Assembly: GCA_022819905.1 (NCBI GenBank)
Contig: JAJEGJ010000074.1
Location: 1 to 64,000, forward strand
Length of the DNA stretch: 64,000 nucleotides
Origin: Alphaproteobacteria bacterium
Lineage (GTDB): Bacteria; Pseudomonadota; Alphaproteobacteria; TMED109
Reading direction: 5' to 3'
Notes under the pieces: generated by a model
Database searches by the model: none
What the model was told of the DNA's origin: nothing
Seen by the model: only the letters and a program-made list of their open reading frames with translations
Translations under genes and position numbers: made by a program
Shown: one piece after another, positions 1-64,000 of the stretch
Layout: each line of letters starts with the position of its first letter
Numbering within the stretch: the first letter of the stretch is position 1

Positions 1-51
1 CAGCGCCAGCGCGGCCGCGTAGCAGACCGTGGTGAGTTTGTATTCAGACAT
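1..51 (-). CDS. N-terminus of an unidentified, probably exported protein (cut by window edge)
   Basis: Only 17 codons lie inside the window, starting from an ATG at 51 and running off the left edge. The residues read MSEYKLTTVCYAAALAL, a polar start followed by a small hydrophobic stretch, as in the beginning of a signal peptide. A weak purine-rich stretch precedes the ATG. Product unknown; the call rests on the start and composition only. Confidence 0.3.
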   Translation of the reverse strand, partial: MSEYKLTTVCYAAALAL

Positions 52-1200
52 CGTTTCAGGATTCTCCCACGCGATAGGCAGGCCCGAGATGAGGCCCGGA
101 CAGGATACTACTGCCTAGTATATCGACCGGCAAGCCAACCGACCATCACGAAACCGCAGAAACTGCAGACGGTTCGCCACAATCGGCGACCCGCTCCGTG
201 GGTTGACACTTGCCCGCATCCCCGTCCCCCAAGAGGAGCCCAGGAAGGTCAAACGAACCACATCTTGCCACAATACGCAAGCGGCGAGCATCCCAGAGGT
301 TCAACTTGTGGCAAACCTCCCGCAGCCACTCCCACAGCACAACGCCGCCAGGTCCGGATAACGACACGAAAACCCGGCGCGCGGCCACGCAGCTGTGACA
401 AGAAGCCGAGCAGCAAACCCGCAACCCGAAATCCAGCGATTGAGCGGGCGCGCGAGCGCTACCACCAGGCATCCGACCGGCAATGAGCAGCGAAGCGCGC
501 CGTCAGGCAACCGCCCCCCGCCCGCCACATCCAAATCGAAACTTCATCCAAATCCAAGCTACGGGGTCACCTGCGTGATTGCGGATGGGAGTTACGCGGC
601 TGACCCCGCAACGGAAACCGGGGCTTCCTACTGTTGCCGATAGGCGTTTCGGTTGTGGTCCCTTAGGCCCATGTGCGTGAAGCGTGCAATTCCGATGCAG
701 TGGCCGCATTCCGAACGATTAACGGCGGCGCGAGCTGATGAACCTGTCCCGCGCAGCTCATGTCGAGGTGTTCAGCGTGCGGCTACCGTCAATATTCGCC
801 CATGCTGCCTTCTCCGGGTCTGCTCGTCGTTGACCGTGCCCCACTCGTTAAGGTGCCAATCGATCAACGACTCCGTGGAAACGGCGGCAGAAGTGCGGCC
901 TCATCCAAGCGCAACGGTGTGGCGATGCAAGTCAAGGTCACGAGAGTTGCTGCCGGCCGAATGATGCCGACGGCAGCCGCGATCCGGCCCTCAATGGCGG
1001 CTGGCTGGGCCGGTTTCCGGCCCGGGTACCTGCCACACCGGGCGGCTCCGCCCGCGGTTCGGCAGCGCGGTCGGCCGAGCGCAGCACGCCGATGCCGCTG
1101 AAGACCGCACTCGACGAGTTATGCACTGGTCTCGGCAGGCCGATCACGAACCTGGTCCGACATTTTTGGCCGCGTCCGTCGTCACGCGCGCGGCCGAGCG
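52..1200. other. 1.15 kb with no supportable gene
   Basis: Six-frame reading shows only short, overlapping open frames with no domain, no ribosome-binding site and no consistent codon use. No tRNA or repeat was recognised. It may be eroded accessory DNA. Confidence 0.5.
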
Positions 1201-2163
1201 CTATCTGCCAGCCGTTCCGGACGCGCACGCACAGGCGGTGAACGCGCCCAGGACCGCGAGGCTCGCGTCGTCCGCCGCGAAACCGAACGTCCCGCCCATG
1301 GCCCGTCCTGCGCCGTCCGACCAGCGCCCGCCCCACTTGCCGCTGCCGGCCACGCCCCCGGCCGTGGTGTCGCCGGCGAACGGTGCGCCGTCCCTGGAAA
1401 AACCGGTCTCACCAAGCGTGACCGACAGGTCGTCCAGGGCAGCACCCGTCAGGCCGCGGAAGCCGCTCACCGCACCCCCCACCGTGCCGCCTTCGAAGTC
1501 GGCCTCCAGACGGACATCGGCCACGAATTTCGTCGCCGTTCCGGCTGCCGCCAGCACGCCGGCCGCGTCGCCCTCGTAGACGGCCCGGCCCGTCGGGGAC
1601 GCCGGCCCGAAGTCGACCGGCGGCACAGGCGGGCTCCGGCTCCAGAACGCGCCGACCGCCCCCTCGCCCTCCCACGCCCACACGCCCAGCACCTCGTGCG
1701 GGTAGCTCGTCAGATCCGGCTCGATGCCGGGGATCAGGCCGGTGAAGGCGGCGAGCTGAAAGCCCTGGCGCGGCGCGGGGAACGGGACCTGCACGATGAT
1801 GCGCGCCCCGTCGGTGATCTCGTGCGCGAGGGCGCCCAGGTCGGCGTCGCGCACCACGCGCACCGACATCTCGTCGGCCGTACGGCCGTCCGCATCGACC
1901 AGGGAGGATTGCGACGCGCCGCTCGGTGCGGCCCGCGCCGCCAGCCCCAGCCCGCCAGCCGCCGCGGCCCCGAATTCGTCGTCCGCGCCGGCGAACGCGG
2001 ACAGTTCCGACCCTGCCAGCCGCGGACCCCAGGCAATCGCGTCCGGCAGGCCGCCGTACCCACCGCCCGCCGGCGGCAGATCGATCGCCGCGCCGCTGCT
2101 GCCGCCGCAGCCGGCAAGGCCCACGAGCGCGCTCAGCACGCCTGCAGTCAGGCACGTTCTCAT
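1201..2163 (-). CDS. TbpB-like surface lipoprotein
   Basis: A 320-residue predicted lipoprotein. Residues 1-19 form a signal peptide with the lipobox LAGC (Cys19), followed by a Gly/Ser linker. The C-terminal part (about 190-320) reads like the small eight-stranded barrel of transferrin-binding-protein-B-like proteins: YEGDAAG, an alternating FVADVRLEADFEGG strand, FAGDTTAGG, GKWGGRW and the family-typical ending GTFGF...LAVLGAF. Such proteins are often surface-exposed and bind host proteins or metals; the ligand here is unknown. The start at 2163 is chosen because AGGAAGAG lies about seven bases upstream and the signal peptide begins there; a longer open frame extends to 2457 but has no signal. 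It stands alone, with no TonB receptor or Slam gene nearby. Two other proteins in the window carry related barrels. Confidence 0.75.
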   Translation of the reverse strand: MRTCLTAGVLSALVGLAGCGGSSGAAIDLPPAGGGYGGLPDAIAWGPRLAGSELSAFAGADDEFGAAAAGGLGLAARAAPSGASQSSLVDADGRTADEMSVRVVRDADLGALAHEITDGARIIVQVPFPAPRQGFQLAAFTGLIPGIEPDLTSYPHEVLGVWAWEGEGAVGAFWSRSPPVPPVDFGPASPTGRAVYEGDAAGVLAAAGTATKFVADVRLEADFEGGTVGGAVSGFRGLTGAALDDLSVTLGETGFSRDGAPFAGDTTAGGVAGSGKWGGRWSDGAGRAMGGTFGFAADDASLAVLGAFTACACASGTAGR

Positions 2164-2753
2164 TCCGGACTCTTCCTGTTCATCACTCGGGCGGAACCGG
2201 ACGACCGCCGCGGTTCGGCGAGGCTGACCCCCGAAGCCGCCGGAGGGTACGGATCCGTTGCCCGGGACCGTATCGACCCGGGCCTGCGTCCTGAAGGCCG
2301 ACGCGCCCTGGCCACGGACCGTCGCACAGGCGCCACGGGCATGCCGGGCGCCCGCCGCACCGCGCGCCGGCAGGTGACTCCGCGCCCTGTTTTCCGACCT
2401 TCCCCGGCCGCCCGAGCCCCGCCCGTGCCACGGCTTGCCGCCCAAGTTTCGCGGCACTGTTGCATTTTTGTATCAGTCGATCGCGTGTCCGACGGCAGGC
2501 CGAGGGACCGGCATCGACAGGGCCGGTCCGCAGCCGTCCCCGGGAACCACGCCATCTGCTGGCGGCCACGCATCGCACTTCCTGGCGCGAGCGGTCCCGT
2601 GCACGGCTGACCGCCCGTGGAGGTCGCCATGCCCCGGTCACCTCCGGCGCCATCGCGCGCAGCGGAACCCGACCGGCCAGGCCGCGCGCGGTCACATCGG
2701 CAGCTGCCGCCTTCGCGTCATGGGGAAGCTGTCCATGTCGTGGCAGCTCCGTC
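2164..2753. other. 590 bp without a recognised gene
   Basis: Open frames here are extensions of the neighbouring genes beyond their natural starts, or antisense. The only structure seen is the AT-rich patch just before the AbiEi-like gene. Confidence 0.45.
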
Positions 2754-2761
2754 GTATATAC
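2754..2761. promoter_or_regulatory. GTATATAC palindrome before the first AbiE-type pair
   Basis: A perfect 8-bp palindrome in an AT-rich patch (about 2750-2785, with a second TATATA at 2772-2777) in otherwise GC-rich DNA. The same octamer precedes the second AbiE-like pair at 13591-13598. AbiEi antitoxins are known to repress their own promoters through inverted repeats, so this may be part of the operator. Inference. Confidence 0.35.
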
Positions 2762-2816
2762 ACACCAATCCTATATATTCATGGTTATGGCATCGAGAAC
2801 GCGTCGGAGCGGCGGG

Positions 2817-3377
2817 ATGAAGGCACTCGAAGCGGCCAAGGCACTGACGCTCTGGGACCGGCAGGACAAGTCCGTCTTCGCCTTGGCCGACCTCCGCCGG
2901 ATCTTTCCCGAGCGCTCGGAGAAGACCTTTTCCGAGGGGATCCGTCGACTGGTTGCGCAAGGTGTGCTCGAACGGGCCGCGAGAGGCGTCTATGTGAACG
3001 CACTGTCGCAGCGTTCCCGGAGGTATCTGGTCGAGGAGATCGCAACCTGCTTGCGACGCGGCGAATACAGCTATGTCAGCCTCGAATCGGCGCTTTCGGA
3101 GTTCGGCGCGATCTCGCAGATCCCGATGTCGCGGATCACGATCATGACGACGGGTCGGGGCGGGCTGATCGCGACCCGCTACGGGGATATCGAGTTCACG
3201 CATACCGCGCGCCCGGTGCGCAACATTCTGGCGAACACGCTCGTCATGGAGGGCCGGCCGCTGCGGATCGCGCGGGTCGAGGCCGCGCTGCGCGATCTGA
3301 AGCGCGTCGGACGCAATCTGCACATGGTCGACACCGGGGCGTATCACGACATTCTCGCCGCGCAGGCCGCGGCGTGA
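2817..3377 (+). CDS. AbiEi-family antitoxin (type IV toxin-antitoxin, transcriptional regulator)
   Basis: A 186-residue protein with an N-terminal winged-helix region (about 15-70: LADLRRIFPERSEKTFSEGIRRLVAQGVL, then RGVY) and a C-terminal AbiEi-like domain (YSYVSLESALSEFG, TGRGGLIATRYGDIEFTHT). AbiEi proteins repress their operon and counter the AbiEii toxin without direct binding. ATG 2817 is preferred because GGAG lies seven bases upstream; ATGs at 2781 and 2787 would add 10-12 residues. The stop overlaps the GTG start of the toxin gene (GTGA), so the two are probably translationally coupled. Slightly shorter than many family members. Confidence 0.75.
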   Translation: MKALEAAKALTLWDRQDKSVFALADLRRIFPERSEKTFSEGIRRLVAQGVLERAARGVYVNALSQRSRRYLVEEIATCLRRGEYSYVSLESALSEFGAISQIPMSRITIMTTGRGGLIATRYGDIEFTHTARPVRNILANTLVMEGRPLRIARVEAALRDLKRVGRNLHMVDTGAYHDILAAQAAA

Positions 3378-4261
3378 GGCCGGACTTCCCATACCTTGTC
3401 GATACGGTCATGCAGGACCCCGGCCTCGACGGGCTGCGCCCGGTCGTCGAGAAGGAACTGCTGCATCACGAATTGCTGTTCATGATGGAGCGCGGGGGGT
3501 TCCTCGACGACCTGACGTTCCAGGGCGGCACGTCCCTACGGCTCTGCCATGGCGCCCCGCGGTTCAGCGAGGACCTGGCCTTCTCCGGCGGGCCCGGTTT
3601 CGAGGCGGAGCGGATGGCGGGCCTGGCCGATGCCCTGAAGAAGGGTCTCGCGGCGCGCTGCGGCCTGGACGCTTCCGTCACGCTCCCGAAGTCCTCGCGG
3701 CGCCGACCGCTGTCGGAGGGCGTATCGGTGTCCTCCTGGCGGATCGCCATCCCCTCTCCGTCCGGCGGCAGGGACCTTCCCGCACTGAGGGTAAAGCTCG
3801 ACATCGACAACGCACCGAGCCACACGCGGGAGGTGCGCCGGGTGACCCGGCACTATGCCGCGCTGCCCGATCTGGACATGCTGGTCGTCGCGCAGAGCCG
3901 GGAGGAGATCCTGGCCACCAAACTCGTGGCCTTTCCGGCATCCGTTGCGACGCGGAACCGACCGCGCTACCGCGACGTGTGGGACATGCACTGGCTGCGC
4001 GCCAACGGCACTGAGATCCGCACGGATCTGTTGCAGGCGAAGCTAACGGACCACCGCACGCCCCCGGCGTGGCTGGAGGATGCCGCCGGGCGGGCGGGGG
4101 ACATCGTCCGCTCCCCGGCGTTCAGCGCGGAATTGCGGCGCTTCGTGCGTCGGGACGCCGCTCGGAAGACCCTCGATAGCTCTCGCTACATGGAGTACTT
4201 GGCACAGGAAACGGAACGCCTGCTGGAAGAAGCCGTGCGCGGCCTGAGGCAGAAGCCCTGA
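3374..4261 (+). CDS. AbiEii/AbiGii nucleotidyltransferase toxin
   Basis: A 295-residue protein whose N-terminal half carries the nucleotidyltransferase signature: FQGGTSLRLCHGAPRFSEDLAFS (split here as FQGGTSLRL and RFSEDLAFS, about residues 53-74), where the GG(T/S) loop and the acidic SEDL pair would hold the metal ions. This is the AbiEii class, which blocks growth and phage propagation, in some members by modifying tRNA 3' ends. RVKLDIDN (about 136-143) supplies the third acidic strand. It starts on GTG 3374 inside the stop of the AbiEi gene. Catalytic residues look intact, so the pair is probably functional. Confidence 0.85.
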   Translation: MRPDFPYLVDTVMQDPGLDGLRPVVEKELLHHELLFMMERGGFLDDLTFQGGTSLRLCHGAPRFSEDLAFSGGPGFEAERMAGLADALKKGLAARCGLDASVTLPKSSRRRPLSEGVSVSSWRIAIPSPSGGRDLPALRVKLDIDNAPSHTREVRRVTRHYAALPDLDMLVVAQSREEILATKLVAFPASVATRNRPRYRDVWDMHWLRANGTEIRTDLLQAKLTDHRTPPAWLEDAAGRAGDIVRSPAFSAELRRFVRRDAARKTLDSSRYMEYLAQETERLLEEAVRGLRQKP

Positions 4262-4462
4262 CCCGGAACGAGCCTGGTCCCCGCTTGCAGGCCGACCTCG
4301 TCACGATCGGGACGTTGGCCGGGCAGGGTCGCCGACGGGCCGCTGTTCGGCCCACGCGTCCACGCCGTGCAGGCGGCAGCGGATGTGGTTACCGATCTGC
4401 GGTAGCCCGGACCGCGTGGGCGAGCTCGCGTTCGCGGATATCTCCCGACAACTGCCGGCCGA

Positions 4463-4609
4463 TCACGCGACTTCGACATCGGTTCGAGCGAAGCCTTCAC
4501 CCTTGAACAGCAGCGGCTCGCCCGTCACGGCGGCGAGCGCATAGGCGAAGCAGTCGCCGAGGTTCAGCGCCGCCGGATGATTGCCCTTGCCGAAACGCCG
4601 CCAGGCGCG
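4463..4609 (-). pseudogene. VapC toxin C-terminal fragment
   Basis: The minus strand reads RRFGKGNHPAALNLGDCFAY, then ALAAVTGEPLLFKGEGFART and a stop at 4463. This is the usual C-terminal third of a PIN-domain VapC ribonuclease, with the acidic LGDCF element and the GEPLLFKG strand. The first two catalytic acids and the rest of the PIN fold are missing. It begins where the adjacent ParE frame loses its homology, so the two broken toxins are joined head-to-tail in different frames. Confidence 0.6.
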
Positions 4610-4722
4610 CCGAGCCGCGCCGCATAGGCTTCGGCCTGGGTTCCGCCGAACCGGTCCGCGCTATAGGCGGATATATCGGCGAGGCGGGCCAGCGCAGCCG
4701 GCGAGAAGACGACTGTCTTCAT
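4564..4722 (-). pseudogene. ParE toxin N-terminal fragment
   Basis: The frame MKTVVFSPAALARLADISAY continues through GGTQAEAYAARLG, the classic first helices of ParE/RelE toxins, then hits unrelated sequence at about 4609 and stops at 4564 after 52 residues; a whole ParE is about 95-100. Its ATG overlaps the TGA of the upstream parD gene (ATGA), the normal arrangement for a ParDE operon. The missing C-terminal half carries the strand residues needed for gyrase inhibition, so it is likely dead. Confidence 0.6.
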
Positions 4723-4931
4723 CGGTCACGGTGTCGGAGCTTCGCCTCCTCGAGAATGCCGCCGAGAACCGCCGCCGGCTCACCGCTCCGGCCTTCGCCA
4801 CGGTCGAGCTGGTCCAGCCCGGCGCCGATACGCGCCCGGATTTTGGTCAGCTGGTCGGCGTGCTTGCGGCGCTGCAGCTCGCGCAGCCCGTCCCGGACCA
4901 CCTCGCTGGCGTTGTTGTAGCTGCCGGCCGC
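4710..4931. repeat. 222-bp duplicated parD segment, copy 1 (other copy 10928-11149)
   Basis: Direct comparison shows two differences in 222 bp: an A/G difference just outside the coding end and a T/C difference inside. Both copies have the same orientation. Homology stops sharply on both sides. This copy lies in the intact antitoxin gene, so it is probably the source. Confidence 0.9.
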
Positions 4932-5000
4932 CACCAGTTCGTCCACGAAGCTGGCGAGCTGCGGTGTCAGCGCCACGTTGCGGGCATGGGATGCCGGCAT
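4719..5000 (-). CDS. ParD-family antitoxin
   Basis: A 93-residue ParD-like protein: the N-terminal ribbon-helix-helix region begins VALTPQLASFVDELVAAG, with SYNNASEVVRDGLREL as the second helix. A charged C-terminal tail (QLTKIRARIGAGLDQL onward) would wrap the toxin. It would bind DNA as a dimer and repress its operon. Its toxin partner (minus strand, overlapping the stop) is truncated, so the antitoxin is now orphaned. The segment 4710-4931, covering 71 of its codons, is repeated almost exactly at 10928-11149. Confidence 0.8.
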   Translation of the reverse strand: MPASHARNVALTPQLASFVDELVAAGSYNNASEVVRDGLRELQRRKHADQLTKIRARIGAGLDQLDRGEGRSGEPAAVLGGILEEAKLRHRDR

Positions 5001-5443
5001 ATGCGAACTCCCGACCGGTTTGCCACGGCCCTACCACAGGGTGGCAACGTTTGACACCCCGCCTGGGTCCCGACCGTGTGGATGCCGGTGCAGCCGCCGG
5101 CCAGTCCCTACCGAGTCGTCACGGCAGGGTCGCGGTTCCGGGGATCGGGCCGACCTCCGGTGCCAGCTCCAGTCCGGCCGCGCACCGCGGGCGATACCGA
5201 GCCGTCGGCCCCGGTTGCCTGTTGCTGAATGTGCGAAGTCGGTGCTGGTGCTGATCCGATCCGCCTCTGGCCGAAGCGCACGGCCCCGACGTTCCGCGCC
5301 AACCGAGAAGGCGCGCCTTTGGGCAACGGCACCGTTCGGTTCGTGCCCGAGAGGCTGCTCAGGACACATGGGGATGGTGCATCGCCTCGTTGGAAGCGCC
5401 GATCGCCAGACGCGGCCGCTTCAGACGTGCCCAACACCTTCCG
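5001..5443. other. 440 bp without a recognised gene
   Basis: Between the parD start and the GNAT fragment. No domain, repeat or promoter of note was seen. Confidence 0.45.
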
Positions 5444-5851
5444 TCAACACCCGAAACTCCTGCGCGCCATTGCCAAGGGCAACATCAGAACGAGGGGATC
5501 TACCGCCGACCCGACGAACCCGAGACGCCGGTAGAACACTGCGGCATGTCCGTCCAGCGCGTGGACGAGTAACGCCCTGATTCCGGCAATCTTGGCCACC
5601 CGGAGAGTGCGCAGGATCGCGTCCCGGACCAGTGCCCGGGCGATTCCCCTGCCCTGGTGGGACTGCGCAACTGCAAGGCGGCCCAGCAATACGACTGGGA
5701 TCGGATCGGGCATGTATCGCCGGATCCTTCCGGGCGTCACACGGTGCATCACGGATCCCGCGGAGAGGTGCTGGTAACCGATCATCACGCCATCATCGCT
5801 CACGACATAGGTGGGCGTATCGGTGTTGCCGTAACTTGGCCATATGGCCAC
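5444..5851 (-). CDS. GNAT acetyltransferase resembling TacT-type toxins, N-terminus missing
   Basis: Reading from GTG 5851 gives 135 residues. The core is clear: PDPIPVVLLGRLAVAQSHQG and RGIARALVRDAILRT form the acetyl-CoA P-loop region (Q/R-x-x-G-x-G/A), followed by IRALLVHALDGHAAVFYRRL and a GF turn. TacT-like toxins acetylate charged aminoacyl-tRNA. Whole members are about 160-175 residues and begin with a substrate-side segment that is absent or degraded here; the sequence upstream is open but unlike the family. No DUF1778-type antitoxin gene precedes it. Probably a remnant. Confidence 0.6.
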   Translation of the reverse strand: MAIWPSYGNTDTPTYVVSDDGVMIGYQHLSAGSVMHRVTPGRIRRYMPDPIPVVLLGRLAVAQSHQGRGIARALVRDAILRTLRVAKIAGIRALLVHALDGHAAVFYRRLGFVGSAVDPLVLMLPLAMARRSFGC

Positions 5852-6140
5852 GCTATGAGGAGTCCGCCTGTCGACGCCGAGATTCCTGTACGGACGCGGT
5901 AAGGTGTCTCTTACGCTGCAATGCGCATGTCACGACATCACTTGAAATGTCGCGGTTGGTTGTTTTCGCGCCCCTGTCCGTTTGTTGTACCGATGGTACT
6001 GATCAGAAGTCCCTGTCCCCAGTTGGACCGATTGCCCCCGATACATTTGCAGTATCACAGATCTCTGTATAAGCCCAAAATGACAAGAACTGTTACGTTT
6101 CGTACCCGCCCTGCAACCCAATTGCGGCACGGAGTTCCTC

Positions 6141-6350
6141 ATGTCATGCAGCACGCGTCCCAACGACGCTGAACCCACCAGCGGCCGCCGCCGAAACGCA
6201 GGCAGGCAACCGAAAGCGACGGATGGCCGCCGGCCGGACAAGACCGTCAAACCCGCGACCGCCGGCCGCTCATCCGCTGTGACCCGACGGACCTTGAGAC
6301 AGATTTCCGGCGACCGGCGATCCGCCATGCAGGAGTTAGCGGATCGCTAG
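6141..6350 (+). CDS. Small basic protein upstream of the Doc-like gene (possible antitoxin)
   Basis: A 69-residue frame (MSCSTRPNDAEPTSG to AMQELADR), rich in Arg and Thr, with no domain I recognise. Its stop overlaps the open frame of the Doc-like toxin, which is where a Phd-type antitoxin would sit, but it lacks the Phd fold signature. An AT-rich stretch with TTGCAG and TATAAG lies upstream (about 6045-6070) and could be a promoter. Low confidence that it is a real gene. Confidence 0.3.
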   Translation: MSCSTRPNDAEPTSGRRRNAGRQPKATDGRRPDKTVKPATAGRSSAVTRRTLRQISGDRRSAMQELADR

Positions 6351-6753
6351 GCGACACTACCGGATTACCTGGGCCGATGCGCTGGACGCCCACGACCAAG
6401 CCCTGCAGGACGGCGGTCTCCCGGGCATTCTCAACGACCACGCGATCCGGTCGGCGCTGGCCCGGCCGTACCACGGCTACCACCGCCGCATCCACGAGAA
6501 AGCTGCGGCGCTCCTTCACGGCCTCGTCACCAACCACGGCTTCGCCGACGGGAACAAACGGACTGCGCTCTACGTCGTTGAACTACTGCTCCGCCGAAGC
6601 GGCTACCGCTTGGTCTCCAACGACCGCCAGACCGTCGACCTCGTAGTCTCCGTAGCCGACGGCACCATGACGTACGACGAACTGGCCACCTGGCTGCGCA
6701 CCTACATCCGCGCCGCGCCCGGCCCCCAAGCGCCAACTAACCGGATGTCGTGA
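6340..6753 (+). pseudogene. Doc-like (Fic fold) toxin without a visible start codon
   Basis: The open frame from 6340 encodes a Doc toxin: WADALDAHDQALQDGGLPGI, then the Fic/Doc motif HGFADGNKRTAL (about 60 residues in), and a C-terminal helix TYDELATWLRTYI. Doc kinases phosphorylate EF-Tu to stop translation. All motif residues (His, Asp, Asn, Lys, Arg) are present. However, after the in-frame stop at 6337 there is no ATG, GTG or TTG before the conserved region. Either a rare AUU/AUC start is used or the 5' end is lost. It partly overlaps the small gene before it. Confidence 0.6.
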
Positions 6754-7091
6754 GCAATGCCCTGCATCGAAGTCGCGCCTAGCGCCAATCATGGCGAACC
6801 GTGATTCAGCCGTCGCCTGCACGACCCTGATCAAATCCGACGCGTCTGTTCGGGTCGCAGCCAAATAGCAGTTTCAGGTGCGGCCAGCAGTGGGCAATAC
6901 CAACAGCGAGAACCACCTGACCGCACATTCCTCAGCGCAGGTGGAACAAGCCAGCCATCGAAATCCCACACCGCTCGGCTCTGCATCAGCGGCCCTAACC
7001 CGGAAAACTCACCATCGGGGGTGTACATGTGGCTATATGCGTGGTACAGGTAGGGGATTCAGTATCTTACTGAACATCACGAGACCGCCCC
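6754..7091. other. 340 bp without a recognised gene
   Basis: No coding or repeat signal seen between the Doc-like frame and the IS1380 fragment. Confidence 0.4.
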
Positions 7092-7311
7092 ATGCAACCA
7101 GAGTGTCTCCCGGCCCAGCTGTGTTTTGAAGGCGTGGGCCGCCGTCGGGTGGAGGGCCGGTTCGGCGGCCGGCTGGCGACGGACGGCGGCGTGCTGCTGC
7201 TGCGGGAGGTGGACCGACGGTACCGGGTGACGGAGCGGCTGGCGGGTTGCTTCCGGGACCGTCGCTCGGCGGCGCGCATCAAGCACCGTCTGGAGACCCT
7301 GGTCGCCCAGT
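7092..7311 (+). pseudogene. IS1380-family transposase N-terminal fragment
   Basis: From ATG 7092 the frame reads CFEGVGRRRVEGRFGG, then LATDGGVLLLREVDRRYRVT and CFRDRRSAARIKH...LETLVAQ. This is the start of IS1380-type DDE transposases, which have a conserved GRF-GG-ITSDGG-LLLRE beginning. Homology ends at about 7311, where a different sequence (GGGTGCGAACCCC) begins and leads into an IS1595-like transposase. The remaining ~85% of the IS1380 gene is not in the window. Confidence 0.65.
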
Positions 7312-7399
7312 GGGTGCGAACCCCACCCAACCCTTGTCGCTTCGGTTGGAAGCAACCAGAGCGGTTTACGGAGGTAACGATGTAGACCGAATCACTGGT

Positions 7400-8386
7400 A
7401 TGAAGGGCCGCCGTCGGCCGGCTCAGCGAGACTGCCCGCATTGCGGGTCGCTGAACGTTCAGGCCAACATCAAGCACAAGACCATGACGCACCGGTGCCG
7501 GGAGTGCACAAGCGGCAAGAGCAAGACCATGTTCACGTTGCGGACGGGAACGGTCATGGAAGGCTCAAAGCTGCCCTACCGTGTGTGGGCAATCGCCATC
7601 TACCTGTTCACGGTCAACATCAAGGGCGTTTCTTCCATGCGCCTGCATCGTGAACTCGGCATCGGCCAGAAGGCTGCATGGTTCATGCCCCACCGATTGC
7701 GCAAGGCATTCGTGGCGGAAGTTGGCCCGTTCGATGGCCCTGTAGAGGCGGACGAGGCGTATTTTGGAGGGCGTCGCAAGAACATGTCGAACGCCAAGCG
7801 GAGGGCGTTCAAAGAGGTTGGCGCAGGCCGAGGCACCGCTGGCAAGACCGCCGTTGTCGGTGTGAAAGATCGGGCGACCAAGAAGGTGAAGGCCAAGGTC
7901 GTTGAGCGTACTGACAGGGCCACACTCCACCGCTTCGTGATGGGCGCTACGAGGCCCGGAGCCAAGGTCTACACCGATGATGCTTCGGGCTACGAAGGTA
8001 TCCTGTACGACCACGAGACCGTGAAGCACTCGGTCAGCGAGTACGTGCGGGGGCAGGCCCACACGAACGGCATTGAGTCGTTCTGGTCCATGCTTCGGCG
8101 CGGCTACTTGGGCACCTACCACAAGATGTCGCCGAAGCATCTGGAGCGGTACGTCGAGGAATTTGCCGGAAGGCACAATGTCCGCGATCAGGACACGCTC
8201 AAGCAGATGGGCGATCTGGCCCGCGGGATGTTTGGCAAGCGGGTCCGCTACGCCGATCTGATTGCCGACAACGGACTGGATTCAGGGGCGCGGAGATGGC
8301 CGCCAGGAATATTTCGATTCAGCCGCCTACTCGTGAACACGCCGTCACGATCACATTCAGCGCTCGTGGAGCATGGCGGTTGTTGA
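7400..8386 (+). CDS. IS1595-family transposase (altered ends, probably decayed)
   Basis: A zinc-ribbon-like start (CPHCG about residue 10; later CREC), then the ISXO2/IS1595 DDE domain: RVWAIAIYLFTVNIKGVSSM, VEADEAYFGGRRKNM (first Asp), KVYTDDASGY (second Asp) and HTNGIESFWSMLRRGYLG (third catalytic position). The protein resembles the intact transposase at 40471-41418. The usual N-terminal 40 residues are absent: an ATG with a good GGAGG box at about 7378 is followed at once by a stop codon, so translation would need ATG 7400. The C-terminus, after ADNGLDSGAR, runs into about 25 unrelated residues. Confidence 0.65.
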   Translation: MKGRRRPAQRDCPHCGSLNVQANIKHKTMTHRCRECTSGKSKTMFTLRTGTVMEGSKLPYRVWAIAIYLFTVNIKGVSSMRLHRELGIGQKAAWFMPHRLRKAFVAEVGPFDGPVEADEAYFGGRRKNMSNAKRRAFKEVGAGRGTAGKTAVVGVKDRATKKVKAKVVERTDRATLHRFVMGATRPGAKVYTDDASGYEGILYDHETVKHSVSEYVRGQAHTNGIESFWSMLRRGYLGTYHKMSPKHLERYVEEFAGRHNVRDQDTLKQMGDLARGMFGKRVRYADLIADNGLDSGARRWPPGIFRFSRLLVNTPSRSHSALVEHGGC

Positions 8387-8475
8387 GCGTGCTGGATGCC
8401 AAGACGCACCAGCAGCATCAGCACTTTTGCCTGAACATTGCCCGTGAGCTTCGGGCAAAGCTGGAGAAGATCTGA
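8296..8475 (+). CDS. Small 59-residue protein overlapping the transposase 3' end
   Basis: ATG 8296 follows AGGGG at seven bases and opens a frame, MAARNISIQPPTREH to ARELRAKLEKI, that overlaps the last 91 bases of the transposase in another frame. The C-terminal half looks helical and charged (HFCLNIARELRAKLEKI). IS1595 elements can carry small passenger genes; this may be one. Function unknown. Confidence 0.4.
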   Translation: MAARNISIQPPTREHAVTITFSARGAWRLLSVLDAKTHQQHQHFCLNIARELRAKLEKI

Positions 8476-8499
8476 TCTTCCGAGACGCCGTTTGTTGAT

Positions 8500-8531
8500 G
8501 GAGGCCCCACACCTGACGGCACGGGGCCTCC
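8500..8531. terminator. GC-rich hairpin between converging genes
   Basis: GGAGGCCCC at 8500-8508 pairs with GGGGCCTCC at 8523-8531 around a 14-base loop. It sits between the plus-strand element and the minus-strand lipoprotein gene, a usual place for a bidirectional terminator. There is no clear T-tract on either strand, so it could instead mark an element end. Confidence 0.35.
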
Positions 8532-8562
8532 CCAAAATCGCGGATATGGCGGAATCTGGAAG

Positions 8563-9528
8563 CTATTCGGTTTCTGACTTCACGCCGTAGAACACTGATT
8601 GCAAATCGGAACCCCACGCGACACCGGCCACGCCAGACTGCTCCGCGCCACCGAACTGGCCGACCGCATTGTACTGCCCGGCGCTGTTGCTGCCGGAAAA
8701 GCGGCCGTCCATGATCGACAGGTTCTGCCACTGCAACGTACCGAGGCCGGGCACGTTCTTGAACGACATGTCCGCGGTCGGACTGCCCGCAAGGTTCACC
8801 GTCACGCTGGCGTCACCGGAGACAATCGCTGAGTTACTTCCAACGCGGCCTGCCCACTCACCTGTCCACGTGGCAGCCTCCGTTGGCTGGTGCTGCGGAC
8901 CGGACGGTGAGAGCTGCCAAGTCGTTGCATCCGTCCATGCGGCACTGAGGCCGAGGCTCTGGTTTTCGATGCCGAGCGGCACGCCGCCCATCACCGCCCA
9001 TCCACCGAGCGACGGCGTGAACGTGCCCTGCATCGGGCGGTCGCTGGCGTGATTGGCCTCGCCCGCGCCGACCTCTGCGTGCGGACTCCACGTGGTGAAG
9101 CTCTGTCCGGTGGCGTCCAGGGTGACGGGCCGGGTTTCGCCGGCGGGAAGGTCGCCAATGACCAGCGGCCCGAGTTCCGCGCCGTTCGACAAGTGGATCT
9201 CCACGCGCACGTTCGTCAATGTCTGCCCGGTCGTGTTTTCGACCGTGCCGTTGAAGGTCATGGTGCTCGCGTCGTACCGCAGGATCAGCCGGGTGCCGGC
9301 ACGCACCGTGTCGAAGGTCTCCGTGAGGTCGAGTTGGACAGCGGATTCCTCGCCGCCACCGTCACCACCGACTTCCGAGGCCTCGCCACCGCCACTGTCG
9401 TGGCCAACCCCACCTTCCGCGCTGCCCTCGGGGCCTTCGCCACCGCCGTCGCCGACCGACGAGCAGCCGGCAAGGCCGAGAACCAGCAAGACCGGGATCA
9501 CGACAAAATATCTTGGAAATCTAGTCAT
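8563..9528 (-). CDS. TbpB-like surface lipoprotein with acidic Gly-rich linker
   Basis: A 321-residue lipoprotein. Signal peptide 1-21 ends in the lipobox LAGC (Cys22) and is followed by a Gly/Glu/Ser-rich linker (about 25-65). The middle (about 80-180) is beta-rich: TMTFNGTVENTTGQTLTNVR and VEIHLSNGAELGPLVIGDL resemble an extracellular Ig-like module for tether or matrix proteins. The C-terminal ~110 residues form a TbpB-like barrel (SASVTVNL-type strands, MSFKNVPGLG, MDGRFSGSNSAGQYNAVGQF, GVAGVAW). GGGAG sits seven bases before ATG 9528, fixing the start. It converges on the IS1595-like element. Ligand unknown. Confidence 0.75.
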   Translation of the reverse strand: MTRFPRYFVVIPVLLVLGLAGCSSVGDGGGEGPEGSAEGGVGHDSGGGEASEVGGDGGGEESAVQLDLTETFDTVRAGTRLILRYDASTMTFNGTVENTTGQTLTNVRVEIHLSNGAELGPLVIGDLPAGETRPVTLDATGQSFTTWSPHAEVGAGEANHASDRPMQGTFTPSLGGWAVMGGVPLGIENQSLGLSAAWTDATTWQLSPSGPQHQPTEAATWTGEWAGRVGSNSAIVSGDASVTVNLAGSPTADMSFKNVPGLGTLQWQNLSIMDGRFSGSNSAGQYNAVGQFGGAEQSGVAGVAWGSDLQSVFYGVKSETE

Positions 9529-9610
9529 AAACTGTCTCCCCACACAAACAGCCCGTCGCCAGCTGCATATCATCGAAAACTCTGCCAAGTCAAGCGATAT
9601 TTAACGTAAG

Positions 9611-9639
9611 TTACTGTATTGTAAACTCTCTGTTACAAT
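9611..9639 (+). promoter_or_regulatory. Likely sigma-70 promoter for the Rossmann-fold gene
   Basis: TTACTG (9611-9616) and TACAAT (9634-9639) are separated by 17 bases in an AT-rich gap. Transcription would start near 9647, about 100 bases before ATG 9748. The gap is shared with the divergent lipoprotein gene. Confidence 0.45.
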
Positions 9640-9747
9640 TCTGGAGACCTGACATCCACCAATGCGGGATTGGAATCGATCGGGGATTCGGTGTAGTCAC
9701 GCGGGGAACGACAAGATGACCGGCACCTACATCCCGAAAGGCCGACC

Positions 9748-10530
9748 ATGCATACCACGACTTCTCCAAAGACGGTCTGCACTCTCGGGGCGACCGGTAC
9801 TGTCGGCTTCGAAACAACCGTTCACATGCTGCAAGCCGGTTGCGGTGTGCTCGCCGTAGTGCGCGACCCCTACAAGATCCGGCGGATGCTCAGAGCACGG
9901 GCCATAACCAGTTTTGAGGGATTGACCATTGTCGAACTGGACCTGTTCGCCGAAAAGGCCATCGCCGACCCATCCGTGGCGCAAGCGATGATGGCCTGCG
10001 ATTACATCTTCAACACCGCCTCCAAGCCCGTTTCCCTGATGCCCTGGTCCCGGACCAATCATGAACGGGGCAGCGTCGTTTCATCGTTGACAGGGGATAT
10101 CGTAAAGGCTGCCTCCCGGGGCGGAAAGAGACCCCGCATCGTCGCCTTCTGCGGGACGGAATACTTTGCGGGGCATGACGACAACATCAGCTTTGTCCAC
10201 AAGACAGCGACCAGACTGGCCAACAAGCTAAGCGCGGCACTGCGCGACAACCACGACGAAGCCATGCTTCTGCTGACCTCTGGCTACGAACGATGGAGCG
10301 TGCTCCGATGCGGCAGCATCCGGCCTAGCTCCGGACAAACAGGCGATGCCAGCCGGATCGGGACGGACCTGCACAAGGACGGCAGCAACTACCGCCTCGG
10401 CAAGGGAAAATCACTGGTTGTCGAGGATCTTGCCGCGTATCTCGCCCACGCAGTCCAGAGCGGAACGTTTTCGAGATTTGAAGGGGAGATGCCGTTTCTG
10501 TTCAATACGCGTTTTCTGAAACATGTTTGA
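9748..10530 (+). CDS. NAD(P)-binding Rossmann-fold protein (atypical SDR/NmrA-like)
   Basis: A 260-residue protein beginning with a dinucleotide-binding motif, LGATGTVGFETTVHMLQAG (about residues 12-30), and VVRDPYKIRRML, the second strand with an Arg typical of NADP preference. DYIFNTAS (about 90-97) matches the NA-A loop of atypical short-chain dehydrogenases. A catalytic Tyr-x-x-x-Lys is not clear, so it may be an isomerase-, regulator- or sensor-like member. It stands alone between unrelated genes behind its own promoter. Substrate unknown. Confidence 0.75.
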   Translation: MHTTTSPKTVCTLGATGTVGFETTVHMLQAGCGVLAVVRDPYKIRRMLRARAITSFEGLTIVELDLFAEKAIADPSVAQAMMACDYIFNTASKPVSLMPWSRTNHERGSVVSSLTGDIVKAASRGGKRPRIVAFCGTEYFAGHDDNISFVHKTATRLANKLSAALRDNHDEAMLLLTSGYERWSVLRCGSIRPSSGQTGDASRIGTDLHKDGSNYRLGKGKSLVVEDLAAYLAHAVQSGTFSRFEGEMPFLFNTRFLKHV

Positions 10531-10684
10531 CTCGAGTAAAATGTGTATTAACTGGCCGTCAATTCAACTGGACAAGCTGTTGTTTCTGGGCTCCGAAGTC
10601 AGATTGATGACTTAACAGGGTGAGCGGGCCTCGGTAGGATTTGCGCGAGAAGTGGGTGGTGAATCAGTAGGGAAAGATGAACCT

Positions 10685-10882
10685 ATGCCCAAAGCCCGAA
10701 AAGGTAAGGCACCAGCCGAAAAGGGCCGTGTCAAACTGCCTTCTGAGCGGTCGATCACGATGCCGCCACGCGACTACCAGCCAAGCAAGGCCGAAATCGA
10801 GGAAGAGTTCGATATGCCGGGAGCTGACATCAAGACGGTGCGATCAGCGTTCTTCCGTCCGATCCGGGTTGCCACGAAGTAG
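10685..10882 (+). CDS. Small conserved-looking protein of unknown function
   Basis: A 65-residue protein, MPKARKGKAPAEKGRVKLPS through EIEEEFDMPGADIKTVRSAF to FFRPIRV. The basic, flexible start followed by an acidic EEEFDMPG segment and a short amphipathic helix looks like small antitoxin-like proteins of mobile DNA, but I cannot name a family. A purine-rich AGGGAAAG lies upstream of the ATG. No toxin gene is adjacent. Confidence 0.45.
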   Translation: MPKARKGKAPAEKGRVKLPSERSITMPPRDYQPSKAEIEEEFDMPGADIKTVRSAFFRPIRVATK

Positions 10883-10927
10883 GCCGGTGAACGTACCGCC
10901 GGAATGTGACTTTCAGATATAGTTCCC

Positions 10928-11149
10928 CGACTGTCTTCATCGGTCGCGGTGTCGGAGCTTCGCCTCCTCGAGAATGCCGCCGAGAACCGCCGCCGGCTCA
11001 CCGCTCCGGCCTTCGCCACGGTCGAGCTGGTCCAGCCCGGCGCCGATACGCGCCCGGATTTCGGTCAGCTGGTCGGCGTGCTTGCGGCGCTGCAGCTCGC
11101 GCAGCCCGTCCCGGACCACCTCGCTGGCGTTGTTGTAGCTGCCGGCCGC
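10928..11149. repeat. 222-bp duplicated parD segment, copy 2
   Basis: Nearly identical to 4710-4931. The copy ends about 70 bases before a degraded copy of the thrS 3' region starts (11220), so two unrelated duplicated pieces lie side by side. Confidence 0.9.
10937..11149 (-). pseudogene. Truncated ParD antitoxin copy
   Basis: Residues SYNNASEVVRDGLREL to the C-terminal EAKLRHRDR match the antitoxin at 4719-5000 with one Lys/Glu change. The first ~22 residues, which include the DNA-binding strand, are replaced by unrelated sequence (frame open to 11221). No ParE frame follows. Likely non-functional. Confidence 0.7.
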
Positions 11150-11219
11150 GCGTTTCATCAATTCGCGTTCGCCGCCGTCTTTACCGACCGTTTCGTCAGT
11201 CGCCGCTGCCGCGCACTCC

Positions 11220-11460
11220 ACGGCGCGCCTCGCGTGACCGTCGCCAACACGATCACCAGCGATGCCGACCTACGCCCGGGCAGTCCGTGCTGCGCTCGAC
11301 ACGGCTGGTCTCCGCGCGGCCCTCGACCTCCGGAATGACTAGATCGGCCAACACGTCGGGGAGCGCTGCCACGCCAAGGTCCCTGTCCATCTTGTTGTCG
11401 ACCGACGCGAGGCCGGGCAGCGGCAAGTCGCCGGTCGGAGATTGGGTGATGCGGCGCGGC
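11220..11460 (+). repeat. Degraded copy A of the thrS 3' region
   Basis: Matches thrS 17530-17770 along its whole length with scattered substitutions and small indels: GCGTGACCGTCGCCAACACG against the strand around ITSDADG, then CGACGCGAGGCCGGGCAGCG against GRREAEQR. It encodes no intact frame. It lies 4.4 kb upstream of thrS in the same orientation. It covers the first part of the anticodon-binding domain. Confidence 0.75.
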
Positions 11461-11492
11461 CAGCGTGAGTGCGCCTCGACCGGACGCCTAGT

Positions 11493-11717
11493 CTAGTCGT
11501 GCAGTTCCAGTCGTCGCTCGATCCGGTCGAGACGTTCCTGCATCGTCGCGATGGTGCTGTCCCGCGAAATTTCTGACTGCATGAAGCCGGCCACGTGGGA
11601 CTTGACGCCACGGACATCGGCATGGAGTTCGTTGATGGGGTCATCCATTGAGGCCAGCTTGGCCTGAATCGCCTTCAGGTGCTCAAGCAGCAGCTGATTG
11701 GTGACGTTGTCAGGCAT
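11493..11717 (-). CDS. Small coiled-coil protein of unknown function
   Basis: A 74-residue protein, MPDNVTNQLLLEHLKAIQAK through HVAGFMQSEISRD to TMQERLDRIERRLELHD. Heptad-like spacing of Leu/Ile/Met (LLLEHLKAIQAKL; MQERLDRIERRLEL) suggests a parallel coiled coil of two helices joined by a short loop. Similar small proteins accompany phage and plasmid genes, but I cannot assign a role. It has ordinary codon use and no clear operon partner. Confidence 0.55.
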   Translation of the reverse strand: MPDNVTNQLLLEHLKAIQAKLASMDDPINELHADVRGVKSHVAGFMQSEISRDSTIATMQERLDRIERRLELHD

Positions 11718-11990
11718 GGCCGGATTCCCAGCGGGATGGTAGCAGAGTTGAAGGTTGGTGGCGTCACCATCCTTGTTTCCGATCCAGCCGTAACCAGCTC
11801 CAAATTCAAGGTCGCAACGAGTGCCTTGCTGTGTGAGAACTGCGTGGCGCCAAGGGTCGCACTTCGGCCGAGCGGTCGCTCACACATCTCCCCATTCCAC
11901 GGGAGTCCCGGCAGGGGGAGGGAGGTCGTCTGCTCGGAAACCGGTCGCGCCACCTGCGTCGGCCGCGGCAAGGCCGTGCGACAGAATTTA

Positions 11991-12013
11991 GGGGATTATA
12001 TACGAAAGTGCCG
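11991..12013 (+). repeat. Left terminal inverted repeat of the TnpB element
   Basis: Begins GGGGATTATATACG and ends AAAGTGCCG. Pairs with 13261-13283. Confidence 0.8.
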
Positions 12014-12055
12014 AAGACGTTGCGTATAGTCCCGTTATGTTCTATTCATGATCCT

Positions 12056-13255
12056 GTGCGCACGCATCGGAACATCACCTACCGCCTGGTACCCGGCACC
12101 GCCGTCCGCGCCCGCAAGCTGGCCAGCACGGCCGGAGCCTGCCGGTACGTGTGGAACACCGTGCTGGCCGATCAGCAGGGCTTGTACCTGTCGGCGCGGG
12201 CGGCGGGTGCGGAGCCGCCGTCGGTCTCGTTCTTCACGCTGGGGAAGGCGTACACCCAGCTCCGGAGGGTCACGCCTTGGCTGCAGGAGCTGCCGTTCGC
12301 GCCGATCCGCTACACGTTGAAGTACCAGGCCGACGCCTGGCAGCGGTTGTTCCGGGGGCAGGGCGCCCGCCCGCGCTTCAAGGCGCGCCGCGGGGACGAC
12401 CGCGTGACCTTTCCCGGGGGCAGCTTCCGGATCGAGGGGGACGTGGTGCGCCTGGCGCGGATCGGGCCGATGCGGCTGCGTCGTCGGGGCGGCAATCCGT
12501 ATCCGGACGGGGTGCCGAAACAAGTGGCCGTGAAGCGCGTGGGGAAGCGCTGGCACGCGGTTGTCTGCTACGAGGTGGAGGTCGGGGAGCGGCCGGACGA
12601 CGGCCGGGCGCTGGGCATCGACATGAACGTCGGGCAGGTGACGACCAGCGACGGCGCCATCCTGCGGCAGCCGGTGTCCTCCATGCTGATGGCCCGCCAC
12701 CGGCGGCAGCAGCGTGTCGCCGCCCGGCGGCGGAAGGGCTCGCGCCGGCGGCTGCGCATGGTCCGGCGGGCGGCGCGGACCGCCCGGAAGCTGGCCATGC
12801 GGCGGCGGAACTGGCAGCACCAGATGAGCCGGCGGCTGGCGGACCGGGCCGCGACACTGGTCGTGGAGGACCTGCGGGTCCGGGGCATGACGGCCTCCGC
12901 GAGGGGCACGGTTGAGCAGCCCGGGACGAACGTGCAGCAGAAGGCCGGGCTGAACCGGTCCATCCTGCACACCGGGTGGGGCGATCTCAGGCGGATGCTC
13001 GAATACAAGGCGGCGACTGTCGTGGCCGTCCATCCGGCCTACAGCAGCCAGACCTGCCATGCGTGCGGGCACGTGAGCGCGGCGTCGCGTCCGTGCCAGG
13101 CGCAGTTCAAGTGTGTGTCCTGCGGACACACGGCACATGCGGACGTGAATGCAGCCCGCAACATCCTGGCCCTAGGGACGGGGGCGACTGGACGGCGAGG
13201 AGCGTTGGCGCTGGCCACTCCGCAGACCCGTCAACCGGTATCGGAAGCGGCCTGA
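12056..13255 (+). CDS. tnpB: TnpB RNA-guided nuclease (IS605 OrfB family)
   Basis: A 399-residue protein from GTG 12056 (an earlier GTG at 12008 lies within the terminal repeat). The N-terminal HRNITYRLVPGTAVRARKLA and CRYVWN are the usual TnpB start. The RuvC site is intact: Asp in LGIDMNVGQV (about 200), Glu in VVEDLRVRGM, and Asp in AHADVNAARNIL. A zinc finger CHACGH...CVSCGH lies before the last Asp. TnpB cuts DNA guided by an RNA made from the element's right end, helping to keep the element at a locus after transposition. Here the stop is only five bases before the right repeat, so an RNA scaffold would overlap the coding end. Confidence 0.9.
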   Translation: MRTHRNITYRLVPGTAVRARKLASTAGACRYVWNTVLADQQGLYLSARAAGAEPPSVSFFTLGKAYTQLRRVTPWLQELPFAPIRYTLKYQADAWQRLFRGQGARPRFKARRGDDRVTFPGGSFRIEGDVVRLARIGPMRLRRRGGNPYPDGVPKQVAVKRVGKRWHAVVCYEVEVGERPDDGRALGIDMNVGQVTTSDGAILRQPVSSMLMARHRRQQRVAARRRKGSRRRLRMVRRAARTARKLAMRRRNWQHQMSRRLADRAATLVVEDLRVRGMTASARGTVEQPGTNVQQKAGLNRSILHTGWGDLRRMLEYKAATVVAVHPAYSSQTCHACGHVSAASRPCQAQFKCVSCGHTAHADVNAARNILALGTGATGRRGALALATPQTRQPVSEAA

Positions 13256-13260
13256 CATGA

Positions 13261-13283
13261 CGGCACTTTCGTATATAAGTCCC
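13261..13283 (-). repeat. Right terminal inverted repeat of the TnpB element
   Basis: Inverted copy of 11991-12013 with two mismatches, both near the outer tip. Confidence 0.8.
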
Positions 13284-13590
13284 TTAGTTTTGCCTGGGAA
13301 GTGCCTGCGCATGTCGACGCCCACTGAACTTCCGCGCCACGGCGGGCGACGCGGCGTTCAGTTGGCACGATGTCGGAGCGGCGGCGGCGCATCTGCATCG
13401 AAGCGGCCGGTCGAAGATCAGGAAGTGGGATTGTCCCCTGAGCCGCACTTCCCTGAAGGGCAATTGACGGTCATGGCTTCCGGTGGCGCTCGTCGTCTTG
13501 ACTTGGGTAGCGAACGCCGGATATAGCCGTTTGGCTCCCGCGCAGGAAACCCTCACGAAAAGCTATACGTCATTGCGATAGTGAGGTATT

Positions 13591-13598
13591 GTATATAC
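13591..13598. promoter_or_regulatory. GTATATAC palindrome before the second AbiE-like pair
   Basis: The same octamer as at 2754-2761, again 30-60 bases ahead of an AbiEi-type gene. TTGCGA at 13573-13578 may be a -35 element. Likely operator/promoter (inference). Confidence 0.35.
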
Positions 13599-13625
13599 GT
13601 GAAGTATCAATGTGCGGGCAACGCC

Positions 13626-14633
13626 ATGGCGAGAAGCGAGATTGCCCAACGTTCCGCAGATGCCGTGACGGCCGTGCTTCCGCCTTCGGTCCGAATTCGT
13701 CGGCGTTGCACGGTGGGCCATTCGGTCGACCTTGAAGTTAACGGGGAGCCCATGCGAGTCCGGTGGCTCGGCGAGGGAGGACTGCGGCAGGCACGGGAGT
13801 TGGTCGCCAACCGGAAGGACCGACCAGACGTGGCGGTCGCCCGGCGCATGTCCTTGGGCGCACGCCAGACGTTGGCGGCAGCAGGTATCGGCTGGGTCGA
13901 CGAAACCGGCGCTGCCGAGATTGTGCGTGGGTCGTTGATCGTCTCCAGGAGTGGACGGCCTCCCGTGTCTTCGCGCAAGCCGCCCCACTGGACGCCTGCC
14001 GTCCTTGCTGTCGCCGAAGCCTTGCTCTGCGGCGCGCGGGCGACCGTCGGCTCCGTGCAGGAAACCTCGGGGTTGTCCACAGGAAGCGTCACCAACGCGC
14101 TGCGGACGCTGACCGAACTCGGGATCCTGAGCGCCGCAGCGCGGCGCGGGCGCAATGCCGCCCGTCAAATTGCCGATCGGGATCGGCTGCTGGACGCTTA
14201 TGCGGCCGCGGCGGCTGCCTTGATGCCAACAACCGCTCTCACCGTCGGTGTAACCTGGCGTGACCCGATGGTGGGCTTGATCCGCATCGGCCAGCAGTGG
14301 GATCGCTCAGGCTTTTCGTGGGCTGCAACGGGCACCGCGGCAGCGGCGGTGCTTGCCCCCTACCTGACGACAGTCACGAGTAGCGAGGTCTACGTCGAAG
14401 CAAAGACGAGCGCGGCACTCGAATGGGTGGCAGCGAAGAGCGGGCTGCGGCCGATCGACGGCGGGAGGCTGACCCTGCGGCCGTTCCCCACGGTCACAGC
14501 CGAGCGTCTGGCCACGGCTGAACACGGGCTCCGTCTTGTTCCGTGGCCCCGCGCGTATGCCGACCTTCGCGTCGCCGGCGTGCGAGGCGAGGAAGCCGCT
14601 GAGCATCTTCGGGACACGCTGCGTGGTCGATGA
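13626..14633 (+). CDS. AbiEi-like antitoxin with nuclease-like N-terminal domain and winged helix
   Basis: A 335-residue protein. Residues about 1-110 resemble the restriction-endonuclease-like domain of long AbiEi relatives (VRWLGEGGLRQARELV, RMSLGARQTLAAAGIGWVDE). A winged helix follows (about 135-175: ATVGSVQETSGLSTGSVTNA, LRTLTELGIL). The C-terminal half (GVTWRDPMVGLIRIGQQWDR onward) matches the conserved effector part of these antitoxins. The partner is the nucleotidyltransferase overlapping its 3' end. ATG 13626 is chosen at MARSEIAQ; an upstream start at 13581 has no better ribosome site. It probably represses its own operon. Confidence 0.65.
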   Translation: MARSEIAQRSADAVTAVLPPSVRIRRRCTVGHSVDLEVNGEPMRVRWLGEGGLRQARELVANRKDRPDVAVARRMSLGARQTLAAAGIGWVDETGAAEIVRGSLIVSRSGRPPVSSRKPPHWTPAVLAVAEALLCGARATVGSVQETSGLSTGSVTNALRTLTELGILSAAARRGRNAARQIADRDRLLDAYAAAAAALMPTTALTVGVTWRDPMVGLIRIGQQWDRSGFSWAATGTAAAAVLAPYLTTVTSSEVYVEAKTSAALEWVAAKSGLRPIDGGRLTLRPFPTVTAERLATAEHGLRLVPWPRAYADLRVAGVRGEEAAEHLRDTLRGR

Positions 14634-15465
14634 GCAGCTGCTCCGCTCCCGGGCAGCACGGGAAGCGGCCGAAACCGCGCTTGTGCGTATCGTCGACCAC
14701 TACGGAGATCGGCCGGAGTTCGTTGTCCTTGGAGGTCTCGTCCCGGACCTGCTTTGCGCCCAAAGTGAATTCCAGCACGCAGGGACGATCGATGTAGATG
14801 TGCAGGTCGACCTCGAGATCGCCGGTGGAGCTGTAAACGCGGTTCGGCTCGAACACGCGCTGCTAAATGCCGGTTTCGCGCCAGAGAACGCACGAACTTG
14901 GCGATGGGTCACGGACGGGACCACTGGCATGCCGGTCGTCAAGTTCGAGCTGCTGGCCGACCTCCACGATCAGCCGGCGGACACGACGATTTCGTTCGAC
15001 GCGTGTGAGAAACTCGGGGCCGTAAATCTTCGTGGCACGGGGTTCGCAGCACGCGATGCCGAAATTCGCGAATTGACCGTCCGAGATGGCAGCCACACTC
15101 TGTCCGCCGAGGTGAACATCGCAGGCATTGCTGGATTCCTGCTTGCCAAGACTGCCGCGGCATTCTCGCGGCGAAAAGCCAAGGACTGGTACGACATCGC
15201 CTTTGTGCTCTTGCATAACGACGCTGGCGGTACGGCTACGGCGGTCGAACTCGTCGAGAAGCGCTTTCCGGGCGAAATCTTTGCGCTCCGCTCGGCCTTG
15301 AATGACCTTGAGGCCAACTTCGGGCACCCGGCGGCCCAGGGAGCCCGGTCCTACGTCGCCCAAATGCAGCTCGACCATCCCGATCTCGACCCCTCGACGC
15401 TCGCCGCCGATGCCATCGTCGCCGTGGAGGAGTTCTGCCAGACCCTGCGGCATCGTGCCGATTGA
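14623..15465 (+). CDS. Nucleotidyltransferase-like toxin partner (AbiEii-related)
   Basis: A 280-residue protein overlapping the antitoxin gene by 11 bases, from GTG 14623. RPEFVVLGGLVPDLL and GTIDVDVQVDLEI (about residues 27-60) form a nucleotidyltransferase core: a GG loop followed by two Asp on alternating positions. AFSRRKAKDWYDIAFVLLH (about 180-198) matches the KD-YD helix common to AbiEii proteins. It would modify a nucleic-acid or protein substrate with a nucleotide, stopping growth when the antitoxin is lost. It differs clearly in sequence from the AbiEii at 3374. Confidence 0.7.
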   Translation: MVDEQLLRSRAAREAAETALVRIVDHYGDRPEFVVLGGLVPDLLCAQSEFQHAGTIDVDVQVDLEIAGGAVNAVRLEHALLNAGFAPENARTWRWVTDGTTGMPVVKFELLADLHDQPADTTISFDACEKLGAVNLRGTGFAARDAEIRELTVRDGSHTLSAEVNIAGIAGFLLAKTAAAFSRRKAKDWYDIAFVLLHNDAGGTATAVELVEKRFPGEIFALRSALNDLEANFGHPAAQGARSYVAQMQLDHPDLDPSTLAADAIVAVEEFCQTLRHRAD

Positions 15466-15887
15466 CCGCACACGCGGGGCGGCCAGTTTCGACCTCAAGC
15501 GAGCCTGAGGACATCTTTTGCGGCTACCCGTGCTGGGACTCTCCCAGTTAGCGAAACCGATCTCCACGATGAAGCCGTCGCGGCTGACATCCGGCCGACC
15601 CTCACCATGATCGGCATGGGCACGCTCCTGTTTGCACCCCTGCGTCTGTTGTTGCCGCCCAACCGGACTCCCTTGGTTCTCCGGGGACGGTTCCACTGAG
15701 TCGCTCGGGACGGTGCTAGCCAGACCCGGCGATCTTCCCTCTGGCTGGACCCTGGCGCGTGTGATGACATCGCGCAAACGACCTGCTCTTGCCATGCAAC
15801 GCAACCGGGACCACGACGGCATGACCGGTTGACCCCGCGTCCCGCGCAGATCATCTTCCGGCATCCCGCAACCGTTGGACCCGGCCC
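15466..15887. other. 420 bp upstream of thrS, no gene seen
   Basis: No coding signal. No T-box, leader hairpin or thr operator could be recognised, although thrS is often autoregulated through its leader. Confidence 0.4.
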
Positions 15888-17861
15888 GTGCCCGCCCAGC
15901 CCCAATCCGTCACGCTCGCGTTTCCCGACGGCGCCACGCGCACCTACCCGTGCCCCGTCACCGGCCACGACGTCGCCGCCGCCATCTCGCCCGGCCTCGC
16001 GAAGGCCGCGCTCGCGGTCCGCCTCGACGGCGGCCTCCGCGACCTCACGCGTCCCATCACCGCGGACGGCGCCATCGAGATCGTGACCGGCAAGGACGCG
16101 AACCCCGAAGTCCTCGAGCTCATCCGCCACGACGCCGCGCATGCGCTCGCCGAGGCCGCGAAGGAGCTCTACCCGGACGTCCAGGTCACCATCGGGCCGG
16201 CCATCGAGGACGGCTTCTACTACGACTTCGCCCGCGACGAGCCCTTCACGCCGGCCGACCTCGAGGCGATGGAGGCGCGCATGCGCGAGATCGTCGCCCG
16301 CGACGAGCCCATCACCCGCGAGGTCTGGGAACGCGACGACGCGGTCCGGTACTTCGATTCGATCGGCGAGCACTACAAGGCCGAGATCATCCGCGACCTC
16401 CCCGACGACGAGGAGATCACGATCTACCGCCAGGGCGGGTTCGTTGACCTGTGCCGCGGTCCGCACCTTCCCTCCACCGGCAAGCTCGGCACCGCCTTCA
16501 AGCTCACGCGCCTCGCCGGTGCCTACTGGCGGGGCGATTCCCGCAACGCGATGCTCCAGCGCGTCTACGGCACCGCCTGGCGCAACCGCAAGGAACTCGA
16601 CGCCCATCTCCACCGCCTCGAGGAGGCGGCCCGGCGCGACCACCGGCGCCTCGGCCGCGAGATGACGCTCTTCCACTTCCAGGAGGAAGCGGCAGGCGCG
16701 GTCTTCTGGCACGCGGGCGGCGCCACGCTCTACCGCACCGTCCGCACCTACATGCGCCGCCGCCTGGAGGCGGCGGACTACCAGGAGGTCCAGACCCCCG
16801 AGCTCGTCGACCGCACGCTCTGGGAGCGCTCCGGACACTGGGAGAAGTTCCGCGAGCACATGTTCGTCGCGGAGACCGAGGACTCGGGCGGCAGCACGCT
16901 CGCCCTCAAGCCGATGAACTGCCCGGGGCACGTGCAGATCTACAAGCAGGGGCTCAAGAGCTACCGCGACCTGCCGCTCCGGATGGCGGAGTTCGGCTGC
17001 TGCCACCGCTACGAGCCCTCGGGCGCCCTGCACGGCCTCATGCGCCTGCGCGCCTTAACGCAGGACGACGCGCACATCTTCTGCACGGAGGACCAGATCA
17101 CCGCCGAAACCGGTAGCTTCATCCGTCTCCTCCGATTGGTCTACCGCGACTTCGGCTTCGAGGACGTGCTGGTGAAGTTCGCTGACCGCCCCGAGGTGCG
17201 CGCCGGTGACGACGCGGTCTGGGACCGGGCCGAGGCGGCGCTCCTGGGCGCCGTCGAGGAGACCGGGCTCGCGGTCGAGCACAATCCGGGCGAGGGTGCC
17301 TTCTACGGCCCGAAGCTCGAGTTCGTGCTGGCCGACGCCATCGGGCGGAGCTGGCAGTGCGGCACCCTGCAGGTGGACTTCGTGCTGCCGGAACGGCTCG
17401 ATGCGCTCTACACCGCCACCGACGGCGAGCGCCGGCGGCCGGTGATGCTGCACCGCGCCATCCTGGGTTCCTTCGAGCGCTTCATCGGCATCCTGATCGA
17501 GCACTACGCCGGCAACCTGCCGTTGTGGCTGGCGCCCCGCCAGGTCGTCGTCGCCACGATCACCAGCGACGCCGACGGCTACGCCCGGGAGGTGCACGCC
17601 GCGCTCGAGGCGGCCGGGCTCCGCGCCGAACTCGACCGCCGGAACGAGAAGATCGGCTACAAGGTCCGGGAGCACTCCCTCGCCAAGGTACCGGTCCTCT
17701 TGGTGGTCGGCCGACGCGAGGCCGAGCAGCGGCAGGTCGCGGTTCGTCGCCTCGGTGACTCCGCACGGCCGGTGCTGGCGCTGGGCGAGTGTGTCTCCGC
17801 CCTGGCTGCCGAAGCTCAACCGCCGGATACGACGGGCGGGACGGACACGCCGATGAACTGA
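15888..17861 (+). CDS. thrS: Threonine--tRNA ligase
   Basis: A 657-residue cytosolic enzyme that charges tRNA-Thr. Domain order is complete: TGS (1-65, [14 protein letters not shown]), editing domain (about 80-230) with [16 protein letters not shown] and the CRGPHLP element, class II core (about 240-530) with [32 protein letters not shown] and [20 protein letters not shown], and anticodon-binding domain (about 545-640) with [17 protein letters not shown]. Zinc-binding Cys and His residues are present. Start is GTG 15888; no ATG is close. In many proteobacteria infC follows directly; here it lies 10.9 kb away. Parts of the 3' end are repeated at 11220, 18884, 23577 and 28628. Confidence 0.97.
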
Positions 17862-18188
17862 TCGCGTGGGCTGGTATTCCCGATACCGCGTGAAGCGTCG
17901 GGCTGTCTGTGCCAGCGCCTGACAGGTTCTTCGTTGTCAGTCGGGACGGACTAAAGGCGCCCGCTTTTGAACGCACCATGGGGCCTGCACGAGCGCGGGA
18001 TCGTTCACATAGGCTAGTTTCTGCCCCGCGGAATTCGCGTATTCCTTGCATCAACATCAGCCGAGGTTTTCTCGCTCCGGGTGGTCCGAGGCTGGGGCAG
18101 GCTCACCACCAACGCGCCAACATTTGCAGTGGACCAATCGGTGAGGGCAAATCAGGGAGCGATTCAGATAGAAGCCATCTTGGTTAAA
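17862..18188. other. 330 bp after thrS, no gene seen
   Basis: No terminator hairpin with a T-tract was found. The region leads into the Phd/PIN module. If an island entered at thrS, its left junction lies here. Confidence 0.4.
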
Positions 18189-18449
18189 ATGGCTCTTATG
18201 AAGGAAGTAGCCGCGAGAGAAGCCAAGAATCGCTTCGGCCACCTGCTCGATGCCGCGCAGAGCGGACCCGTGCGCGTGACCAGGAAGGGCCGCGCGGTCG
18301 GCGTGATGATGTCAGTGCAGCAGTATGAGCGGCTTCGGGGCGCCGCGTGGGAGCGCTTGGCCGCGACGATGGACGCCCTGGGCGAAGAAGCCTCCGCAAA
18401 TGGCTTGACCAAGGCCCGGCTCGAAGCGCTTTTGGCAGATGAAAGCTGA
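18189..18449 (+). CDS. Phd/YefM-family antitoxin
   Basis: An 86-residue protein: MKEVAAREAKNRFGHLLDAA is the conserved Phd start, with VRVTRKGRAVGVMMSVQQYE completing the DNA-binding fold, and a charged C-terminal tail (about 60-86) for toxin binding. ATG 18189 or ATG 18198 could be used; TTAAAAT just upstream resembles a -10 box, so the mRNA may be nearly leaderless. The 3' end overlaps the PIN-domain gene by 11 bases. A Phd antitoxin with a PIN toxin is a known but less common pairing. Confidence 0.8.
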   Translation: MALMKEVAAREAKNRFGHLLDAAQSGPVRVTRKGRAVGVMMSVQQYERLRGAAWERLAATMDALGEEASANGLTKARLEALLADES

Positions 18450-18858
18450 GCGTGTCGATCTAGATACCAACGTCCTTATCCGTGCGGCGTTGCGCCGGGA
18501 AGGGCGGCCATGCCCGATTGTTGTCGCCGTGCGGGAGGAACGCGGCGTGCTGCTGTTCTCCGACGAGACATTTGACGAGTTGCAAACGCGGTTGCGTCTC
18601 CCGAAGATCGATCGTCATGTCAGCCCGGAAGGGAGGTCCATCTACCTGGCCCAGCTCGAAGCGGTCTCCGAATGGGTTCCGATCGCCGGCGCGCAACTCG
18701 GGTGCCGGAATCCCGATGACGACAAGCTGCTGCAGACGGCTCTGATGGGCGCGGCGGACTGCCTGGTCACGGGGGACTGGGACTTTTTCGAGATGTCCCC
18801 GTTCCAGAACATTCCGATACTGTCGCCAACGGGCTTTCTTGATCTTCGGACAGTCTGA
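18439..18858 (+). CDS. PIN-domain ribonuclease toxin
   Basis: A 139-residue PIN protein. LDTNVLIRAAL (about 8-18) gives the first catalytic Asp, FSDETFDELQTRL the second acid, and CRNPDDDKLLQTALMG with LVTGDWDF the last two acids. It belongs to the group of PIN toxins with CRNPDD (COG1569-like) that cut RNA. All acids are present and the frame is intact, so the module is probably active. Directly after its stop lies a fragment of thrS (copy B). Confidence 0.85.
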   Translation: MKAERVDLDTNVLIRAALRREGRPCPIVVAVREERGVLLFSDETFDELQTRLRLPKIDRHVSPEGRSIYLAQLEAVSEWVPIAGAQLGCRNPDDDKLLQTALMGAADCLVTGDWDFFEMSPFQNIPILSPTGFLDLRTV

Positions 18859-18883
18859 TAACAGCGGCTGCAATCGGTATGGT

Positions 18884-18991
18884 TTGGCGCCCCGCCAGAT
18901 CGTCGTCGCCACGATCACCAGCAACGCCGACGGCTACGCCCGGGAGGTGCAGGCCACGCTCAATGCTGCCGGCCTCACGCCGCCGCCCTAG
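18884..18991 (+). repeat. Copy B of the thrS 3' region
   Basis: Matches thrS 17529-17630 at roughly 87% by eye. The reading frame is kept: LAPRQIVVATITSNADGYAR, then EVQATLNAAGLTPPP and a stop codon at 18989. It is the best preserved of the four copies and lies 1.0 kb after the stop of thrS in the same orientation. Confidence 0.85.
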
Positions 18992-19033
18992 GCTGGATTA
19001 AACTAGGAGTATGTGGCGTCGGAGCACTGTGAC

Positions 19034-19312
19034 ATGCCAGCCTCCCGTAACCGTCTAGACCCCGAGCGGCACCGGCGTCGCGGGAGCAAACCGACGGCCA
19101 CATCGCGGGCACCGTCCGAACCCACCATGATGGACACGATCTTCGAACGGATCGACGAGATGGAGCGGACACCCGGCAGCGGTATCGCGATGTGTCATCA
19201 ACAAGGCAAGACAGCGGTCTACGTTTCCGAGGACCGGAAGTACCTTATCGAGCATCCGCCGCACGGGACAATCAGGCGCACGCTTCGCCTCCCCGAATCA
19301 CAAGGCGAGTGA
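19034..19312 (+). CDS. Probable antitoxin of the zeta-type module
   Basis: A 92-residue protein. After a basic, possibly disordered start, MMDTIFERIDEMERTPGSGI and TAVYVSEDRKYLIEHPPHGT form a compact segment, as seen in small proteins encoded before stand-alone zeta/PezT-like kinases. It has no ribbon-helix-helix signature. Its stop overlaps the GTG of the kinase gene (GTGA), which supports coupled translation. Start uncertain: ATG 19034, or the ATG pair before DTIFERID. Confidence 0.55.
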   Translation: MPASRNRLDPERHRRRGSKPTATSRAPSEPTMMDTIFERIDEMERTPGSGIAMCHQQGKTAVYVSEDRKYLIEHPPHGTIRRTLRLPESQGE

Positions 19313-19893
19313 CAACTCGGGGGACGACTCCGACACTTCTGGTTGTGATCGGCGCAAACGGGGCCGGGAAGACCACGTGGGCCCGCGCCAACCGCGGGCT
19401 CCTCCCCAAACCATTTTACAACGCGGATTCGATCGCCGAGGGGTTGGGAGACCCGGACGATTCGACACTGCAGGCGAAAGCCCGGCAGATCGTCGATGCC
19501 GCCATCGACCGGGATCTCCAGGAACGGAGAATCTTCGGGTTTGAAAGTACCTACCCCGGCACGTCCCGCCCTGACATCGTGCGACGCGCGAAGGACCTGG
19601 GTTACGCAGTGCACGCCGTGTTCATCGGAACGGAAGCGTACGACATCAACATGAGCCGCGTCAGGAAACGCGTGCAGGAGGGAGGCCACGACATTCCAGC
19701 CGAAGAGATCATCCGGCGGCTGGCTCGGCGCCCAGACAAACCTTCTCAACACATGGTCATGTTTCGACACGATCCGGATCATCGACAACTCAAGGGAGGA
19801 ACCCGTCACGGTCGTTCGGCAGGACGGCGTCTCTCTGGAGGTTGCATCAGCGCCGCCACACTGGGTTTGGCAGCTGCTGAGACAGCAGGCTGA
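19309..19893 (+). CDS. Zeta-toxin-family kinase with a C-terminal frameshift
   Basis: Starting at GTG 19309, the protein shows Walker A GANGAGKTTWA (about residues 14-24), FYNADSIAEGL with the substrate-binding Asp, FGFESTYPG, and a helix RVRKRVQEGGHDIPAEEIIR with the Arg residues of the lid. Zeta toxins phosphorylate UDP-N-acetyl sugars or other small molecules; this stand-alone subfamily is less studied. After about residue 145 the frame loses homology, while the +1 frame reads FDTIRIIDNSREEPVTVVRQ, then HWVWQLLRQQ, the usual end, to a stop near 19922. One base gain or loss near 19740 explains this. The core is intact but the tail is broken. Confidence 0.7.
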   Translation: MTTRGTTPTLLVVIGANGAGKTTWARANRGLLPKPFYNADSIAEGLGDPDDSTLQAKARQIVDAAIDRDLQERRIFGFESTYPGTSRPDIVRRAKDLGYAVHAVFIGTEAYDINMSRVRKRVQEGGHDIPAEEIIRRLARRPDKPSQHMVMFRHDPDHRQLKGGTRHGRSAGRRLSGGCISAATLGLAAAETAG

Positions 19894-19921
19894 CGTTGCT
19901 GCTGATCGTGGGAACAACTGA

Positions 19922-20900
19922 ACGAGACCAGTCCGTTTCGGAGAAGGTCTGCGCCCGACACAACGGGCTGGGAAGCAGGCCGTGCTGTCACCCACTGCAA
20001 TGCAATCACGTCTGAAGCGGAATGGGGTCACCGGCACCGACGACGGCGAAGTCACAGGACATGCTGGCCGCGCGGCACTACCTGGTGCGTTCGACCGTTC
20101 GATTCCCTCAGCTTTGCAGCGGTGAGCGTATGCGCGCTCCCGGTATCTGATGGCAAGATGATCGCACACAGTCGGCGCCGGCGCCGGACCGGACCTTCGC
20201 CCTACAGCAACAATAACGGCCGATCGATCGTGCAATTCCACAACTCTTGCAATCTACGACCCTTCCCTGGGTGCCGACGTCTCGGCCGAACCGAGTGAGC
20301 TTCTCAAGCCTGCGCTTCTGTTCCGGGGTAATCAGGCAATGAACGGGGATCGTACTGGCCTCTGGAATGTTCTTCCCGGATCAGGCAGTTCTCCCGAAGC
20401 CGGGCTTCGGCAAGGCGCATCAACCTTTCCCCGAACCCAGCGCGCGGTACTCCGGCGCGAACGCGGCACTGTCGACCCATTCCCCCTCTGCCCTCATGTC
20501 CTGCCATGACGCTGCACGCGATGACGCGGCCGTCCACCGAACCGTCCACGAGAATCCCCGAGGTGGCTACGATCGGGACCACCTGCGCCGGCGGCTGCGT
20601 ACCGTCTGTCTCGGCTGCGCCGTTCAAGCCGCGGTCCGCGCCTCGGACCTCGCGCGGACCGGACGAGCTGCCGCTTCCCCCGATCTGGCGCCCGGGCGTG
20701 ATCAGCCCACGTACATGGCCCGTGACATCGCGCGTACGGTAGTCGTCGATCGGGTTTCCGGCAGTACAGCGGGCGTTGACGACGCCGGTCGGGTGGGCGA
20801 GCCTGAGGGGCGGATTCCCATTTCAGGAGGGCTCCCATGACGGGCACACGACGACAGGCGAGAGCGTTGTCGTGGGCGGCCCACCGGGCCTGAGCCGACG
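19922..20900. other. About 980 bp without a supportable gene
   Basis: Frames are short and shadow each other. A minus-strand piece around 20300-20420 has some protein-like look (FGERLMRLAEARLRENCLI) but no recognisable domain. Probably decayed DNA. Confidence 0.4.
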
Positions 20901-23048
20901 GTGCGGGTCGCCTGGCCACTCCGCCGACCGTGGCGCCAGTGGAGTGCCTGTGCCCCGGCCCTGGCGGTGATCGTGTTGGCGGTTCCGGTTGCGTGGGCCC
21001 AGGCTGTGGACCCGCCGCAGCGGACGACGCCGCACCAGCAGCAATGCAAAGTACCGTTGCCGGCGGACTTTTGGGCGCAGCCGGCAAGTCAGCGCTTTCG
21101 GGCAGCCGAAGAATGGGCCTGGAATGCTCGAATCTGCCTGGGCCACATGGCGGACATGCGGTACGCACCGGGCGGCATGGGGGATGGGGAAGAATGCCTG
21201 CCGCCGCTGACCGAGGCGACCCCGGAAGCGGTGCCCGACCATCGGCGGCTCCGGCCGAAATTCCTGGAGCTCATTCTCGGGCACGAGCCCTGGGCGTCTG
21301 CGGCGAGACTTCCGCAGGTGTCGATTGCGTGTGCGCTTGTTCCCGGCGATCTGGATCTGATCAATCACTGGATCGATCCGGCGCTCGAGTTTGTCACGGG
21401 CAGGATTGCCGGCGATTTCAGGCTTTCAGGAACCGTTTTCGAGCGCTCCCTGAGGCTTTCGGGCTCCACGGTGAACGGCAAGCTAGCCGCCCGTCGCCTG
21501 AAGGTCGGGGGCAGCCTGCATCTGAATGACGTCAGCACGCCTGGGGAAATCGACCTGCTGGACGCCAACGTTGAGGGAACCGTGTCGTTAAGCAACTCCT
21601 CGGTCGACGGCGGGCTAGCCGCCCGTCGCCTGAAGGTCGGGGGCAGCCTAGATCTGAAAGAGTTCAGCACGCCTGGGGAAATCGACCTGCTGGACGCCAA
21701 CGTTTGGGGAACCGTGTTGCTGAACACCTCCACGGTGGGTGGCAAGCTCAATGCTGACCGTCTGGAGGTCGGCGGCAGCCTGCTCCTGCGCGACGGTGGC
21801 ACGTTCCGGGATATTGACTTGCTGGGCGCAAAGATCAGGGGAAACGTGGATCTGAACAACTCCACGGTTACCGGCAAGCTCCGTGCCAGTCGTCTGGAAG
21901 TCGGGGGAAGCCTGCTGCTGCGCGGTCACGGCGAGTTCAAGAAGGCCGAGTACGGAGAAATCGAACTGCATGGTGCGAAGATCGGAGACACCGTTTCCAT
22001 GGACGGCGCCACGGTGACCGGAAAGCTTGTCGCCCAGCGCCTGGAGGTTGACGGCAGCCTGCTCCTGGGCGACGGCGAATCCAGGGAAGCCCGGTTCGAG
22101 GAAATTGATCTCCTCAACGCCCGCATCGGCGGCGACGTTTCCTTGGCCGGCTCCACAGTGAACGGCAAGCTCAATGCCAATTATCTGGAGGTCGGCGGCA
22201 GCATGCATCTGCACAGCGGCGGCACGTTCGAGGAGATCGATCTGCTCGGCGCCAAGGTGAATGGCATGATTCAGTTCATGCGAGGCAATTTCGGCGGCCA
22301 GGTCGATTTGACCGGCGCTGCCATCGATGGAGAGCTCCACCTCTCCGACGGGCAGCCGGGCCAAAATCCGGTTTGGCGGGGCAAGGCCTCACTCATCCTG
22401 CGAAACGCGAAGGCCGACGCGTTGCAGGCGCGGCGCGACAGTTGGACCGTCTCGGGAGTAGAACAACTCCTGCCGACGGACCTGACCGGTTTCTCGTTCA
22501 ACGGGTTCGCTGGAATGGGCGCCTCGGACAGATCCGGCATGGGCCACGCGTCCGCCAGCTGGCTGATCGACTGGATCAAGGCGCAACGCGACTACGGGAA
22601 CAGCTACAACCCGGAGCCTTACACGCAGGTGGCGACGGTGCTCGAGGCTGCCGGCGCGACCGAGAAAGCCAGGGCGATTCGGTTCGCCAGGCTCGAACAC
22701 AAGGTCGAACACGATGATTCGATCAGTTCGGTCCGCCGGGCCGTGCTCATCGGGGAGTGGATGTTCGTGGGCTACGGGGTCTATCCGTTCCAGGCCCTCT
22801 ACTGGTTCATCTTGCTGGTGGTGCTGGGCGGGCTGCTCGCGCAACGCAGCGAGCAGCGGTCCCTCCGAGGCTGGACGGGTCTCTGGTACAGCCTCGAGAA
22901 TGCGCTGCCGCTTATCGACACGACTGACCGCTTCAAAGGTGTCAAGCACGACCGCGCCTGGCTCACGCACTTTTTCCACTTCCAGAAGGCGTTCGGCTTC
23001 GTGCTGGCCACGATACTGGTGGCCGCGCTCACGTTGCTGGGCAGCTAG
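20901..23048 (+). CDS. Exported beta-helix repeat protein with C-terminal membrane anchor
   Basis: A 715-residue protein of no family I can name. It has an N-terminal signal (ALAVIVLAVPVAWAQA, ends near 34), a Cys-containing globular part (about 45-155), then six to seven repeats of about 45-55 residues (about 165-500). Each repeat reads like GKLxAxRLxVGGSLxLxxxxxxxEIDLLxAxxxGxVxLxxSxV, where hydrophobic residues every other position suggest a right-handed beta-helix. After a helical region (DWIKAQRDYGNSYNPEPYTQ, about 555-575) come two membrane segments (ALYWFILLVVLGGLLA and FVLATILVAALTLLG). The layout suggests a periplasmic or surface stalk fixed in the inner membrane. Two adjacent repeats are nearly identical in DNA. 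GTG 20901 start; no strong ribosome site. Confidence 0.7.
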   Translation: MRVAWPLRRPWRQWSACAPALAVIVLAVPVAWAQAVDPPQRTTPHQQQCKVPLPADFWAQPASQRFRAAEEWAWNARICLGHMADMRYAPGGMGDGEECLPPLTEATPEAVPDHRRLRPKFLELILGHEPWASAARLPQVSIACALVPGDLDLINHWIDPALEFVTGRIAGDFRLSGTVFERSLRLSGSTVNGKLAARRLKVGGSLHLNDVSTPGEIDLLDANVEGTVSLSNSSVDGGLAARRLKVGGSLDLKEFSTPGEIDLLDANVWGTVLLNTSTVGGKLNADRLEVGGSLLLRDGGTFRDIDLLGAKIRGNVDLNNSTVTGKLRASRLEVGGSLLLRGHGEFKKAEYGEIELHGAKIGDTVSMDGATVTGKLVAQRLEVDGSLLLGDGESREARFEEIDLLNARIGGDVSLAGSTVNGKLNANYLEVGGSMHLHSGGTFEEIDLLGAKVNGMIQFMRGNFGGQVDLTGAAIDGELHLSDGQPGQNPVWRGKASLILRNAKADALQARRDSWTVSGVEQLLPTDLTGFSFNGFAGMGASDRSGMGHASASWLIDWIKAQRDYGNSYNPEPYTQVATVLEAAGATEKARAIRFARLEHKVEHDDSISSVRRAVLIGEWMFVGYGVYPFQALYWFILLVVLGGLLAQRSEQRSLRGWTGLWYSLENALPLIDTTDRFKGVKHDRAWLTHFFHFQKAFGFVLATILVAALTLLGS
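21482..21751 (+). repeat. 135-bp tandem duplication inside the beta-helix gene
   Basis: 21482-21616 and 21617-21751 begin with the same bases (GCTAGCCGCCCGTCGCCTGA) and are nearly identical for about 100 of 135 positions. Other repeats in the gene match mainly at protein level. This points to recent growth of the repeat array by one 45-residue unit. Confidence 0.75.
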
Positions 23049-23576
23049 CCCCGGTGCTTGCCGCCGGTTGGCGGCGGAGACATGCAGCGGCCTGCCTGAT
23101 CCGCCGGCATTGCCGGGCGCGCGGGCGTTCCGGCAACGGCCGGCAGCGACAGTGTGCCCCGCGGCGTATTCCCGCCCGACCTGCAGGACGAGGCGATGAC
23201 GGGCTTGGGCACGACGCGACGCCCCGGGTGTGTGCCCCGTCGACGTCGTGGAATTCGAGGCGCCGTAGAAATCGACAGCGAACGCATGCAGGGGGTCGCG
23301 CGCTACTGGCTCGGATTCGACGCGGAACTCAAGAACCGCCTCGAACAGGAGGCCAGCCCCAGGAATGCTCCGCGTCGTTCCTTGCGGTCAAGGCGATCGA
23401 GTCCGCGCTCCGCGTCCGCGCCGGAACAAGCGCTGCAGTCCGTTCGGCAATTCAGGAGGCGGACAAGGGGATCCTTTGTCTCGCAGGACGCGACGGATGC
23501 CGGGCAGCTTCTTGGGAGACCGGCGCAGAAATTCCGCCGTCGCCAGCGGACCTCAAGTTCGATCCATCGTGAGCCG

Positions 23577-23616
23577 TGACCCTGCACGGCCGGTGTTGGC
23601 GCTAGGCGTATGTGCC
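23577..23616 (+). repeat. Copy C of the thrS 3' end
   Basis: The bases GTGACCCTGCACGGCCGGTG, then TTGGCGCTAGGCG, match thrS 17755-17788 with about four differences in 34, and the frame still reads [15 protein letters not shown] against [16 protein letters not shown]. It abuts the broken end of the minus-strand integrase at 23617. Confidence 0.75.
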
Positions 23617-24110
23617 GGCCTTCCGCGTGATCGAGGACAAACCGGAGGCGCTTCTGCTCGTTGAGGGCCAGGAACCGCTCCCTGGGCTTCATCCGGTGCC
23701 GGCGCATGTTGCGGCAAGGGTTCGAGCCCTGGGGCCGGACGTCCCACAGTTCGGCCGGAGTCATCATCACGGACAGCACCGGCAGGGCCCGGTTTGCGGT
23801 GCGAGGTGCGCCGTTCATGGAGTCGAACCAGCGTTGCACGTTGGCGCGGGCGCTATCGGCGAGGCGCATGGCGCCGAAGACGGGCAGGAGGTCGCGCCGG
23901 AGTGCGGCGGCGTTGCTCCTGCGGGTGGCGGGCTTCCACTGCCGCGCCTGGCGGCACATGAACTCGTCGGCGAAGTCCCGGAACATGGGGTCGGGCCAGC
24001 GTTCGGCCTGTGCGGCTTCGATGTCGGCCGCCGCGCGCGGGCCTCGGCCGCGGTCAGCTCTGCTGCCGTGCCGAGCAGATGCTGACCACGCAATCGGCGG
24101 TGGCGCGGCC
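23617..24110 (-). pseudogene. Tyrosine-recombinase (phage integrase) N-terminal remnant
   Basis: The minus strand encodes a SAM-like core-binding domain, FRDFADEFMCRQARQWKPAT, RRDLLPVFGAMRLAD, NVQRWFDSMNG, TANRALPVLSVMMTPAELW, and the start of the catalytic domain, RPQGSNPCRNMRRHRMKPRE and RFLALNEQKRLRFVLDHAE. There the homology ends, exactly at thrS copy C. The catalytic Arg-His-Arg-Tyr set is missing. The segment before residue DIEAAQ (AELTAAEARA) is in another frame, so there is a frameshift near 24045 as well. Integrases of this class excise and insert genomic islands, often at 3' ends of conserved genes. Confidence 0.75.
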
Positions 24111-24258
24111 GGAAAGCGGCCGGGCGCCGCCAACCACGCGGACGCTGGAGAAGGTCGCAAGGGCAACGGGATCCGGCTCCAAAGCCGCTTCGAGCCCGCG
24201 CAGACCCGCTGTCCATTGCACACCGGCTGGAATCGCTGTGCGCTCGCTGCCTTCGGGC

Positions 24259-24492
24259 TCAGCGTCCGTGCCGGATGAACTCGGCCGCGGTGAGGCCGGC
24301 ATCCCGGGCGATGCGGCGGAGAAGGACGGGCGAGATGTCGCGGGAGCCGTGGACCGGCACGGTGGTGCTGCGCCCGTCCGGGTGGACAAAACGCTTGTGG
24401 GAGCCGCGCTGGCGTGCCTCGCGAAAGCCGAGCGCGGACAGGATGGCGATGACCTCGCGCGGACGGAGAACCGGCAGGACGGGCATGGCCAC
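24259..24492 (-). CDS. hicA: HicA mRNA interferase toxin
   Basis: A 77-residue toxin with the double-stranded-RNA-binding-like HicA fold: LRPREVIAILSALGFREARQ, then GSHKRFVHPDGRSTTVPVHG, where the His of GSHKRF is the catalytic residue, and SPVLLRRIARDAGL as the last helix. HicA cuts mRNA and tmRNA. The start is GTG 24492, directly after the hicB stop, or ATG 24486. The antitoxin gene precedes the toxin, the reverse of the common hicA-hicB order. Intact. Confidence 0.9.
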   Translation of the reverse strand: MAMPVLPVLRPREVIAILSALGFREARQRGSHKRFVHPDGRSTTVPVHGSRDISPVLLRRIARDAGLTAAEFIRHGR

Positions 24493-24699
24493 TCAGACCC
24501 GGACGGTCTGGGTTCCGATGAACTCCCCCTCGATCGCTGGCTCACCGTCCTCCAGGATCAGGGCTACGACTTCGGTGAGGTTGGCGTTGAGTTCGTCCAG
24601 CGTCGCGCCCTGGCTGTGGGCGCCGGCGAGGCCGGGTACGTAGCCGACATAGAGACCGGTGTCAGGGCAGCGCTCGACGACGGCAGTGTAGGCGCGCAT
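24493..24699 (-). CDS. hicB: HicB antitoxin
   Basis: A 68-residue HicB of the short type: MRAYTAVVERCPDTGLYVGY and VPGLAGAHSQGATLDELNAN form the partly degraded RNase H-like fold that covers the HicA active site, ending EGEFIGTQTVRV. It lacks the C-terminal DNA-binding domain of longer HicB proteins, so operon repression may need another factor. Start at ATG 24699 (MRAYTAV) follows GGAAGGGG at a fitting distance; a longer frame to 24759 is not needed. Confidence 0.9.
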   Translation of the reverse strand: MRAYTAVVERCPDTGLYVGYVPGLAGAHSQGATLDELNANLTEVVALILEDGEPAIEGEFIGTQTVRV

Positions 24700-24837
24700 G
24701 GCGGGCGTCCCCTTCCTACGGGAGAAGTCTAGGACAGGAGCACGCTGGCGGAAAGACAAGGGCGGGCGGAAGGGCGGCCTGGGAAACCGCTGGCCACAGC
24801 CCGGCGTCAGGGAAGCAGCAGCCTAAGGAGTCCGAAC

Positions 24838-25047
24838 GTGACGCCTGAGTCGACCTGGATTCCGTTGCCCACCGCACGCCACCGGGAAGTACTGGCGCCC
24901 CTCATGGCTAGCGCAGAAGGCCGGGCAAACCTCATACCGGACGCTCACCTGGCCGCCCTCGCCGTCGAGCATGGACTCGTCCTGTGTTCGGCAGATGGCG
25001 ATTTCGCCCGCTTCGAAGGGCTGCAGTGGACCAACCCGCTCAAGTAA
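24838..25047 (+). pseudogene. VapC toxin C-terminal half
   Basis: The frame reads HREVLAPLMASAEGRANLIP, DAHLAALAVEHGLVLCSADG and DFARFEGLQWTNPL: the second half of a PIN-domain VapC with the Asp of IPDAHLAAL and the acidic CSADGDF. The first half with the DTNVL-type motif is absent, and no VapB is upstream. A GTG at 24838 could start it, but it is most likely a fragment. Confidence 0.6.
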
Positions 25048-25181
25048 CGCCGATCCGCTGCAGCCTTCGGCCCCATCCGATACCGCTGGGCTCGTGCACC
25101 GTGCGCCAATGTGGCCACCAAGCCACTGTTCGGCAGCTGGAATCCGTCCGAACTCACGCCGCTCGGCGGCGAAGCTCACGA

Positions 25182-25380
25182 TGACCGGCGCGCAACCGCG
25201 ATGTCAAAACGGCGGAGCGGTGTTTGCAAGCACGACGGTCCTGCTGGACAGTGAATGGGGCCTGTGCAGCGTCTATGGCTTTGCGCCGGAAGAGTTCGCG
25301 GTGGCACACCGTGCTTTCGTGGGGCTGCCGGGCGTCACCGTTGAGGATCCCGGCCTGCTGGTAGATGCACCCTGGAGATG
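25182..25380 (+). pseudogene. Second VapC fragment (middle part)
   Basis: FASTTVLLDSEWGLCSVYGF and HRAFVGLPGVTVEDPGLLVD match the middle of PIN toxins with ETEWVLRSVYGF-GLPGVTVEDP sequences. It lacks the DTNVL start and the C-terminal FADALHL-D acids, and runs into unrelated residues after VDA. It is a different VapC lineage from the fragment at 24838. No antitoxin is adjacent. Confidence 0.6.
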
Positions 25381-25544
25381 CCGGTCCCGGCCGACCAGGG
25401 AACACCCATTCCTAAGGGCCGGGACGGACCCGTGTCCTACCGGCGGGCTCCCACCATAAGCCCGCCGTCATCACAAGAACGCCTTTTCGGCGGCTCTTGC
25501 ACAGTGATTTGGATGAGCTGTATCCCCATGAAGGCTGGCTGGTG

Positions 25545-25781
25545 ATGAAGACAACCCTCAATCTGAACGATCAGGTCCTGCGCCAAGCCAAGGGCCGGGC
25601 GGCCCGCGACGGAATCACGCTGACGAGATTCGTCGAAGACGCTCTGCGGGCGCGGCTCGCGGCAGTGCAGGACCGCAAGGAACCGTTCCGCATGCGACTG
25701 AAGCCTGTCAAAGGGGATCGGCCGCCGAATGTCGATGTCAGCGACCGGGACGCGCTCTACGATGTGATCGACCGGCCGTGA
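25545..25781 (+). CDS. vapB: VapB antitoxin (ribbon-helix-helix type)
   Basis: A 78-residue antitoxin: MKTTLNLNDQVLRQAKGRAA is the standard VapB/RHH start, with GITLTRFVEDALRARLA as the second helix and an acidic C-terminal tail (VDVSDRDALYDVIDRP) that binds the toxin. ATG 25545 is chosen as the family start. TTGCAC (25497) and TGTATC (25519) may be its promoter. The GTG of vapC overlaps its stop (GTGA). Confidence 0.88.
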   Translation: MKTTLNLNDQVLRQAKGRAARDGITLTRFVEDALRARLAAVQDRKEPFRMRLKPVKGDRPPNVDVSDRDALYDVIDRP

Positions 25782-26206
25782 TAGCGGTTGACACGAACGT
25801 CCTGATGTATGCGCACCGGGTCGAGAGCGAATGGCACGAGGCAGCGACGGCACGGCTGGTCGCCCTCGGTGAAGGCATGGAACGGTGGGCATTGCCGGTG
25901 TTCTGCGTCAGCGAATTCATGCGGGTGGTGACCCACAGGCGTGTGTTCAATCCGCCCTCGACGGTCGCACAGGCGGCCGACTTTATTGAGGCTGTGGTCG
26001 CCTCGCCGAGTTGCGAGGTTGTCCAGCCCGGCCCGCAATTCATGGCGTGGCTGCTAACAACTGCCCGCGAGGCAGATTCGCATGGCAACCTGATGTTCGA
26101 CGCGCAGATCGCAGCCGTATGCCGGGAACACGGTATCGATGGGATTCTGACGAACGACAGCGATTTTGAGCGGTTCGGGACGTTGCGTGTCCAGCGTCTG
26201 GAATAG
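25778..26206 (+). CDS. vapC: VapC ribonuclease toxin (PIN domain)
   Basis: A 142-residue PIN toxin from GTG 25778. MIAVDTNVLMYAHRVESEWH holds the first Asp, VFCVSEFMRVVTH the Glu, and NLMFDAQIAAVCREHG with LTNDSDFERF the last two Asp. These cleave specific tRNAs or rRNA. All acids are present. It is about half identical by eye to the VapC at 26504-26938, and the two modules face each other tail-to-tail. Confidence 0.9.
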   Translation: MIAVDTNVLMYAHRVESEWHEAATARLVALGEGMERWALPVFCVSEFMRVVTHRRVFNPPSTVAQAADFIEAVVASPSCEVVQPGPQFMAWLLTTAREADSHGNLMFDAQIAAVCREHGIDGILTNDSDFERFGTLRVQRLE

Positions 26207-26299
26207 CGGCACGCACGCCGGTCTGGACCGACGGATGGCAGATCGATGCCCCCCCGGATTCGTAGAGCCGGTAGCCAACCGCAGCACGTTGGCCACGAC

Positions 26300-26451
26300 C
26301 CGTTAACCCTGTCGGCGACCGTGGCACCGTGCGCAGGCCCGTCTTCCAGCTGACCAACCGGATCGCGCTCCGGTCCAGCCGCATGTGCAACGACCGCAGC
26401 CCGTGGATCTCGCCGCTGCGTCAGTCCACTCAGCACCAGGAAGCGCTCCAT
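26300..26451 (-). pseudogene. Tyrosine-recombinase catalytic-domain fragment
   Basis: Two minus-strand frames joined by a one-base shift near 26410 read MERFLVLSGLTQRR and then EIHGLRSLHMRLDRSAIRLV and SWKTGLRTVPRSP. This is the segment around the first catalytic Arg and the Lys-beta hairpin of phage-type integrases (LLVLTGLRRGEIL-GLRW... SKTGxRTVPLSP). It is short, frameshifted and unlinked to the integrase remnant at 23617-24110. Confidence 0.55.
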
Positions 26452-26503
26452 GCCGGACCCATCGCGCCAGTTCGTAGCCGCACATGGTCCGTGCCCGCGA
26501 CTG

Positions 26504-26938
26504 CTATCGGTCCGCAAGCCGCTTCGTCACCAGACCTGCAAAGCGATCGAAGTCGCGGTCCTCGGTCATCAACCACGCCACACCGTGTTCCCGACACAAG
26601 GCCACGATCTGCGCGTCGAACGCCAGGTTGCCGATCGCGTTCCCTTCCTGGACGGCCTCCACCAGAAGGACCGGATAGTCTGGACCGGGGCACAGTACCG
26701 TCAGGCTGGGGGATGCGATCAGTCGCCGCACGGCCAAAGATGCCTCATCCGCGGAATGCGGCGGGTTGAACAACCGCGGGTGTGTCACCACCCGCACGAA
26801 CTCTCCCAGGCAGAAGACCGGGATAGCCCAACGCGACGACGATTCGGCCAGGTCGCGCACCGCCGCTTCCGCGAGGACATGCCGTGGTGACTCGTGCCGA
26901 TGCGCATGGACGAGAACATTCGTGTCGACGGCGATCAA
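26504..26938 (-). CDS. vapC: VapC ribonuclease toxin (PIN domain), second module
   Basis: A 144-residue PIN toxin: MIAVDTNVLVHAHRHESPRH, VFCLGEFVRVVTHPRLFNPP, NLAFDAQIVALCREHG and MTEDRDFDRF carry the four acids. It overlaps the stop of its vapB by four bases on the minus strand. It is a paralogue of the VapC at 25778; parallel duplication or repeated acquisition of related modules is likely. Confidence 0.9.
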   Translation of the reverse strand: MIAVDTNVLVHAHRHESPRHVLAEAAVRDLAESSSRWAIPVFCLGEFVRVVTHPRLFNPPHSADEASLAVRRLIASPSLTVLCPGPDYPVLLVEAVQEGNAIGNLAFDAQIVALCREHGVAWLMTEDRDFDRFAGLVTKRLADR

Positions 26939-27174
26939 CCGCGCCCGTCCATCCGTTCGTACAACGCGTCCCTGTCGTCCACATTGACGCCGGCCACCGG
27001 CTGTCCGCCCTTGATCACCAGCTCGGCGCGAAACGACCGCGCCGTTGACACGGACGTTGCCAAGTACCGCCGCAGCGCCCGCTCGATCAGGCGGGTCAGC
27101 GTATCGCCGTCCTCTGCTGCCCGCACCTTGGCGGCGCGAATCAGGCGATCATCAAAGTTGAGCGTCGTCTTCAT
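26935..27174 (-). CDS. vapB: VapB antitoxin (ribbon-helix-helix type), second module
   Basis: A 79-residue antitoxin: MKTTLNFDDRLIRAAKVRAA, TLTRLIERALRRYLA, then the acidic tail NVDDRDALYERMDGRG. It would repress the operon as an RHH dimer. Two palindromes lie immediately upstream of its ATG (27175-27206), giving a clear candidate operator. Confidence 0.9.
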   Translation of the reverse strand: MKTTLNFDDRLIRAAKVRAAEDGDTLTRLIERALRRYLATSVSTARSFRAELVIKGGQPVAGVNVDDRDALYERMDGRG

Positions 27175-27206
27175 ACAGATATCTGTATTTTAGTGCCAGA
27201 TATCTG
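27175..27206. promoter_or_regulatory. Twin ATATCT-centred palindromes: VapB operator
   Basis: ACAGATATCTGT at 27175-27186 and CAGATATCTG at 27197-27206 are perfect palindromes. Their centres are 21 bases apart, two helical turns, so two dimers could bind the same face of DNA. The first touches the vapB start codon, so binding would block transcription or early elongation. Confidence 0.7.
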
Positions 27207-27351
27207 TCAAACGGCCTGTCGTACGCTGGAACCGACATGTCTGTCAGCCGACTTCATCCGTGGGTTGGCCAGCGTTCGTCTGCGGAGCCCGAACACGCCG
27301 CATCGTAACCTGACGCACGGTCAGCGTGGGCTCCATACGGGGCCATAAGAA

Positions 27352-27379
27352 TTGCGGAAACCGTGCTTTTTTGTATACA
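27352..27379 (+). promoter_or_regulatory. Promoter of the small-protein/membrane-protein pair
   Basis: TTGCGG (27352-27357) and TATACA (27374-27379) with 16 bases between. It is followed by a very short frame (ATG 27390, eight codons) and a leader of about 190 bases before the first gene. Confidence 0.45.
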
Positions 27380-27571
27380 CTCGGGCCTATGGCCCGCACC
27401 TTAGAGTGCTCCTGAGCCTGCCGGCAGCCTCTCGCTGCTAAACGCTATGGCTTTGACCGGAGTCAGGTCTTGCCTGACGTGTCCGGCTCTCTGCGGGCCT
27501 GTTATCGGAGTGCTCTTCATCCCACACCATACCTACGCCCGAGAATTTCGCCGCGCTTCTGGAGTCTCCTC

Positions 27572-27781
27572 ATGCGTCTGCTTAAGTACCTTCGGATGGT
27601 CCTAAGAAAGCCTCCCGAACTTCCGAAGTACGACCGCGAGACTATTCGTGAAATGGAACGAGAGACTGTTTCTCGTTTCAGCAGAGGGAACGTCCGGCTG
27701 CAGCTCGGCGAATATCTGACCCGCGAGGACCTTGATAACGAACTGGAACAGATCAAGGGTCTTCGATTCGATGAGCGATGA
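27572..27781 (+). CDS. Small charged protein, first gene of an unrecognised pair
   Basis: A 69-residue protein: a basic start MRLLKYLRMVLRKPPELPKY, then a strongly charged helical stretch (DRETIREMERETVSRFSRGN) and LREDLDNELEQIKGL-like acidic end (TREDLDNELEQIKGLRFDER). The pattern suggests an amphipathic, membrane-near or coiled-coil partner protein. It overlaps the following frame by the sequence ATGAGCGATGA. AT content is higher than in the flanks, as for the next gene, which suggests transfer as a unit. No known family. Confidence 0.55.
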   Translation: MRLLKYLRMVLRKPPELPKYDRETIREMERETVSRFSRGNVRLQLGEYLTREDLDNELEQIKGLRFDER

Positions 27782-27863
27782 ATCTCGGGGGACTACGTGA
27801 GATTCCCCAACGGTCCAACAGTACCGGTCTGCCTATGAACAGGCAAACAAGTTTGCCAAGGAA

Positions 27864-28403
27864 GTGGAGTTGTTTCGATCAGCCGTCGTCATTCCTGCTC
27901 ACAATGAATTGCGGAATGCCGGCTACCATTTCCTTCGTTCTCTGTCCGATAGTGGGCAAGTTGTCAGTCAAAAGGAACTCGGCAAAGCCATCGGGCATTG
28001 CGATCGATCGATGTACGAGGCTTCGGAGGCCGGGATCTTTCATGCACTAAAGATCATCGATCAGTTCAATGAGGCTTACGAAGGGCTAGTCGTCATCAAC
28101 TATCTGGATGACTGGGAAGACATTCTTCTAACGGCATCCGATGCTCAGGATGCCATCGCGGCCGGACGTTCAAGAGAGGGTGCTGTTGCGACCGCGACCG
28201 TCTACATGGAACATTTCAGTAAATTGAAGGCCATATGCAGAAAGATTGACATCTCCCGAAGTACCATGAATGCGGCCGCCAGGCGTGAGACACGGCTGTT
28301 CTGGTGGCGCGCCGTAGCTCCTGCTGCTGTGGTGTGTAGCGGCCTCATCGTCGCGGCGGCCGCAGTGTTCAAGGAAGAATTGCGCTGCTGGCTGATCGGT
28401 TGA
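27864..28403 (+). CDS. Unrecognised protein with one C-terminal membrane segment; second gene of the pair
   Basis: From GTG 27864 the product is 179 residues: a helical soluble part (IPAHNELRNAGYHFLRSLSD, ALKIIDQFNEAYEGLVVINY) and one membrane span near the end (VAPAAVVCSGLIVAAAAVF, about 152-170). In the same frame, ATG 27771 overlaps the stop of the first gene, but a TGA at 27798 interrupts after nine codons; the sequence beyond it (SPTVQQYRSAYEQANKFAKE) looks protein-like. So either the gene is mutated near its 5' end or starts late. A tail-anchored effector is a possibility; no function is claimed. Confidence 0.55.
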   Translation: MELFRSAVVIPAHNELRNAGYHFLRSLSDSGQVVSQKELGKAIGHCDRSMYEASEAGIFHALKIIDQFNEAYEGLVVINYLDDWEDILLTASDAQDAIAAGRSREGAVATATVYMEHFSKLKAICRKIDISRSTMNAAARRETRLFWWRAVAPAAVVCSGLIVAAAAVFKEELRCWLIG

Positions 28404-28627
28404 CGGAAGCTGAAGCCTGTTCGTCGTCATTGTTCGAGGAATCGCAAGGCCTGTGCGAAGGGAGTGTTGGACCGTCACGCCGTCAGGTAACTGACCCTGC
28501 GTTCGGGACCGAGAAACCTCGCGAGGCGAGCTGCGAGATGAGATTGGGACACCGCAACCGGCGCCCGACCACCCCGCAAACGATTGCTTCCATCTGCTGT
28601 TCGGTATCCAGTTCGCGCGCATTGTGG

Positions 28628-28723
28628 CGCCCGGTGCTTGCGCTGGCCCGGTGCGTCTTTACCCTTGTGTACAGAGCCCGATCGTCGGGCACGGGAGGAA
28701 GCACGCTTGCGGAGACAAACTAA
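28628..28723 (+). pseudogene. Copy D: terminal 31 codons of an ancestral thrS, joined to infC
   Basis: The frame RPVLALARCVFTLVYRAR...TN plus TAA is 31 codons long, the same as thrS from its [10 protein letters not shown] to the final Asn and stop (17766-17861). The first 31 bases differ at about six positions. The TAA at 28721-28723 shares its last A with the infC start. This is the place and spacing expected for a thrS-infC operon, so it appears to be the original thrS terminus. The frame upstream (28404-28627) shows no thrS homology. Confidence 0.75.
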
Positions 28724-28725
28724 TC
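28711..28725 (+). promoter_or_regulatory. Shine-Dalgarno and AUC start of infC
   Basis: GGAG at 28711-28714 is followed by eight bases and ATC (28723-28725) in frame with IF-3. There is no ATG, GTG or TTG in the right place: the first downstream Met codons lie inside the conserved domain. infC genes are known to use AUU or AUC so that IF-3 can repress its own translation. Confidence 0.7.
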
Positions 28726-29466
28726 GCTAGGGGCCCTGCGCGGCCGGTTGCCCCGACACGCCGCGGCCCGCGAATCAATCAGGAAATCAGGATTGATCCG
28801 GTTCGTCTAATCGACTTCGATGGAACCATGGTGGGCGTCGTCCCGCTCGAAGAGGGACTTGCACGCGCCGAGGACGCCGGGCTCGACCTTGTGGAGGTAT
28901 CCCCCAATGCGTCCCCGCCGGTCTGCAAGATCCTCGACTACGGCAAGTACCGTTACCGGGACCAGCGGAAAGCGCGCGAAGCCAAGAAGCGGCAACGCAC
29001 GTTCGAGGTCAAGGAAGTCAAGATCAGACCCAACATCGACGGGCACGACTACGCCGTGAAGATGCGGTCGATCACCAAGTTTCTCGACTACGGCAACAAG
29101 GTAAAGGTCACCCTCCGTTTCCGCGGACGCGAACTGGCGCATCAGGAACTCGGGGCGCAGGTGCTCGAACGCATCCGCGGCGAACTGTCCGAACGGGTAC
29201 GGATCGAGCAGCTGCCGTCGATGGACGGTCGCCAGATGGTGATGGTGGTGGCCCCCGTCCAGGGCCTCGGCCACGCCACCCAGGCGGTGGAGGCTTCCAT
29301 CGCGGCGCGGCAGCAGGCGACGGAAAGTGCCGCTCCGGCGGCTGCGGAGCCGGAACGCATGCCCGCTCCGCCGGAACCCGAGCCGGCGGCATCGGATCCC
29401 GAGGAGACGCTCCCGACGCCGCCACCTGACGACGAAGCTCCCCTCGCGGCGGCACCGGAGGCCTGA
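28723..29466 (+). CDS. infC: Translation initiation factor IF-3 with long acidic C-terminal tail
   Basis: A 247-residue IF-3 that binds the 30S subunit and checks the initiator tRNA. The N-domain starts RGPRINQEIRIDPVRLIDFD and includes EEGLARAEDAGLDLVEVSPN; the linker is RQRTFEVKEVKIRPNIDGHD; the C-domain has VKVTLRFRGRELAHQELGAQ and ends QMVMVVAPVQ near residue 183. A tail of about 60 Ala/Pro/Glu-rich residues follows, absent from typical IF-3 (about 180 residues). Start is AUC 28723. rpmI and rplT do not follow, unlike many bacteria. Confidence 0.93.
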   Translation: MARGPARPVAPTRRGPRINQEIRIDPVRLIDFDGTMVGVVPLEEGLARAEDAGLDLVEVSPNASPPVCKILDYGKYRYRDQRKAREAKKRQRTFEVKEVKIRPNIDGHDYAVKMRSITKFLDYGNKVKVTLRFRGRELAHQELGAQVLERIRGELSERVRIEQLPSMDGRQMVMVVAPVQGLGHATQAVEASIAARQQATESAAPAAAEPERMPAPPEPEPAASDPEETLPTPPPDDEAPLAAAPEA

Positions 29467-29475
29467 CCGGACGGG

Positions 29476-30270
29476 GTGTCCCCGTCGGCATCCCCTGCCG
29501 TGGCCACCAGCCTCGCCTACCTTGCCTCGACCGGCGACGTGCGCATCGCGTATGTGCGCACCGCCGGTTCCGGACCGGGCGTCGTGTTCCTGGGCGGCTT
29601 CATGTCGGACATGACCGGCACCAAGGCGACCGCACTCGAGGCGTGGGCGCGCGACGGGAACCGCGCTTTCGTCCGCTTCGACTATCGTGGCCACGGCGCC
29701 TCCGAGGGAGTATTCGAGGACGGCACGATCGGCACCTGGCTTGCAGACGCGCTGGCCGTGCTGGACGGGGCAACCGAGGGCCCGCAAATCCTCGTCGGTT
29801 CCAGCATGGGCGGCTGGATCGCCCTCCTCGCGGCGCGGGCGCGGCCCACACGGATCGCCGGCCTGCTCGGCATCGCGGCCGCACCCGACTTTACGCGCCG
29901 CATGTGGCAGGACGATTTCGGCGAGAGCGAACGCGAGGCCATCCGGCGCGCCGGGCGCGTGACCGTTCCGTCCGAGTACAGCGAAGAAGGCTACGTGATC
30001 ACCCAGGAACTCCTGGAAGAGGCTGAGCAGCACATGCTGCTGGACGCACCCATCCCGATCCGCTGCCCCGTCCGCCTGCTGCACGGCATGCGGGACGAGG
30101 CGGTGCCCTGGGAGACCTCGCTCCGGATCGCCGAGCAGCTCGAGACGGACGATGTCGAGGCAATCCTTGTCGGGAGCGGCGACCACCGCCTGTCCGAGGC
30201 GGCCGACATCGAGCGAATGCTACGCACGCTTGAGGACCTCATAACGGCCGCTTCGGTCCAGGACGGCTGA
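29476..30270 (+). CDS. Alpha/beta hydrolase resembling ABHD10 thioesterase
   Basis: A 264-residue enzyme. Oxyanion region VVFLGGFMSDMTGTKATALE (about 36-55), FDYRGHGASEG (about 71-81), nucleophile elbow LVGSSMGGWIALLAARA with Ser at about 114, Asp in LLHGMRDEAVPW (about 210) and His in SGDHRLS (about 236). The GSSMGG elbow and FDYRGHG are typical of the ABHD10-like acyl-protein thioesterase / glucuronide esterase family in bacteria and mitochondria. It is nine bases after infC, so probably co-transcribed. Start GTG 29476, or GTG 29500. Confidence 0.85.
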   Translation: MSPSASPAVATSLAYLASTGDVRIAYVRTAGSGPGVVFLGGFMSDMTGTKATALEAWARDGNRAFVRFDYRGHGASEGVFEDGTIGTWLADALAVLDGATEGPQILVGSSMGGWIALLAARARPTRIAGLLGIAAAPDFTRRMWQDDFGESEREAIRRAGRVTVPSEYSEEGYVITQELLEEAEQHMLLDAPIPIRCPVRLLHGMRDEAVPWETSLRIAEQLETDDVEAILVGSGDHRLSEAADIERMLRTLEDLITAASVQDG

Positions 30271-30579
30271 CCTGCGGGCCGCGACGCTCCACCGCCCGGC
30301 CGGGCGCTGCCACCGGCGCATCGGCCCGGGACCTCAGCTCGTGAACGGAGAACCCGCCCGCCCGCCCGCGCCGGCTCGCCTCCACACCAAGCGTCAAAGT
30401 GTCCGCTCGGCCGCGCACGTCATCAGCGCCGCTCGCGCCGCCGGTCGCTCGATGCCGCGCTCGCCATTTCGCTGAACTCGGGATTAGGCGCCGCTTGTCA
30501 TGCTCGCCGGAGCGGTGGCGCTGCGGCTACGAAGTCTCCTGACGCAGTAGCTATTGGTCGCGGCCTCGCCCGCATGAGA
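30271..30579. other. 310 bp without a recognised gene
   Basis: A very GC-rich tract with runs of CCCG; no clear terminator hairpin with T-tract. Confidence 0.4.
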
Positions 30580-30876
30580 TCAATAGGCATCAAGGTTCTG
30601 ACCAGCAAGCTGAGCGAGCTGAACCTTACGGACGAGCTCCTGGTCCTCCAGCTGATCCGCTATCCGCAAGGCCTGGTCGAGATCGTGCTGGCCTACCACG
30701 CCGCCCAGCGCGACCGGTTCCACGCGATAGGTCCTGGCCGAGGCGGCGATGCGGTCGCCTTGCAGCCCCGCGCGAAGCGCGTCATTGACCACCGCCTCCA
30801 ACGACCGACGCGAACGGTGCGCAATGTCTTTCAGCTGTCTCGCAATCCCATCTTCGATCGTCAACGTGGTTCGCAT
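30580..30876 (-). CDS. Orphan VapB-like antitoxin
   Basis: A 98-residue protein: MRTTLTIEDGIARQLKDIAH, RRSLEAVVNDALRAGL (ribbon-helix-helix) and a C-terminal part ALRIADQLEDQELVRKVQLA. The usual next gene, vapC, is not present: after the stop at 30580 the minus strand has no PIN frame. The tail differs from typical VapB ends, so it may be truncated or fused. Start at MRTTLTI (30876); seven residues further upstream are possible. Confidence 0.6.
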   Translation of the reverse strand: MRTTLTIEDGIARQLKDIAHRSRRSLEAVVNDALRAGLQGDRIAASARTYRVEPVALGGVVGQHDLDQALRIADQLEDQELVRKVQLAQLAGQNLDAY

Positions 30877-32193
30877 GCCGCCGCTCCCGTTCCTCATCGG
30901 CTGTGCCCCTTCCGGGAGTCATCACAGCATGTGGGGGTCGAGCATCAATGCATCATGCTGACGGGCAGTCGTGACGGCACTGCACGTTCGCCCAGTACCC
31001 TGACTGCAATGCGGCAGGTTCGCGACTCGTCGCCTGTTGCCTGTCGCAGCCGGCCGGTCTCGATCGCCTGACGCGGACACCCGCGGACCTCGTCTCAGCC
31101 TTTGCGGATCCATCCGGCCGCGCCTGACGTGCGCATGGCTGTCGAAGCCACCAGCCGTCATGAACTGGCTTGCCGCTACGGCAGCAGATCCGGTCTCCCG
31201 GCTCCGCACACCCGTGGCTCGGTCATGAAGGCGCCGCCACGGCCGGTTCCAGCAAACCCTCGTACGGTCCTGACCTCACGAGCCGCCCGGAGACGTCGAT
31301 CAGGCGGGCGCTACGCTTTGAGGAGCCCGCAGCCACTCTGCGAAACGCCGCACCGCTTCAGCCGGCTCCGGCGCCTGTGGTCACTCAGCCGCCCTAAGTT
31401 CATATTCTCTCTGCAGGGGCAGAGCCCGCCATCCCGGATCTTTCGGGAGACCTCTGATGCTTACGCGCCGCCGCGTCTCGCTTCTCGCCGCCATCGTGTT
31501 CAATTCGGCAATTCTCGCCCTCAGCGCCTGTGCCGGCGGCGGCAAGCGCCCGGCCGAAGACGGGCAGCCCCGTCCCAATCCCATGCATATCCGCCGGCCC
31601 AGGCCGATCATCCGGCGACGGAGGGTTCGACCGCGCCGCAGCCGCCGACGTGGCCGAAAGCGGCCGGACGGGCATCGCTCCAAACCTGCCCGCAATCGGA
31701 ACCGCGGCCGCCGGGGCCGTCGCCGCGGCGGCAGACGCCGCGCACGTCGTACCCGTGCCAAGAGCCGTTGACGGCCTCCAGATCCGCCGCTCGACGGTAA
31801 ATTCGGACGACCGCAGCGCCACCTGCGGGAACCGGCGAATCCACGCCGATGAGACCGCCGCGGATGTGGCGAAGCCGCAAGCACGCCACGAGACCGCGAG
31901 TACTTCGCGGCCGGTACAAGTGACCTGCCAGCGTGTGACAGACAGGTGTCCCCACCCGGGCGCGGGCATCATGTTGTCCCGGGCACCAGCGCCTGATTAC
32001 GGTCGATCCGCCAGGCTATCGACGGCGGTGCCTCGTCCCCGCCTTCTCGCCAGCTTCGACTACCTGTAACCGACTGCCTAGGTCGCGGCAACCACACGCG
32101 ACCAGTTGTGCGGCTCAGTCCGAGCCTCAGCACGAGGCACGATCTCCCAGAACGGTCGAGCCCACGCTTCCCGCAGGAATTGCGTGCCGTCGA
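30877..32193. other. 1.3 kb of mostly non-coding DNA with a lipoprotein-like start
   Basis: Only one piece looks real: the signal peptide frame at 31457. The rest has no domain, promoter or repeat that I can defend. Confidence 0.4.
31457..31771 (+). pseudogene. Possible lipoprotein gene broken by a frameshift
   Basis: ATG 31457, preceded by GGGAG at 31446-31450, opens a plausible lipoprotein signal: MLTRRRVSLLAAIVFNSAIL then LALSACAGGG (lipobox SAC). After about 45 residues the frame turns into an Arg-rich, non-protein-like run, while another frame continues with low-complexity Ala-rich sequence. Probably decayed. Confidence 0.3.
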
Positions 32194-33276
32194 TCAGGCT
32201 ACGGCCGGCACCGCCAGGCACTCCCGCGCCATTGCGTCGGCAACCTGCGCAGGTGGTCGGTTCGTGCGGGCGCTGACCTTGAAGATCGTCTCCAGCCGAT
32301 CGCCAATGCCGGCGACATCTGCGCCAATGGCCGCGCGGTCGTACGGCTCGCCCCGGCGGAGAATGTCCTGCGCCACGCTGATCAGCCCGCCGGCGTTGAT
32401 CACGTAGTCGGGCGCATAGAGCACGCCGTCGCGGTACAGTGCCATGCCGTCGCCGGGGGATTCAAGCTGGTTGTTGGCAGCACCCGCGATCACGCCGGCC
32501 TTGAGCTGCCGCCGCGTCGCCCCGTTGACGGCGCCGCCGAGCGCGCACGGCGCGAACACCTCCGCCACCACTCCCGCGATCGCGTCCGGCTCGACGGGCA
32601 CGGCGCCGAACGCGCTCACCGCCCGCTGCACGCGATCCGCCGCCACATCGCTCACGATCAGCTGCGCACCGGCATCGTGCAGCAGCCGGGAGAGGTGGAA
32701 GCCCACGTGCCCGAGACCCTGTACGGCGACCGTGAAACCGTCGAGACTGCCGGCGCCGTAACGATGCCGGACGGCTGCCCGGATTCCGTGCAGCACGCCC
32801 AGTGCCGTCATCGGTGACGGGTCCCCGCTCCCGTCCGCCACACCCGCCACATGCCGGGTCTCGCGGCGCACCTCGTCCATGTCCTCCACCGACGTGCCTA
32901 CGTCCTCGCCGGTGATGTAGGTCCCGCGCAGATGTTCCACTGCCCGACCAAAGGCTCTGAAGAGTTCCGGCGACTTCTCACGGCGAGGATCGCCGACGAT
33001 CACCGCCTTGCCGCCGCCCAGAGGCAACCCGGCCAGCGCCGCCTTGAAGGTCATGCCGCGCGCCAGGCGCTGCGCGTCGGCCAGCGCGTCATCTTCACTT
33101 GCGTAGCGCCACATGCGGCAGCCGCCCATCGCCGGTCCCAACGTCGTATCGTGGACGGCGATCACGGCGCTCAATCCGCTCTCCGGGTCCCTGCACCGAA
33201 GGATTTTCTCGAAACCGGGAATCACCAACGTTTGATAATTGATCAGGCTAGCCTCCTTCGGCCTGTGGCCTGACAC
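32194..33276 (-). CDS. Glu/Leu/Phe/Val dehydrogenase, leucine-dehydrogenase type
   Basis: A 360-residue NAD-dependent amino-acid dehydrogenase that interconverts branched-chain amino acids and their 2-oxo acids. GPAMGGCRMWRY and MTFKAALAGLPLGGGKAVIV carry the Gly-rich substrate loop and the catalytic Lys residues; EDVGTSVEDMDEV has the catalytic Asp; VAVQGLGHVGFHLSRLLHDA (about 190-209) is the NAD-binding Rossmann motif; AGAANNQLE and DYVINAGGLISVAQ complete the site. Length matches the Leu/Val dehydrogenase group. It stands alone; a role in branched-chain amino-acid use is likely. Start ATG 33276, with CTAGCCTC upstream giving GAGG on the coding strand if a start at about 33243 (INYQTL) is used instead. 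Confidence 0.9.
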   Translation of the reverse strand: MSGHRPKEASLINYQTLVIPGFEKILRCRDPESGLSAVIAVHDTTLGPAMGGCRMWRYASEDDALADAQRLARGMTFKAALAGLPLGGGKAVIVGDPRREKSPELFRAFGRAVEHLRGTYITGEDVGTSVEDMDEVRRETRHVAGVADGSGDPSPMTALGVLHGIRAAVRHRYGAGSLDGFTVAVQGLGHVGFHLSRLLHDAGAQLIVSDVAADRVQRAVSAFGAVPVEPDAIAGVVAEVFAPCALGGAVNGATRRQLKAGVIAGAANNQLESPGDGMALYRDGVLYAPDYVINAGGLISVAQDILRRGEPYDRAAIGADVAGIGDRLETIFKVSARTNRPPAQVADAMARECLAVPAVA

Positions 33277-33586
33277 TACTCCAGGCTCTCAGGCCGTCAC
33301 GTACACCCGCTACTAGTGATATGGGGAGGACGACGGCACCCCACCAGATGCTTCACGAAAACGTGAACCGGCGAAGCCGATTGCAGGAATTTCGCGTGCT
33401 CGCTGTCACTTCCGCCGGTCGCCGCCGCGCCGGGTTCCCGGCACAGGGTCGCGCACGCTCCGGCGCCGACGCTGCGACATCCGCCTATCCATCTGAATTG
33501 CCGTATGATGTCAGCAGAAGTATTGAAACCGTTCTGATGGTGCCGGTGCCGCGATAAGGACATCTCGTGCGTAACTGGGGCAGTTC

Positions 33587-35899
33587 ATGTTTCGCCGTAC
33601 AAGTTCCCTTTACCTTTGCTTGCTGATGCTTGCCGCCTGCGGTGGCGGAACTGGCGGGAGTTCTTCCCCGACGCAAGTCGAAGCGCCAGACGCCGTTCAG
33701 ACGAGACCTTCCACCGAGCCTTCCTACCATCTGCTAACGACGCAGATCACGACGCACCAGTCCGGGGTATTCGAACTAATTGGCGCCTACCACGCCTACG
33801 CCCTCGGTCTTTCGGGGCGAGGCATTCGCATTGGAATTGATGACACGATCGTTGACTACACCCAACGCGCCGAGTTTGGCGGCCGGATTCGGCTCCGTAG
33901 CGCCGACGGTGCCGTGCTCTCCTATCCGCGTCCTGATGGAGATGACTTCTTCAGCGAGATTGACACTTGCCAGTATCGCGGCACATGTACGGTCTGGGAA
34001 GGAGACAGCGGAGGCGACGCAGAGGCCCGCAACAATTGGGTGCAGCAGGTGGTCGACGAGGACGGGTGGCCGACGTTCGACGACTCCGTGTTCACGGTCG
34101 ACATCTTCTACAGCGAGAACAGTTATCTGGAGCGCATATTTCGCTGGTCAGAAGTGCCGACTCCTTATGGCGTAACGGGTTCGCACGGGACGACCGTGGC
34201 TTCTGTGGCTGCCGGGAGGAACCTTGGTGTCGCGCCAGAGGCCACAATCATCCCGATTGCAAGGAACTTCACGGACGACCAGGCATCGCAACATCTGACC
34301 GACGGAGCCCTCCGCCTGGCGATCCAGTTCCTGCCATCTTTCGACAGAAACCAGTTCGATCGGGAATTTGCCTCCAACGTCCGGGCGCAATATACGAACT
34401 TCGACATCATCAACAGGTCGTTCGGAACCAGCCTGTTTGACCCCGACCTCGTTGCCGACGGGGTCTATTCCGAGTTGAACTGGTACCGAAGGTATCTTCC
34501 GAGGACATTAGACGCCCAACTGCAAGTCAGCACCGCCGATGCCGAGAAGACCATCCTTGTATACGCGGCCGGCAACGAAGGACAAGCCTGGTCCAGCCCT
34601 GAAACAGACCTGCCGTACTACCTCCCCGAAAGACGCGGCCACGCCATCTCGGTTGTTGCGACCGATCCGGCAACGGGGCTGCTGGCTCGGTACTCTAACC
34701 GGTGCGGTCACCTGCCAGACGACTGGAACGCAGGGCTGCATGGTCCACACTATTGCCTAGCGGCTCCGGGAACCGTTCGAGGCCTGATCCCGAATCCCAG
34801 TTCGCCTGGTCGAGGCACGGTCGGGGCGATCCAAGGGACTAGCTTTGCCGCCCCCGTCGTGTCAGGCGCGCTGGCGCTCATGATGGAGCACTTTCGGGGA
34901 ACCAGAGGAAATACCGAGATTCTCCGCCGCATGCTTGATACCGCAGACCGAAGCGGCAGTTATGCCGATTTGGAAACGTACGGTGCGGGGCATCTCGACT
35001 TGGCAGCCGCGTTGTCGCCGGTCGGAGCATTGACCGCGGGTCAGCTGAAAAGTCCGGTTGGCGCCACGGTCTTGCAGACGCCCGCGGCGTTCGGGGCCGT
35101 CGATCAGCGGGTGGCCGCTATTGAGATAGCGGCGTTTGACAGCCAGGACTTCCCCTTTTGGTCGCCGGTAGGCGGCTTCGTGGTGACCAATCCGGAAGGC
35201 AGATCGCCGATTCCGTTGTTCGAGAGCTACGGGCGGGCGGTGCTGCCTTCAGCGGATCTCACGCCGCGCCGCATGCAGTGGGTTGCGACCGGAACGGACG
35301 TGACGGAAAGTCCCACATGGATCGCCGGTTACGGGCCGTCGGCACTCAGTGTCGCCAAGCTGCCCGGAACGGGAGGATGGGGCTACGGCTTTAGCTACAG
35401 TGACACCGAGCACTTGGGAGGAAAGACGGCGGGGGCGTTCGGGTCGCAGCTGCGCTCTGGGTCGCTCTGGGCTACCCAATCATTCACCCATGAATTGGAC
35501 CGGGGATTCGCTCTGCACGCAGAGGGAGCAATCGCCGTCAGCATTCCCGAGTACGAAACCAACGCACTGTTCACCGCTTCGACGGCGCTGCTGTCCTCGG
35601 CATCGGTTCGTATCGGAGATGGCTCGACCGGCGTTACCGTGGAACAGCCCCTGCGCGCAGAGGCGGGAACCGGAACCTTCCGCGTGGAGAACGGGATCAT
35701 CGAGAACGGAAGGCGGCTCGTTGACACACACCGCATTTCACTTCGCCCTGATGCGCGGGAGATATCGGTGACTCTCCGACACGACGTCGAGACACTGGAT
35801 GGCTCGCTTGCCCTAGCCGTAGGCGGATCCATGCATGCCGGCCACCGGGCAGGCGCAACCGAAGGGCGGGTCGGCGTGGCGTACCGAACAGTCTGGTGA
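33587..35899 (+). CDS. Subtilase (S8) lipoprotein with autotransporter-like C-terminal region
   Basis: A 770-residue secreted protease. Lipobox LAAC (Cys18) with Gly/Ser linker, then the S8 domain (about 60-490): Asp in IRIGIDDTIVD, His in TGSHGTTVASVAAGR (about 205), oxyanion Asn in VYAAGNEGQAW, Ser in QGTSFAAPVVSGALALMMEH (about 420). A conserved helix (LDTADRSGSYADLETYGAGH) ends the domain. The last ~280 residues are beta-rich with alternating patterns (GGWGYGFSYSDTEHLGG, HRISLRPDAREISVTLRHDV) like a passenger/barrel region, but the usual final Phe is replaced by TVW. It may degrade proteins at the cell surface. It overlaps the next small lipoprotein gene by four bases. Confidence 0.85.
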   Translation: MFRRTSSLYLCLLMLAACGGGTGGSSSPTQVEAPDAVQTRPSTEPSYHLLTTQITTHQSGVFELIGAYHAYALGLSGRGIRIGIDDTIVDYTQRAEFGGRIRLRSADGAVLSYPRPDGDDFFSEIDTCQYRGTCTVWEGDSGGDAEARNNWVQQVVDEDGWPTFDDSVFTVDIFYSENSYLERIFRWSEVPTPYGVTGSHGTTVASVAAGRNLGVAPEATIIPIARNFTDDQASQHLTDGALRLAIQFLPSFDRNQFDREFASNVRAQYTNFDIINRSFGTSLFDPDLVADGVYSELNWYRRYLPRTLDAQLQVSTADAEKTILVYAAGNEGQAWSSPETDLPYYLPERRGHAISVVATDPATGLLARYSNRCGHLPDDWNAGLHGPHYCLAAPGTVRGLIPNPSSPGRGTVGAIQGTSFAAPVVSGALALMMEHFRGTRGNTEILRRMLDTADRSGSYADLETYGAGHLDLAAALSPVGALTAGQLKSPVGATVLQTPAAFGAVDQRVAAIEIAAFDSQDFPFWSPVGGFVVTNPEGRSPIPLFESYGRAVLPSADLTPRRMQWVATGTDVTESPTWIAGYGPSALSVAKLPGTGGWGYGFSYSDTEHLGGKTAGAFGSQLRSGSLWATQSFTHELDRGFALHAEGAIAVSIPEYETNALFTASTALLSSASVRIGDGSTGVTVEQPLRAEAGTGTFRVENGIIENGRRLVDTHRISLRPDAREISVTLRHDVETLDGSLALAVGGSMHAGHRAGATEGRVGVAYRTVW

Positions 35900-36168
35900 C
35901 CACCCCGCTGATCGCGGCGGCTGCCGCGGCAGCTTTGCTCCTGCTTGCGTCGTGTTCCGACGTCTCCCTCAGCGATCCGATCGTGAGAGACGGGGCGACA
36001 TACACCCCGAGCGTTGTCGACGATCACGGCTGCGTCCTGTACGTGGTCAGCCGGGCTGACGGCTCCGTGCCGGCGGCGATGGTCTATCTCGGCATGGACG
36101 GCGAGTTCAGCTACGTCCGTCCTGAGCGGTGCGTTAAGCGAACTTTCACGGCGGACGTCAACGACTGA
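35896..36168 (+). CDS. Small lipoprotein coupled to the subtilase
   Basis: A 90-residue protein with signal peptide and lipobox LLLLASC (Cys20), mature part SDVSLSDPIVRDGATYTPSV to KRTFTADVND with two more Cys. It starts on GTG 35896, inside the stop of the subtilase gene (GTGA), so it is probably made with the protease. It could be an inhibitor, chaperone or anchor for it; no family recognised. Confidence 0.6.
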   Translation: MTTPLIAAAAAAALLLLASCSDVSLSDPIVRDGATYTPSVVDDHGCVLYVVSRADGSVPAAMVYLGMDGEFSYVRPERCVKRTFTADVND

Positions 36169-36330
36169 GCGGCGTCACTTCTCGGATGGCCGCCAACTGA
36201 TCGGCCCGAAATCCGCGCCCTGCGTGTCCTCTTCCTTTCTTGCCAAGTTTGTTCCCTCCAGCACGAATCGCCGCCTCAACGGCGAACCCGCTACGATTCG
36301 CTCCACCAAGCCGAGGTCGGATCGGAGACC

Positions 36331-37119
36331 ATGCCCGAAATCATCAATCACGCCCGCCAGCGCATCGAAGCAGGCGACCTCGCGATCGGTGTCGGCCTTC
36401 GCCAGGCCCGCACGGTCGACATCGGCCCCATCATGAAGAGCTGCGGCTACGACTGGCTGTTCATCGACCTCGAGCACAACACCATGACCCTAGATACGGC
36501 GGCGCAGATCAGCGTGGCCGCCGGGGAGACCGGGATCACGCCGGTTGTCCGCGTCCACGCGCTGGCACTGCACGACGCGACGCGCGTGCTCGACGGCGGC
36601 GCACTGGGGGTCGTGGTGCCCCACGTCGACACCCCGGAACGCGCCACGGAGGTGGTCGCCTGGTGCAAGTATCCGCCGATCGGCAAGCGCTCGATCACCG
36701 GCGCCATTCCGCAACTCGGGTTCCGGTCGCTGCCCATCCCGGAGGCGACCGCGGCGATCAACGCGGCCACGCTCGTCGTCGTCATGCTGGAGACCCCGCT
36801 CGCCGTCGCGAACGCCGCCGCCATCGCGGCGGTGCCCGGGGTCGACGCCCTGCTGGTCGGGACCAACGACCTCACGATCGAAATGGGCATCGGCGGCCAG
36901 ATCGGGCACCCCCGCGTCGCCGAGGCCTACGAAACCGTCCTCGCCGCCTGCTCGGCGCACGGCGTCTATCCCGGTCTGGGCGGCGTCTACCAGCGCGACC
37001 TGATGGAACGCTACGTGGGCATGGGCTTCCGGCTGATCCTGGCCGGCAACGACCTCCCGTTCATGATGTCAGCTGCGAAGGAGCAATCCGCGTTTCTTCG
37101 CGGTCTTGAACCCAGTTGA
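36331..37119 (+). CDS. HpcH/HpaI-family aldolase
   Basis: A 262-residue TIM-barrel class II aldolase that cleaves or forms 2-oxo-acid aldol products using a divalent metal. GYDWLFIDLEHNTMTLDTAA (about 39-58), VVRVHALALHDATRVLDGGA with the catalytic Arg, ALGVVVPHVDTPERA, LVVVMLETPLAVANA (metal-binding Glu) and DALLVGTNDLTIEMG (metal-binding Asp) are all present. Family members act on 4-hydroxy-2-oxo-acids or related sugars; the substrate cannot be told. Start ATG 36331. No pathway partners are adjacent. Confidence 0.9.
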   Translation: MPEIINHARQRIEAGDLAIGVGLRQARTVDIGPIMKSCGYDWLFIDLEHNTMTLDTAAQISVAAGETGITPVVRVHALALHDATRVLDGGALGVVVPHVDTPERATEVVAWCKYPPIGKRSITGAIPQLGFRSLPIPEATAAINAATLVVVMLETPLAVANAAAIAAVPGVDALLVGTNDLTIEMGIGGQIGHPRVAEAYETVLAACSAHGVYPGLGGVYQRDLMERYVGMGFRLILAGNDLPFMMSAAKEQSAFLRGLEPS

Positions 37120-37271
37120 GACGTCGGCTCAATGCTGACAGAGCAACACAGCTGCTCGGTTCCGAGCGGAGTCATGATCCGCGCCCAGACGAATAGGCAG
37201 GGCTTCACATTTCCTGTGTGGTGACAACGGCCCGGCACCCGCCGGCGCCGCCATGCACAGCGAGGTCACTC

Positions 37272-38567
37272 ATGGTCACTCGTCATGCCGCCGCACTCGC
37301 GACGGCCGTCATCCTTGTCGCTTGTGGCGGCGGGGGCGGCTCACCCGTCTCCCAGGACCCGGACACCGGAGCGCCAACTGACAGCGGCACGCCGTCATCC
37401 CCCACAACCCTCACGCGCACGACATCCCAAGGGCCGACGGCCGAACGCGTCGCCGACTACCTGTACTCTCACGCCAGCGGCGGACCCTGGGACGGAGCCC
37501 ATGGCGAGTACACCCATGCGCCGGGACTCGTACGATTCGCCTTCCCGCCAACCGTGCGCATGGCCGCCAGCATGACCGGGCGCGAGCGCGCCTTCGCCCA
37601 CTACGGCATCGCCCTCGTGAACCGGGCACTGCCCTACGAACACCACTTGCAGATCGGCCCGGATGCCCCGTCGGTAGTCGCGAAGGACGGTGGCGATCTA
37701 GAGGGCAACGTCCCCCACGGGGAGATCTTCGTTGAGTTCCACCGCGACAGCGCTTCGGGTCGAGCCAGTCCGGCCGTAGCGCATCAGGAGATCACGCATG
37801 TCTATGACGATGCGCAGGCACGTTGGGAAAAGAAGGTCCTGCTCACAGGACAAGTCGAGATGGACTCCGACTTCTTCGACAACCGACCTGACCACCAAGC
37901 AATATCGGTATTTGTCCATGAACTGCTACACACGATAGGCCTCCAGGGACACCCTGACCACGAGGAGTACCCGGACTCCAACATGGCCGATGCCTGGTTC
38001 CGCATCGACGGATCGCTGCCGGCAATCGACGCGGCCGGGGTCCTCGCGCTCTACACGCGCCTTCCAGCCGAGATCGAACCCGAAGACTTGTCCGTCACCG
38101 ACCTCGGGGCGTGGGAGGAACAGGGCACCAATCTCACGCGAAGCCTGTCGCGGGTCAGCTTCGGCGTCCGGCACGCCAACGGCGTCACCATGCCGTGGAC
38201 AAAGGGCACGGACCCCACCCGGGATCTAGCCGACAACACGCGGCTGCAGGGAACCGCGACCTGGAACGGCGACCTGATCGGCTTCACGCCGACGCTCGTC
38301 GGCGTCCAGGGCAATGCGGAGATCAGCATCAGCCTCGCCACCATGGACGGCCGCGCCGACTTCACCGCGCTCGAGCACGAAGACGGCTCCACGTGGGGAG
38401 ACGGCGACCTCGGCTACACCATCACAGTGGGCGCCAACTACCTCCGGAGCACCGGGGGCGATGCCGGGACCGTGAACGGGCAGTTCTACGGCGCCAACCA
38501 CGAGGGCGTGGGCGGATCAGTCGAGCGCGCCGACCTCACCGGCGCCTTCGGCGCCGTGCGCAGGTAA
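37272..38567 (+). CDS. Metzincin-like metalloprotease lipoprotein with TbpB-like C-terminal barrel
   Basis: A 431-residue lipoprotein: lipobox LVAC (Cys18), Gly/Ser linker, then a zinc-protease domain with FVHELLHTIGLQGHPDH (HExxHxxGxxxH, about residues 216-232) and SNMADAW as likely Met-turn. The last ~115 residues (RLQGTATWNGDLIGFTPTLV, DGRADFTALEHEDGSTWGDG, GTVNGQFYGANHEGVGGSVE, LTGAFGAV) form a TbpB-like barrel. The pairing of a protease with this barrel suggests surface display and perhaps host-protein binding. ATG 37272 follows GAGG at six bases. About 110 bases downstream an IS1595 transposon is inserted. Confidence 0.8.
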   Translation: MVTRHAAALATAVILVACGGGGGSPVSQDPDTGAPTDSGTPSSPTTLTRTTSQGPTAERVADYLYSHASGGPWDGAHGEYTHAPGLVRFAFPPTVRMAASMTGRERAFAHYGIALVNRALPYEHHLQIGPDAPSVVAKDGGDLEGNVPHGEIFVEFHRDSASGRASPAVAHQEITHVYDDAQARWEKKVLLTGQVEMDSDFFDNRPDHQAISVFVHELLHTIGLQGHPDHEEYPDSNMADAWFRIDGSLPAIDAAGVLALYTRLPAEIEPEDLSVTDLGAWEEQGTNLTRSLSRVSFGVRHANGVTMPWTKGTDPTRDLADNTRLQGTATWNGDLIGFTPTLVGVQGNAEISISLATMDGRADFTALEHEDGSTWGDGDLGYTITVGANYLRSTGGDAGTVNGQFYGANHEGVGGSVERADLTGAFGAVRR

Positions 38568-38672
38568 GCAGCACGACAGGCCACGGCGGCAGCCGCGCGG
38601 CGCCGGGCTGCTGGCGCCGCACCGTCTCAATTCCGTCGCGCAGCGGAACAAGCCACTTCTGTGCAGTCCGTG

Positions 38673-38680
38673 AACCGGAA
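38673..38680 (+). repeat. Target site duplication, left (AACCGGAA)
   Basis: AACCGGAA directly before the left transposon end, repeated exactly at 41490-41497. Eight bases is the usual duplication for IS1595 elements. Confidence 0.9.
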
Positions 38681-38705
38681 GGGGATTATACAGATAGGTT
38701 GACTC
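38681..38705 (+). repeat. Left terminal inverted repeat of the R-M transposon
   Basis: Perfect inverted match to 41465-41489 over 25 bases. The last two bases overlap the stop codon of the endonuclease gene. Confidence 0.95.
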
Positions 38706-39528
38706 ACGGCCCTGAAACCGGGCGGAGTTTCTCACGTAGCGCGGCCTCGAAATCAGCGCGATTGATGGTCTTGGCAGCAAGCAGCTTGCTACTCGAATCC
38801 TCCAGCGTCATGACCTCCCAATGCCAGCGAATCAGCCTCCCGCCCACCATCGCAGGCACAAGCCAGATCACATCGCCATCGTTCAGATCCTGACTGGGGG
38901 ACTCTGACGGGCCGCCCACAAAGGCGAAGAACGGGCGGTCAACAGCAACGGCAATCTTCGACCCCCACCGCATGAGCGTGGGTGCCTTGATCTGCAGCTG
39001 CGGCAGTAGCCGCTTCGGGGCCGATGATCGGAAGTCCGGCCGTCGGTGACCGATCGGTGCGGGCGGATCACGGTCGGCATTGACGGCCAGTGCCTCGAAC
39101 TCCGGCCCCATGCCCGCGCCGGAGAAATAGACCGCCTGAACCTCCAAGCCGAACCAGCGGAATGCCCCGTTGACGCGGGCAATCACCATGTCGATACGGC
39201 CAGCCGACCGACCCGCTGATGCTGTGCTTTCCATGAACCCGACCTCGCGGGCCATGTGGGTGTCGTGGATATCGAACCCGACAACATCAGCCAGCCAATG
39301 CACAAGCAGTTGGTCTTGCTCAAACCGCGTCGGGCACGTGATCACCGGTTCCCCGTTCGGATGTTCGCGGATAGAGCAGACGCCACCCCTCTTGCTGCAC
39401 TGGCCGCCCGCGAACGGACATCCAAGCGGCGGCGCCTGCCCTAGTGCTGCACGCGCATGGGCTTGCCTCTGTTGGGGGCTGAGATCGCGAATGTCGCTCC
39501 CGAACCACTCCGCAATGCCGTAACTCAC
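38704..39528 (-). CDS. NotI-like type II restriction endonuclease
   Basis: A 274-residue enzyme that would cut unmethylated DNA. It resembles the NotI family: a Cys4 iron-binding cluster (CPFAGGQCSKRGGVCSI and TCPTRF, about 37-73) and the nuclease site SAGRIDMVIARVNGAFRWFG then LEVQAVYFSG (about 108-140). Asp of GRID, Glu and Gln of LEVQ match the D-ExQ version of the PD-(D/E)xK site that NotI uses. QAVYFSG is a strong family mark. ATG 39528 overlaps the methylase stop by four bases, so the nuclease is made only after the protective enzyme. The target sequence cannot be read from the protein. Confidence 0.8.
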   Translation of the reverse strand: MSYGIAEWFGSDIRDLSPQQRQAHARAALGQAPPLGCPFAGGQCSKRGGVCSIREHPNGEPVITCPTRFEQDQLLVHWLADVVGFDIHDTHMAREVGFMESTASAGRSAGRIDMVIARVNGAFRWFGLEVQAVYFSGAGMGPEFEALAVNADRDPPAPIGHRRPDFRSSAPKRLLPQLQIKAPTLMRWGSKIAVAVDRPFFAFVGGPSESPSQDLNDGDVIWLVPAMVGGRLIRWHWEVMTLEDSSSKLLAAKTINRADFEAALREKLRPVSGP

Positions 39529-40463
39529 GTGAACAGACTTTCCCTTGTAATCACCAGTTCCGGTGTCCGCTCATGGTGTGTCGTTTTCATCGTGACCGTG
39601 ACCGCGTGGAAGTGGAATCTGCGGATCAACTGCACGATCTCCGCCGACAGGTCATAGGTCATCAGGAAGTTGGCGCGGCGGTCGGCCATCGCCTCGAACA
39701 GCCGGACATGGTTGATCTCGTTGTGGACGTACAGCCGCTTCCCCGCCTTCTTGCCGCCCGCGGCCGTGTACGGCGGGTCAATGAAGAAACAGGTGTCATC
39801 CCGAACGGCGATGATTTCCGCTAGTTCCAGCCCGTCGCCTTCAAGGAAGGCCAGTTGCTCACTGTAGGCCGCGATCGCCTCCAGTCTGCTGCACAACGTC
39901 TCCGGGTACCAGCGGGAGGCCACACCCTTGCCGTTCTCTCCGCTGTTTGCCAGGGACGCGCCAGGCGCAAGGATGCCGCCCCGCCGGGTGCGGTTCAGAA
40001 CCAGGGTGCGGAACCCGTGTTCCACAACGTTGGTCGGTGCCGTTTCAGCGAGCCGCTGGACACGCTCGCGGGTAGGCTCGAACGCTGCTACGCGCTCCAT
40101 CAGTTCGTCGCTGTAGTCAATCGCCGAACGCCAGAACGCGGATACGTCATGGTCCAGATCGACCATGAGCGCACGTTCCGCCAGCCCCTCCATAACCGCA
40201 GTCAGAGAGACAATCCCGCCACCGGCGAACGGTTCCATCATCAGCGGGTGCGGGCCGCGTCGGGACGTCTCAGCCAGCCAACGGCGAATGTGGGGGATCA
40301 GCCACGTCTTGCCGCCCGGATAGCGTAGCGGGCTGCGTTGCGGCACTTCCGCAACGTTCACGGCGGGGATCAGCGAGGCCGGGAACTTCCTCTCCCGACC
40401 GGACCGGAGCAGTGCGCGGGCTAACGCTTCCGGTTCGACGCCGGAGCAGTGCGGGTGTTCCAT
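39525..40463 (-). CDS. D12-class adenine-specific DNA methyltransferase
   Basis: A 312-residue N6-adenine methyltransferase of the alpha (Dam/D12) class. RSPLRYPGGKTWLIPHIRRW (about 43-62) is the D12 start; MEPFAGGGIVSLTAV (motif I, binds S-adenosylmethionine) and DDTCFFIDPPYTAAGG (motif IV, DPPY, catalytic) follow in that order. KRLYVHNEINHVRLFEAM is typical of the class. It should protect host DNA from the NotI-like partner, although NotI itself is paired with a cytosine methylase, so the recognition site probably contains adenine and differs from NotI. Start ATG 40463, seven bases after the transposase stop. Confidence 0.88.
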   Translation of the reverse strand: MEHPHCSGVEPEALARALLRSGRERKFPASLIPAVNVAEVPQRSPLRYPGGKTWLIPHIRRWLAETSRRGPHPLMMEPFAGGGIVSLTAVMEGLAERALMVDLDHDVSAFWRSAIDYSDELMERVAAFEPTRERVQRLAETAPTNVVEHGFRTLVLNRTRRGGILAPGASLANSGENGKGVASRWYPETLCSRLEAIAAYSEQLAFLEGDGLELAEIIAVRDDTCFFIDPPYTAAGGKKAGKRLYVHNEINHVRLFEAMADRRANFLMTYDLSAEIVQLIRRFHFHAVTVTMKTTHHERTPELVITRESLFT

Positions 40464-40470
40464 GCCACCC

Positions 40471-41418
40471 TCACGCGGTCAGATCACGCAGCATCAGCCG
40501 CCGACCAATCAAGCCAGCGGCTACCGTCTGCATCTGGGCCAGCGTGTCGAGTTCACGCATCCCCTGACGGCCTGCAAACTCGTTCACGTAGCGTTGCAGG
40601 TGTTTCTCGCTCATGTGGTGATAGGTGCCGATGTAGCCCCTCTTGAGCATCGACCAGAAGGATTCAATCCCGTTGGTGTGCGCCATGTCCCGGACATACT
40701 CGGAGACGCTGTGCTTGACCGTCTCATGGTCGCGGGGGAGGCCGCTGTAGGCCGTCGCCTCGTCGGTGTAGACCTTGGCATCGGTCGCGGCGTTAGCAGT
40801 GACGAAGCCTTGCAGGGTCTTGCCGTCGGTGTTCTGCACGACCTTGGCCCGAACCTTCTTTGTGGCGCGATCCTTGACCCCGACGACGGCTGCCTTGCCA
40901 GCGCCGCCACGTCCGGTGCCGGCCAGTTCGCGACGCTTGGAGTTGGACATGTTCTTCCGGCGGCCGCCTACGTAGGTCTCGTCAGCTTCCACCGGCCCGG
41001 CGAAAGGGACTGAATCCTCGTCTGCCCACGCCTCCCGAATCCGGTGGAGCATGAACCATGCAGTTGCCTGCGTTACACCGAGATCGCGGTGCAGGCGCAT
41101 GGACGACACGCCTTTCAGGCTGATGCACTCCAAGTAGATCGCGATTGCCCACTTGCGGAGCGGCACCTTGGAAGCCGCCATAGCTGTTCCCGTCTTGACC
41201 GAGAAGTACTTGCGGCAATCGGTGCAGCGGTAGGGCGATTTGGCATGGCTGCATTCGTGGGTGCGAGTGCTGCCACACCGTGGGCAGAAGCGTTTGCCTT
41301 CTGGCCATACCTGCTGCTCAAACCAGACGCGGGCTGCTTCATCGTCCGGGAACATGTCGAACAACTGCACCATCGTGATGCCGTTGCGGTCGGATTTACC
41401 GGGTGATTTGTGGGCCAT
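40471..41418 (-). CDS. IS1595-family transposase
   Basis: A 315-residue DDE transposase. N-terminal MVQLFDMFPDDEAARVWFEQ and a zinc ribbon (CPRCG, CTDC, about 45-75) recognise the ends; the ISXO2-like catalytic core has VEADETYVGGRRKNM, AKVYTDEATAYSG and HTNGIESFWSMLKRGYIGTY. All expected residues are present. ATG 41418 is chosen because GGAGG lies seven bases upstream; an earlier ATG at 41451 has no such site. It heads the operon that also encodes the methylase and endonuclease. The protein is clearly related to the broken copy at 7400-8386. Confidence 0.93.
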   Translation of the reverse strand: MAHKSPGKSDRNGITMVQLFDMFPDDEAARVWFEQQVWPEGKRFCPRCGSTRTHECSHAKSPYRCTDCRKYFSVKTGTAMAASKVPLRKWAIAIYLECISLKGVSSMRLHRDLGVTQATAWFMLHRIREAWADEDSVPFAGPVEADETYVGGRRKNMSNSKRRELAGTGRGGAGKAAVVGVKDRATKKVRAKVVQNTDGKTLQGFVTANAATDAKVYTDEATAYSGLPRDHETVKHSVSEYVRDMAHTNGIESFWSMLKRGYIGTYHHMSEKHLQRYVNEFAGRQGMRELDTLAQMQTVAAGLIGRRLMLRDLTA

Positions 41419-41464
41419 GTCGCGTCCTCCGTTGCCTGTTCTATATAGCACACGGACCGCTACG

Positions 41465-41489
41465 GAGTCAACCTATCTGTATAATCCCC
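41465..41489 (-). repeat. Right terminal inverted repeat of the R-M transposon
   Basis: Perfect inverted copy of 38681-38705. It lies about 45 bases upstream of the transposase start and may carry part of the operon promoter. Confidence 0.95.
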
Positions 41490-41497
41490 AACCGGAA
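41490..41497 (+). repeat. Target site duplication, right (AACCGGAA)
   Basis: Exact copy of 38673-38680. Confidence 0.9.
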
Positions 41498-42103
41498 AGG
41501 CACAACGCATGACTGCAATGCTCGCGCTGATGCGCTGTTCGTATACCTTGTACTCTTGACCTACTGCTTGCATCTCTCTGTCATGACATGTTCACACCCA
41601 ACCTGTCATCGCCCCTGGTGAAGCTGCGTCGAGCGGACCAACTGCAGAACATGCGACACCTCTGGGCCGCGACAGCCGAAGGTGTCGTGGTGGCCAGTCT
41701 GTTGCTGCTCCTGCTGTTGGTGACGTACGAGATTGCGCTGCACCTTCTTCACGATCTGAGAATCCATCTTGGCTACAGGGAATAGCGGGCCCCTTGCGGA
41801 GGGCGTCCGAGGCGGAAGCCAGCCTGACGGTCGCCGGTGTCGCGGTTACCGGGGCCCGGCCAGCGGCTTCGCCAACGTTCGTGATCGACCCATTCCTGCG
41901 CGCGGCCGCCATCGTGCCGCTGTCGTGAACGGCGCCCGTGGCCACATTGCCAGCCGTCCCCGCGCTCGCGTCCGACCGGCGCGCCGTCGCCGCGTCACCG
42001 TGACGCCCCGCCCCCGAATCACACCCCCGACCCATGTTGCTGGCCGATCGGCCACGCCAACGATGCGCCCATGATGACCTCTAGACTGCGGGAGCAAAGC
42101 ACT
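41498..42103. other. 600 bp before katG; one weak small membrane-protein frame
   Basis: A 65-codon frame at 41588-41785 has a clear hydrophobic run (GVVVASLLLLLLLVTYEIAL) but no ribosome-binding site. Nothing else is seen, including no OxyR-like site. Confidence 0.35.
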
Positions 42104-44332
42104 GTGTTGAAGCGAACGATCTCCATCGCGGCCCTGTTGACGATCGGGATGGTGCCGGCCCTGCCGGTCGATCTCGCGGCCGCCCGGAGCCAAGCACCGG
42201 ACAACGAGTACTGGTGGCCGAACCGGCTGAACCTCGATCCCCTGCGTCGGGACTCCCGGGAATCGAGTCCCGCGGACGCGGACTTCAATTACGCCGAGGC
42301 GTTCGAAAGCCTGGACCTGGATGCGGTAAAGGCCGATCTCGAGAAGCTGATGACGACGTCCCAGCCCTGGTGGCCGGCGGACTTCGGTCACTACGGCCCG
42401 CTCTTCATCCGCATGGCCTGGCACAGCGCGGGCACCTACCGGACCATCGACGGCCGCGGCGGGGCGGACGGCGGCCTGCAGCGCTTCGCGCCGCTCAACA
42501 GCTGGCCCGACAACGCCAACCTGGACAAGGCGCACCGGCTGCTCTGGCCGATCAAGAAGAAGTACGGCCGCGGGATTTCCTGGGCCGACCTGATGATCCT
42601 CGCCGGCACGGTGGCCATGGAGTCGATGGGTTTCGAGACGCTGGGCTTCGCGGGCGGCCGCATCGACGCGTGGCTGCCGGAGGACGTGAACTGGGGCCCC
42701 GAAGGCGAGTGGCTGGCCGCCGATCGCCGCAATGCGGACGGAGAGCTGGATCCTCCCTTCGGCGCCACCCAGATGGGCCTGATCTACGTGAACCCCGTGG
42801 GTCCGGGCGGGAACCCGGACCCGATGGCGGCCGCGCAAGCCATCCGCGAGGCGTTCGGCCGCATGGCGATGAATGACGAGGAGACGGCCGCGCTGATCGT
42901 CGGGGGGCATACCTTCGGCAAGGCGCATGGTGCGGCGGACCCATCCCGGTACGTGGGCCCCGAACCGGAGGGAGACATCATCGAGGCACAGGGATTCGGC
43001 TGGCGGAACCGCTTAGGCGACGGTCATGGTGCCGACACGATCACCAGCGGGCTGGAAGGCGCGTGGACGCACAGTCCCGCCGCCTGGACCCACAACTTTC
43101 TTGAGAACCTGTACGCGTTCGATTGGGTACAGACGCGAAGCCCGGCGGGCGCCATCCAGTGGGAGCCCGCTGACGGGGCGGCGGCGGACTGGGTGCCGGA
43201 TGCGCACGACCCCGTCGTGCGGCACGCACCCATGATGCTCACCACCGACCTCGCGATGAAGGAGGACCCGGCCTATCGGGAGATCACGTCGCGCTGGCTC
43301 GAGCATCCGGAGGAGCTCGCGGACGCCTTCGCCCGGGCCTGGTTCAAGTTGACGCATCGCGACCTGGGTCCGACCTCGCGCTACCTGGGCGATGACGTGC
43401 CCGGCGAGAAGTTCGTGTGGCAGGATCCCATCCCCGAGGTGGATCACGTCCTGATCGACGCCCGGGATGCGGCCGCGCTGAAAGCCGACATCGTCGCTTC
43501 GGGGCTGTCGGGTGCCGAACTGATCCGGGCCGCCTGGGCGTCCGCGTCCACGTTCCGCGGAACCGACATGCGGGGCGGCGCCAACGGTGCGCGAATCCGT
43601 CTCGCACCCCAAATCGGGTGGGCCGCCAACGACCCGGCGGAACTGGCCCGCGTGCTGGAGACCCTCGCGACCGTTCGGCGTGCATTCAACGCGACACAAT
43701 CGGGCGCCAAGCGGGTCTCGCTTGCCGACCTGATCGTCCTAGGCGGCGCAGCCGCCATCGAGCGTGCCGCGGCAGAAGCCGGCTTCGAGGCAGAAGTGCC
43801 GTTTGTGCCAGGCCGCATGGACGCGTCCCTGAAGCAGACCGATACCGACTCCTTCGCCCTGCTTGAGCCGAAGGCGGACGGTTTTCGGAACTACTTCGCC
43901 GACGGAAACGTCCGTTCGCCGGCGGACATGCTGGTGGAGAAGGCGGCACTGCTGACCCTGACGATCCCGGAGATGACCGTACTCGTCGGCGGCATGCGCA
44001 CCATGGGCGGCAATGCCGGGGGCTCGGCCCACGGCGTGCTGACGGATCGGCCTGGGACGCTGAGCAACGACTTCTTCGTCAATCTGCTCGACATGTCCAC
44101 GCAGTGGTCCGAGTCGTCCACCGAGGGGGTCTATACGGGTCATGATCGGGCGACGGGCGAGCGCAAATGGACGGCGACCGCGGTCGACCTGATCTTCGGC
44201 TCGAACGCCGAGCTACGCGCGGTCGCGGAGTACTACGCGGCCGACGACGGGCAGGCAGCGTTCCTGGAAGACTTCATCGCGGCGTGGACCAAGGTGATGA
44301 CCCTGGACCGTTTCGATCTCGAGCGGTTTTGA
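42104..44332 (+). CDS. katG: Catalase-peroxidase with signal peptide
   Basis: A 742-residue haem enzyme that breaks down hydrogen peroxide. The first ~28 residues ([20 protein letters not shown]) look like a signal peptide, so this is probably a periplasmic type. Distal site [11 protein letters not shown] (Arg-Trp-His, about residues 95-105), the Tyr of the Met-Tyr-Trp adduct in [13 protein letters not shown], and proximal His in [12 protein letters not shown] are intact. The C-terminal duplicate domain ([20 protein letters not shown]) has lost the haem site, as usual. GTG 42104 is preferred because GGGAG precedes it and the signal begins there; ATG 42071 adds 11 residues. Confidence 0.95.
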
Positions 44333-44369
44333 CAGGGCCGGCGCTGACGCCGGTCGGCCAACGCCTCCT

Positions 44370-44525
44370 GCCAGGTGCGGCTCGCTCGGCGCGCCAGCTC
44401 TGCCTCGCGCACCGCGTGCGGGACCTGGCGGCCAAGGCGCCGGAAGACGTCCGGCCCGGGTTCAAGGGACGCGTCAACGCTGTCCACCAGGCGCTGGCAC
44501 GGGCCGTCGTCCACGATCTTTCTTG
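44370..44525 (+). pseudogene. IS256-family (mutator) transposase fragment
   Basis: The plus strand reads RQLCLAHRVRDLAAKAPEDV and RPGFKGRVNAVHQALARAVV, matching the CW-HR-RNLAAKLPEDVR-xFKARVNAVYQAP-RAVARDL segment in the middle of IS256 transposases. The fragment is about 50 codons long with no flanking continuation. Confidence 0.5.
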
Positions 44526-44675
44526 TGGCACGCCCTTTACCCATGGCAGGGTTCCACCATAATTCCGTGCATACGCAGACCGGGCCTTGGCACGGCCTTT
44601 ATCGTCGCGGGAGATGTACAGATATGTGCGCGTTCACCGGGACCCGCCCCTAGATCAGCAGGTGCAAGGCCGGAA

Positions 44676-45860
44676 TTGACGCCAGACACAAAGAATATCC
44701 CCACGGCCTACGCTGAGGGGTGCGTCCGGGGCCGACACGTCGATCCCGACCGGACTGCCGCTTACGTCGCGCACACCATGATCGGCGATCCGCTCGCCGA
44801 CGCCATGATCGCCGAACTCGAGCCGCTCGGACAGGATGAAGCGGCCAGGCTGATCGAGCTCGGCATGCACGATCGCGCGGGCGACGCGCTTCGCGACGCA
44901 CCGGCGTCGGTCAGGGATTTCTTCGCGCACTGTGCCGAACCGCCGACCTGGCTCGACCGGTCCTCATTTCAGCCTGGCTGCCGCATGTTCCACCGGAACA
45001 CGCGGCTGATCCTCGCCGGCATGGTGGCCGGGGTCCTGGTCGAGGGGTTCTCCACCAACATCGCGAAGTCGTTCTTTCTCACCGGTCGGCTGCGTGACCA
45101 GGGCGTGCGCCGGCTGAAGCAGAATAACCGTCACATGCTGGAGATCTTCATGCCCGGCGGCATGGACACGCATGCCGACGGGTGGACGCATTCTGTTCGT
45201 ATCAGGCTGGTGCACGCAAAGATCCGGCAACTCCTGGGCCGATCCGGGGAATGGGACGCGGGGGAGCTGGGCACGCCGATCAGTGCCGCGCATCTGGGTT
45301 TCGCGATCGCTGCCTTTTCCGCGAGGCTGCTGCAGCACCTGCATCGCCTGGGCGCGTCCTTCTCCGAGGAGGAGCGCCGGAGCTTCATGGCGGTGTGGCG
45401 GTATTCGGGCTATCTGATGGGCATTCCCGAAACCATCCTGTACCGCAGCGAGGAGGACGCGCTCGAAGTCTTCCGCATCGGCGGGCTTTGCGAGCCGCCG
45501 CCGTCGGCGGAATCGATCGCCCTCGCGGCATCGCTGATCAATTCCGCGCCGCTGTTCGCCGGTCTTGACGACCGGAACGAGCGCCGGAAGCTCGCCGGCT
45601 ACATCGCGCAGCTGTCACGTGCACTGATCGGTGTCCAACTCGCCGACGAGCTCATGTTTCCCGCGAGTTCCACTTTCGGTGTCCTCTGGAAGTTCCGGGC
45701 GCTGAACCGGGTCGAGAGGATGTTGCGCAAGCTGAACCCCAGGCGCGCCGCGGAAACAGCGAACCTGACCACCATTCTCGAAGTTTCGATGTTCGACGAA
45801 GGGGGAACCAGCTACCGGCTGCCCGATCACGTCTACGCGGAACAATCCTCGCAGTGGTAG
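44676..45860 (+). CDS. Oxygenase-MpaB family (DUF2236) protein
   Basis: A 394-residue protein of the MpaB/rubber-oxygenase-like family, thought to be haem-binding oxygenases. GDPLADAMIAELEPLG, FSTNIAKSFFLTGRLRDQGV, HSVRIRLVHAKIRQLL (His candidates for haem or metal), FMAVWRYSGYLMGIPE and VQLADELMFP follow the family order. It is mostly helical with no signal peptide. TTG 44676 is used as start because a purine-rich AAGG precedes it and no earlier start fits; ATG 44781 is the alternative. No pathway neighbours; substrate unknown. Confidence 0.75.
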   Translation: MTPDTKNIPTAYAEGCVRGRHVDPDRTAAYVAHTMIGDPLADAMIAELEPLGQDEAARLIELGMHDRAGDALRDAPASVRDFFAHCAEPPTWLDRSSFQPGCRMFHRNTRLILAGMVAGVLVEGFSTNIAKSFFLTGRLRDQGVRRLKQNNRHMLEIFMPGGMDTHADGWTHSVRIRLVHAKIRQLLGRSGEWDAGELGTPISAAHLGFAIAAFSARLLQHLHRLGASFSEEERRSFMAVWRYSGYLMGIPETILYRSEEDALEVFRIGGLCEPPPSAESIALAASLINSAPLFAGLDDRNERRKLAGYIAQLSRALIGVQLADELMFPASSTFGVLWKFRALNRVERMLRKLNPRRAAETANLTTILEVSMFDEGGTSYRLPDHVYAEQSSQW

Positions 45861-46357
45861 GACACTTTCGATGACCGGCGGTAGCCGCGGCCTGTCAGCG
45901 CGCGGACCGGACCGGTTCGCCCTCACCAGGTACAAGTCCCGGGCGGCCATGTTGCGCCCCGGGACGATCGATGGGGCGCCGGCTGCGTTTCCCCGAACGG
46001 TGTCTTCGCTGGGCTCGAGCAGCCCCGATCGATGGGTCCAGGCGCAATGTTGGTGCCGATCGGGTGCCGCAACCGGGCCGGCCAGGCGGCGGAGCGGAGC
46101 GGGTTCGGGTCGCGGCTGGATGTGCCTCGTGCATGACCCCGAGCATTGGTACAGTCGCTCGGCGCGGGACGCCCGTGGCCAAACTGTCCGGCGCGGCCTT
46201 TCGCAGGCCACGTGGAGACCGCGTGGCCGCTGCCGATACCGGAATTTCGCACCGGCACGGTCGGGATGACGGCGTCAGGGACCGGTCCTGCCGCCCTCCC
46301 GCCTGGGGGTCTCGCATGGCGGGACCCGCTGCCGGCGCGCCAGCTGCGAAGGTGAGG
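45861..46357. other. 500 bp without a recognised gene
   Basis: Frames here lack start sites and domains. No terminator was identified. Confidence 0.4.
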
Positions 46358-46732
46358 ATGAAACACAACCTGACCCTGGTGATCCTGACCGCGGAACAGA
46401 TCGCGCGCGCCAAGGAGGCGAACGGTCGCCGCAAGCGCATCACGCACGCGCTCGTCTGCGGGCCCTATGGGCAAATGTTCGGAACGGAGAGGGAGTGCCT
46501 CAAGTACTTCACGGAATGGGATCCGGACCACCGGATCGAGGTTGCACCGGGACAGTTTCGGGCACTGTTCGCAGATCTGTTCGACGCGGCGGTGAAGACG
46601 ACTGCCTATCCCATCACCGACTACCGGACGACCCCTGCACTGGCCACACGACTGATGGAAGCCTCCGGCACGGCCCCGCGTGATGCGCCACCGATCCGGC
46701 GACTGCTCGGCCGGCTCTTCGCAGGAGACTAA
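46358..46732 (+). CDS. Uncharacterised 124-residue cytosolic protein
   Basis: MKHNLTLVILTAEQIARAKE, then CGPYGQMFGTERECLKYFTE and PGQFRALFADLFDAAVKTTA. GGTGAGG lies directly before ATG 46358. The pattern suggests a small alpha/beta protein, with the conserved-looking CGPYGQMFGT loop; I know no function for it. Codon use matches neighbouring real genes, so it is probably expressed. Confidence 0.6.
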   Translation: MKHNLTLVILTAEQIARAKEANGRRKRITHALVCGPYGQMFGTERECLKYFTEWDPDHRIEVAPGQFRALFADLFDAAVKTTAYPITDYRTTPALATRLMEASGTAPRDAPPIRRLLGRLFAGD

Positions 46733-48089
46733 CTGCGTCTGCGCCACCGCCGCCGGTTGCGCCAACGGTCGCGCTGGGTGGGCCGGCAGAGGACAGCGGC
46801 GTGACTGCGCATAACCCTGGACGCCGTGATGTGCTGATTCATTTGGGGGCGGTTTCACACCCCGCGCGACCAAGTGAATCCGGACATGCGCGGGCAAGTT
46901 GCCCGTTTCCCCCGGCCCACCAGCCGCCAGAGCACGAGCGGGAGAAGTGCCGCCATCAGGGTCCGTGCGAACACGGTGGCAGTGCTGCGGATACCTTGCA
47001 GGATGTTGCCCTGGCCGGGTTCGAACATCAGAACGGCGGCTCCCCCGCCCTGCTCGCAGTAACCCGTTTCCGACAGCCAGCCTGAACGAGGACGGACGCG
47101 GCGCGCAGATGGAGCGCTAAACGCGCCCTTCGCCCTCCGGAAGGAGGAAGTATGGGTTGATCGCTTCCCCCGATTTCATCGAGACGGCCGCGCCCAGCGG
47201 CGAGCTGTCTTGGGGTGCAGCCGCCTGCAACCCTTCTTCGCCGCGTCGCCACGTCAGATCGCCCATAGAGCCCGAAGCACCAGTACCGACGGCAGGACTA
47301 CCGCGACCCCGGTGAACTGCCCGAAACGGAATGGCAGCAAAGCCGCCGGCTCCGACCATCGACCCGCATCGGGAGCCACTTGGCCGGGCGCCGGCGATCC
47401 TCCTTTGCGCGCGACCCCTAAGTGTCTTCGGGTCGCAAGCGAGAAAGCGGGGAGAGCCACCGGTCGGGGTTCTCCGGTTCGACCGGTTTCTCGCCACGAG
47501 TCGCGAGCGTCCAGGCCAACAACGTATTCGCCAGAGGCGATTCAAGCTCTCGAGACGGGTCGATCAGTGGGAGGGCCAGGGGCAATTTCGTTCTCCTGTT
47601 CCGGCCGCATTGCACACTTGCCCGGATCACCTGGGTTCCCGGCGCGGTCGCCCATCCGGCGCGTCCAGTGCTCGGTGACTAGTGGTGTTGGCTATTCCGA
47701 ACGTGCCGATGCCTGGGAACTGTCTGCCGCCCAGGCTGCGGTGGTCTGGTGGGGGGAGGTGTGGACTTTATCAGACCGGGAGACCTGTGCAGGGAACGCG
47801 TGGGCATCGGTGCAAGTGGCTGACTCTGTGTCCGTAAGCAGGTTCCGACGCAGAGTCCACGGCGAACCGCCGGCGGACCGGAGCCGGCTCGTCGCGCGGT
47901 CGATGGTGACGCCCCCGGCGGCGACATTGCGCCGCCGTCGGTCGACGCTGACGACGAAGCCGCCGGGCGCCGGCACCGAGGTCTCGTCGAGCCGACACAG
48001 GGCTTGTGCGACTGACCTGCACGCTGTCATCGCGTATTGTCGGGACCGGGCAGTCTGCCTGGTTACCACTGCGACACTGGCGGACACCC
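46733..48089. other. 1.36 kb mostly non-coding; one small hydrophobic minus-strand frame
   Basis: At 46855-47028 the minus strand has a 57-codon frame, MFEPGQGNILQGIRSTATVF, with a likely membrane span (TLMAALLPLVLWRLVG). It has no ribosome-binding site. The rest shows nothing. Confidence 0.35.
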
Positions 48090-49955
48090 ATGCGTTTCAG
48101 ATATCGGCGGCGGGCATGGCGCCCGCTCCGTTCGCGCCGACGCGAACTGTCCAACGCGGCACTTCTCAGTCTGCTTTGTTGCACCGGCTGTTTCCATGAC
48201 GCCGCCATGCCGATCCTGACCGACGAGCCCGTCCCGGCCCTGCGTTACACAGCAATCGTCGAAGGGGCGCCCTCCGCCGAGCTCGCCGACCTGGCCGAAC
48301 GCGCGCTGCTGACGTACCGGATGCAGGACCGCGGCGCCCGCAATCGGGTAAGCCTGCGCCGGCGCGTTGCGCACGATGAGCTCCGTCTGGCTGAGCTGCT
48401 GCGATCGCGGGGCTATTTCGGATCCCAGGTGGCGTCCGACGTCGACTTTGCGGCGGACGATCTGGCGCGCGTCCGTTTCCTGGTCGACGCAGGACCGGCC
48501 TATACCCTGATCGAGCACGGTCTCGTGCTCGATTCGGCTACCTCGGCCAGCCTCCCGGAACTGGATGCGGGAGCCCTGGGCTCCCCGGTGGGCGCGGCTG
48601 CGGACGCGGCCGAGATCGTGCGAGCAGAAGAGGCCGCGGTCACTGCGCTCCATGCCGAAGGATTCCCGTACGCCGCGCACCTAGAGCGGGAAGGAATTGC
48701 GGATCCGGACACGGCCACGGTAACGGTGACGAGCACGATTGCCGTCGGGCCCTTCGCCGTGTTTGGCCCGCTGCGGTTCGCAGGGCTTGAGACGGTGCGA
48801 GAGCGCTACCTCTCCACTTACTGGTCCTGGGACGAAGGCGCCCCGTTCGACCGGGCCGTTTTGGGTACGTTCCAGCGGCGGTTGATGGCCACAGACCTGT
48901 TTCGATCCGTATCGGTACGCATTCCCGACGAAGCACCGTCCGGCCGCGAAAGCCCGCTCTCGCTGCCTGTGGTCGTCTCGGTCGAGGAAGGGCCGCGCCG
49001 TCGGGTCGAGGCTGGCGCGCGGTACGACACGGATTTCGGACCCGCAGTGCGTGCCGGCTGGCTGCATCGCAACCTGTTTGGCGCCAATGAATCCGTGCGT
49101 GTGCAGGCGGAGATCGGCCGCGTGCAGCAAGACGTGACGGTCGATGGGCGGAAGCCCCAGTACCGTCGCTCCGGTCAGGTGCTCGCGGGGCAACTGCGCG
49201 CCGGGCGCACGGACGACCATGCGCTGGCAGCGCGGACGGCGACCGGTTCCATCGGGCTGACCCGGGAGCTGACCCAGGCGTGGACAGTCGGTCTTCGGGG
49301 GCTGGTCGAGTTCAGCGCCATTGACGAGCCGGGCGGCACGGTCAACGCCTACCTGGCCGGCGCGCCGGCCTCGGCCACCTACAACCGCACGGACCAGCCG
49401 CTCGATCCCACCATGGGCCTGCGTCTCGAGTTCGAGGCCATACCGTTCGCCGGGAGGCTGGCCGACGCCCAAACCCGCTTCGGCACGTTGGTCGCAAGGG
49501 GATCGATCTATCGGCCGCTCGACGACGATGCGCACATCGTCGCGGCGGGTCGGGCTCGGGCTGGCATGGTGTTCTCGAGGGACCTCGACGGCGTGCCGGC
49601 AACACGGCGGTTGTACGCCGGTGGCGGCGGGTCAGTCAGGGGGTACGCGAAGGCGTCGATCGGCCCGCTCGCCCCCGATGGCACGCCGAGCGGCGGCCGC
49701 TCCGTGCTGGAGGCCGAGGCGGAGTTGCGCATTCGCGTCAGCGAAGACTTCGGTGTCGTGCCGTTTCTCGCCGCGGGGCTGGTATCGGCCGACACCGTGC
49801 CGGACGGTACCGAACCCGTGCGTGCGGCGGCCGGTTTGGGCGTCCGGTATTTCTCGCGGGCGGGCCCGATCCGCCTCGACCTCGCGGTTCCGCTCGACGC
49901 TCAGCCGATCGATGATCCGTGGGCCGTCTACTTCTCGATCGGCCAGGCTTTCTGA
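48090..49955 (+). CDS. tamA: TamA, outer-membrane assembly factor (BamA/Omp85 family)
   Basis: A 621-residue Omp85 protein. After an N-terminal signal (LSNAALLSLLCC, ending near 35) come periplasmic POTRA domains (about 50-300; for example LRSRGYFGSQVASDV and TFQRRLMATDLFRSVSVRIP), then a 16-strand barrel beginning RRVEAGARYDTDFGPAVRAG. RRLYAGGGGSVRGYAKASIG (about 513-532) is the lid/RGF-like loop of the family. The C-terminus ends in Phe (FSIGQAF), the barrel-insertion signal. With TamB, whose gene overlaps its stop, it moves proteins or lipids to the outer membrane. Confidence 0.93.
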   Translation: MRFRYRRRAWRPLRSRRRELSNAALLSLLCCTGCFHDAAMPILTDEPVPALRYTAIVEGAPSAELADLAERALLTYRMQDRGARNRVSLRRRVAHDELRLAELLRSRGYFGSQVASDVDFAADDLARVRFLVDAGPAYTLIEHGLVLDSATSASLPELDAGALGSPVGAAADAAEIVRAEEAAVTALHAEGFPYAAHLEREGIADPDTATVTVTSTIAVGPFAVFGPLRFAGLETVRERYLSTYWSWDEGAPFDRAVLGTFQRRLMATDLFRSVSVRIPDEAPSGRESPLSLPVVVSVEEGPRRRVEAGARYDTDFGPAVRAGWLHRNLFGANESVRVQAEIGRVQQDVTVDGRKPQYRRSGQVLAGQLRAGRTDDHALAARTATGSIGLTRELTQAWTVGLRGLVEFSAIDEPGGTVNAYLAGAPASATYNRTDQPLDPTMGLRLEFEAIPFAGRLADAQTRFGTLVARGSIYRPLDDDAHIVAAGRARAGMVFSRDLDGVPATRRLYAGGGGSVRGYAKASIGPLAPDGTPSGGRSVLEAEAELRIRVSEDFGVVPFLAAGLVSADTVPDGTEPVRAAAGLGVRYFSRAGPIRLDLAVPLDAQPIDDPWAVYFSIGQAF

Positions 49956-52900
49956 TGCGCATAACAATGCTGCTCGTGGTGGCAGTGACCGGTTGGGCGG
50001 TCTCGTGGAGCCTGCCGCGCGCAGACGGCCAGGTGTCATTCCTCAAGAACGAGCTGATCGATCTGGCCCTCGACCAGTTGCGTTCCCCCGGCTCGTTCGA
50101 CGTGTCGGTGGGCTCGGCCGAAGATGGCGCCGACGGCCTCACCAATCTCCTGGATGTCCGGATCTCTGACGGGTCGGGTGTCTGGGCGACGGTCGAGCGC
50201 GTGGCCTTTGCCTGGCAGCCCAGACGGCTGCTCGCGGGTGAGCTCGCGATCTCCCATTTGGAAATCGCGGGCGCGACGGTGCTGCGGTCGCCTGCGGCCG
50301 AGGCCGAGTGGCCGGAACTGGATACCCAGCCGCCCTGGCAGCAACACCTTCTCGACTGGCCACGCGCTCCCATTGCGCTGGCGCTGGACCGCATCCTCCT
50401 GAAGCGGTTCGAAGTCCGGGAAGGCGTCCTGCCGCAGCCAATCCGCTTCGACGCGGAAGGCCGCATGCACGACCGCGAGGGCGTGCAGGAAATCGCGCTG
50501 TCACTGCGCCGTACGGACGCTGTCGCCGGGGAGATTGTGCTGGAGACCCGCCGCGGCTTCTCCGAGGGCACGCTCCGGCTCCTGCTCGAGGCCGACGAAG
50601 CCGCCGGCGGCATGGTGGCGGCCGCGACCGGGTTACCGGCCGACGTGCCCAGCCGCCTCCGGCTGTCGGGCGACGGCCCTCCCGATGACTGGCGGCTTGC
50701 CTTCGAGGCGTCGGTCGAAGACGTGCTCACGGCCGAGGGCCGCGCCACCGTGGACTACGCGGGCACCCTGATGGTCGATACGGAATTCTCGGTGCGGCCC
50801 GGGCCGGCGATGGACCCGGACGCACGGGCGCTGCTCGGTGATCGGGCGCGCCTCGTGGCGAAGCTGGCCGAGCGCGAGCGTGATCAGCTTGACGTGATCG
50901 GAGCCAAACTCACGGCCGCCGCCGCCACGCTGCAGATGTCGGGGACGTTCTCGACCGGGACCGGTGCCAACGATCTGGCCGTTTCGCTGGAAGCGGGACC
51001 GGCCGCGGCGGCGCTGCTTGGAGCGGTGGCATTCGAACGGCTGACGTTCAGCGGAGCCGTGACCGGCCCCAACGGGGCGCTGGAAGCATCCGGAGCTCTT
51101 GCCATCGAGACCGTGCAGGGCAATTGGGCGAGCGCGGCGGGGATCACCGCCCGGGCTGATGTGACGCAGCTCTCGGAGGGGGCCGCATTCGTGTTTCACG
51201 GGGATACAGAGGGCCTCCGGTCCGGGCGCCTCGGGCCGGATGCGATCGGCGATGCCACGGTCTTCGCTGAGGGAACCGTCCACGACCGTCGCCTGGTGAT
51301 CCGTCAGGCGACGCTGACCTCCGGTCTTCTTTCCGGTCGCGCCCGGGGCCACTACGACGCGGGCACGGGCGCCGGCGAGTTGGCTGCGGCGCTCGATATC
51401 GACGAGCTGGCGCCGTTCACCGGGATCGCCGGTACTGCCCTGCAGGGGGCTCTGACGGCTTCAGCCGAGGTGCAGCTGGCCGACGGGATGGCGGAAGCCG
51501 ATGTCACGGTCGCGGCGCGGGACCTTGCGGCGGGAGGGTTGTCGATGACCCGCGCGACGCTCTCCGGGCGGATATCCCGAACCGGCGAGCGGTGGGGCTT
51601 CCACGTGGGTGGCGATGGGGCCGGCGTGGTGGTCGAGGGCGTGCCGGGCGAACTCGCAACCGATGCGAGCATGGCTCTCGAGGGGTCGCTCCAGAACGAC
51701 ACGCTCCGCCTCGCCTCGCTGGCGTTCATGTCCCCGCTGATGGAGGCGGACGTCCGGGGAGAAGTGGCGACAGCTGCCGGGCGGCTAGACCTCGCCTATC
51801 GCGTGCAGATACCCGACCTCTCCAGGATCGCTGCCGCCTACGGCCAGCGGGCGGGCGGGGTCGCCGAGGCGGCCGGCCGGGCAACCGGAACCCTCGACCA
51901 GGTCCATGTCGCCGGCGAAGCCTCTGTTCGCGACGGCGCCTTCGGCGGCCGGTCGTACGGTCGGGTCGGGCTGATCCACGAGCTCCGAATCGACGACGCC
52001 ATCGCCGGTCCGGTCGACGTCAACGTGCATGATGGCTGGCTGGGCGGGAGCCATGCGCGCTTCCATGTGCGGCTGGGTCGGGACATCTGGCGCGTGGGAG
52101 ACGTGCGGGCAGAGCTGCCGGGCATCACGCTGGCGAGCGACGCCGCGACGGTCATGCCGGATTCGATGCTGGTGGACGGCGCCGGTACGGTGGTGTCCGC
52201 TGACCTGGGACCGCTGGCGGCATTGAGCGGTGTCAGTGCAACCGGAACGGCCCGCGGCACGTTTGCCTTCCGGGCGCGCGGCAACCACCAGACCTTCGCG
52301 TCGAAGCTCCAACTCGAACACGTCGACGTTGCCGGGATCCGGGCGGAGCACCTGACCCTCGACGTTGCTGTGCAGGATCTGGCAGCGGGTGAGGGCCTCG
52401 AAGCGGCCGTGTACGGCGCCGCCGGCTCCGTCGGCGCGCTCGCGGTCGATGACCTGCGCATCACGGTCTCGGGTGCTCTTTCGGAAATGACCTTCTCGGC
52501 CGGGGCCGACGGCAGCCTGGAGCCCCATCGGCTGGAACTCGCACTGGCTGGGCAGGCTGCCGTCGCCGAAGACCATTTCCGGATCACCCTGGCCTCCGGC
52601 ACCGGATCAATCGGTCCGGAGCGCGTGGACCTGGTCCGTCCCCTTGAGGCACGCATCGGGCGCGACGCGGGTCGCGTGGAATTGCGAGAACTTGCTCTCC
52701 AGCTTGCCGGCGGCGGTCGCGTGGAGGGGAGCCTGAGCTGGCGATCCGGCGGTATCGTCGGTGGCCTCGATGGCGTGCGGATACCGTTGGCGCTGCTGGG
52801 CCACCTAGCCCGGGTCCCCGCGGTGTCCGGGTTCCTCGACGTCGCCATCACGTTTGATACACGCCGGACCACCGCGAGCGCCGTGCTCGACGCTGCCGTC

Positions 52901-54349
52901 AGCGATCTCGTCCTGACCGGCGTTGCGGCGGACCACGCGCTTTCCGCGGATCTTTCCGGCCGCTGGGACGGCGCCCGACTGGACCTGCAGGCGATGGTCC
53001 GCGGCGGCATCGGGGAACCGGTCGAAGCCCGGCTGAGGCTCCCGGTGCGCCCGTCGGCAGAAGGCATCCCGCGCCTCTCCAGGCGTGATCCCATCGACGG
53101 GACGTTGTCGTGGCGCGGGAACGTGGCCGAGTTGTGGGCCGTGCTCCCCCCGTCGTCGCACGTGGTCGAGGGCGATGTTGACCTTCAGCTCAGGTTTGCC
53201 GGAACCGTTGACGCGCCGCGCGTGTCCGGGCACGCGGAAGTGGCCGGCGGGCGCTGGGACCAGGTGGATGCCGGACTCGCGCTGACCGACATCACGGTGC
53301 GGGCTGCCCTGGCCGACAGTGCCGTCATCACGCTGCGCGGCAGCGCGTCCGATGGCGGTCAGGGCCGGATCGAGGGGGATGCCACGGTGCATCTGGATCC
53401 CGGCCCCGCGATCGAGGCGGTGGTGCGCGTGGACCGGGCGGCATTGCTGCAGCGCGATGATGTCGCGGCATGGATCAGCGGTACCGGCGACCTGCAGGGC
53501 CCCTGGAACGATCTTTCGTTCCGCGGCGCCTTCACGATCGACGAGGCGGAGGTCCGGTTGGTCGACGTCATGCCTCCCGACGCGGTCGAGCTCGACGGCG
53601 TGCGCCTGGCTCACGCCGCCGAGGAACCGGAGGCCGAGGAAGCACAGCTGGTGACGCTGGACGTCACCGTACGCGCCGAGCGCTCTGTGTTCGTTCGTGG
53701 CAGGGGCCTCGAATCCGAGTGGGGGTTGGACCTGCGCGCCACGGGAGATGTGACCGATCCCGTACTCTACGGGGCCGTGCGCAAGCTCCGCGGCGATCTG
53801 GAGCTGCTGGGCAAACCGTTCGAGCTCACGCGCGGAGAAATCGTGTTTGACGGCACCGATGGCTTCGATCCCGTCCTCGACGTCAGCCTGGAGCGACAGG
53901 CCATGGACGCTGCTGGCGGCATCTATGTCGACGGCCGCCTGTCGCGCCCGCGGGTCCGGTTCGGGTCCACATCGGGACTGCCTGCCGACGAGGTCCTGCC
54001 GCGGTTGGTGTTCGGCGTGTCGCAGCAGTCGCTCTCGGGCCCGCAGGCGCTGCAACTCTCGCTCGGCGTCGCACGGTTGCTGGGGCACGGCGGCGGCCTG
54101 CAGGACTGGCTCCGCGAGGCGGCCGGCGTGGACGTCTTGCGCGTGTCCGGGACGACGGCCGAGGACGCCGCCGTTGCCGTCGGGCAAAACCTCAGCGATC
54201 AGGTGTACGTCGGCGCCGAACAGCAAATCGGGAGCGGACAGTCGTCGATTGTCGTCGAGGTGGAGGTGATGGAAAACGTGATCGTGGACAGCAGGCTGGA
54301 GGCTGGGCGAAGCGCCAACGTCGGCGTGAGCTGGCGCCGCGACTACTGA
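49955..54349 (+). CDS. tamB: TamB, inner-membrane-anchored translocation protein
   Basis: A 1464-residue protein with an N-terminal membrane anchor (MLLVVAVTGWAVSWSLP), a very long beta-taco region of DUF490/AsmA-like repeats and a C-terminal TamB domain (about 1150-1464): LVTLDVTVRAERSVFVRGRG, ESEWGLDLRATG, GDLELLGKPFELTRGEIVFD, LPRLVFGVSQQSLSGPQALQ. The ending ANVGVSWRRDY is typical. It spans the periplasm as a groove carrying lipids and works with TamA. Start ATG 49955 overlaps the last base of the tamA stop (TGATG), so the two are translationally coupled. Length is normal. Confidence 0.95.
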   Translation: MRITMLLVVAVTGWAVSWSLPRADGQVSFLKNELIDLALDQLRSPGSFDVSVGSAEDGADGLTNLLDVRISDGSGVWATVERVAFAWQPRRLLAGELAISHLEIAGATVLRSPAAEAEWPELDTQPPWQQHLLDWPRAPIALALDRILLKRFEVREGVLPQPIRFDAEGRMHDREGVQEIALSLRRTDAVAGEIVLETRRGFSEGTLRLLLEADEAAGGMVAAATGLPADVPSRLRLSGDGPPDDWRLAFEASVEDVLTAEGRATVDYAGTLMVDTEFSVRPGPAMDPDARALLGDRARLVAKLAERERDQLDVIGAKLTAAAATLQMSGTFSTGTGANDLAVSLEAGPAAAALLGAVAFERLTFSGAVTGPNGALEASGALAIETVQGNWASAAGITARADVTQLSEGAAFVFHGDTEGLRSGRLGPDAIGDATVFAEGTVHDRRLVIRQATLTSGLLSGRARGHYDAGTGAGELAAALDIDELAPFTGIAGTALQGALTASAEVQLADGMAEADVTVAARDLAAGGLSMTRATLSGRISRTGERWGFHVGGDGAGVVVEGVPGELATDASMALEGSLQNDTLRLASLAFMSPLMEADVRGEVATAAGRLDLAYRVQIPDLSRIAAAYGQRAGGVAEAAGRATGTLDQVHVAGEASVRDGAFGGRSYGRVGLIHELRIDDAIAGPVDVNVHDGWLGGSHARFHVRLGRDIWRVGDVRAELPGITLASDAATVMPDSMLVDGAGTVVSADLGPLAALSGVSATGTARGTFAFRARGNHQTFASKLQLEHVDVAGIRAEHLTLDVAVQDLAAGEGLEAAVYGAAGSVGALAVDDLRITVSGALSEMTFSAGADGSLEPHRLELALAGQAAVAEDHFRITLASGTGSIGPERVDLVRPLEARIGRDAGRVELRELALQLAGGGRVEGSLSWRSGGIVGGLDGVRIPLALLGHLARVPAVSGFLDVAITFDTRRTTASAVLDAAVSDLVLTGVAADHALSADLSGRWDGARLDLQAMVRGGIGEPVEARLRLPVRPSAEGIPRLSRRDPIDGTLSWRGNVAELWAVLPPSSHVVEGDVDLQLRFAGTVDAPRVSGHAEVAGGRWDQVDAGLALTDITVRAALADSAVITLRGSASDGGQGRIEGDATVHLDPGPAIEAVVRVDRAALLQRDDVAAWISGTGDLQGPWNDLSFRGAFTIDEAEVRLVDVMPPDAVELDGVRLAHAAEEPEAEEAQLVTLDVTVRAERSVFVRGRGLESEWGLDLRATGDVTDPVLYGAVRKLRGDLELLGKPFELTRGEIVFDGTDGFDPVLDVSLERQAMDAAGGIYVDGRLSRPRVRFGSTSGLPADEVLPRLVFGVSQQSLSGPQALQLSLGVARLLGHGGGLQDWLREAAGVDVLRVSGTTAEDAAVAVGQNLSDQVYVGAEQQIGSGQSSIVVEVEVMENVIVDSRLEAGRSANVGVSWRRDY

Positions 54350-54850
54350 CGCCCGTGTCCGCTTTCCTCGCTGGCCGCTGCAGTTTTCGGGGCGCATCTT
54401 CTGCGCCGGTCTTCTCTGGAACAGATCATCCCGCGAGGAATCAAGGCTCTCGAAGATGGTTTCGTCGAACGTCACCGGTGGCGGCCGGCGGCGTTACCCA
54501 CTCCCGCCAGCCAACAATGGCACGAAGGGACGGCAAACGCAGGGGCTTCGTCACGCCCACGGCCAGGTTGTTCCATGTGAGTAGCAGGCACCGCATGAGG
54601 CCGCCAGTGAGGGGGTGGCGGCCAAGTCGGCGAAGCCGCGTCCGTTTCCCGCCGATGCCCTTCCGGGCAGCTTTTCCACCCCCTCGGATGATGCCCGGTC
54701 ACGCTGGACCTGGACGGTTCACGGCAGCATTGCGCCGACCGCGCACGCTTCCGGTTCGGTCCGGACGTGGTGGCCAGACCGGCCAATCCGATGCGGTCCA
54801 AATACGTTCCATGCGTCAAATCCATCGGCTCCGAAGGATCGGGATCGACG
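54350..54850. other. 500 bp without a supported gene
   Basis: The antitoxin that should precede the ParE-like gene is not recognisable here. Confidence 0.4.
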
Positions 54851-55174
54851 GTGGGCGGCAAGCCGGTCGTCCTTCGCGAGCGAGCGCAGCAGGACATCGA
54901 CGGTGCGGTCGAGCACTACCTAACCGAGGCCGGACAGGCGGTTGCGCCGAACCTCATCGACGCGCTCCAAGATACCTGCTGCCGGATTGGCGAACGACCG
55001 GCGAGCGGGTCGCCCCGCTACGCGCACGAGCTGGACATTCCCGGCCGGCGTGTCCTCCCGGCGGAGAAGTTTCCGTATCTGGTCTCCTACGTCGACGGTG
55101 AGATGAACATCAATGTCTGGCACGTGCTGCACGGGGCGCGGGGCATTCCGGCGTGGATGCGGGGGCCGACGTGA
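54851..55174 (+). CDS. ParE/RelE-family toxin without a visible antitoxin
   Basis: A 107-residue toxin: VVLRERAQQDIDGAVEHYLT, VAPNLIDALQDTCCRIGERP, HELDIPGRRVLPAEKFPYLV, SYVDGEMNINVWHVLHGARG. This is the whole RelE/ParE fold with the final strand WHVLHGARG bearing the usual His/Arg. ParE members inhibit gyrase. GTG 54851 gives a normal length; a GTG at 54767 would add 28 residues. No parD-type frame precedes it, so either the antitoxin is unusual or the unit is decayed. Confidence 0.75.
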   Translation: MGGKPVVLRERAQQDIDGAVEHYLTEAGQAVAPNLIDALQDTCCRIGERPASGSPRYAHELDIPGRRVLPAEKFPYLVSYVDGEMNINVWHVLHGARGIPAWMRGPT

Positions 55175-55354
55175 GTCACGGCGAAGACGCCCCCGTGTCC
55201 GCGCGCTGAGGAGCGATTCGGCGGCGACGGGGAACGCTCGACCAGCGACAACACCGATCGTTCCGCCCGGGACAGGTTCACAAACAGGATCCGGAGTTTC
55301 CGCCTCCGGCGCTTCGCGTGCCCCGAACCGCTGCTGCGGGACCTCGCAGTCCCC

Positions 55355-56623
55355 CTAAGTTTCTGGCCGGTTCTGCCACGGCCTGAGCAACAGGTCGCGA
55401 TGGACCAGCACCGCGAGCGGCCAGCCCGGGCGCACCCGCAGGGTCGGCTGGACGTCGAGTTCCCGTTTCACGAGTGCGCCCGCGGCCTTGTCCGTCCCGT
55501 CCTGCACGGACTCGCGGAACGCGCGGGTCACGTCGCCTTCGTCCACCCAGGCGAGCTCCGTGCCGATGCCGAGCAGGGACGACAGCAGGATTCCCCGGGC
55601 CAGCCGCCAGCCGTGCATGTCGACGGTGTCGCTGACCCCGGCATGGCCGGCCTCGTCGGTCGCCGGCAGGTTCTCGACGACCACCGAGGCTCCGTCCGGC
55701 AGGATCAGGCGGTGCCAGACCACGAGCGCCCGTTCCTGTCCGAACGCCACCTGGCTGTCGTAGCGCCCGAGGAGGCGGGTTCCGCGCGGCAGCAGGAGGA
55801 CGGTGCCGGTCACGGAATCGAATACGTCCTCCGTCAGCTGAGCCACGACAAAGCCGGGGAGATCCGAGTTCAGCCCGGTGATCAGCGCCGCACGGAGCAC
55901 GCTGCCGGCCATCACCTGCCACGGCGACAGCGGCTCTTCCAACAGATGCGGGTTGTAGATGTCGGCGGACGGGGCGGCTTCGAGGAACGCCTGCATCCGG
56001 GCCTGCCGGCCGGGCTCGCTCGCCTGGACCAGGCCCGGTTCGGGACCGGCCGGGACGCGGGCGCCCGGCGCCGGACCCGCAGCGGGCGGGGCGGTTCTCC
56101 GGACGGGAAAGAAGAGTTCCGATCGCAGGGCTTCCGTCGCCCGCTTTGCCTGCCGTTTCCGTTCCGCCGCATCCTCGTCGGCCGGCAGGCCTGGCGCCGT
56201 CTCGTCCGGCACGGGCGGCGGCGCGGGTTCCGGCACGGGCGCGAACGCGATCTCCTGATAGGTCTCCGGCAGTCGCTCGATCGCCTCCGGGTGCGGCTGG
56301 CCGGGATGCCAAATCTCCTGGACCGTGCCGCCTTCCTCCCGCGGCGGGGAATCGAGGGCCACCGTGAAGACGCCGAACACCGCCAGCGCGCCAGCGCCGG
56401 CAAGCACGGCCAGAACCCTGCGGTTGATGCGCGTGACCCGGCGAGGCGACGCCCGGAGCTCGAAGTCGGCCGGATCGCCCTTCGCGGGCGCCTCGCCGGC
56501 ATCGTCGGGTCCGGGCGGTGCTTCCTCCGTCACCTCGAGGCCGGGCAGCGGGAGTTCGGGCTCGGCGTCGGGCGGCGCCCCGACGTCCGGCGCGGTGGGC
56601 TCCGACCCGCCCGGGCGGCTCAC
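55355..56623 (-). CDS. trbI: TrbI, conjugation-channel protein (VirB10 type)
   Basis: A 422-residue protein with a cytosolic Pro/Glu-rich start, one membrane span (VLAVLAGAGALAVFGVFTVA, about 70-89), a Pro-rich periplasmic linker and a C-terminal VirB10 domain (about 225-415): NPHLLEEPLSPWQVMAGSVL, LPGFVVAQLTEDVFDSVTG, LLPRGTRLLGRYDSQVAFGQ and VVWHRLILPDGASV. It bridges inner and outer membranes in the type IV secretion channel. It is the last gene of the trb operon seen; start overlaps the trbG stop by four bases. Confidence 0.92.
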   Translation of the reverse strand: MSRPGGSEPTAPDVGAPPDAEPELPLPGLEVTEEAPPGPDDAGEAPAKGDPADFELRASPRRVTRINRRVLAVLAGAGALAVFGVFTVALDSPPREEGGTVQEIWHPGQPHPEAIERLPETYQEIAFAPVPEPAPPPVPDETAPGLPADEDAAERKRQAKRATEALRSELFFPVRRTAPPAAGPAPGARVPAGPEPGLVQASEPGRQARMQAFLEAAPSADIYNPHLLEEPLSPWQVMAGSVLRAALITGLNSDLPGFVVAQLTEDVFDSVTGTVLLLPRGTRLLGRYDSQVAFGQERALVVWHRLILPDGASVVVENLPATDEAGHAGVSDTVDMHGWRLARGILLSSLLGIGTELAWVDEGDVTRAFRESVQDGTDKAAGALVKRELDVQPTLRVRPGWPLAVLVHRDLLLRPWQNRPET

Positions 56624-57594
56624 GACCGGCGCTCGATTCGCACCACCGTCTGCGGGTCCGTGCCCAGCCTGAGCTCGGCCACGTCGAACAGGCGATCGAC
56701 CACGTAGTACGACCCGCGCACGCGGTAGTTCACCAGCGCCACCTGGCCCTCCGGCCCGATCAGGAAGAGGGGCGGCGCTTCGGCCGTTCCCAGCGGGAAC
56801 TGGATGAAGACGCGCCGGCCGTCGTCGAAGGCCCGGACCGGCCGCCAGGGCGGCTGGTCACCGAGGATCCGGTAACCGAAATGCAGTGCCTCCGGCCGGA
56901 TGCCGTCCGCAGCAGCGGCGCGAGCCGGGCCCTGGCTTCGCACGGCCGCGGTCCGGAACGCCAACTCCTCCTCCGGATACGTCCACGACACCGAGGCCAT
57001 GTAGGTGGCGTCCAGCGACTGGAGTTCCACGTGGTAGACCCGCCGGTCGGTCGCGATGACGAGGTTCGTCACCAGCTTCGACGCGGTCGGTTTCACCAGC
57101 ACGTGCGGGCGCAGGTTGGCCCCGCTGCCGCTCGCGGTTTCCGCGACCTTCCACCGGACGGTGTCCCCGGCCGAGAGCGACACCAGCTGCTCGCCCGGGG
57201 CCAGGGCCAGGTCCGTGACCTGGCCGGGCGCCGTATAGACCTGATAGAGCGCGCCTTCCGTCCAGGGAAAGACCTGGATCGCGTTCACGTAGCCGTCTGT
57301 CGCCGGTTCCAGCCGAGCCACGGCATTGGCCGCCTGCACCCGCTGCACCGGGTTGGCGGCGGCTCCTGCCGCCGCATCGTCGCGCGCGTTCACCGACGCC
57401 ACCGGCTTGAGCTGCCCCGGCAGCGGCAGCGGGGTCGGCACCGCGACCACCTCGGCCTCGGCCTCGATGATTCGCGTCGCCGGTACGGCGACGGTCGGGG
57501 CGGAACCCGGCCCGGCTCCGCTCTCGGCGGGGGGCTCGGTCACGCAACCGGTCGCGACTACGGCGACGAATAGCGCGGCAACACGGTTCTTCAT
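56620..57594 (-). CDS. trbG: TrbG, outer-membrane-channel protein (VirB9 type)
   Basis: A 324-residue lipoprotein (lipobox VATGC, Cys17). The N-terminal VirB9 domain (about 95-210) has AIQVFPWTEGALYQVYTAPG and TDLALAPGEQL; the C-terminal part (about 240-324) HFGYRILGDQPPWRPVRAFD, VFIQFPLGTAEAPPLFLIGP and NYRVRGSYYVVDRLFDVAEL is the TrbG/VirB9 beta-sandwich that contacts TrbI. Overlaps both neighbours by four bases. Confidence 0.93.
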   Translation of the reverse strand: MKNRVAALFVAVVATGCVTEPPAESGAGPGSAPTVAVPATRIIEAEAEVVAVPTPLPLPGQLKPVASVNARDDAAAGAAANPVQRVQAANAVARLEPATDGYVNAIQVFPWTEGALYQVYTAPGQVTDLALAPGEQLVSLSAGDTVRWKVAETASGSGANLRPHVLVKPTASKLVTNLVIATDRRVYHVELQSLDATYMASVSWTYPEEELAFRTAAVRSQGPARAAAADGIRPEALHFGYRILGDQPPWRPVRAFDDGRRVFIQFPLGTAEAPPLFLIGPEGQVALVNYRVRGSYYVVDRLFDVAELRLGTDPQTVVRIERRS

Positions 57595-58292
57595 GGTTTG
57601 TCTCCCGTCACGAGGTCACGCGACCAGTGGAAATCGGTGATGTAGATCCCAAGCGGATTCGCCCGGAGCGCCGCCGCATCGGCGGGCGGCTGGACGACGT
57701 AGGAAAGAAGGGCGGTATGCCGGCTGGTCTCGGCCGCCCCGCCCCGGAGCGATTCGTCCTCGCGCCAGCGGAGCTCGAAGCTGGTCTCCGATGACCGCAC
57801 CGCGCTCGTCATTTCCACCGTGACCGTGCGCACGCCGACGTCCCGGAACGGCTCTGCCGTCCGCGCGTAGTCGCTGAGACGCGTCGCGGCCCGGCTGGTG
57901 ACGAACGCATAGGCGCGCAGCCAGTTCTTCCGCAGCACGACCGGGTCGATGGGAACCGCCCGGACGTGTTCCACGAACTCCGCGAGGTGGTAGGCGATCT
58001 GGCCGTCGTTCGGGTGATGCGCCTCCAGGGCCGGCCCGACGGCCCGCACCGCGCCCAGCGCATCGACTTCCACGACGTAGGGCACCACGCTGCTGCGGCT
58101 CGCCATGTGCCAGAAGCCGGCGGCGAGCACGCCCGCGGTCGCCAGCGCGCCAAGGCAGGCGAGGCGCCAGTTGCGGGCCTGGACGCGAGCGCTGCCCAGG
58201 CGTTCGTCCCACACCTGCGCGGCTTTCTGGTACGGGGTCACCGGGGCCGGGGCGCGGCCGTAGGAGACCCCGGGGCGGGTCGGAGCACTCAT
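57591..58292 (-). CDS. trbF: TrbF, VirB8-like conjugation protein
   Basis: A 233-residue bitopic inner-membrane protein. NPYQKA-like start (TPYQKAAQVWDERLGSARVQ), one span (LACLGALATAGVLAAGFWHM, about 46-65) and a periplasmic NTF2-like VirB8 domain: VPYVVEVDALGAVRAVGPAL, LAEFVEHVRAVPIDPVVLRK, FRDVGVRTVTVEMTSAV, and the final PLGIYITDFHWSRDL, a TrbF mark. It helps assemble the channel. Overlaps trbL and trbG by four bases. Confidence 0.92.
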   Translation of the reverse strand: MSAPTRPGVSYGRAPAPVTPYQKAAQVWDERLGSARVQARNWRLACLGALATAGVLAAGFWHMASRSSVVPYVVEVDALGAVRAVGPALEAHHPNDGQIAYHLAEFVEHVRAVPIDPVVLRKNWLRAYAFVTSRAATRLSDYARTAEPFRDVGVRTVTVEMTSAVRSSETSFELRWREDESLRGGAAETSRHTALLSYVVQPPADAAALRANPLGIYITDFHWSRDLVTGDKP

Positions 58293-59371
58293 TGGCGGTC
58301 CTTTCTGCGGTCTCGGTCGGGAGCAGGTCCGTCACCGGACTCCCAGCCCCCATCGGCCACCCGCGCGGCTTCGCGGACCGTCGCCGCGGCTTCGCGGCGC
58401 TCCGCCGTTGCGGGAGTTTCGTGGGGTCCGGAAGGCAGGCGCGCGGCCGCCCGGACGGCGCCGGACGCGGTGTCCTGCACGCGTGCGGCACCGGCCGCGG
58501 CAATGCCCAGCGCGCCCGCGACGAAATCCCTGGCCCGGCGCGCCGTGCCGGTGGCGGCACCGGCATCGAGCTGCGGGCCACCGGCGATCAGCCCGCTCGC
58601 CACGGCCGGGCCGTGGATCCCGATCCCGAGCAGGGCGAACGCCGCCAGCAGCGGCATGGCCCGTGCGATGGTCACTTCCTGACCTTGCAGCGCGCTCGCG
58701 ACGTCCGCGAAGATCGTGCTGCCGATCCCGATGACCACGGCCAGCACCATGACCTTCACGCCGGACGCCATCACGTTGCCGAGCACCCGTTCGGCGAGGA
58801 ACGTGGTCCGGCTCCAGAGCGCGAACGGCACCAGCACGAAACCGGCCAGTGCCATCAGCTTGAACTCCACCAGGGTCACGAACATCTGCACCGCGAGCAC
58901 GAAGAACGCAGCTACGACCCCGAGCCAGGCCAGCAGCAGAATCGCGATCTCGACCGCGTTCACCACGATTTCGGGAAACCCGATCAGTGTCTGGACGTCG
59001 AGCAGGATCGGATGGGCGGCCGCGACACCGGTATTGGCGACGAAGCCTGGCCGAAGCAGGTCGTCGGGACGGATGGGCGCGGCCGATGCAGTGAGTCCGA
59101 GATCGACGAACGATGAGAAGATGATGTCCGCCAGCAACGCGTAGTTGTTGAGGATCAGGGCAAACGCGCCGACGTACAAGACCTTCCGCAACAGACCTGC
59201 GAACACGTCGCCGTCGGTCGTCAACGCCCATGCCAACCCGGCCAGAACGATGTCGACGGTGACGAGGATCCGGATCAGAAAGCCGATGTCGGGCCCCAGC
59301 AGACCAAAGCCGCTGTCGATGAACGTGAGAAACGTCTCGGTGAACCGGTCGACGACGTTGAGATCATCCAC
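58289..59371 (-). CDS. trbL: TrbL, polytopic inner-membrane conjugation protein (VirB6 type)
   Basis: A 360-residue membrane protein: VVDRFTETFLTFIDSGFGLL start, six or so membrane spans (for example ILVTVDIVLAGLAWALT, VLYVGAFALILNNYALLA, AVEIAILLLAWLGVVAAFF, VMVLAVVIGIGSTIFADVA) and a polar Ala/Arg-rich C-terminal tail (about 290-360). GFPEIVVNAV and FVLVPFALW are TrbL marks. It probably forms the inner-membrane pore base. It starts 11 bases after trbJ ends. Confidence 0.92.
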   Translation of the reverse strand: MDDLNVVDRFTETFLTFIDSGFGLLGPDIGFLIRILVTVDIVLAGLAWALTTDGDVFAGLLRKVLYVGAFALILNNYALLADIIFSSFVDLGLTASAAPIRPDDLLRPGFVANTGVAAAHPILLDVQTLIGFPEIVVNAVEIAILLLAWLGVVAAFFVLAVQMFVTLVEFKLMALAGFVLVPFALWSRTTFLAERVLGNVMASGVKVMVLAVVIGIGSTIFADVASALQGQEVTIARAMPLLAAFALLGIGIHGPAVASGLIAGGPQLDAGAATGTARRARDFVAGALGIAAAGAARVQDTASGAVRAAARLPSGPHETPATAERREAAATVREAARVADGGWESGDGPAPDRDRRKDRQ

Positions 59372-59382
59372 CTTGGCTGGCC

Positions 59383-60072
59383 CTACGGAAGCGGCGTGTA
59401 CAGGTTGCCGGTGCCGATGGACATGCCGAACCGGGCCCGGGCTTCGCGGGCAGCCGTGTCGAGCCGGAGGCGCTCCGCGGCCTGCGCGCGCTGGTGCGCG
59501 GCGAGCAGGGCCTGTGTGCGCAGCTGCTCGCGCACCTGCATGGCAGCGATTTGGTTGCCGGCCTGCGTGACCGCCAGTGTTCCCGCGGCCCCGCGGGATT
59601 CGGATACGAGCCGCCCCAGCAGCCGCTCAGCCTCCCGGGTTTCCTCGACCATGCCAGTCTGCACGTCGTGGCTGTGCCGCCAGCCGGCGCGGATCGTCTC
59701 GGCCCGGACCCGGGCCTGCTGGACCCGCGTGGTCCTCGCGAGCGTCGTCGCGACCGTCTCCGGGAACAGCGTTCCCGTTGTCACCGCCGCCGCGTTCCGG
59801 CCCCAGGACATGCCGGGCGCATCGGCAAAGAGGGTGCGAAGCCAGGCCTTTCCCGTGTCCAGGACGGCGCTCCCGTCGAAGTCCAGCCGGAGCAGGTTCT
59901 GCTCCAGATTCGCCACCATTTCCTGGAGATGACGGACGGCGGCGAGGGAGCGGACGGCGGTCAGCAGGTTCTGGGCGTGGTTCGCGCCGTCGTAGACCGC
60001 GAACGCGTCCGCGGACCGGGGCGTGGCCGCCAGTGCGATCGCCAATGCCAGGGCGAGGCCGCGCCGCCTCAC
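59383..60072 (-). CDS. trbJ: TrbJ, periplasmic conjugation protein (VirB5-like)
   Basis: A 229-residue exported protein. Signal peptide LALALAIALAATPRSADA, then FAVYDGANHAQNLLTAVRSL and LQEMVANLEQNLLRLDF, the usual TrbJ start after cleavage, and long helices (ETIRAGWRHSHDVQTGMVEE, TQAGNQIAAMQVREQLRTQA). Members may sit on the pilus tip or shaft. GTG 60072 overlaps the trbE stop (GTGA). An entry-exclusion gene (trbK) often follows; none is present here. Confidence 0.88.
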   Translation of the reverse strand: MRRRGLALALAIALAATPRSADAFAVYDGANHAQNLLTAVRSLAAVRHLQEMVANLEQNLLRLDFDGSAVLDTGKAWLRTLFADAPGMSWGRNAAAVTTGTLFPETVATTLARTTRVQQARVRAETIRAGWRHSHDVQTGMVEETREAERLLGRLVSESRGAAGTLAVTQAGNQIAAMQVREQLRTQALLAAHQRAQAAERLRLDTAAREARARFGMSIGTGNLYTPLP

Positions 60073-62471
60073 GCCCGCCCGCTCCGGCGAGCGCTGTTTT
60101 CGGCCACGAACGCCTCCAGAAACCGCTCCGGCCCGGCCCGGGCCATGGCGGCATCGATGCGCGCCTGGTCCTCCTTGGACGAGGCGCCGGCAAACGTCAG
60201 CGCGATCTCGCCCAGCTGGAGATCGAACAGCCGGGCCCCACGTCGTGACTGGTAGTAGTAGTGACGTTTCGGCGTGGCTCGGGCCAGCAGTTCGATCTGC
60301 CGCTCGTTCAGTCCGAGCCGGGTGTAGACCTCCCGGGCGGCAGGTTCCTGCGCGCGGTCGTTGGGGAGGAAGATCCGTGACGGGCAGGATTCCAGGATCG
60401 CCGGCGCCACGGTGCTCTCCACGACGTCGCTCGGCGACTGGGTGGCGAACACCACCGACACATTGCGCTTGCGGAGGGTCTTGAGCCAGTCGCGGATCTG
60501 CGCGGCGAACAGGGGATCGTCGAGGAAGACCCAGGCCTCGTCGAGCACCAGCATCGTCGGCCGGCCGTCGAACCGCTCGCGCAGCCGGTGGAACAGGTAA
60601 CCGAGGACCGGTGCCGCGAGACCCTCGTTCTCGAGCAGCTCCTCCATCTCGAAGCCCTGCACCTCGGACAGGGCCAGCGAATCGTCGTCGGCATCCAGCA
60701 TCCGCCCATGCGGGCCGGCGAGCGTCCACGGCTGCAGGGCGTCCCGGAGCGCCGGGCGGCTCAGCAACAGCCCGAGGCCCGTGAGGGTGCGCTCGCGCGG
60801 CGGTGCGCCCGCGAGGTTGGAGAGAGCGTCCCACAGCTCGCGCCGCGCGCCGGGGTCAATGTCGATGCCCGCGCGCCGGAGCAGCGCCGCCGTCCACTCG
60901 AGCGCGAAGGCGCGCTCGACGTCCAGCTCGATATGCCGGAGCGGCTGGAACGCCAGCTGCCCGGCAGCGCCGCCCAGGTCCAGGAAGGTGCCGCCCATGC
61001 CGAGCACCGCGGCCCGGCACGAGGCGCCCTTGTCGAACACGTAGACCTGGGCGCCGGGATAGCGGCGGAACTGCAGCGCCAGCATGGCCAGGAGCACGGA
61101 CTTCCCGGCCCCGGTGGGACCGACCACCAGCGTGTGTCCCACGTCGCCGACATGCAGCGAGAGCCGGAACGGCGTGGTGCCGCGCGTCTGCGCGTGGAGC
61201 AGCGGCGGACCGCCCAGATGGGCGTTCCGTTCCGGCCCGGCCCAGGTGGCCGACAGCGGCATCATGTGCGCCAGGTTCAGCGTGTGGACGACCGGTTGCC
61301 GGACGTTCGCATAGGCGTGCCCCGGCAGGGACCCCAGCCACGCCTCGACCGCATTGAGGCGTTCACGGATCGTGGCAAAGCCCCGACCGTGCAGGATCCG
61401 CTCGAGTTCGAGCTGATGCTCGGCGGCGACGGCCGGCGACCTGTGCCGCACGGTCACGCTCGTGGTGACGTGCCCGAACGCGACCAGGTCCTCGCCCAGC
61501 TCCTGCAGCGCCCGATCCGCGTCGGCGGCCTTCACGTCGGCATCCGAATTGACCAGCGCCGCTTCCTGACTGAAGACGACCTCCTTCAGCATGGCCAGCA
61601 CCGACTTCCGTTTGGCGAACCACTGCCGCCGACAGCGCCCGAGCTCGCGCTCCGCTTCGTCCTTCCCGAGGACGAGGAACCGGGTCATCCACCGGTAGGC
61701 GAACGGAAGGTCGTTGAGGTCATCCAGCAGCCCGGGGCGCGTGAGGTTCGGGAACCCCAGCACGGTCAGGGTGCGGAGGTGGAAGTCTCCCAGCGTGGGT
61801 TCGATGCCGCCGGCAAGCGGCGTATCGGCCAGGACTGCATCCAGGTGCGCCGGAATCCCCGGTACCGTGATGCGCCCGCCCGACGCGGAAACCGTGCCAT
61901 GCAGGTAGGTGAGGGTGTCCTCGTCCGACATCGGCGCCAGGCTCGGCATCACGTCTCCCAGGAGCATGAAGGCACGGTCGGTCCGTGCCTGAAAGTTCTC
62001 GAGGTGCGACCGCCAGGTGATCGACCCGCCGGCATCGGCGGCGGCGCGCTCCACCAGGGTTTCAGACGCCCGAGACCACGAATCGGCGGGCGGAAGGTAG
62101 GTGAGCGTCAGCCGGAACAGCGTCTCGAAATGACGACTCCTCCCGGCAAATTCCCGGCGCCGTTCGTCGTCGACCAGTTGCGAGAGGCGATCAGGAAACG
62201 TGCTTCGCGGGTAACTCCGGGCTGGAACGCGTTCGGCGTCGAAGTACAGGGCCCAGCCGGACCCGAACCGCCGCAGCACGTTGTTGACGCGAGCGGTCAC
62301 GGCCATCAGTTCGGATTCGGTGGAACTCTCGAGATCGGGACCGCGGAACCGGGCTGAGCGCTGGAACGAGCCGTCCTTGTTGAGGATGACTCCCGGCGCG
62401 ACCAAGAACGCCCATGGCAGGAGGTCGGCGAGACCGGCCGGCCGGGCCCGGTACTCCCGGAGATTCAGCAT
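60069..62471 (-). CDS. trbE: TrbE, conjugation ATPase (VirB4 type)
   Basis: An 800-residue ATPase. MLNLREYRARPAGLADLLPW is the TrbE start; the N-terminal CagE/TrbE region runs to about 420; Walker A is VVGPTGAGKSVLLAMLALQF (about 435-454), Walker B is TMLVLDEAWVFLDDPLF, and FATQSPSDVVESTVAPAILE is the conserved motif after it. It powers pilus assembly and substrate transfer. Start ATG 62471 overlaps the end of trbD by seven bases. Full length, no break. Confidence 0.95.
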   Translation of the reverse strand: MLNLREYRARPAGLADLLPWAFLVAPGVILNKDGSFQRSARFRGPDLESSTESELMAVTARVNNVLRRFGSGWALYFDAERVPARSYPRSTFPDRLSQLVDDERRREFAGRSRHFETLFRLTLTYLPPADSWSRASETLVERAAADAGGSITWRSHLENFQARTDRAFMLLGDVMPSLAPMSDEDTLTYLHGTVSASGGRITVPGIPAHLDAVLADTPLAGGIEPTLGDFHLRTLTVLGFPNLTRPGLLDDLNDLPFAYRWMTRFLVLGKDEAERELGRCRRQWFAKRKSVLAMLKEVVFSQEAALVNSDADVKAADADRALQELGEDLVAFGHVTTSVTVRHRSPAVAAEHQLELERILHGRGFATIRERLNAVEAWLGSLPGHAYANVRQPVVHTLNLAHMMPLSATWAGPERNAHLGGPPLLHAQTRGTTPFRLSLHVGDVGHTLVVGPTGAGKSVLLAMLALQFRRYPGAQVYVFDKGASCRAAVLGMGGTFLDLGGAAGQLAFQPLRHIELDVERAFALEWTAALLRRAGIDIDPGARRELWDALSNLAGAPPRERTLTGLGLLLSRPALRDALQPWTLAGPHGRMLDADDDSLALSEVQGFEMEELLENEGLAAPVLGYLFHRLRERFDGRPTMLVLDEAWVFLDDPLFAAQIRDWLKTLRKRNVSVVFATQSPSDVVESTVAPAILESCPSRIFLPNDRAQEPAAREVYTRLGLNERQIELLARATPKRHYYYQSRRGARLFDLQLGEIALTFAGASSKEDQARIDAAMARAGPERFLEAFVAENSARRSGRA

Positions 62472-62734
62472 CCGTGGTAGTTCCGGTGCCGAAGGTGGCG
62501 GGCGAGCACCTCCACGAACTGCGCATCGTGCCGGGCGCAGAACACCCCGATCGCCTGCACCACGATCCAGAGGACCAGGCCGGCGACCCATTGCTGGAGC
62601 CCCAGCCCGACGGCGGCGGACAGCGTCCCGTTCAGGATGGCCAGGGACCGCGGCACGCCGGCCATCATGATCGGCTCCGTGAGGGCGCGGTGCAGCGGCA
62701 CCTCGAAACCCTCCGGGGGTGACGAGCGGTTCAC
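62465..62734 (-). CDS. trbD: TrbD, small inner-membrane conjugation protein (VirB3 type)
   Basis: An 89-residue protein: EGFEVPLHRALTEPIMMAGV is the VirB3/TrbD start, and two close spans (LAILNGTLSAAVGLGLQQWV, AGLVLWIVVQAIGVFCARHD) follow, with FVEVLARHLRHRNYHGC at the end. It helps TrbE/VirB4 dock at the membrane. Start is GTG 62734, overlapping the trbC stop by four bases. Confidence 0.9.
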   Translation of the reverse strand: MNRSSPPEGFEVPLHRALTEPIMMAGVPRSLAILNGTLSAAVGLGLQQWVAGLVLWIVVQAIGVFCARHDAQFVEVLARHLRHRNYHGC

Positions 62735-63063
62735 GGAAGCAGAGCCCCGCCGCCGAACGAGAAGAACGTGAGGAAGAAGGATGCGGCCCCGAACGCGATC
62801 GAGAGGCCGAAGACGATCTGGATCATCCGGCGGAACCCGCCGGAGGTGTCTCCGAAGGCGAGCGTGAGACCGGTCACCGTGATGATGATCACGGCCATGA
62901 TGCGCGCCACCGGTCCCTCGACCGAAGTCAGGATGCTCTGGAGCGGCGCTTCCCACGGCATGCCCGATCCGGCCGCGAACGCCGGCCCGGCCGCCCCGAG
63001 TGCGACGAGCAGCACAAGCACGGCGCGGGTCAGGCGCCGACGTGGAGTGGGTTTGATCATCAT
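62731..63063 (-). CDS. trbC: TrbC, pilin subunit precursor (VirB2 type)
   Basis: A 110-residue prepilin: signal peptide RAVLVLLVALGAAGPAFAAG, then two hydrophobic helices of the mature pilin (IMAVIIITVTGLTLAFGDTS and IVFGLSIAFGAASFFLTFF) joined by a short polar loop (GGFRRMIQ). The SGMPWEAPLQSILTSVEGPV segment is a TrbC mark. The mature peptide may be cyclised as in other TrbC pilins. ATG 63063 overlaps the trbB stop (ATGA). Confidence 0.92.
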   Translation of the reverse strand: MMIKPTPRRRLTRAVLVLLVALGAAGPAFAAGSGMPWEAPLQSILTSVEGPVARIMAVIIITVTGLTLAFGDTSGGFRRMIQIVFGLSIAFGAASFFLTFFSFGGGALLP

Positions 63064-64000
63064 GCGGAAGGTCTCCCTGAGGGGTCCGGAGCGGCGCCGA
63101 GGTGCTGGAAGGCGTAGCTGCCGTCCGGACCCAGCCCGTGGACGGCAAGCAGCGTTTCGACGCGGCGCCGCGTGCCGGTGCGGCCGACGAACACCACAAG
63201 ATCGACGGCCTCGGCCACGAGCCGGCGGTCGACCGCGACGGCCGCTTCCTGGATCAGTTGTTCGAGGCGGGCGAGCGCGGCCGCGGCCGAATTGGCGTGG
63301 AGCGTCGCCAGCCCGCCCGGATGACCCGTGTTCCATGCCTTCACGAGAGCGAGGGCCTCCGGGCCGCGCACTTCGCCGACGACGATCCGGTCCGGACGCA
63401 GCCGGAGCGTCGAACGCAGCAGGTCGGAGAGCGTGATGTGGCCCGGTTGGGTGCGGAGCGCCACACAATCGGCGGTTTCGCAAACCAGTTCCCGGGTGTC
63501 TTCCAGCAGCACGACGCGGTCGCCCAGGTCGCGCATCTCGTGCAGGAGCGCGTTGGCCAGCGTCGTCTTGCCCGAGGAGGCGCCACCCGCCACCACGATG
63601 TTCCGGCGGGTCTGGACCGCCTCCCGCAGCAACTCCGCCTGTGTGCGGCTCAAGGCACCGTTCTCGACGTAGGCGTCCAGGACGATGACCCGGCCGGCCG
63701 GTCGGCGAATCGAGAAGCACGGATCGCGGGCCACCGGCGGCAGCACGCCCTCGAAGCGCTCGCCTGTCGCGGGCAGCTCGGCGCTCACAATCGGGTGGTC
63801 GGCCCCGGATGCCCGACCCGCCTGGCTGGCAACCAGGCGAACGACGCGTTCGACCGCCGACGGGGCGAGGCAGACCCCGGTGTCGACACGACCCTGGATC
63901 GCGTGGTCCAGCCACAGACGGCCGTCGGGATTGACCGTGATCTCCAGGACATGCGGGTTGGCGAGCGCACGGCTCACCTCCGAGCCCATGGCGGTACGCA
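63060..64000 (-). CDS. trbB: TrbB, conjugation ATPase (VirB11 type), N-terminus beyond the window
   Basis: At least 309 residues; the frame is open to the right edge and continues upstream of ATG 63989 as RTAMGSEVS, which looks like TrbB, so the real start lies outside. ITVNPDGRLWLDH is the N-terminal domain; Walker A IVVAGGASSGKTTLANAL, acidic VVLLEDTREL, Walker B RIVVGEVRGPEAL and the His box GHPGGLATLHAN are complete. It is a hexameric motor for pilus assembly. First gene of the trb operon seen. Confidence 0.93.
   Translation of the reverse strand, partial: RTAMGSEVSRALANPHVLEITVNPDGRLWLDHAIQGRVDTGVCLAPSAVERVVRLVASQAGRASGADHPIVSAELPATGERFEGVLPPVARDPCFSIRRPAGRVIVLDAYVENGALSRTQAELLREAVQTRRNIVVAGGASSGKTTLANALLHEMRDLGDRVVLLEDTRELVCETADCVALRTQPGHITLSDLLRSTLRLRPDRIVVGEVRGPEALALVKAWNTGHPGGLATLHANSAAAALARLEQLIQEAAVAVDRRLVAEAVDLVVFVGRTGTRRRVETLLAVHGLGPDGSYAFQHLGAAPDPSGRPSA

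Follow-up and report, generated by a model that had tools for sequence, protein, structure and literature searches.

A 2,809-bp transposon of the IS1595 family lies at positions 38681-41489 of the 64,000-nucleotide stretch of DNA analysed here (the window). It is bounded by identical 25-bp terminal inverted repeats (TIRs) beginning GGG and by an exact 8-bp target-site duplication (TSD). It contains three adjacent genes, all on the minus strand, which encode a transposase, a D12 adenine methyltransferase (M) and a NotI-family endonuclease (R); no other convincing gene lies inside. The element is filled almost completely. The genes are packed as one operon, although their translation from a single message is inferred. 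The transposase ATG follows a GGAGG, the methylase has its own GAGGG, methylase and nuclease overlap by four bases, and the stop codon of the nuclease gene runs into the terminal repeat. The 33-bp string formed by TSD and TIR occurs nowhere else in the window at up to two mismatches, and none is expected from shuffled sequence (0.00). The observation made in the initial annotation, an IS1595 transposon with these ends, this duplication and only these three genes, is therefore confirmed to the base.

Table 1. Positions of the IS1595-family element, its genes and other features of the window
Position	Strand	Feature	Details
38673-38680		Left target-site duplication	AACCGGAA
38681-38705	+	Left 25-bp terminal inverted repeat	GGGGATTATACAGATAGGTTGACTC
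38704-39528	-	NotI-family type II restriction endonuclease	274 aa; GTG start overlaps the methylase stop (GTGA); stop codon partly in the left TIR
39525-40463	-	D12-class (Dam-like) N6-adenine DNA methyltransferase	312 aa; presumed cognate modification enzyme
40471-41418	-	IS1595-family DDE transposase (ISXO2-like)	315 aa from the ATG with RBS; the open reading frame list opens it at 41451
41465-41489	-	Right 25-bp terminal inverted repeat	Identical to the left repeat
41490-41497		Right target-site duplication	AACCGGAA
37218-38567		Lipoprotein gene beside the insertion	
7247-8386		Second IS1595-type transposase gene	No terminal repeats could be found
55278-63989	-	Run of type IV secretion (VirB/Trb-like) genes	Possibly part of an integrated conjugative element; judged from the translations only

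The transposase matches PF12762 (E 1.3e-41), PF12760 (2.4e-7) and NF033547 (5.5e-58), all above the curated cut-offs, and retains the conserved residues D146, D219 and N249/E252 together with four zinc-ribbon cysteines. These features, with the GGG ends and the 8-bp duplication, place the element in the IS1595 family; assignment to a named subgroup (ISPna2, IS1016, ISNwi1 and others) was not attempted. With one transposase and one pair of short ends, it is not a composite transposon in which two IS copies flank the cargo. No relaxase gene was seen among its open reading frames and oriT was not sought, so whether it might count as an integrative and mobilizable element is left undecided. The GC content of the element (62.5%) is below the window mean (66.5%), but only by about 1.3 s.d., and says little about its origin.

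Of six genomes from the same genus, one (G407) has the locus without the element. The two flanks, joined at a single AACCGGAA, align to G407 without a gap at 742 of 768 positions (97% identity). The element is present in one copy in its own genome, thus no second hop is seen there, and no methylase relative was found in any of the other 27 genomes of the order (28 searched). The three genes therefore arrived together, after the split from G407, from outside the sampled relatives. The host is probably an alphaproteobacterium, as the best relatives of its threonyl-tRNA synthetase in a plasmid collection are all from Alphaproteobacteria, at about 58-61%. It might be supposed that a bare IS1595 copy had inserted next to a resident restriction-modification (R-M) locus, with the repeats enclosing it by accident or by later rearrangement, since M-R pairs without a transposase do exist in related lineages (loci L014 and L015). 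However, the empty site lacks all three genes and has one copy of the duplication, and the ends are exact; this reading is refuted by the empty site and is considered very improbable.

The nuclease matches PF12183 with an E-value of 1e-39 (136.8 bits against a cut-off of 22). Sequence searches of the PDB, with the nuclease alone or with a profile, missed NotI, and only a fold search found it. A structural model built from 15 sequences (pLDDT 91) has NotI, with and without DNA (PDB 3c25/3bvq), as its best solved matches, with Foldseek E-values of 1.3e-8 and 2.3e-8 and, against 3c25, a Z score of 18.1 over 261 residues. Residues D113, E129 and Q131, along with cysteines 37, 44 and 65, are invariant in 15 relatives and C51 is nearly so, in keeping with the PD-(D/E)XK-type residues and cysteine cluster of the family.

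The methylase matches PF02086 (E 8.9e-12; 45.7 bits against a cut-off of 22) and the PADLOC profiles PD-Lambda-5_B (1.2e-43) and MTase_II (8.3e-27), and its EPFAGGG and DPPY motifs are conserved. The gene pair is not a PD-Lambda-5 defence system, as only the B-component profile matches, while the neighbouring protein is NotI-like and matches no PADLOC model.

The same two gene families recur as linked genes on Aeromonas, Burkholderia and Thermus plasmids, on many viral contigs and on chromosomes. In both the M and the R tree, the window, the genome G065, a Chloroflexi MAG and the genomes G366 and G774 form one supported clade (100/99 and 100/100). This long linkage is the main evidence that the two enzymes are cognate, and the relation rests upon it, because NotI-family nucleases also pair with cytosine methylases. 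Whether both enzymes act on the same sequence, with methylation blocking cutting, was not measured. The initial annotation had named in advance, as grounds for rejecting its view, the finding of the same genes without the repeats. This turned out to be the case for the M-R pair, which also lives outside transposons, but it does not undo the element seen here.

G065, from another family of the class, has the transposase, methylase and nuclease genes in the same order. Its transposase is frameshifted, however, its nuclease is broken, and only the transposase-side end is recognisable by eye. Holding the transposases of the window and G065 together in a tree is weakly rejected (AU p 0.03), so that shared ancestry of the whole unit is doubtful but not excluded; the same R-M type may have been captured twice, or the cargo swapped. 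Further copies of the same ends were sought, as had been proposed in the initial annotation, but none was found in 385 genomes of the class at up to three mismatches beyond the element itself, and there was no exact copy in viral contigs.

In genus g224 (L148-L153) the same methylase is kept without a neighbouring nuclease in most genomes, while G366 and G774 keep the pair, which looks like nuclease loss. It is possible that the unit in the window moved only once and that its cargo is dead or decaying, as the broken nuclease of G065, the solitary methylases of g224 and the single copy here might suggest. This is thought unlikely, as all three frames are open, the active-site residues are invariant, the ends are identical and the insertion is young.

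To ask whether sibling IS1595 elements carry cargo, relatives were chosen by transposase similarity alone. Paired ends with 8-bp duplications delimit 27 more elements, 14 in the same genus and 13 elsewhere in the class. The weakest are L104, whose duplication matches at 7 of 8 positions, and L192, whose ends match at 12 of 18; about a dozen sibling transposases for which no ends could be found, owing to contig edges or decay, were left out of the counts. Shuffling of the flanks produced such pairs in 0 of 120 trials. All 27 have additional DNA beyond the transposase, amounting to about 0.7 to 6.5 kb, and ten carry R-M-like genes. L190 has an N4/N6 methylase plus a BglII-family nuclease (PF09195, 1.7e-32), L188 a C5 methylase plus a GIY-YIG protein, and L197 a type IIG enzyme plus a specificity subunit, whilst L204, also type IIG, is one chain with restriction, methylase and specificity domains. 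L097, L101, L103, L189, L202 and L203 carry an N4/N6 methylase fused to a C-terminal HNH nuclease, in either orientation relative to the transposase, and these are candidate single-chain R-M proteins; L202 and L203 are near copies. With the window, this makes 11 of 28 elements.

Other cargo was also seen among the siblings. L199 carries a UzuA homologue, and L137 (contig C61 of genome G406) a toxin-antitoxin-like DUF433 + PIN pair. Of five named plasmids with IS1595, two (Roseomonas marmotae p1318-1 and Methylobacterium oryzae pMOC1) have an element with ends, an 8-bp duplication and a PIN/VapC toxin gene, and none has R-M. A conserved protein of about 140 aa, without a Pfam match in the three cases tested, sits next to the transposase in four sibling elements (L105:4353-4796, L134:6977-7378, L189:5080-5505 and L203:3860-4285), two of them with methylase-HNH cargo, and may be an accessory gene. 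The lipoprotein gene beside the insertion in the window belongs to a family that appears as cargo inside L139 (2893-4290; 35% identity to this protein) and L104, and that shares a transferrin-binding-protein-like C-terminal barrel.

The methylase-BglII element provides a multi-copy case. G300, a closed genome in a single 4.1-Mb contig (C1), has copies of this 2,748-bp element at four sites (L190/L207-L210) that differ at one base at most. Two copies have their own exact duplications (TTAAAATT and TAAAAAAA), while the other two have unmatched flanks that share octamers with other copies, as expected if copies recombined. This shows that a complete R-M unit of this type has spread within one genome. 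On a transposase tree of 42 rows, the R-M label needs 9 changes, at least 6 of them forced by well-supported branches, compared with 9.6 for shuffled labels. R-M cargo is therefore not clustered in one transposase lineage, and it has been exchanged repeatedly.

Taken together, the element is best explained as a single-unit IS1595-family transposon (a tIS, an insertion sequence with passenger genes) whose cargo is a complete type II R-M system, and this explanation is considered likely. The analysis itself establishes the boundaries, the gene content, the insertion of the whole unit with target duplication into a formerly empty site, the fold match of the nuclease model, the conserved active-site residues and the long-term linkage of methylase and nuclease. 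The mechanism, on the other hand, is inferred from what is understood of IS1595/IS1-type DDE transposases and type II R-M systems. In this view, the transposase binds the 25-bp ends, mobilises all three genes together and duplicates 8 bp of target. The three genes would be translated from one message, with M before R, so that protection precedes cutting on arrival in a new cell. Once established, the R-M pair would cut unmethylated incoming DNA and may penalise cells that lose the element. The element would belong to a wider population of IS1595 elements in this class, probably Alphaproteobacteria, that repeatedly take up and exchange R-M and related modules downstream of the transposase. The transposon anatomy is all but certain and a functional R-M unit is likely, although enzyme activity, recognition site and methylation were not examined, whilst addiction as the main benefit is only a tentative suggestion.

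The interpretation offered in the initial annotation, of an R-M pair carried as passenger of an IS1595 transposon, is thus supported, but two of its parts go further than the evidence. It had proposed that the pair would be hard to lose; addiction was not assayed, and the relatives in which the nuclease is broken or absent show that it can be lost. It had also noted no knowledge of this combination, which holds for the papers searched, but the element is not a singleton, since its siblings carry at least four other kinds of R-M cargo.

Two other views of the cargo may be considered. The methylase could be kept mainly to regulate the transposon by methylating its ends or promoter, as Dam does for IS10 and IS50, with the nuclease being secondary; the tight packing of the transposase and methylase genes and the methylases without a nuclease in relatives would be consistent with this. 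It is nevertheless improbable, since the nuclease is conserved and co-inherited with the methylase, and the sibling elements carry unrelated methylase classes (C5, N4/N6) with their own nucleases, which fits R-M cargo better than end-specific regulation. Alternatively, the cargo may pay the host as phage defence and persist by that benefit rather than by addiction. The defence-type cargo of L199, the UzuA homologue, points this way, as does the closeness of the methylase to the PD-Lambda-5_B profile, which derives from a system described as a compacted RM+Abi system (PMC9519451). The toxin-antitoxin-like genes of L137 and the PIN/VapC genes on the two plasmids point instead to stabilisation modules. 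The two readings are compatible, and defence is regarded as possible, though slightly less likely than not.

More speculatively, IS1595 transposons in this class may act as a general shuttle for interchangeable self-preserving modules, in which complete R-M systems of many unrelated types, and occasionally toxin-antitoxin-like pairs, are repeatedly captured behind one small transposase, giving one-transposase elements whose cargo makes their loss costly to the cell. This is not excluded, but it falls somewhat short of an even chance. How R-M systems travel has long been argued, and most documented vehicles are large (plasmids, prophages, ICEs, Tn7-like elements) or composite (IS-flanked). Here the vehicle is minimal, with one transposase and a pair of 25-bp ends around one R-M system, a proven empty site and, in a related genome, four near-identical copies of another such element. 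If the pattern holds, selfish stabilisation of a transposon by R-M becomes directly testable, because the cargo can be deleted or swapped without touching transposition and natural variants with different R-M types on related transposases already exist.

Passenger genes in IS1595 elements and mobile R-M systems are both known, and R-M on insertion sequences and transposons in general has been mentioned (PMC4176335). No description of complete R-M systems inside single IS1595 units was found in the papers searched, although this is absence of evidence in a limited library, and the wider pattern is worth a dedicated survey. Among elements with passengers, tISCpe8 and MTnSag1/tISSag10 (Siguier et al. 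2009, cited in PMC5704250) share with the present element an IS1595 DDE transposase, terminal inverted repeats, an 8-bp duplication and a non-transposition gene between the ends. The passenger of tISCpe8 is lincomycin resistance and both are mobilisable elements, whereas here the cargo is a complete R-M pair and no relaxase gene is seen among the open reading frames. NotI itself shares the predicted endonuclease fold and a D-(E)xQ-type active-site pattern, but identity in the structural alignment is only about 16%, and the specificity of the present nuclease is unknown and need not be GCGGCCGC. Adjacent genes for a NotI-family nuclease and a D12 adenine methylase are found on Aeromonas pKAM497_4, Burkholderia pIJB1 and Thermus pTbrSNM4-1c; there they are carried directly by the plasmids, with the nuclease gene first and without an IS1595 transposase, and the proteins are 35-46% identical to those of the window. 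In IS-flanked (composite) R-M units and in the IS-linked movement of PaeR7I (PMC3031569), R-M genes are likewise moved by insertion-sequence enzymes, but two IS copies flank the R-M DNA, or an IS forms a cointegrate with it, while here M and R lie inside one IS between its own two ends. Finally, R-M modules are common cargo of Tn7-like transposons (PMC8649781), which are large, multi-protein and site-directed, whereas the element described here is a 2.8-kb unit with one transposase.
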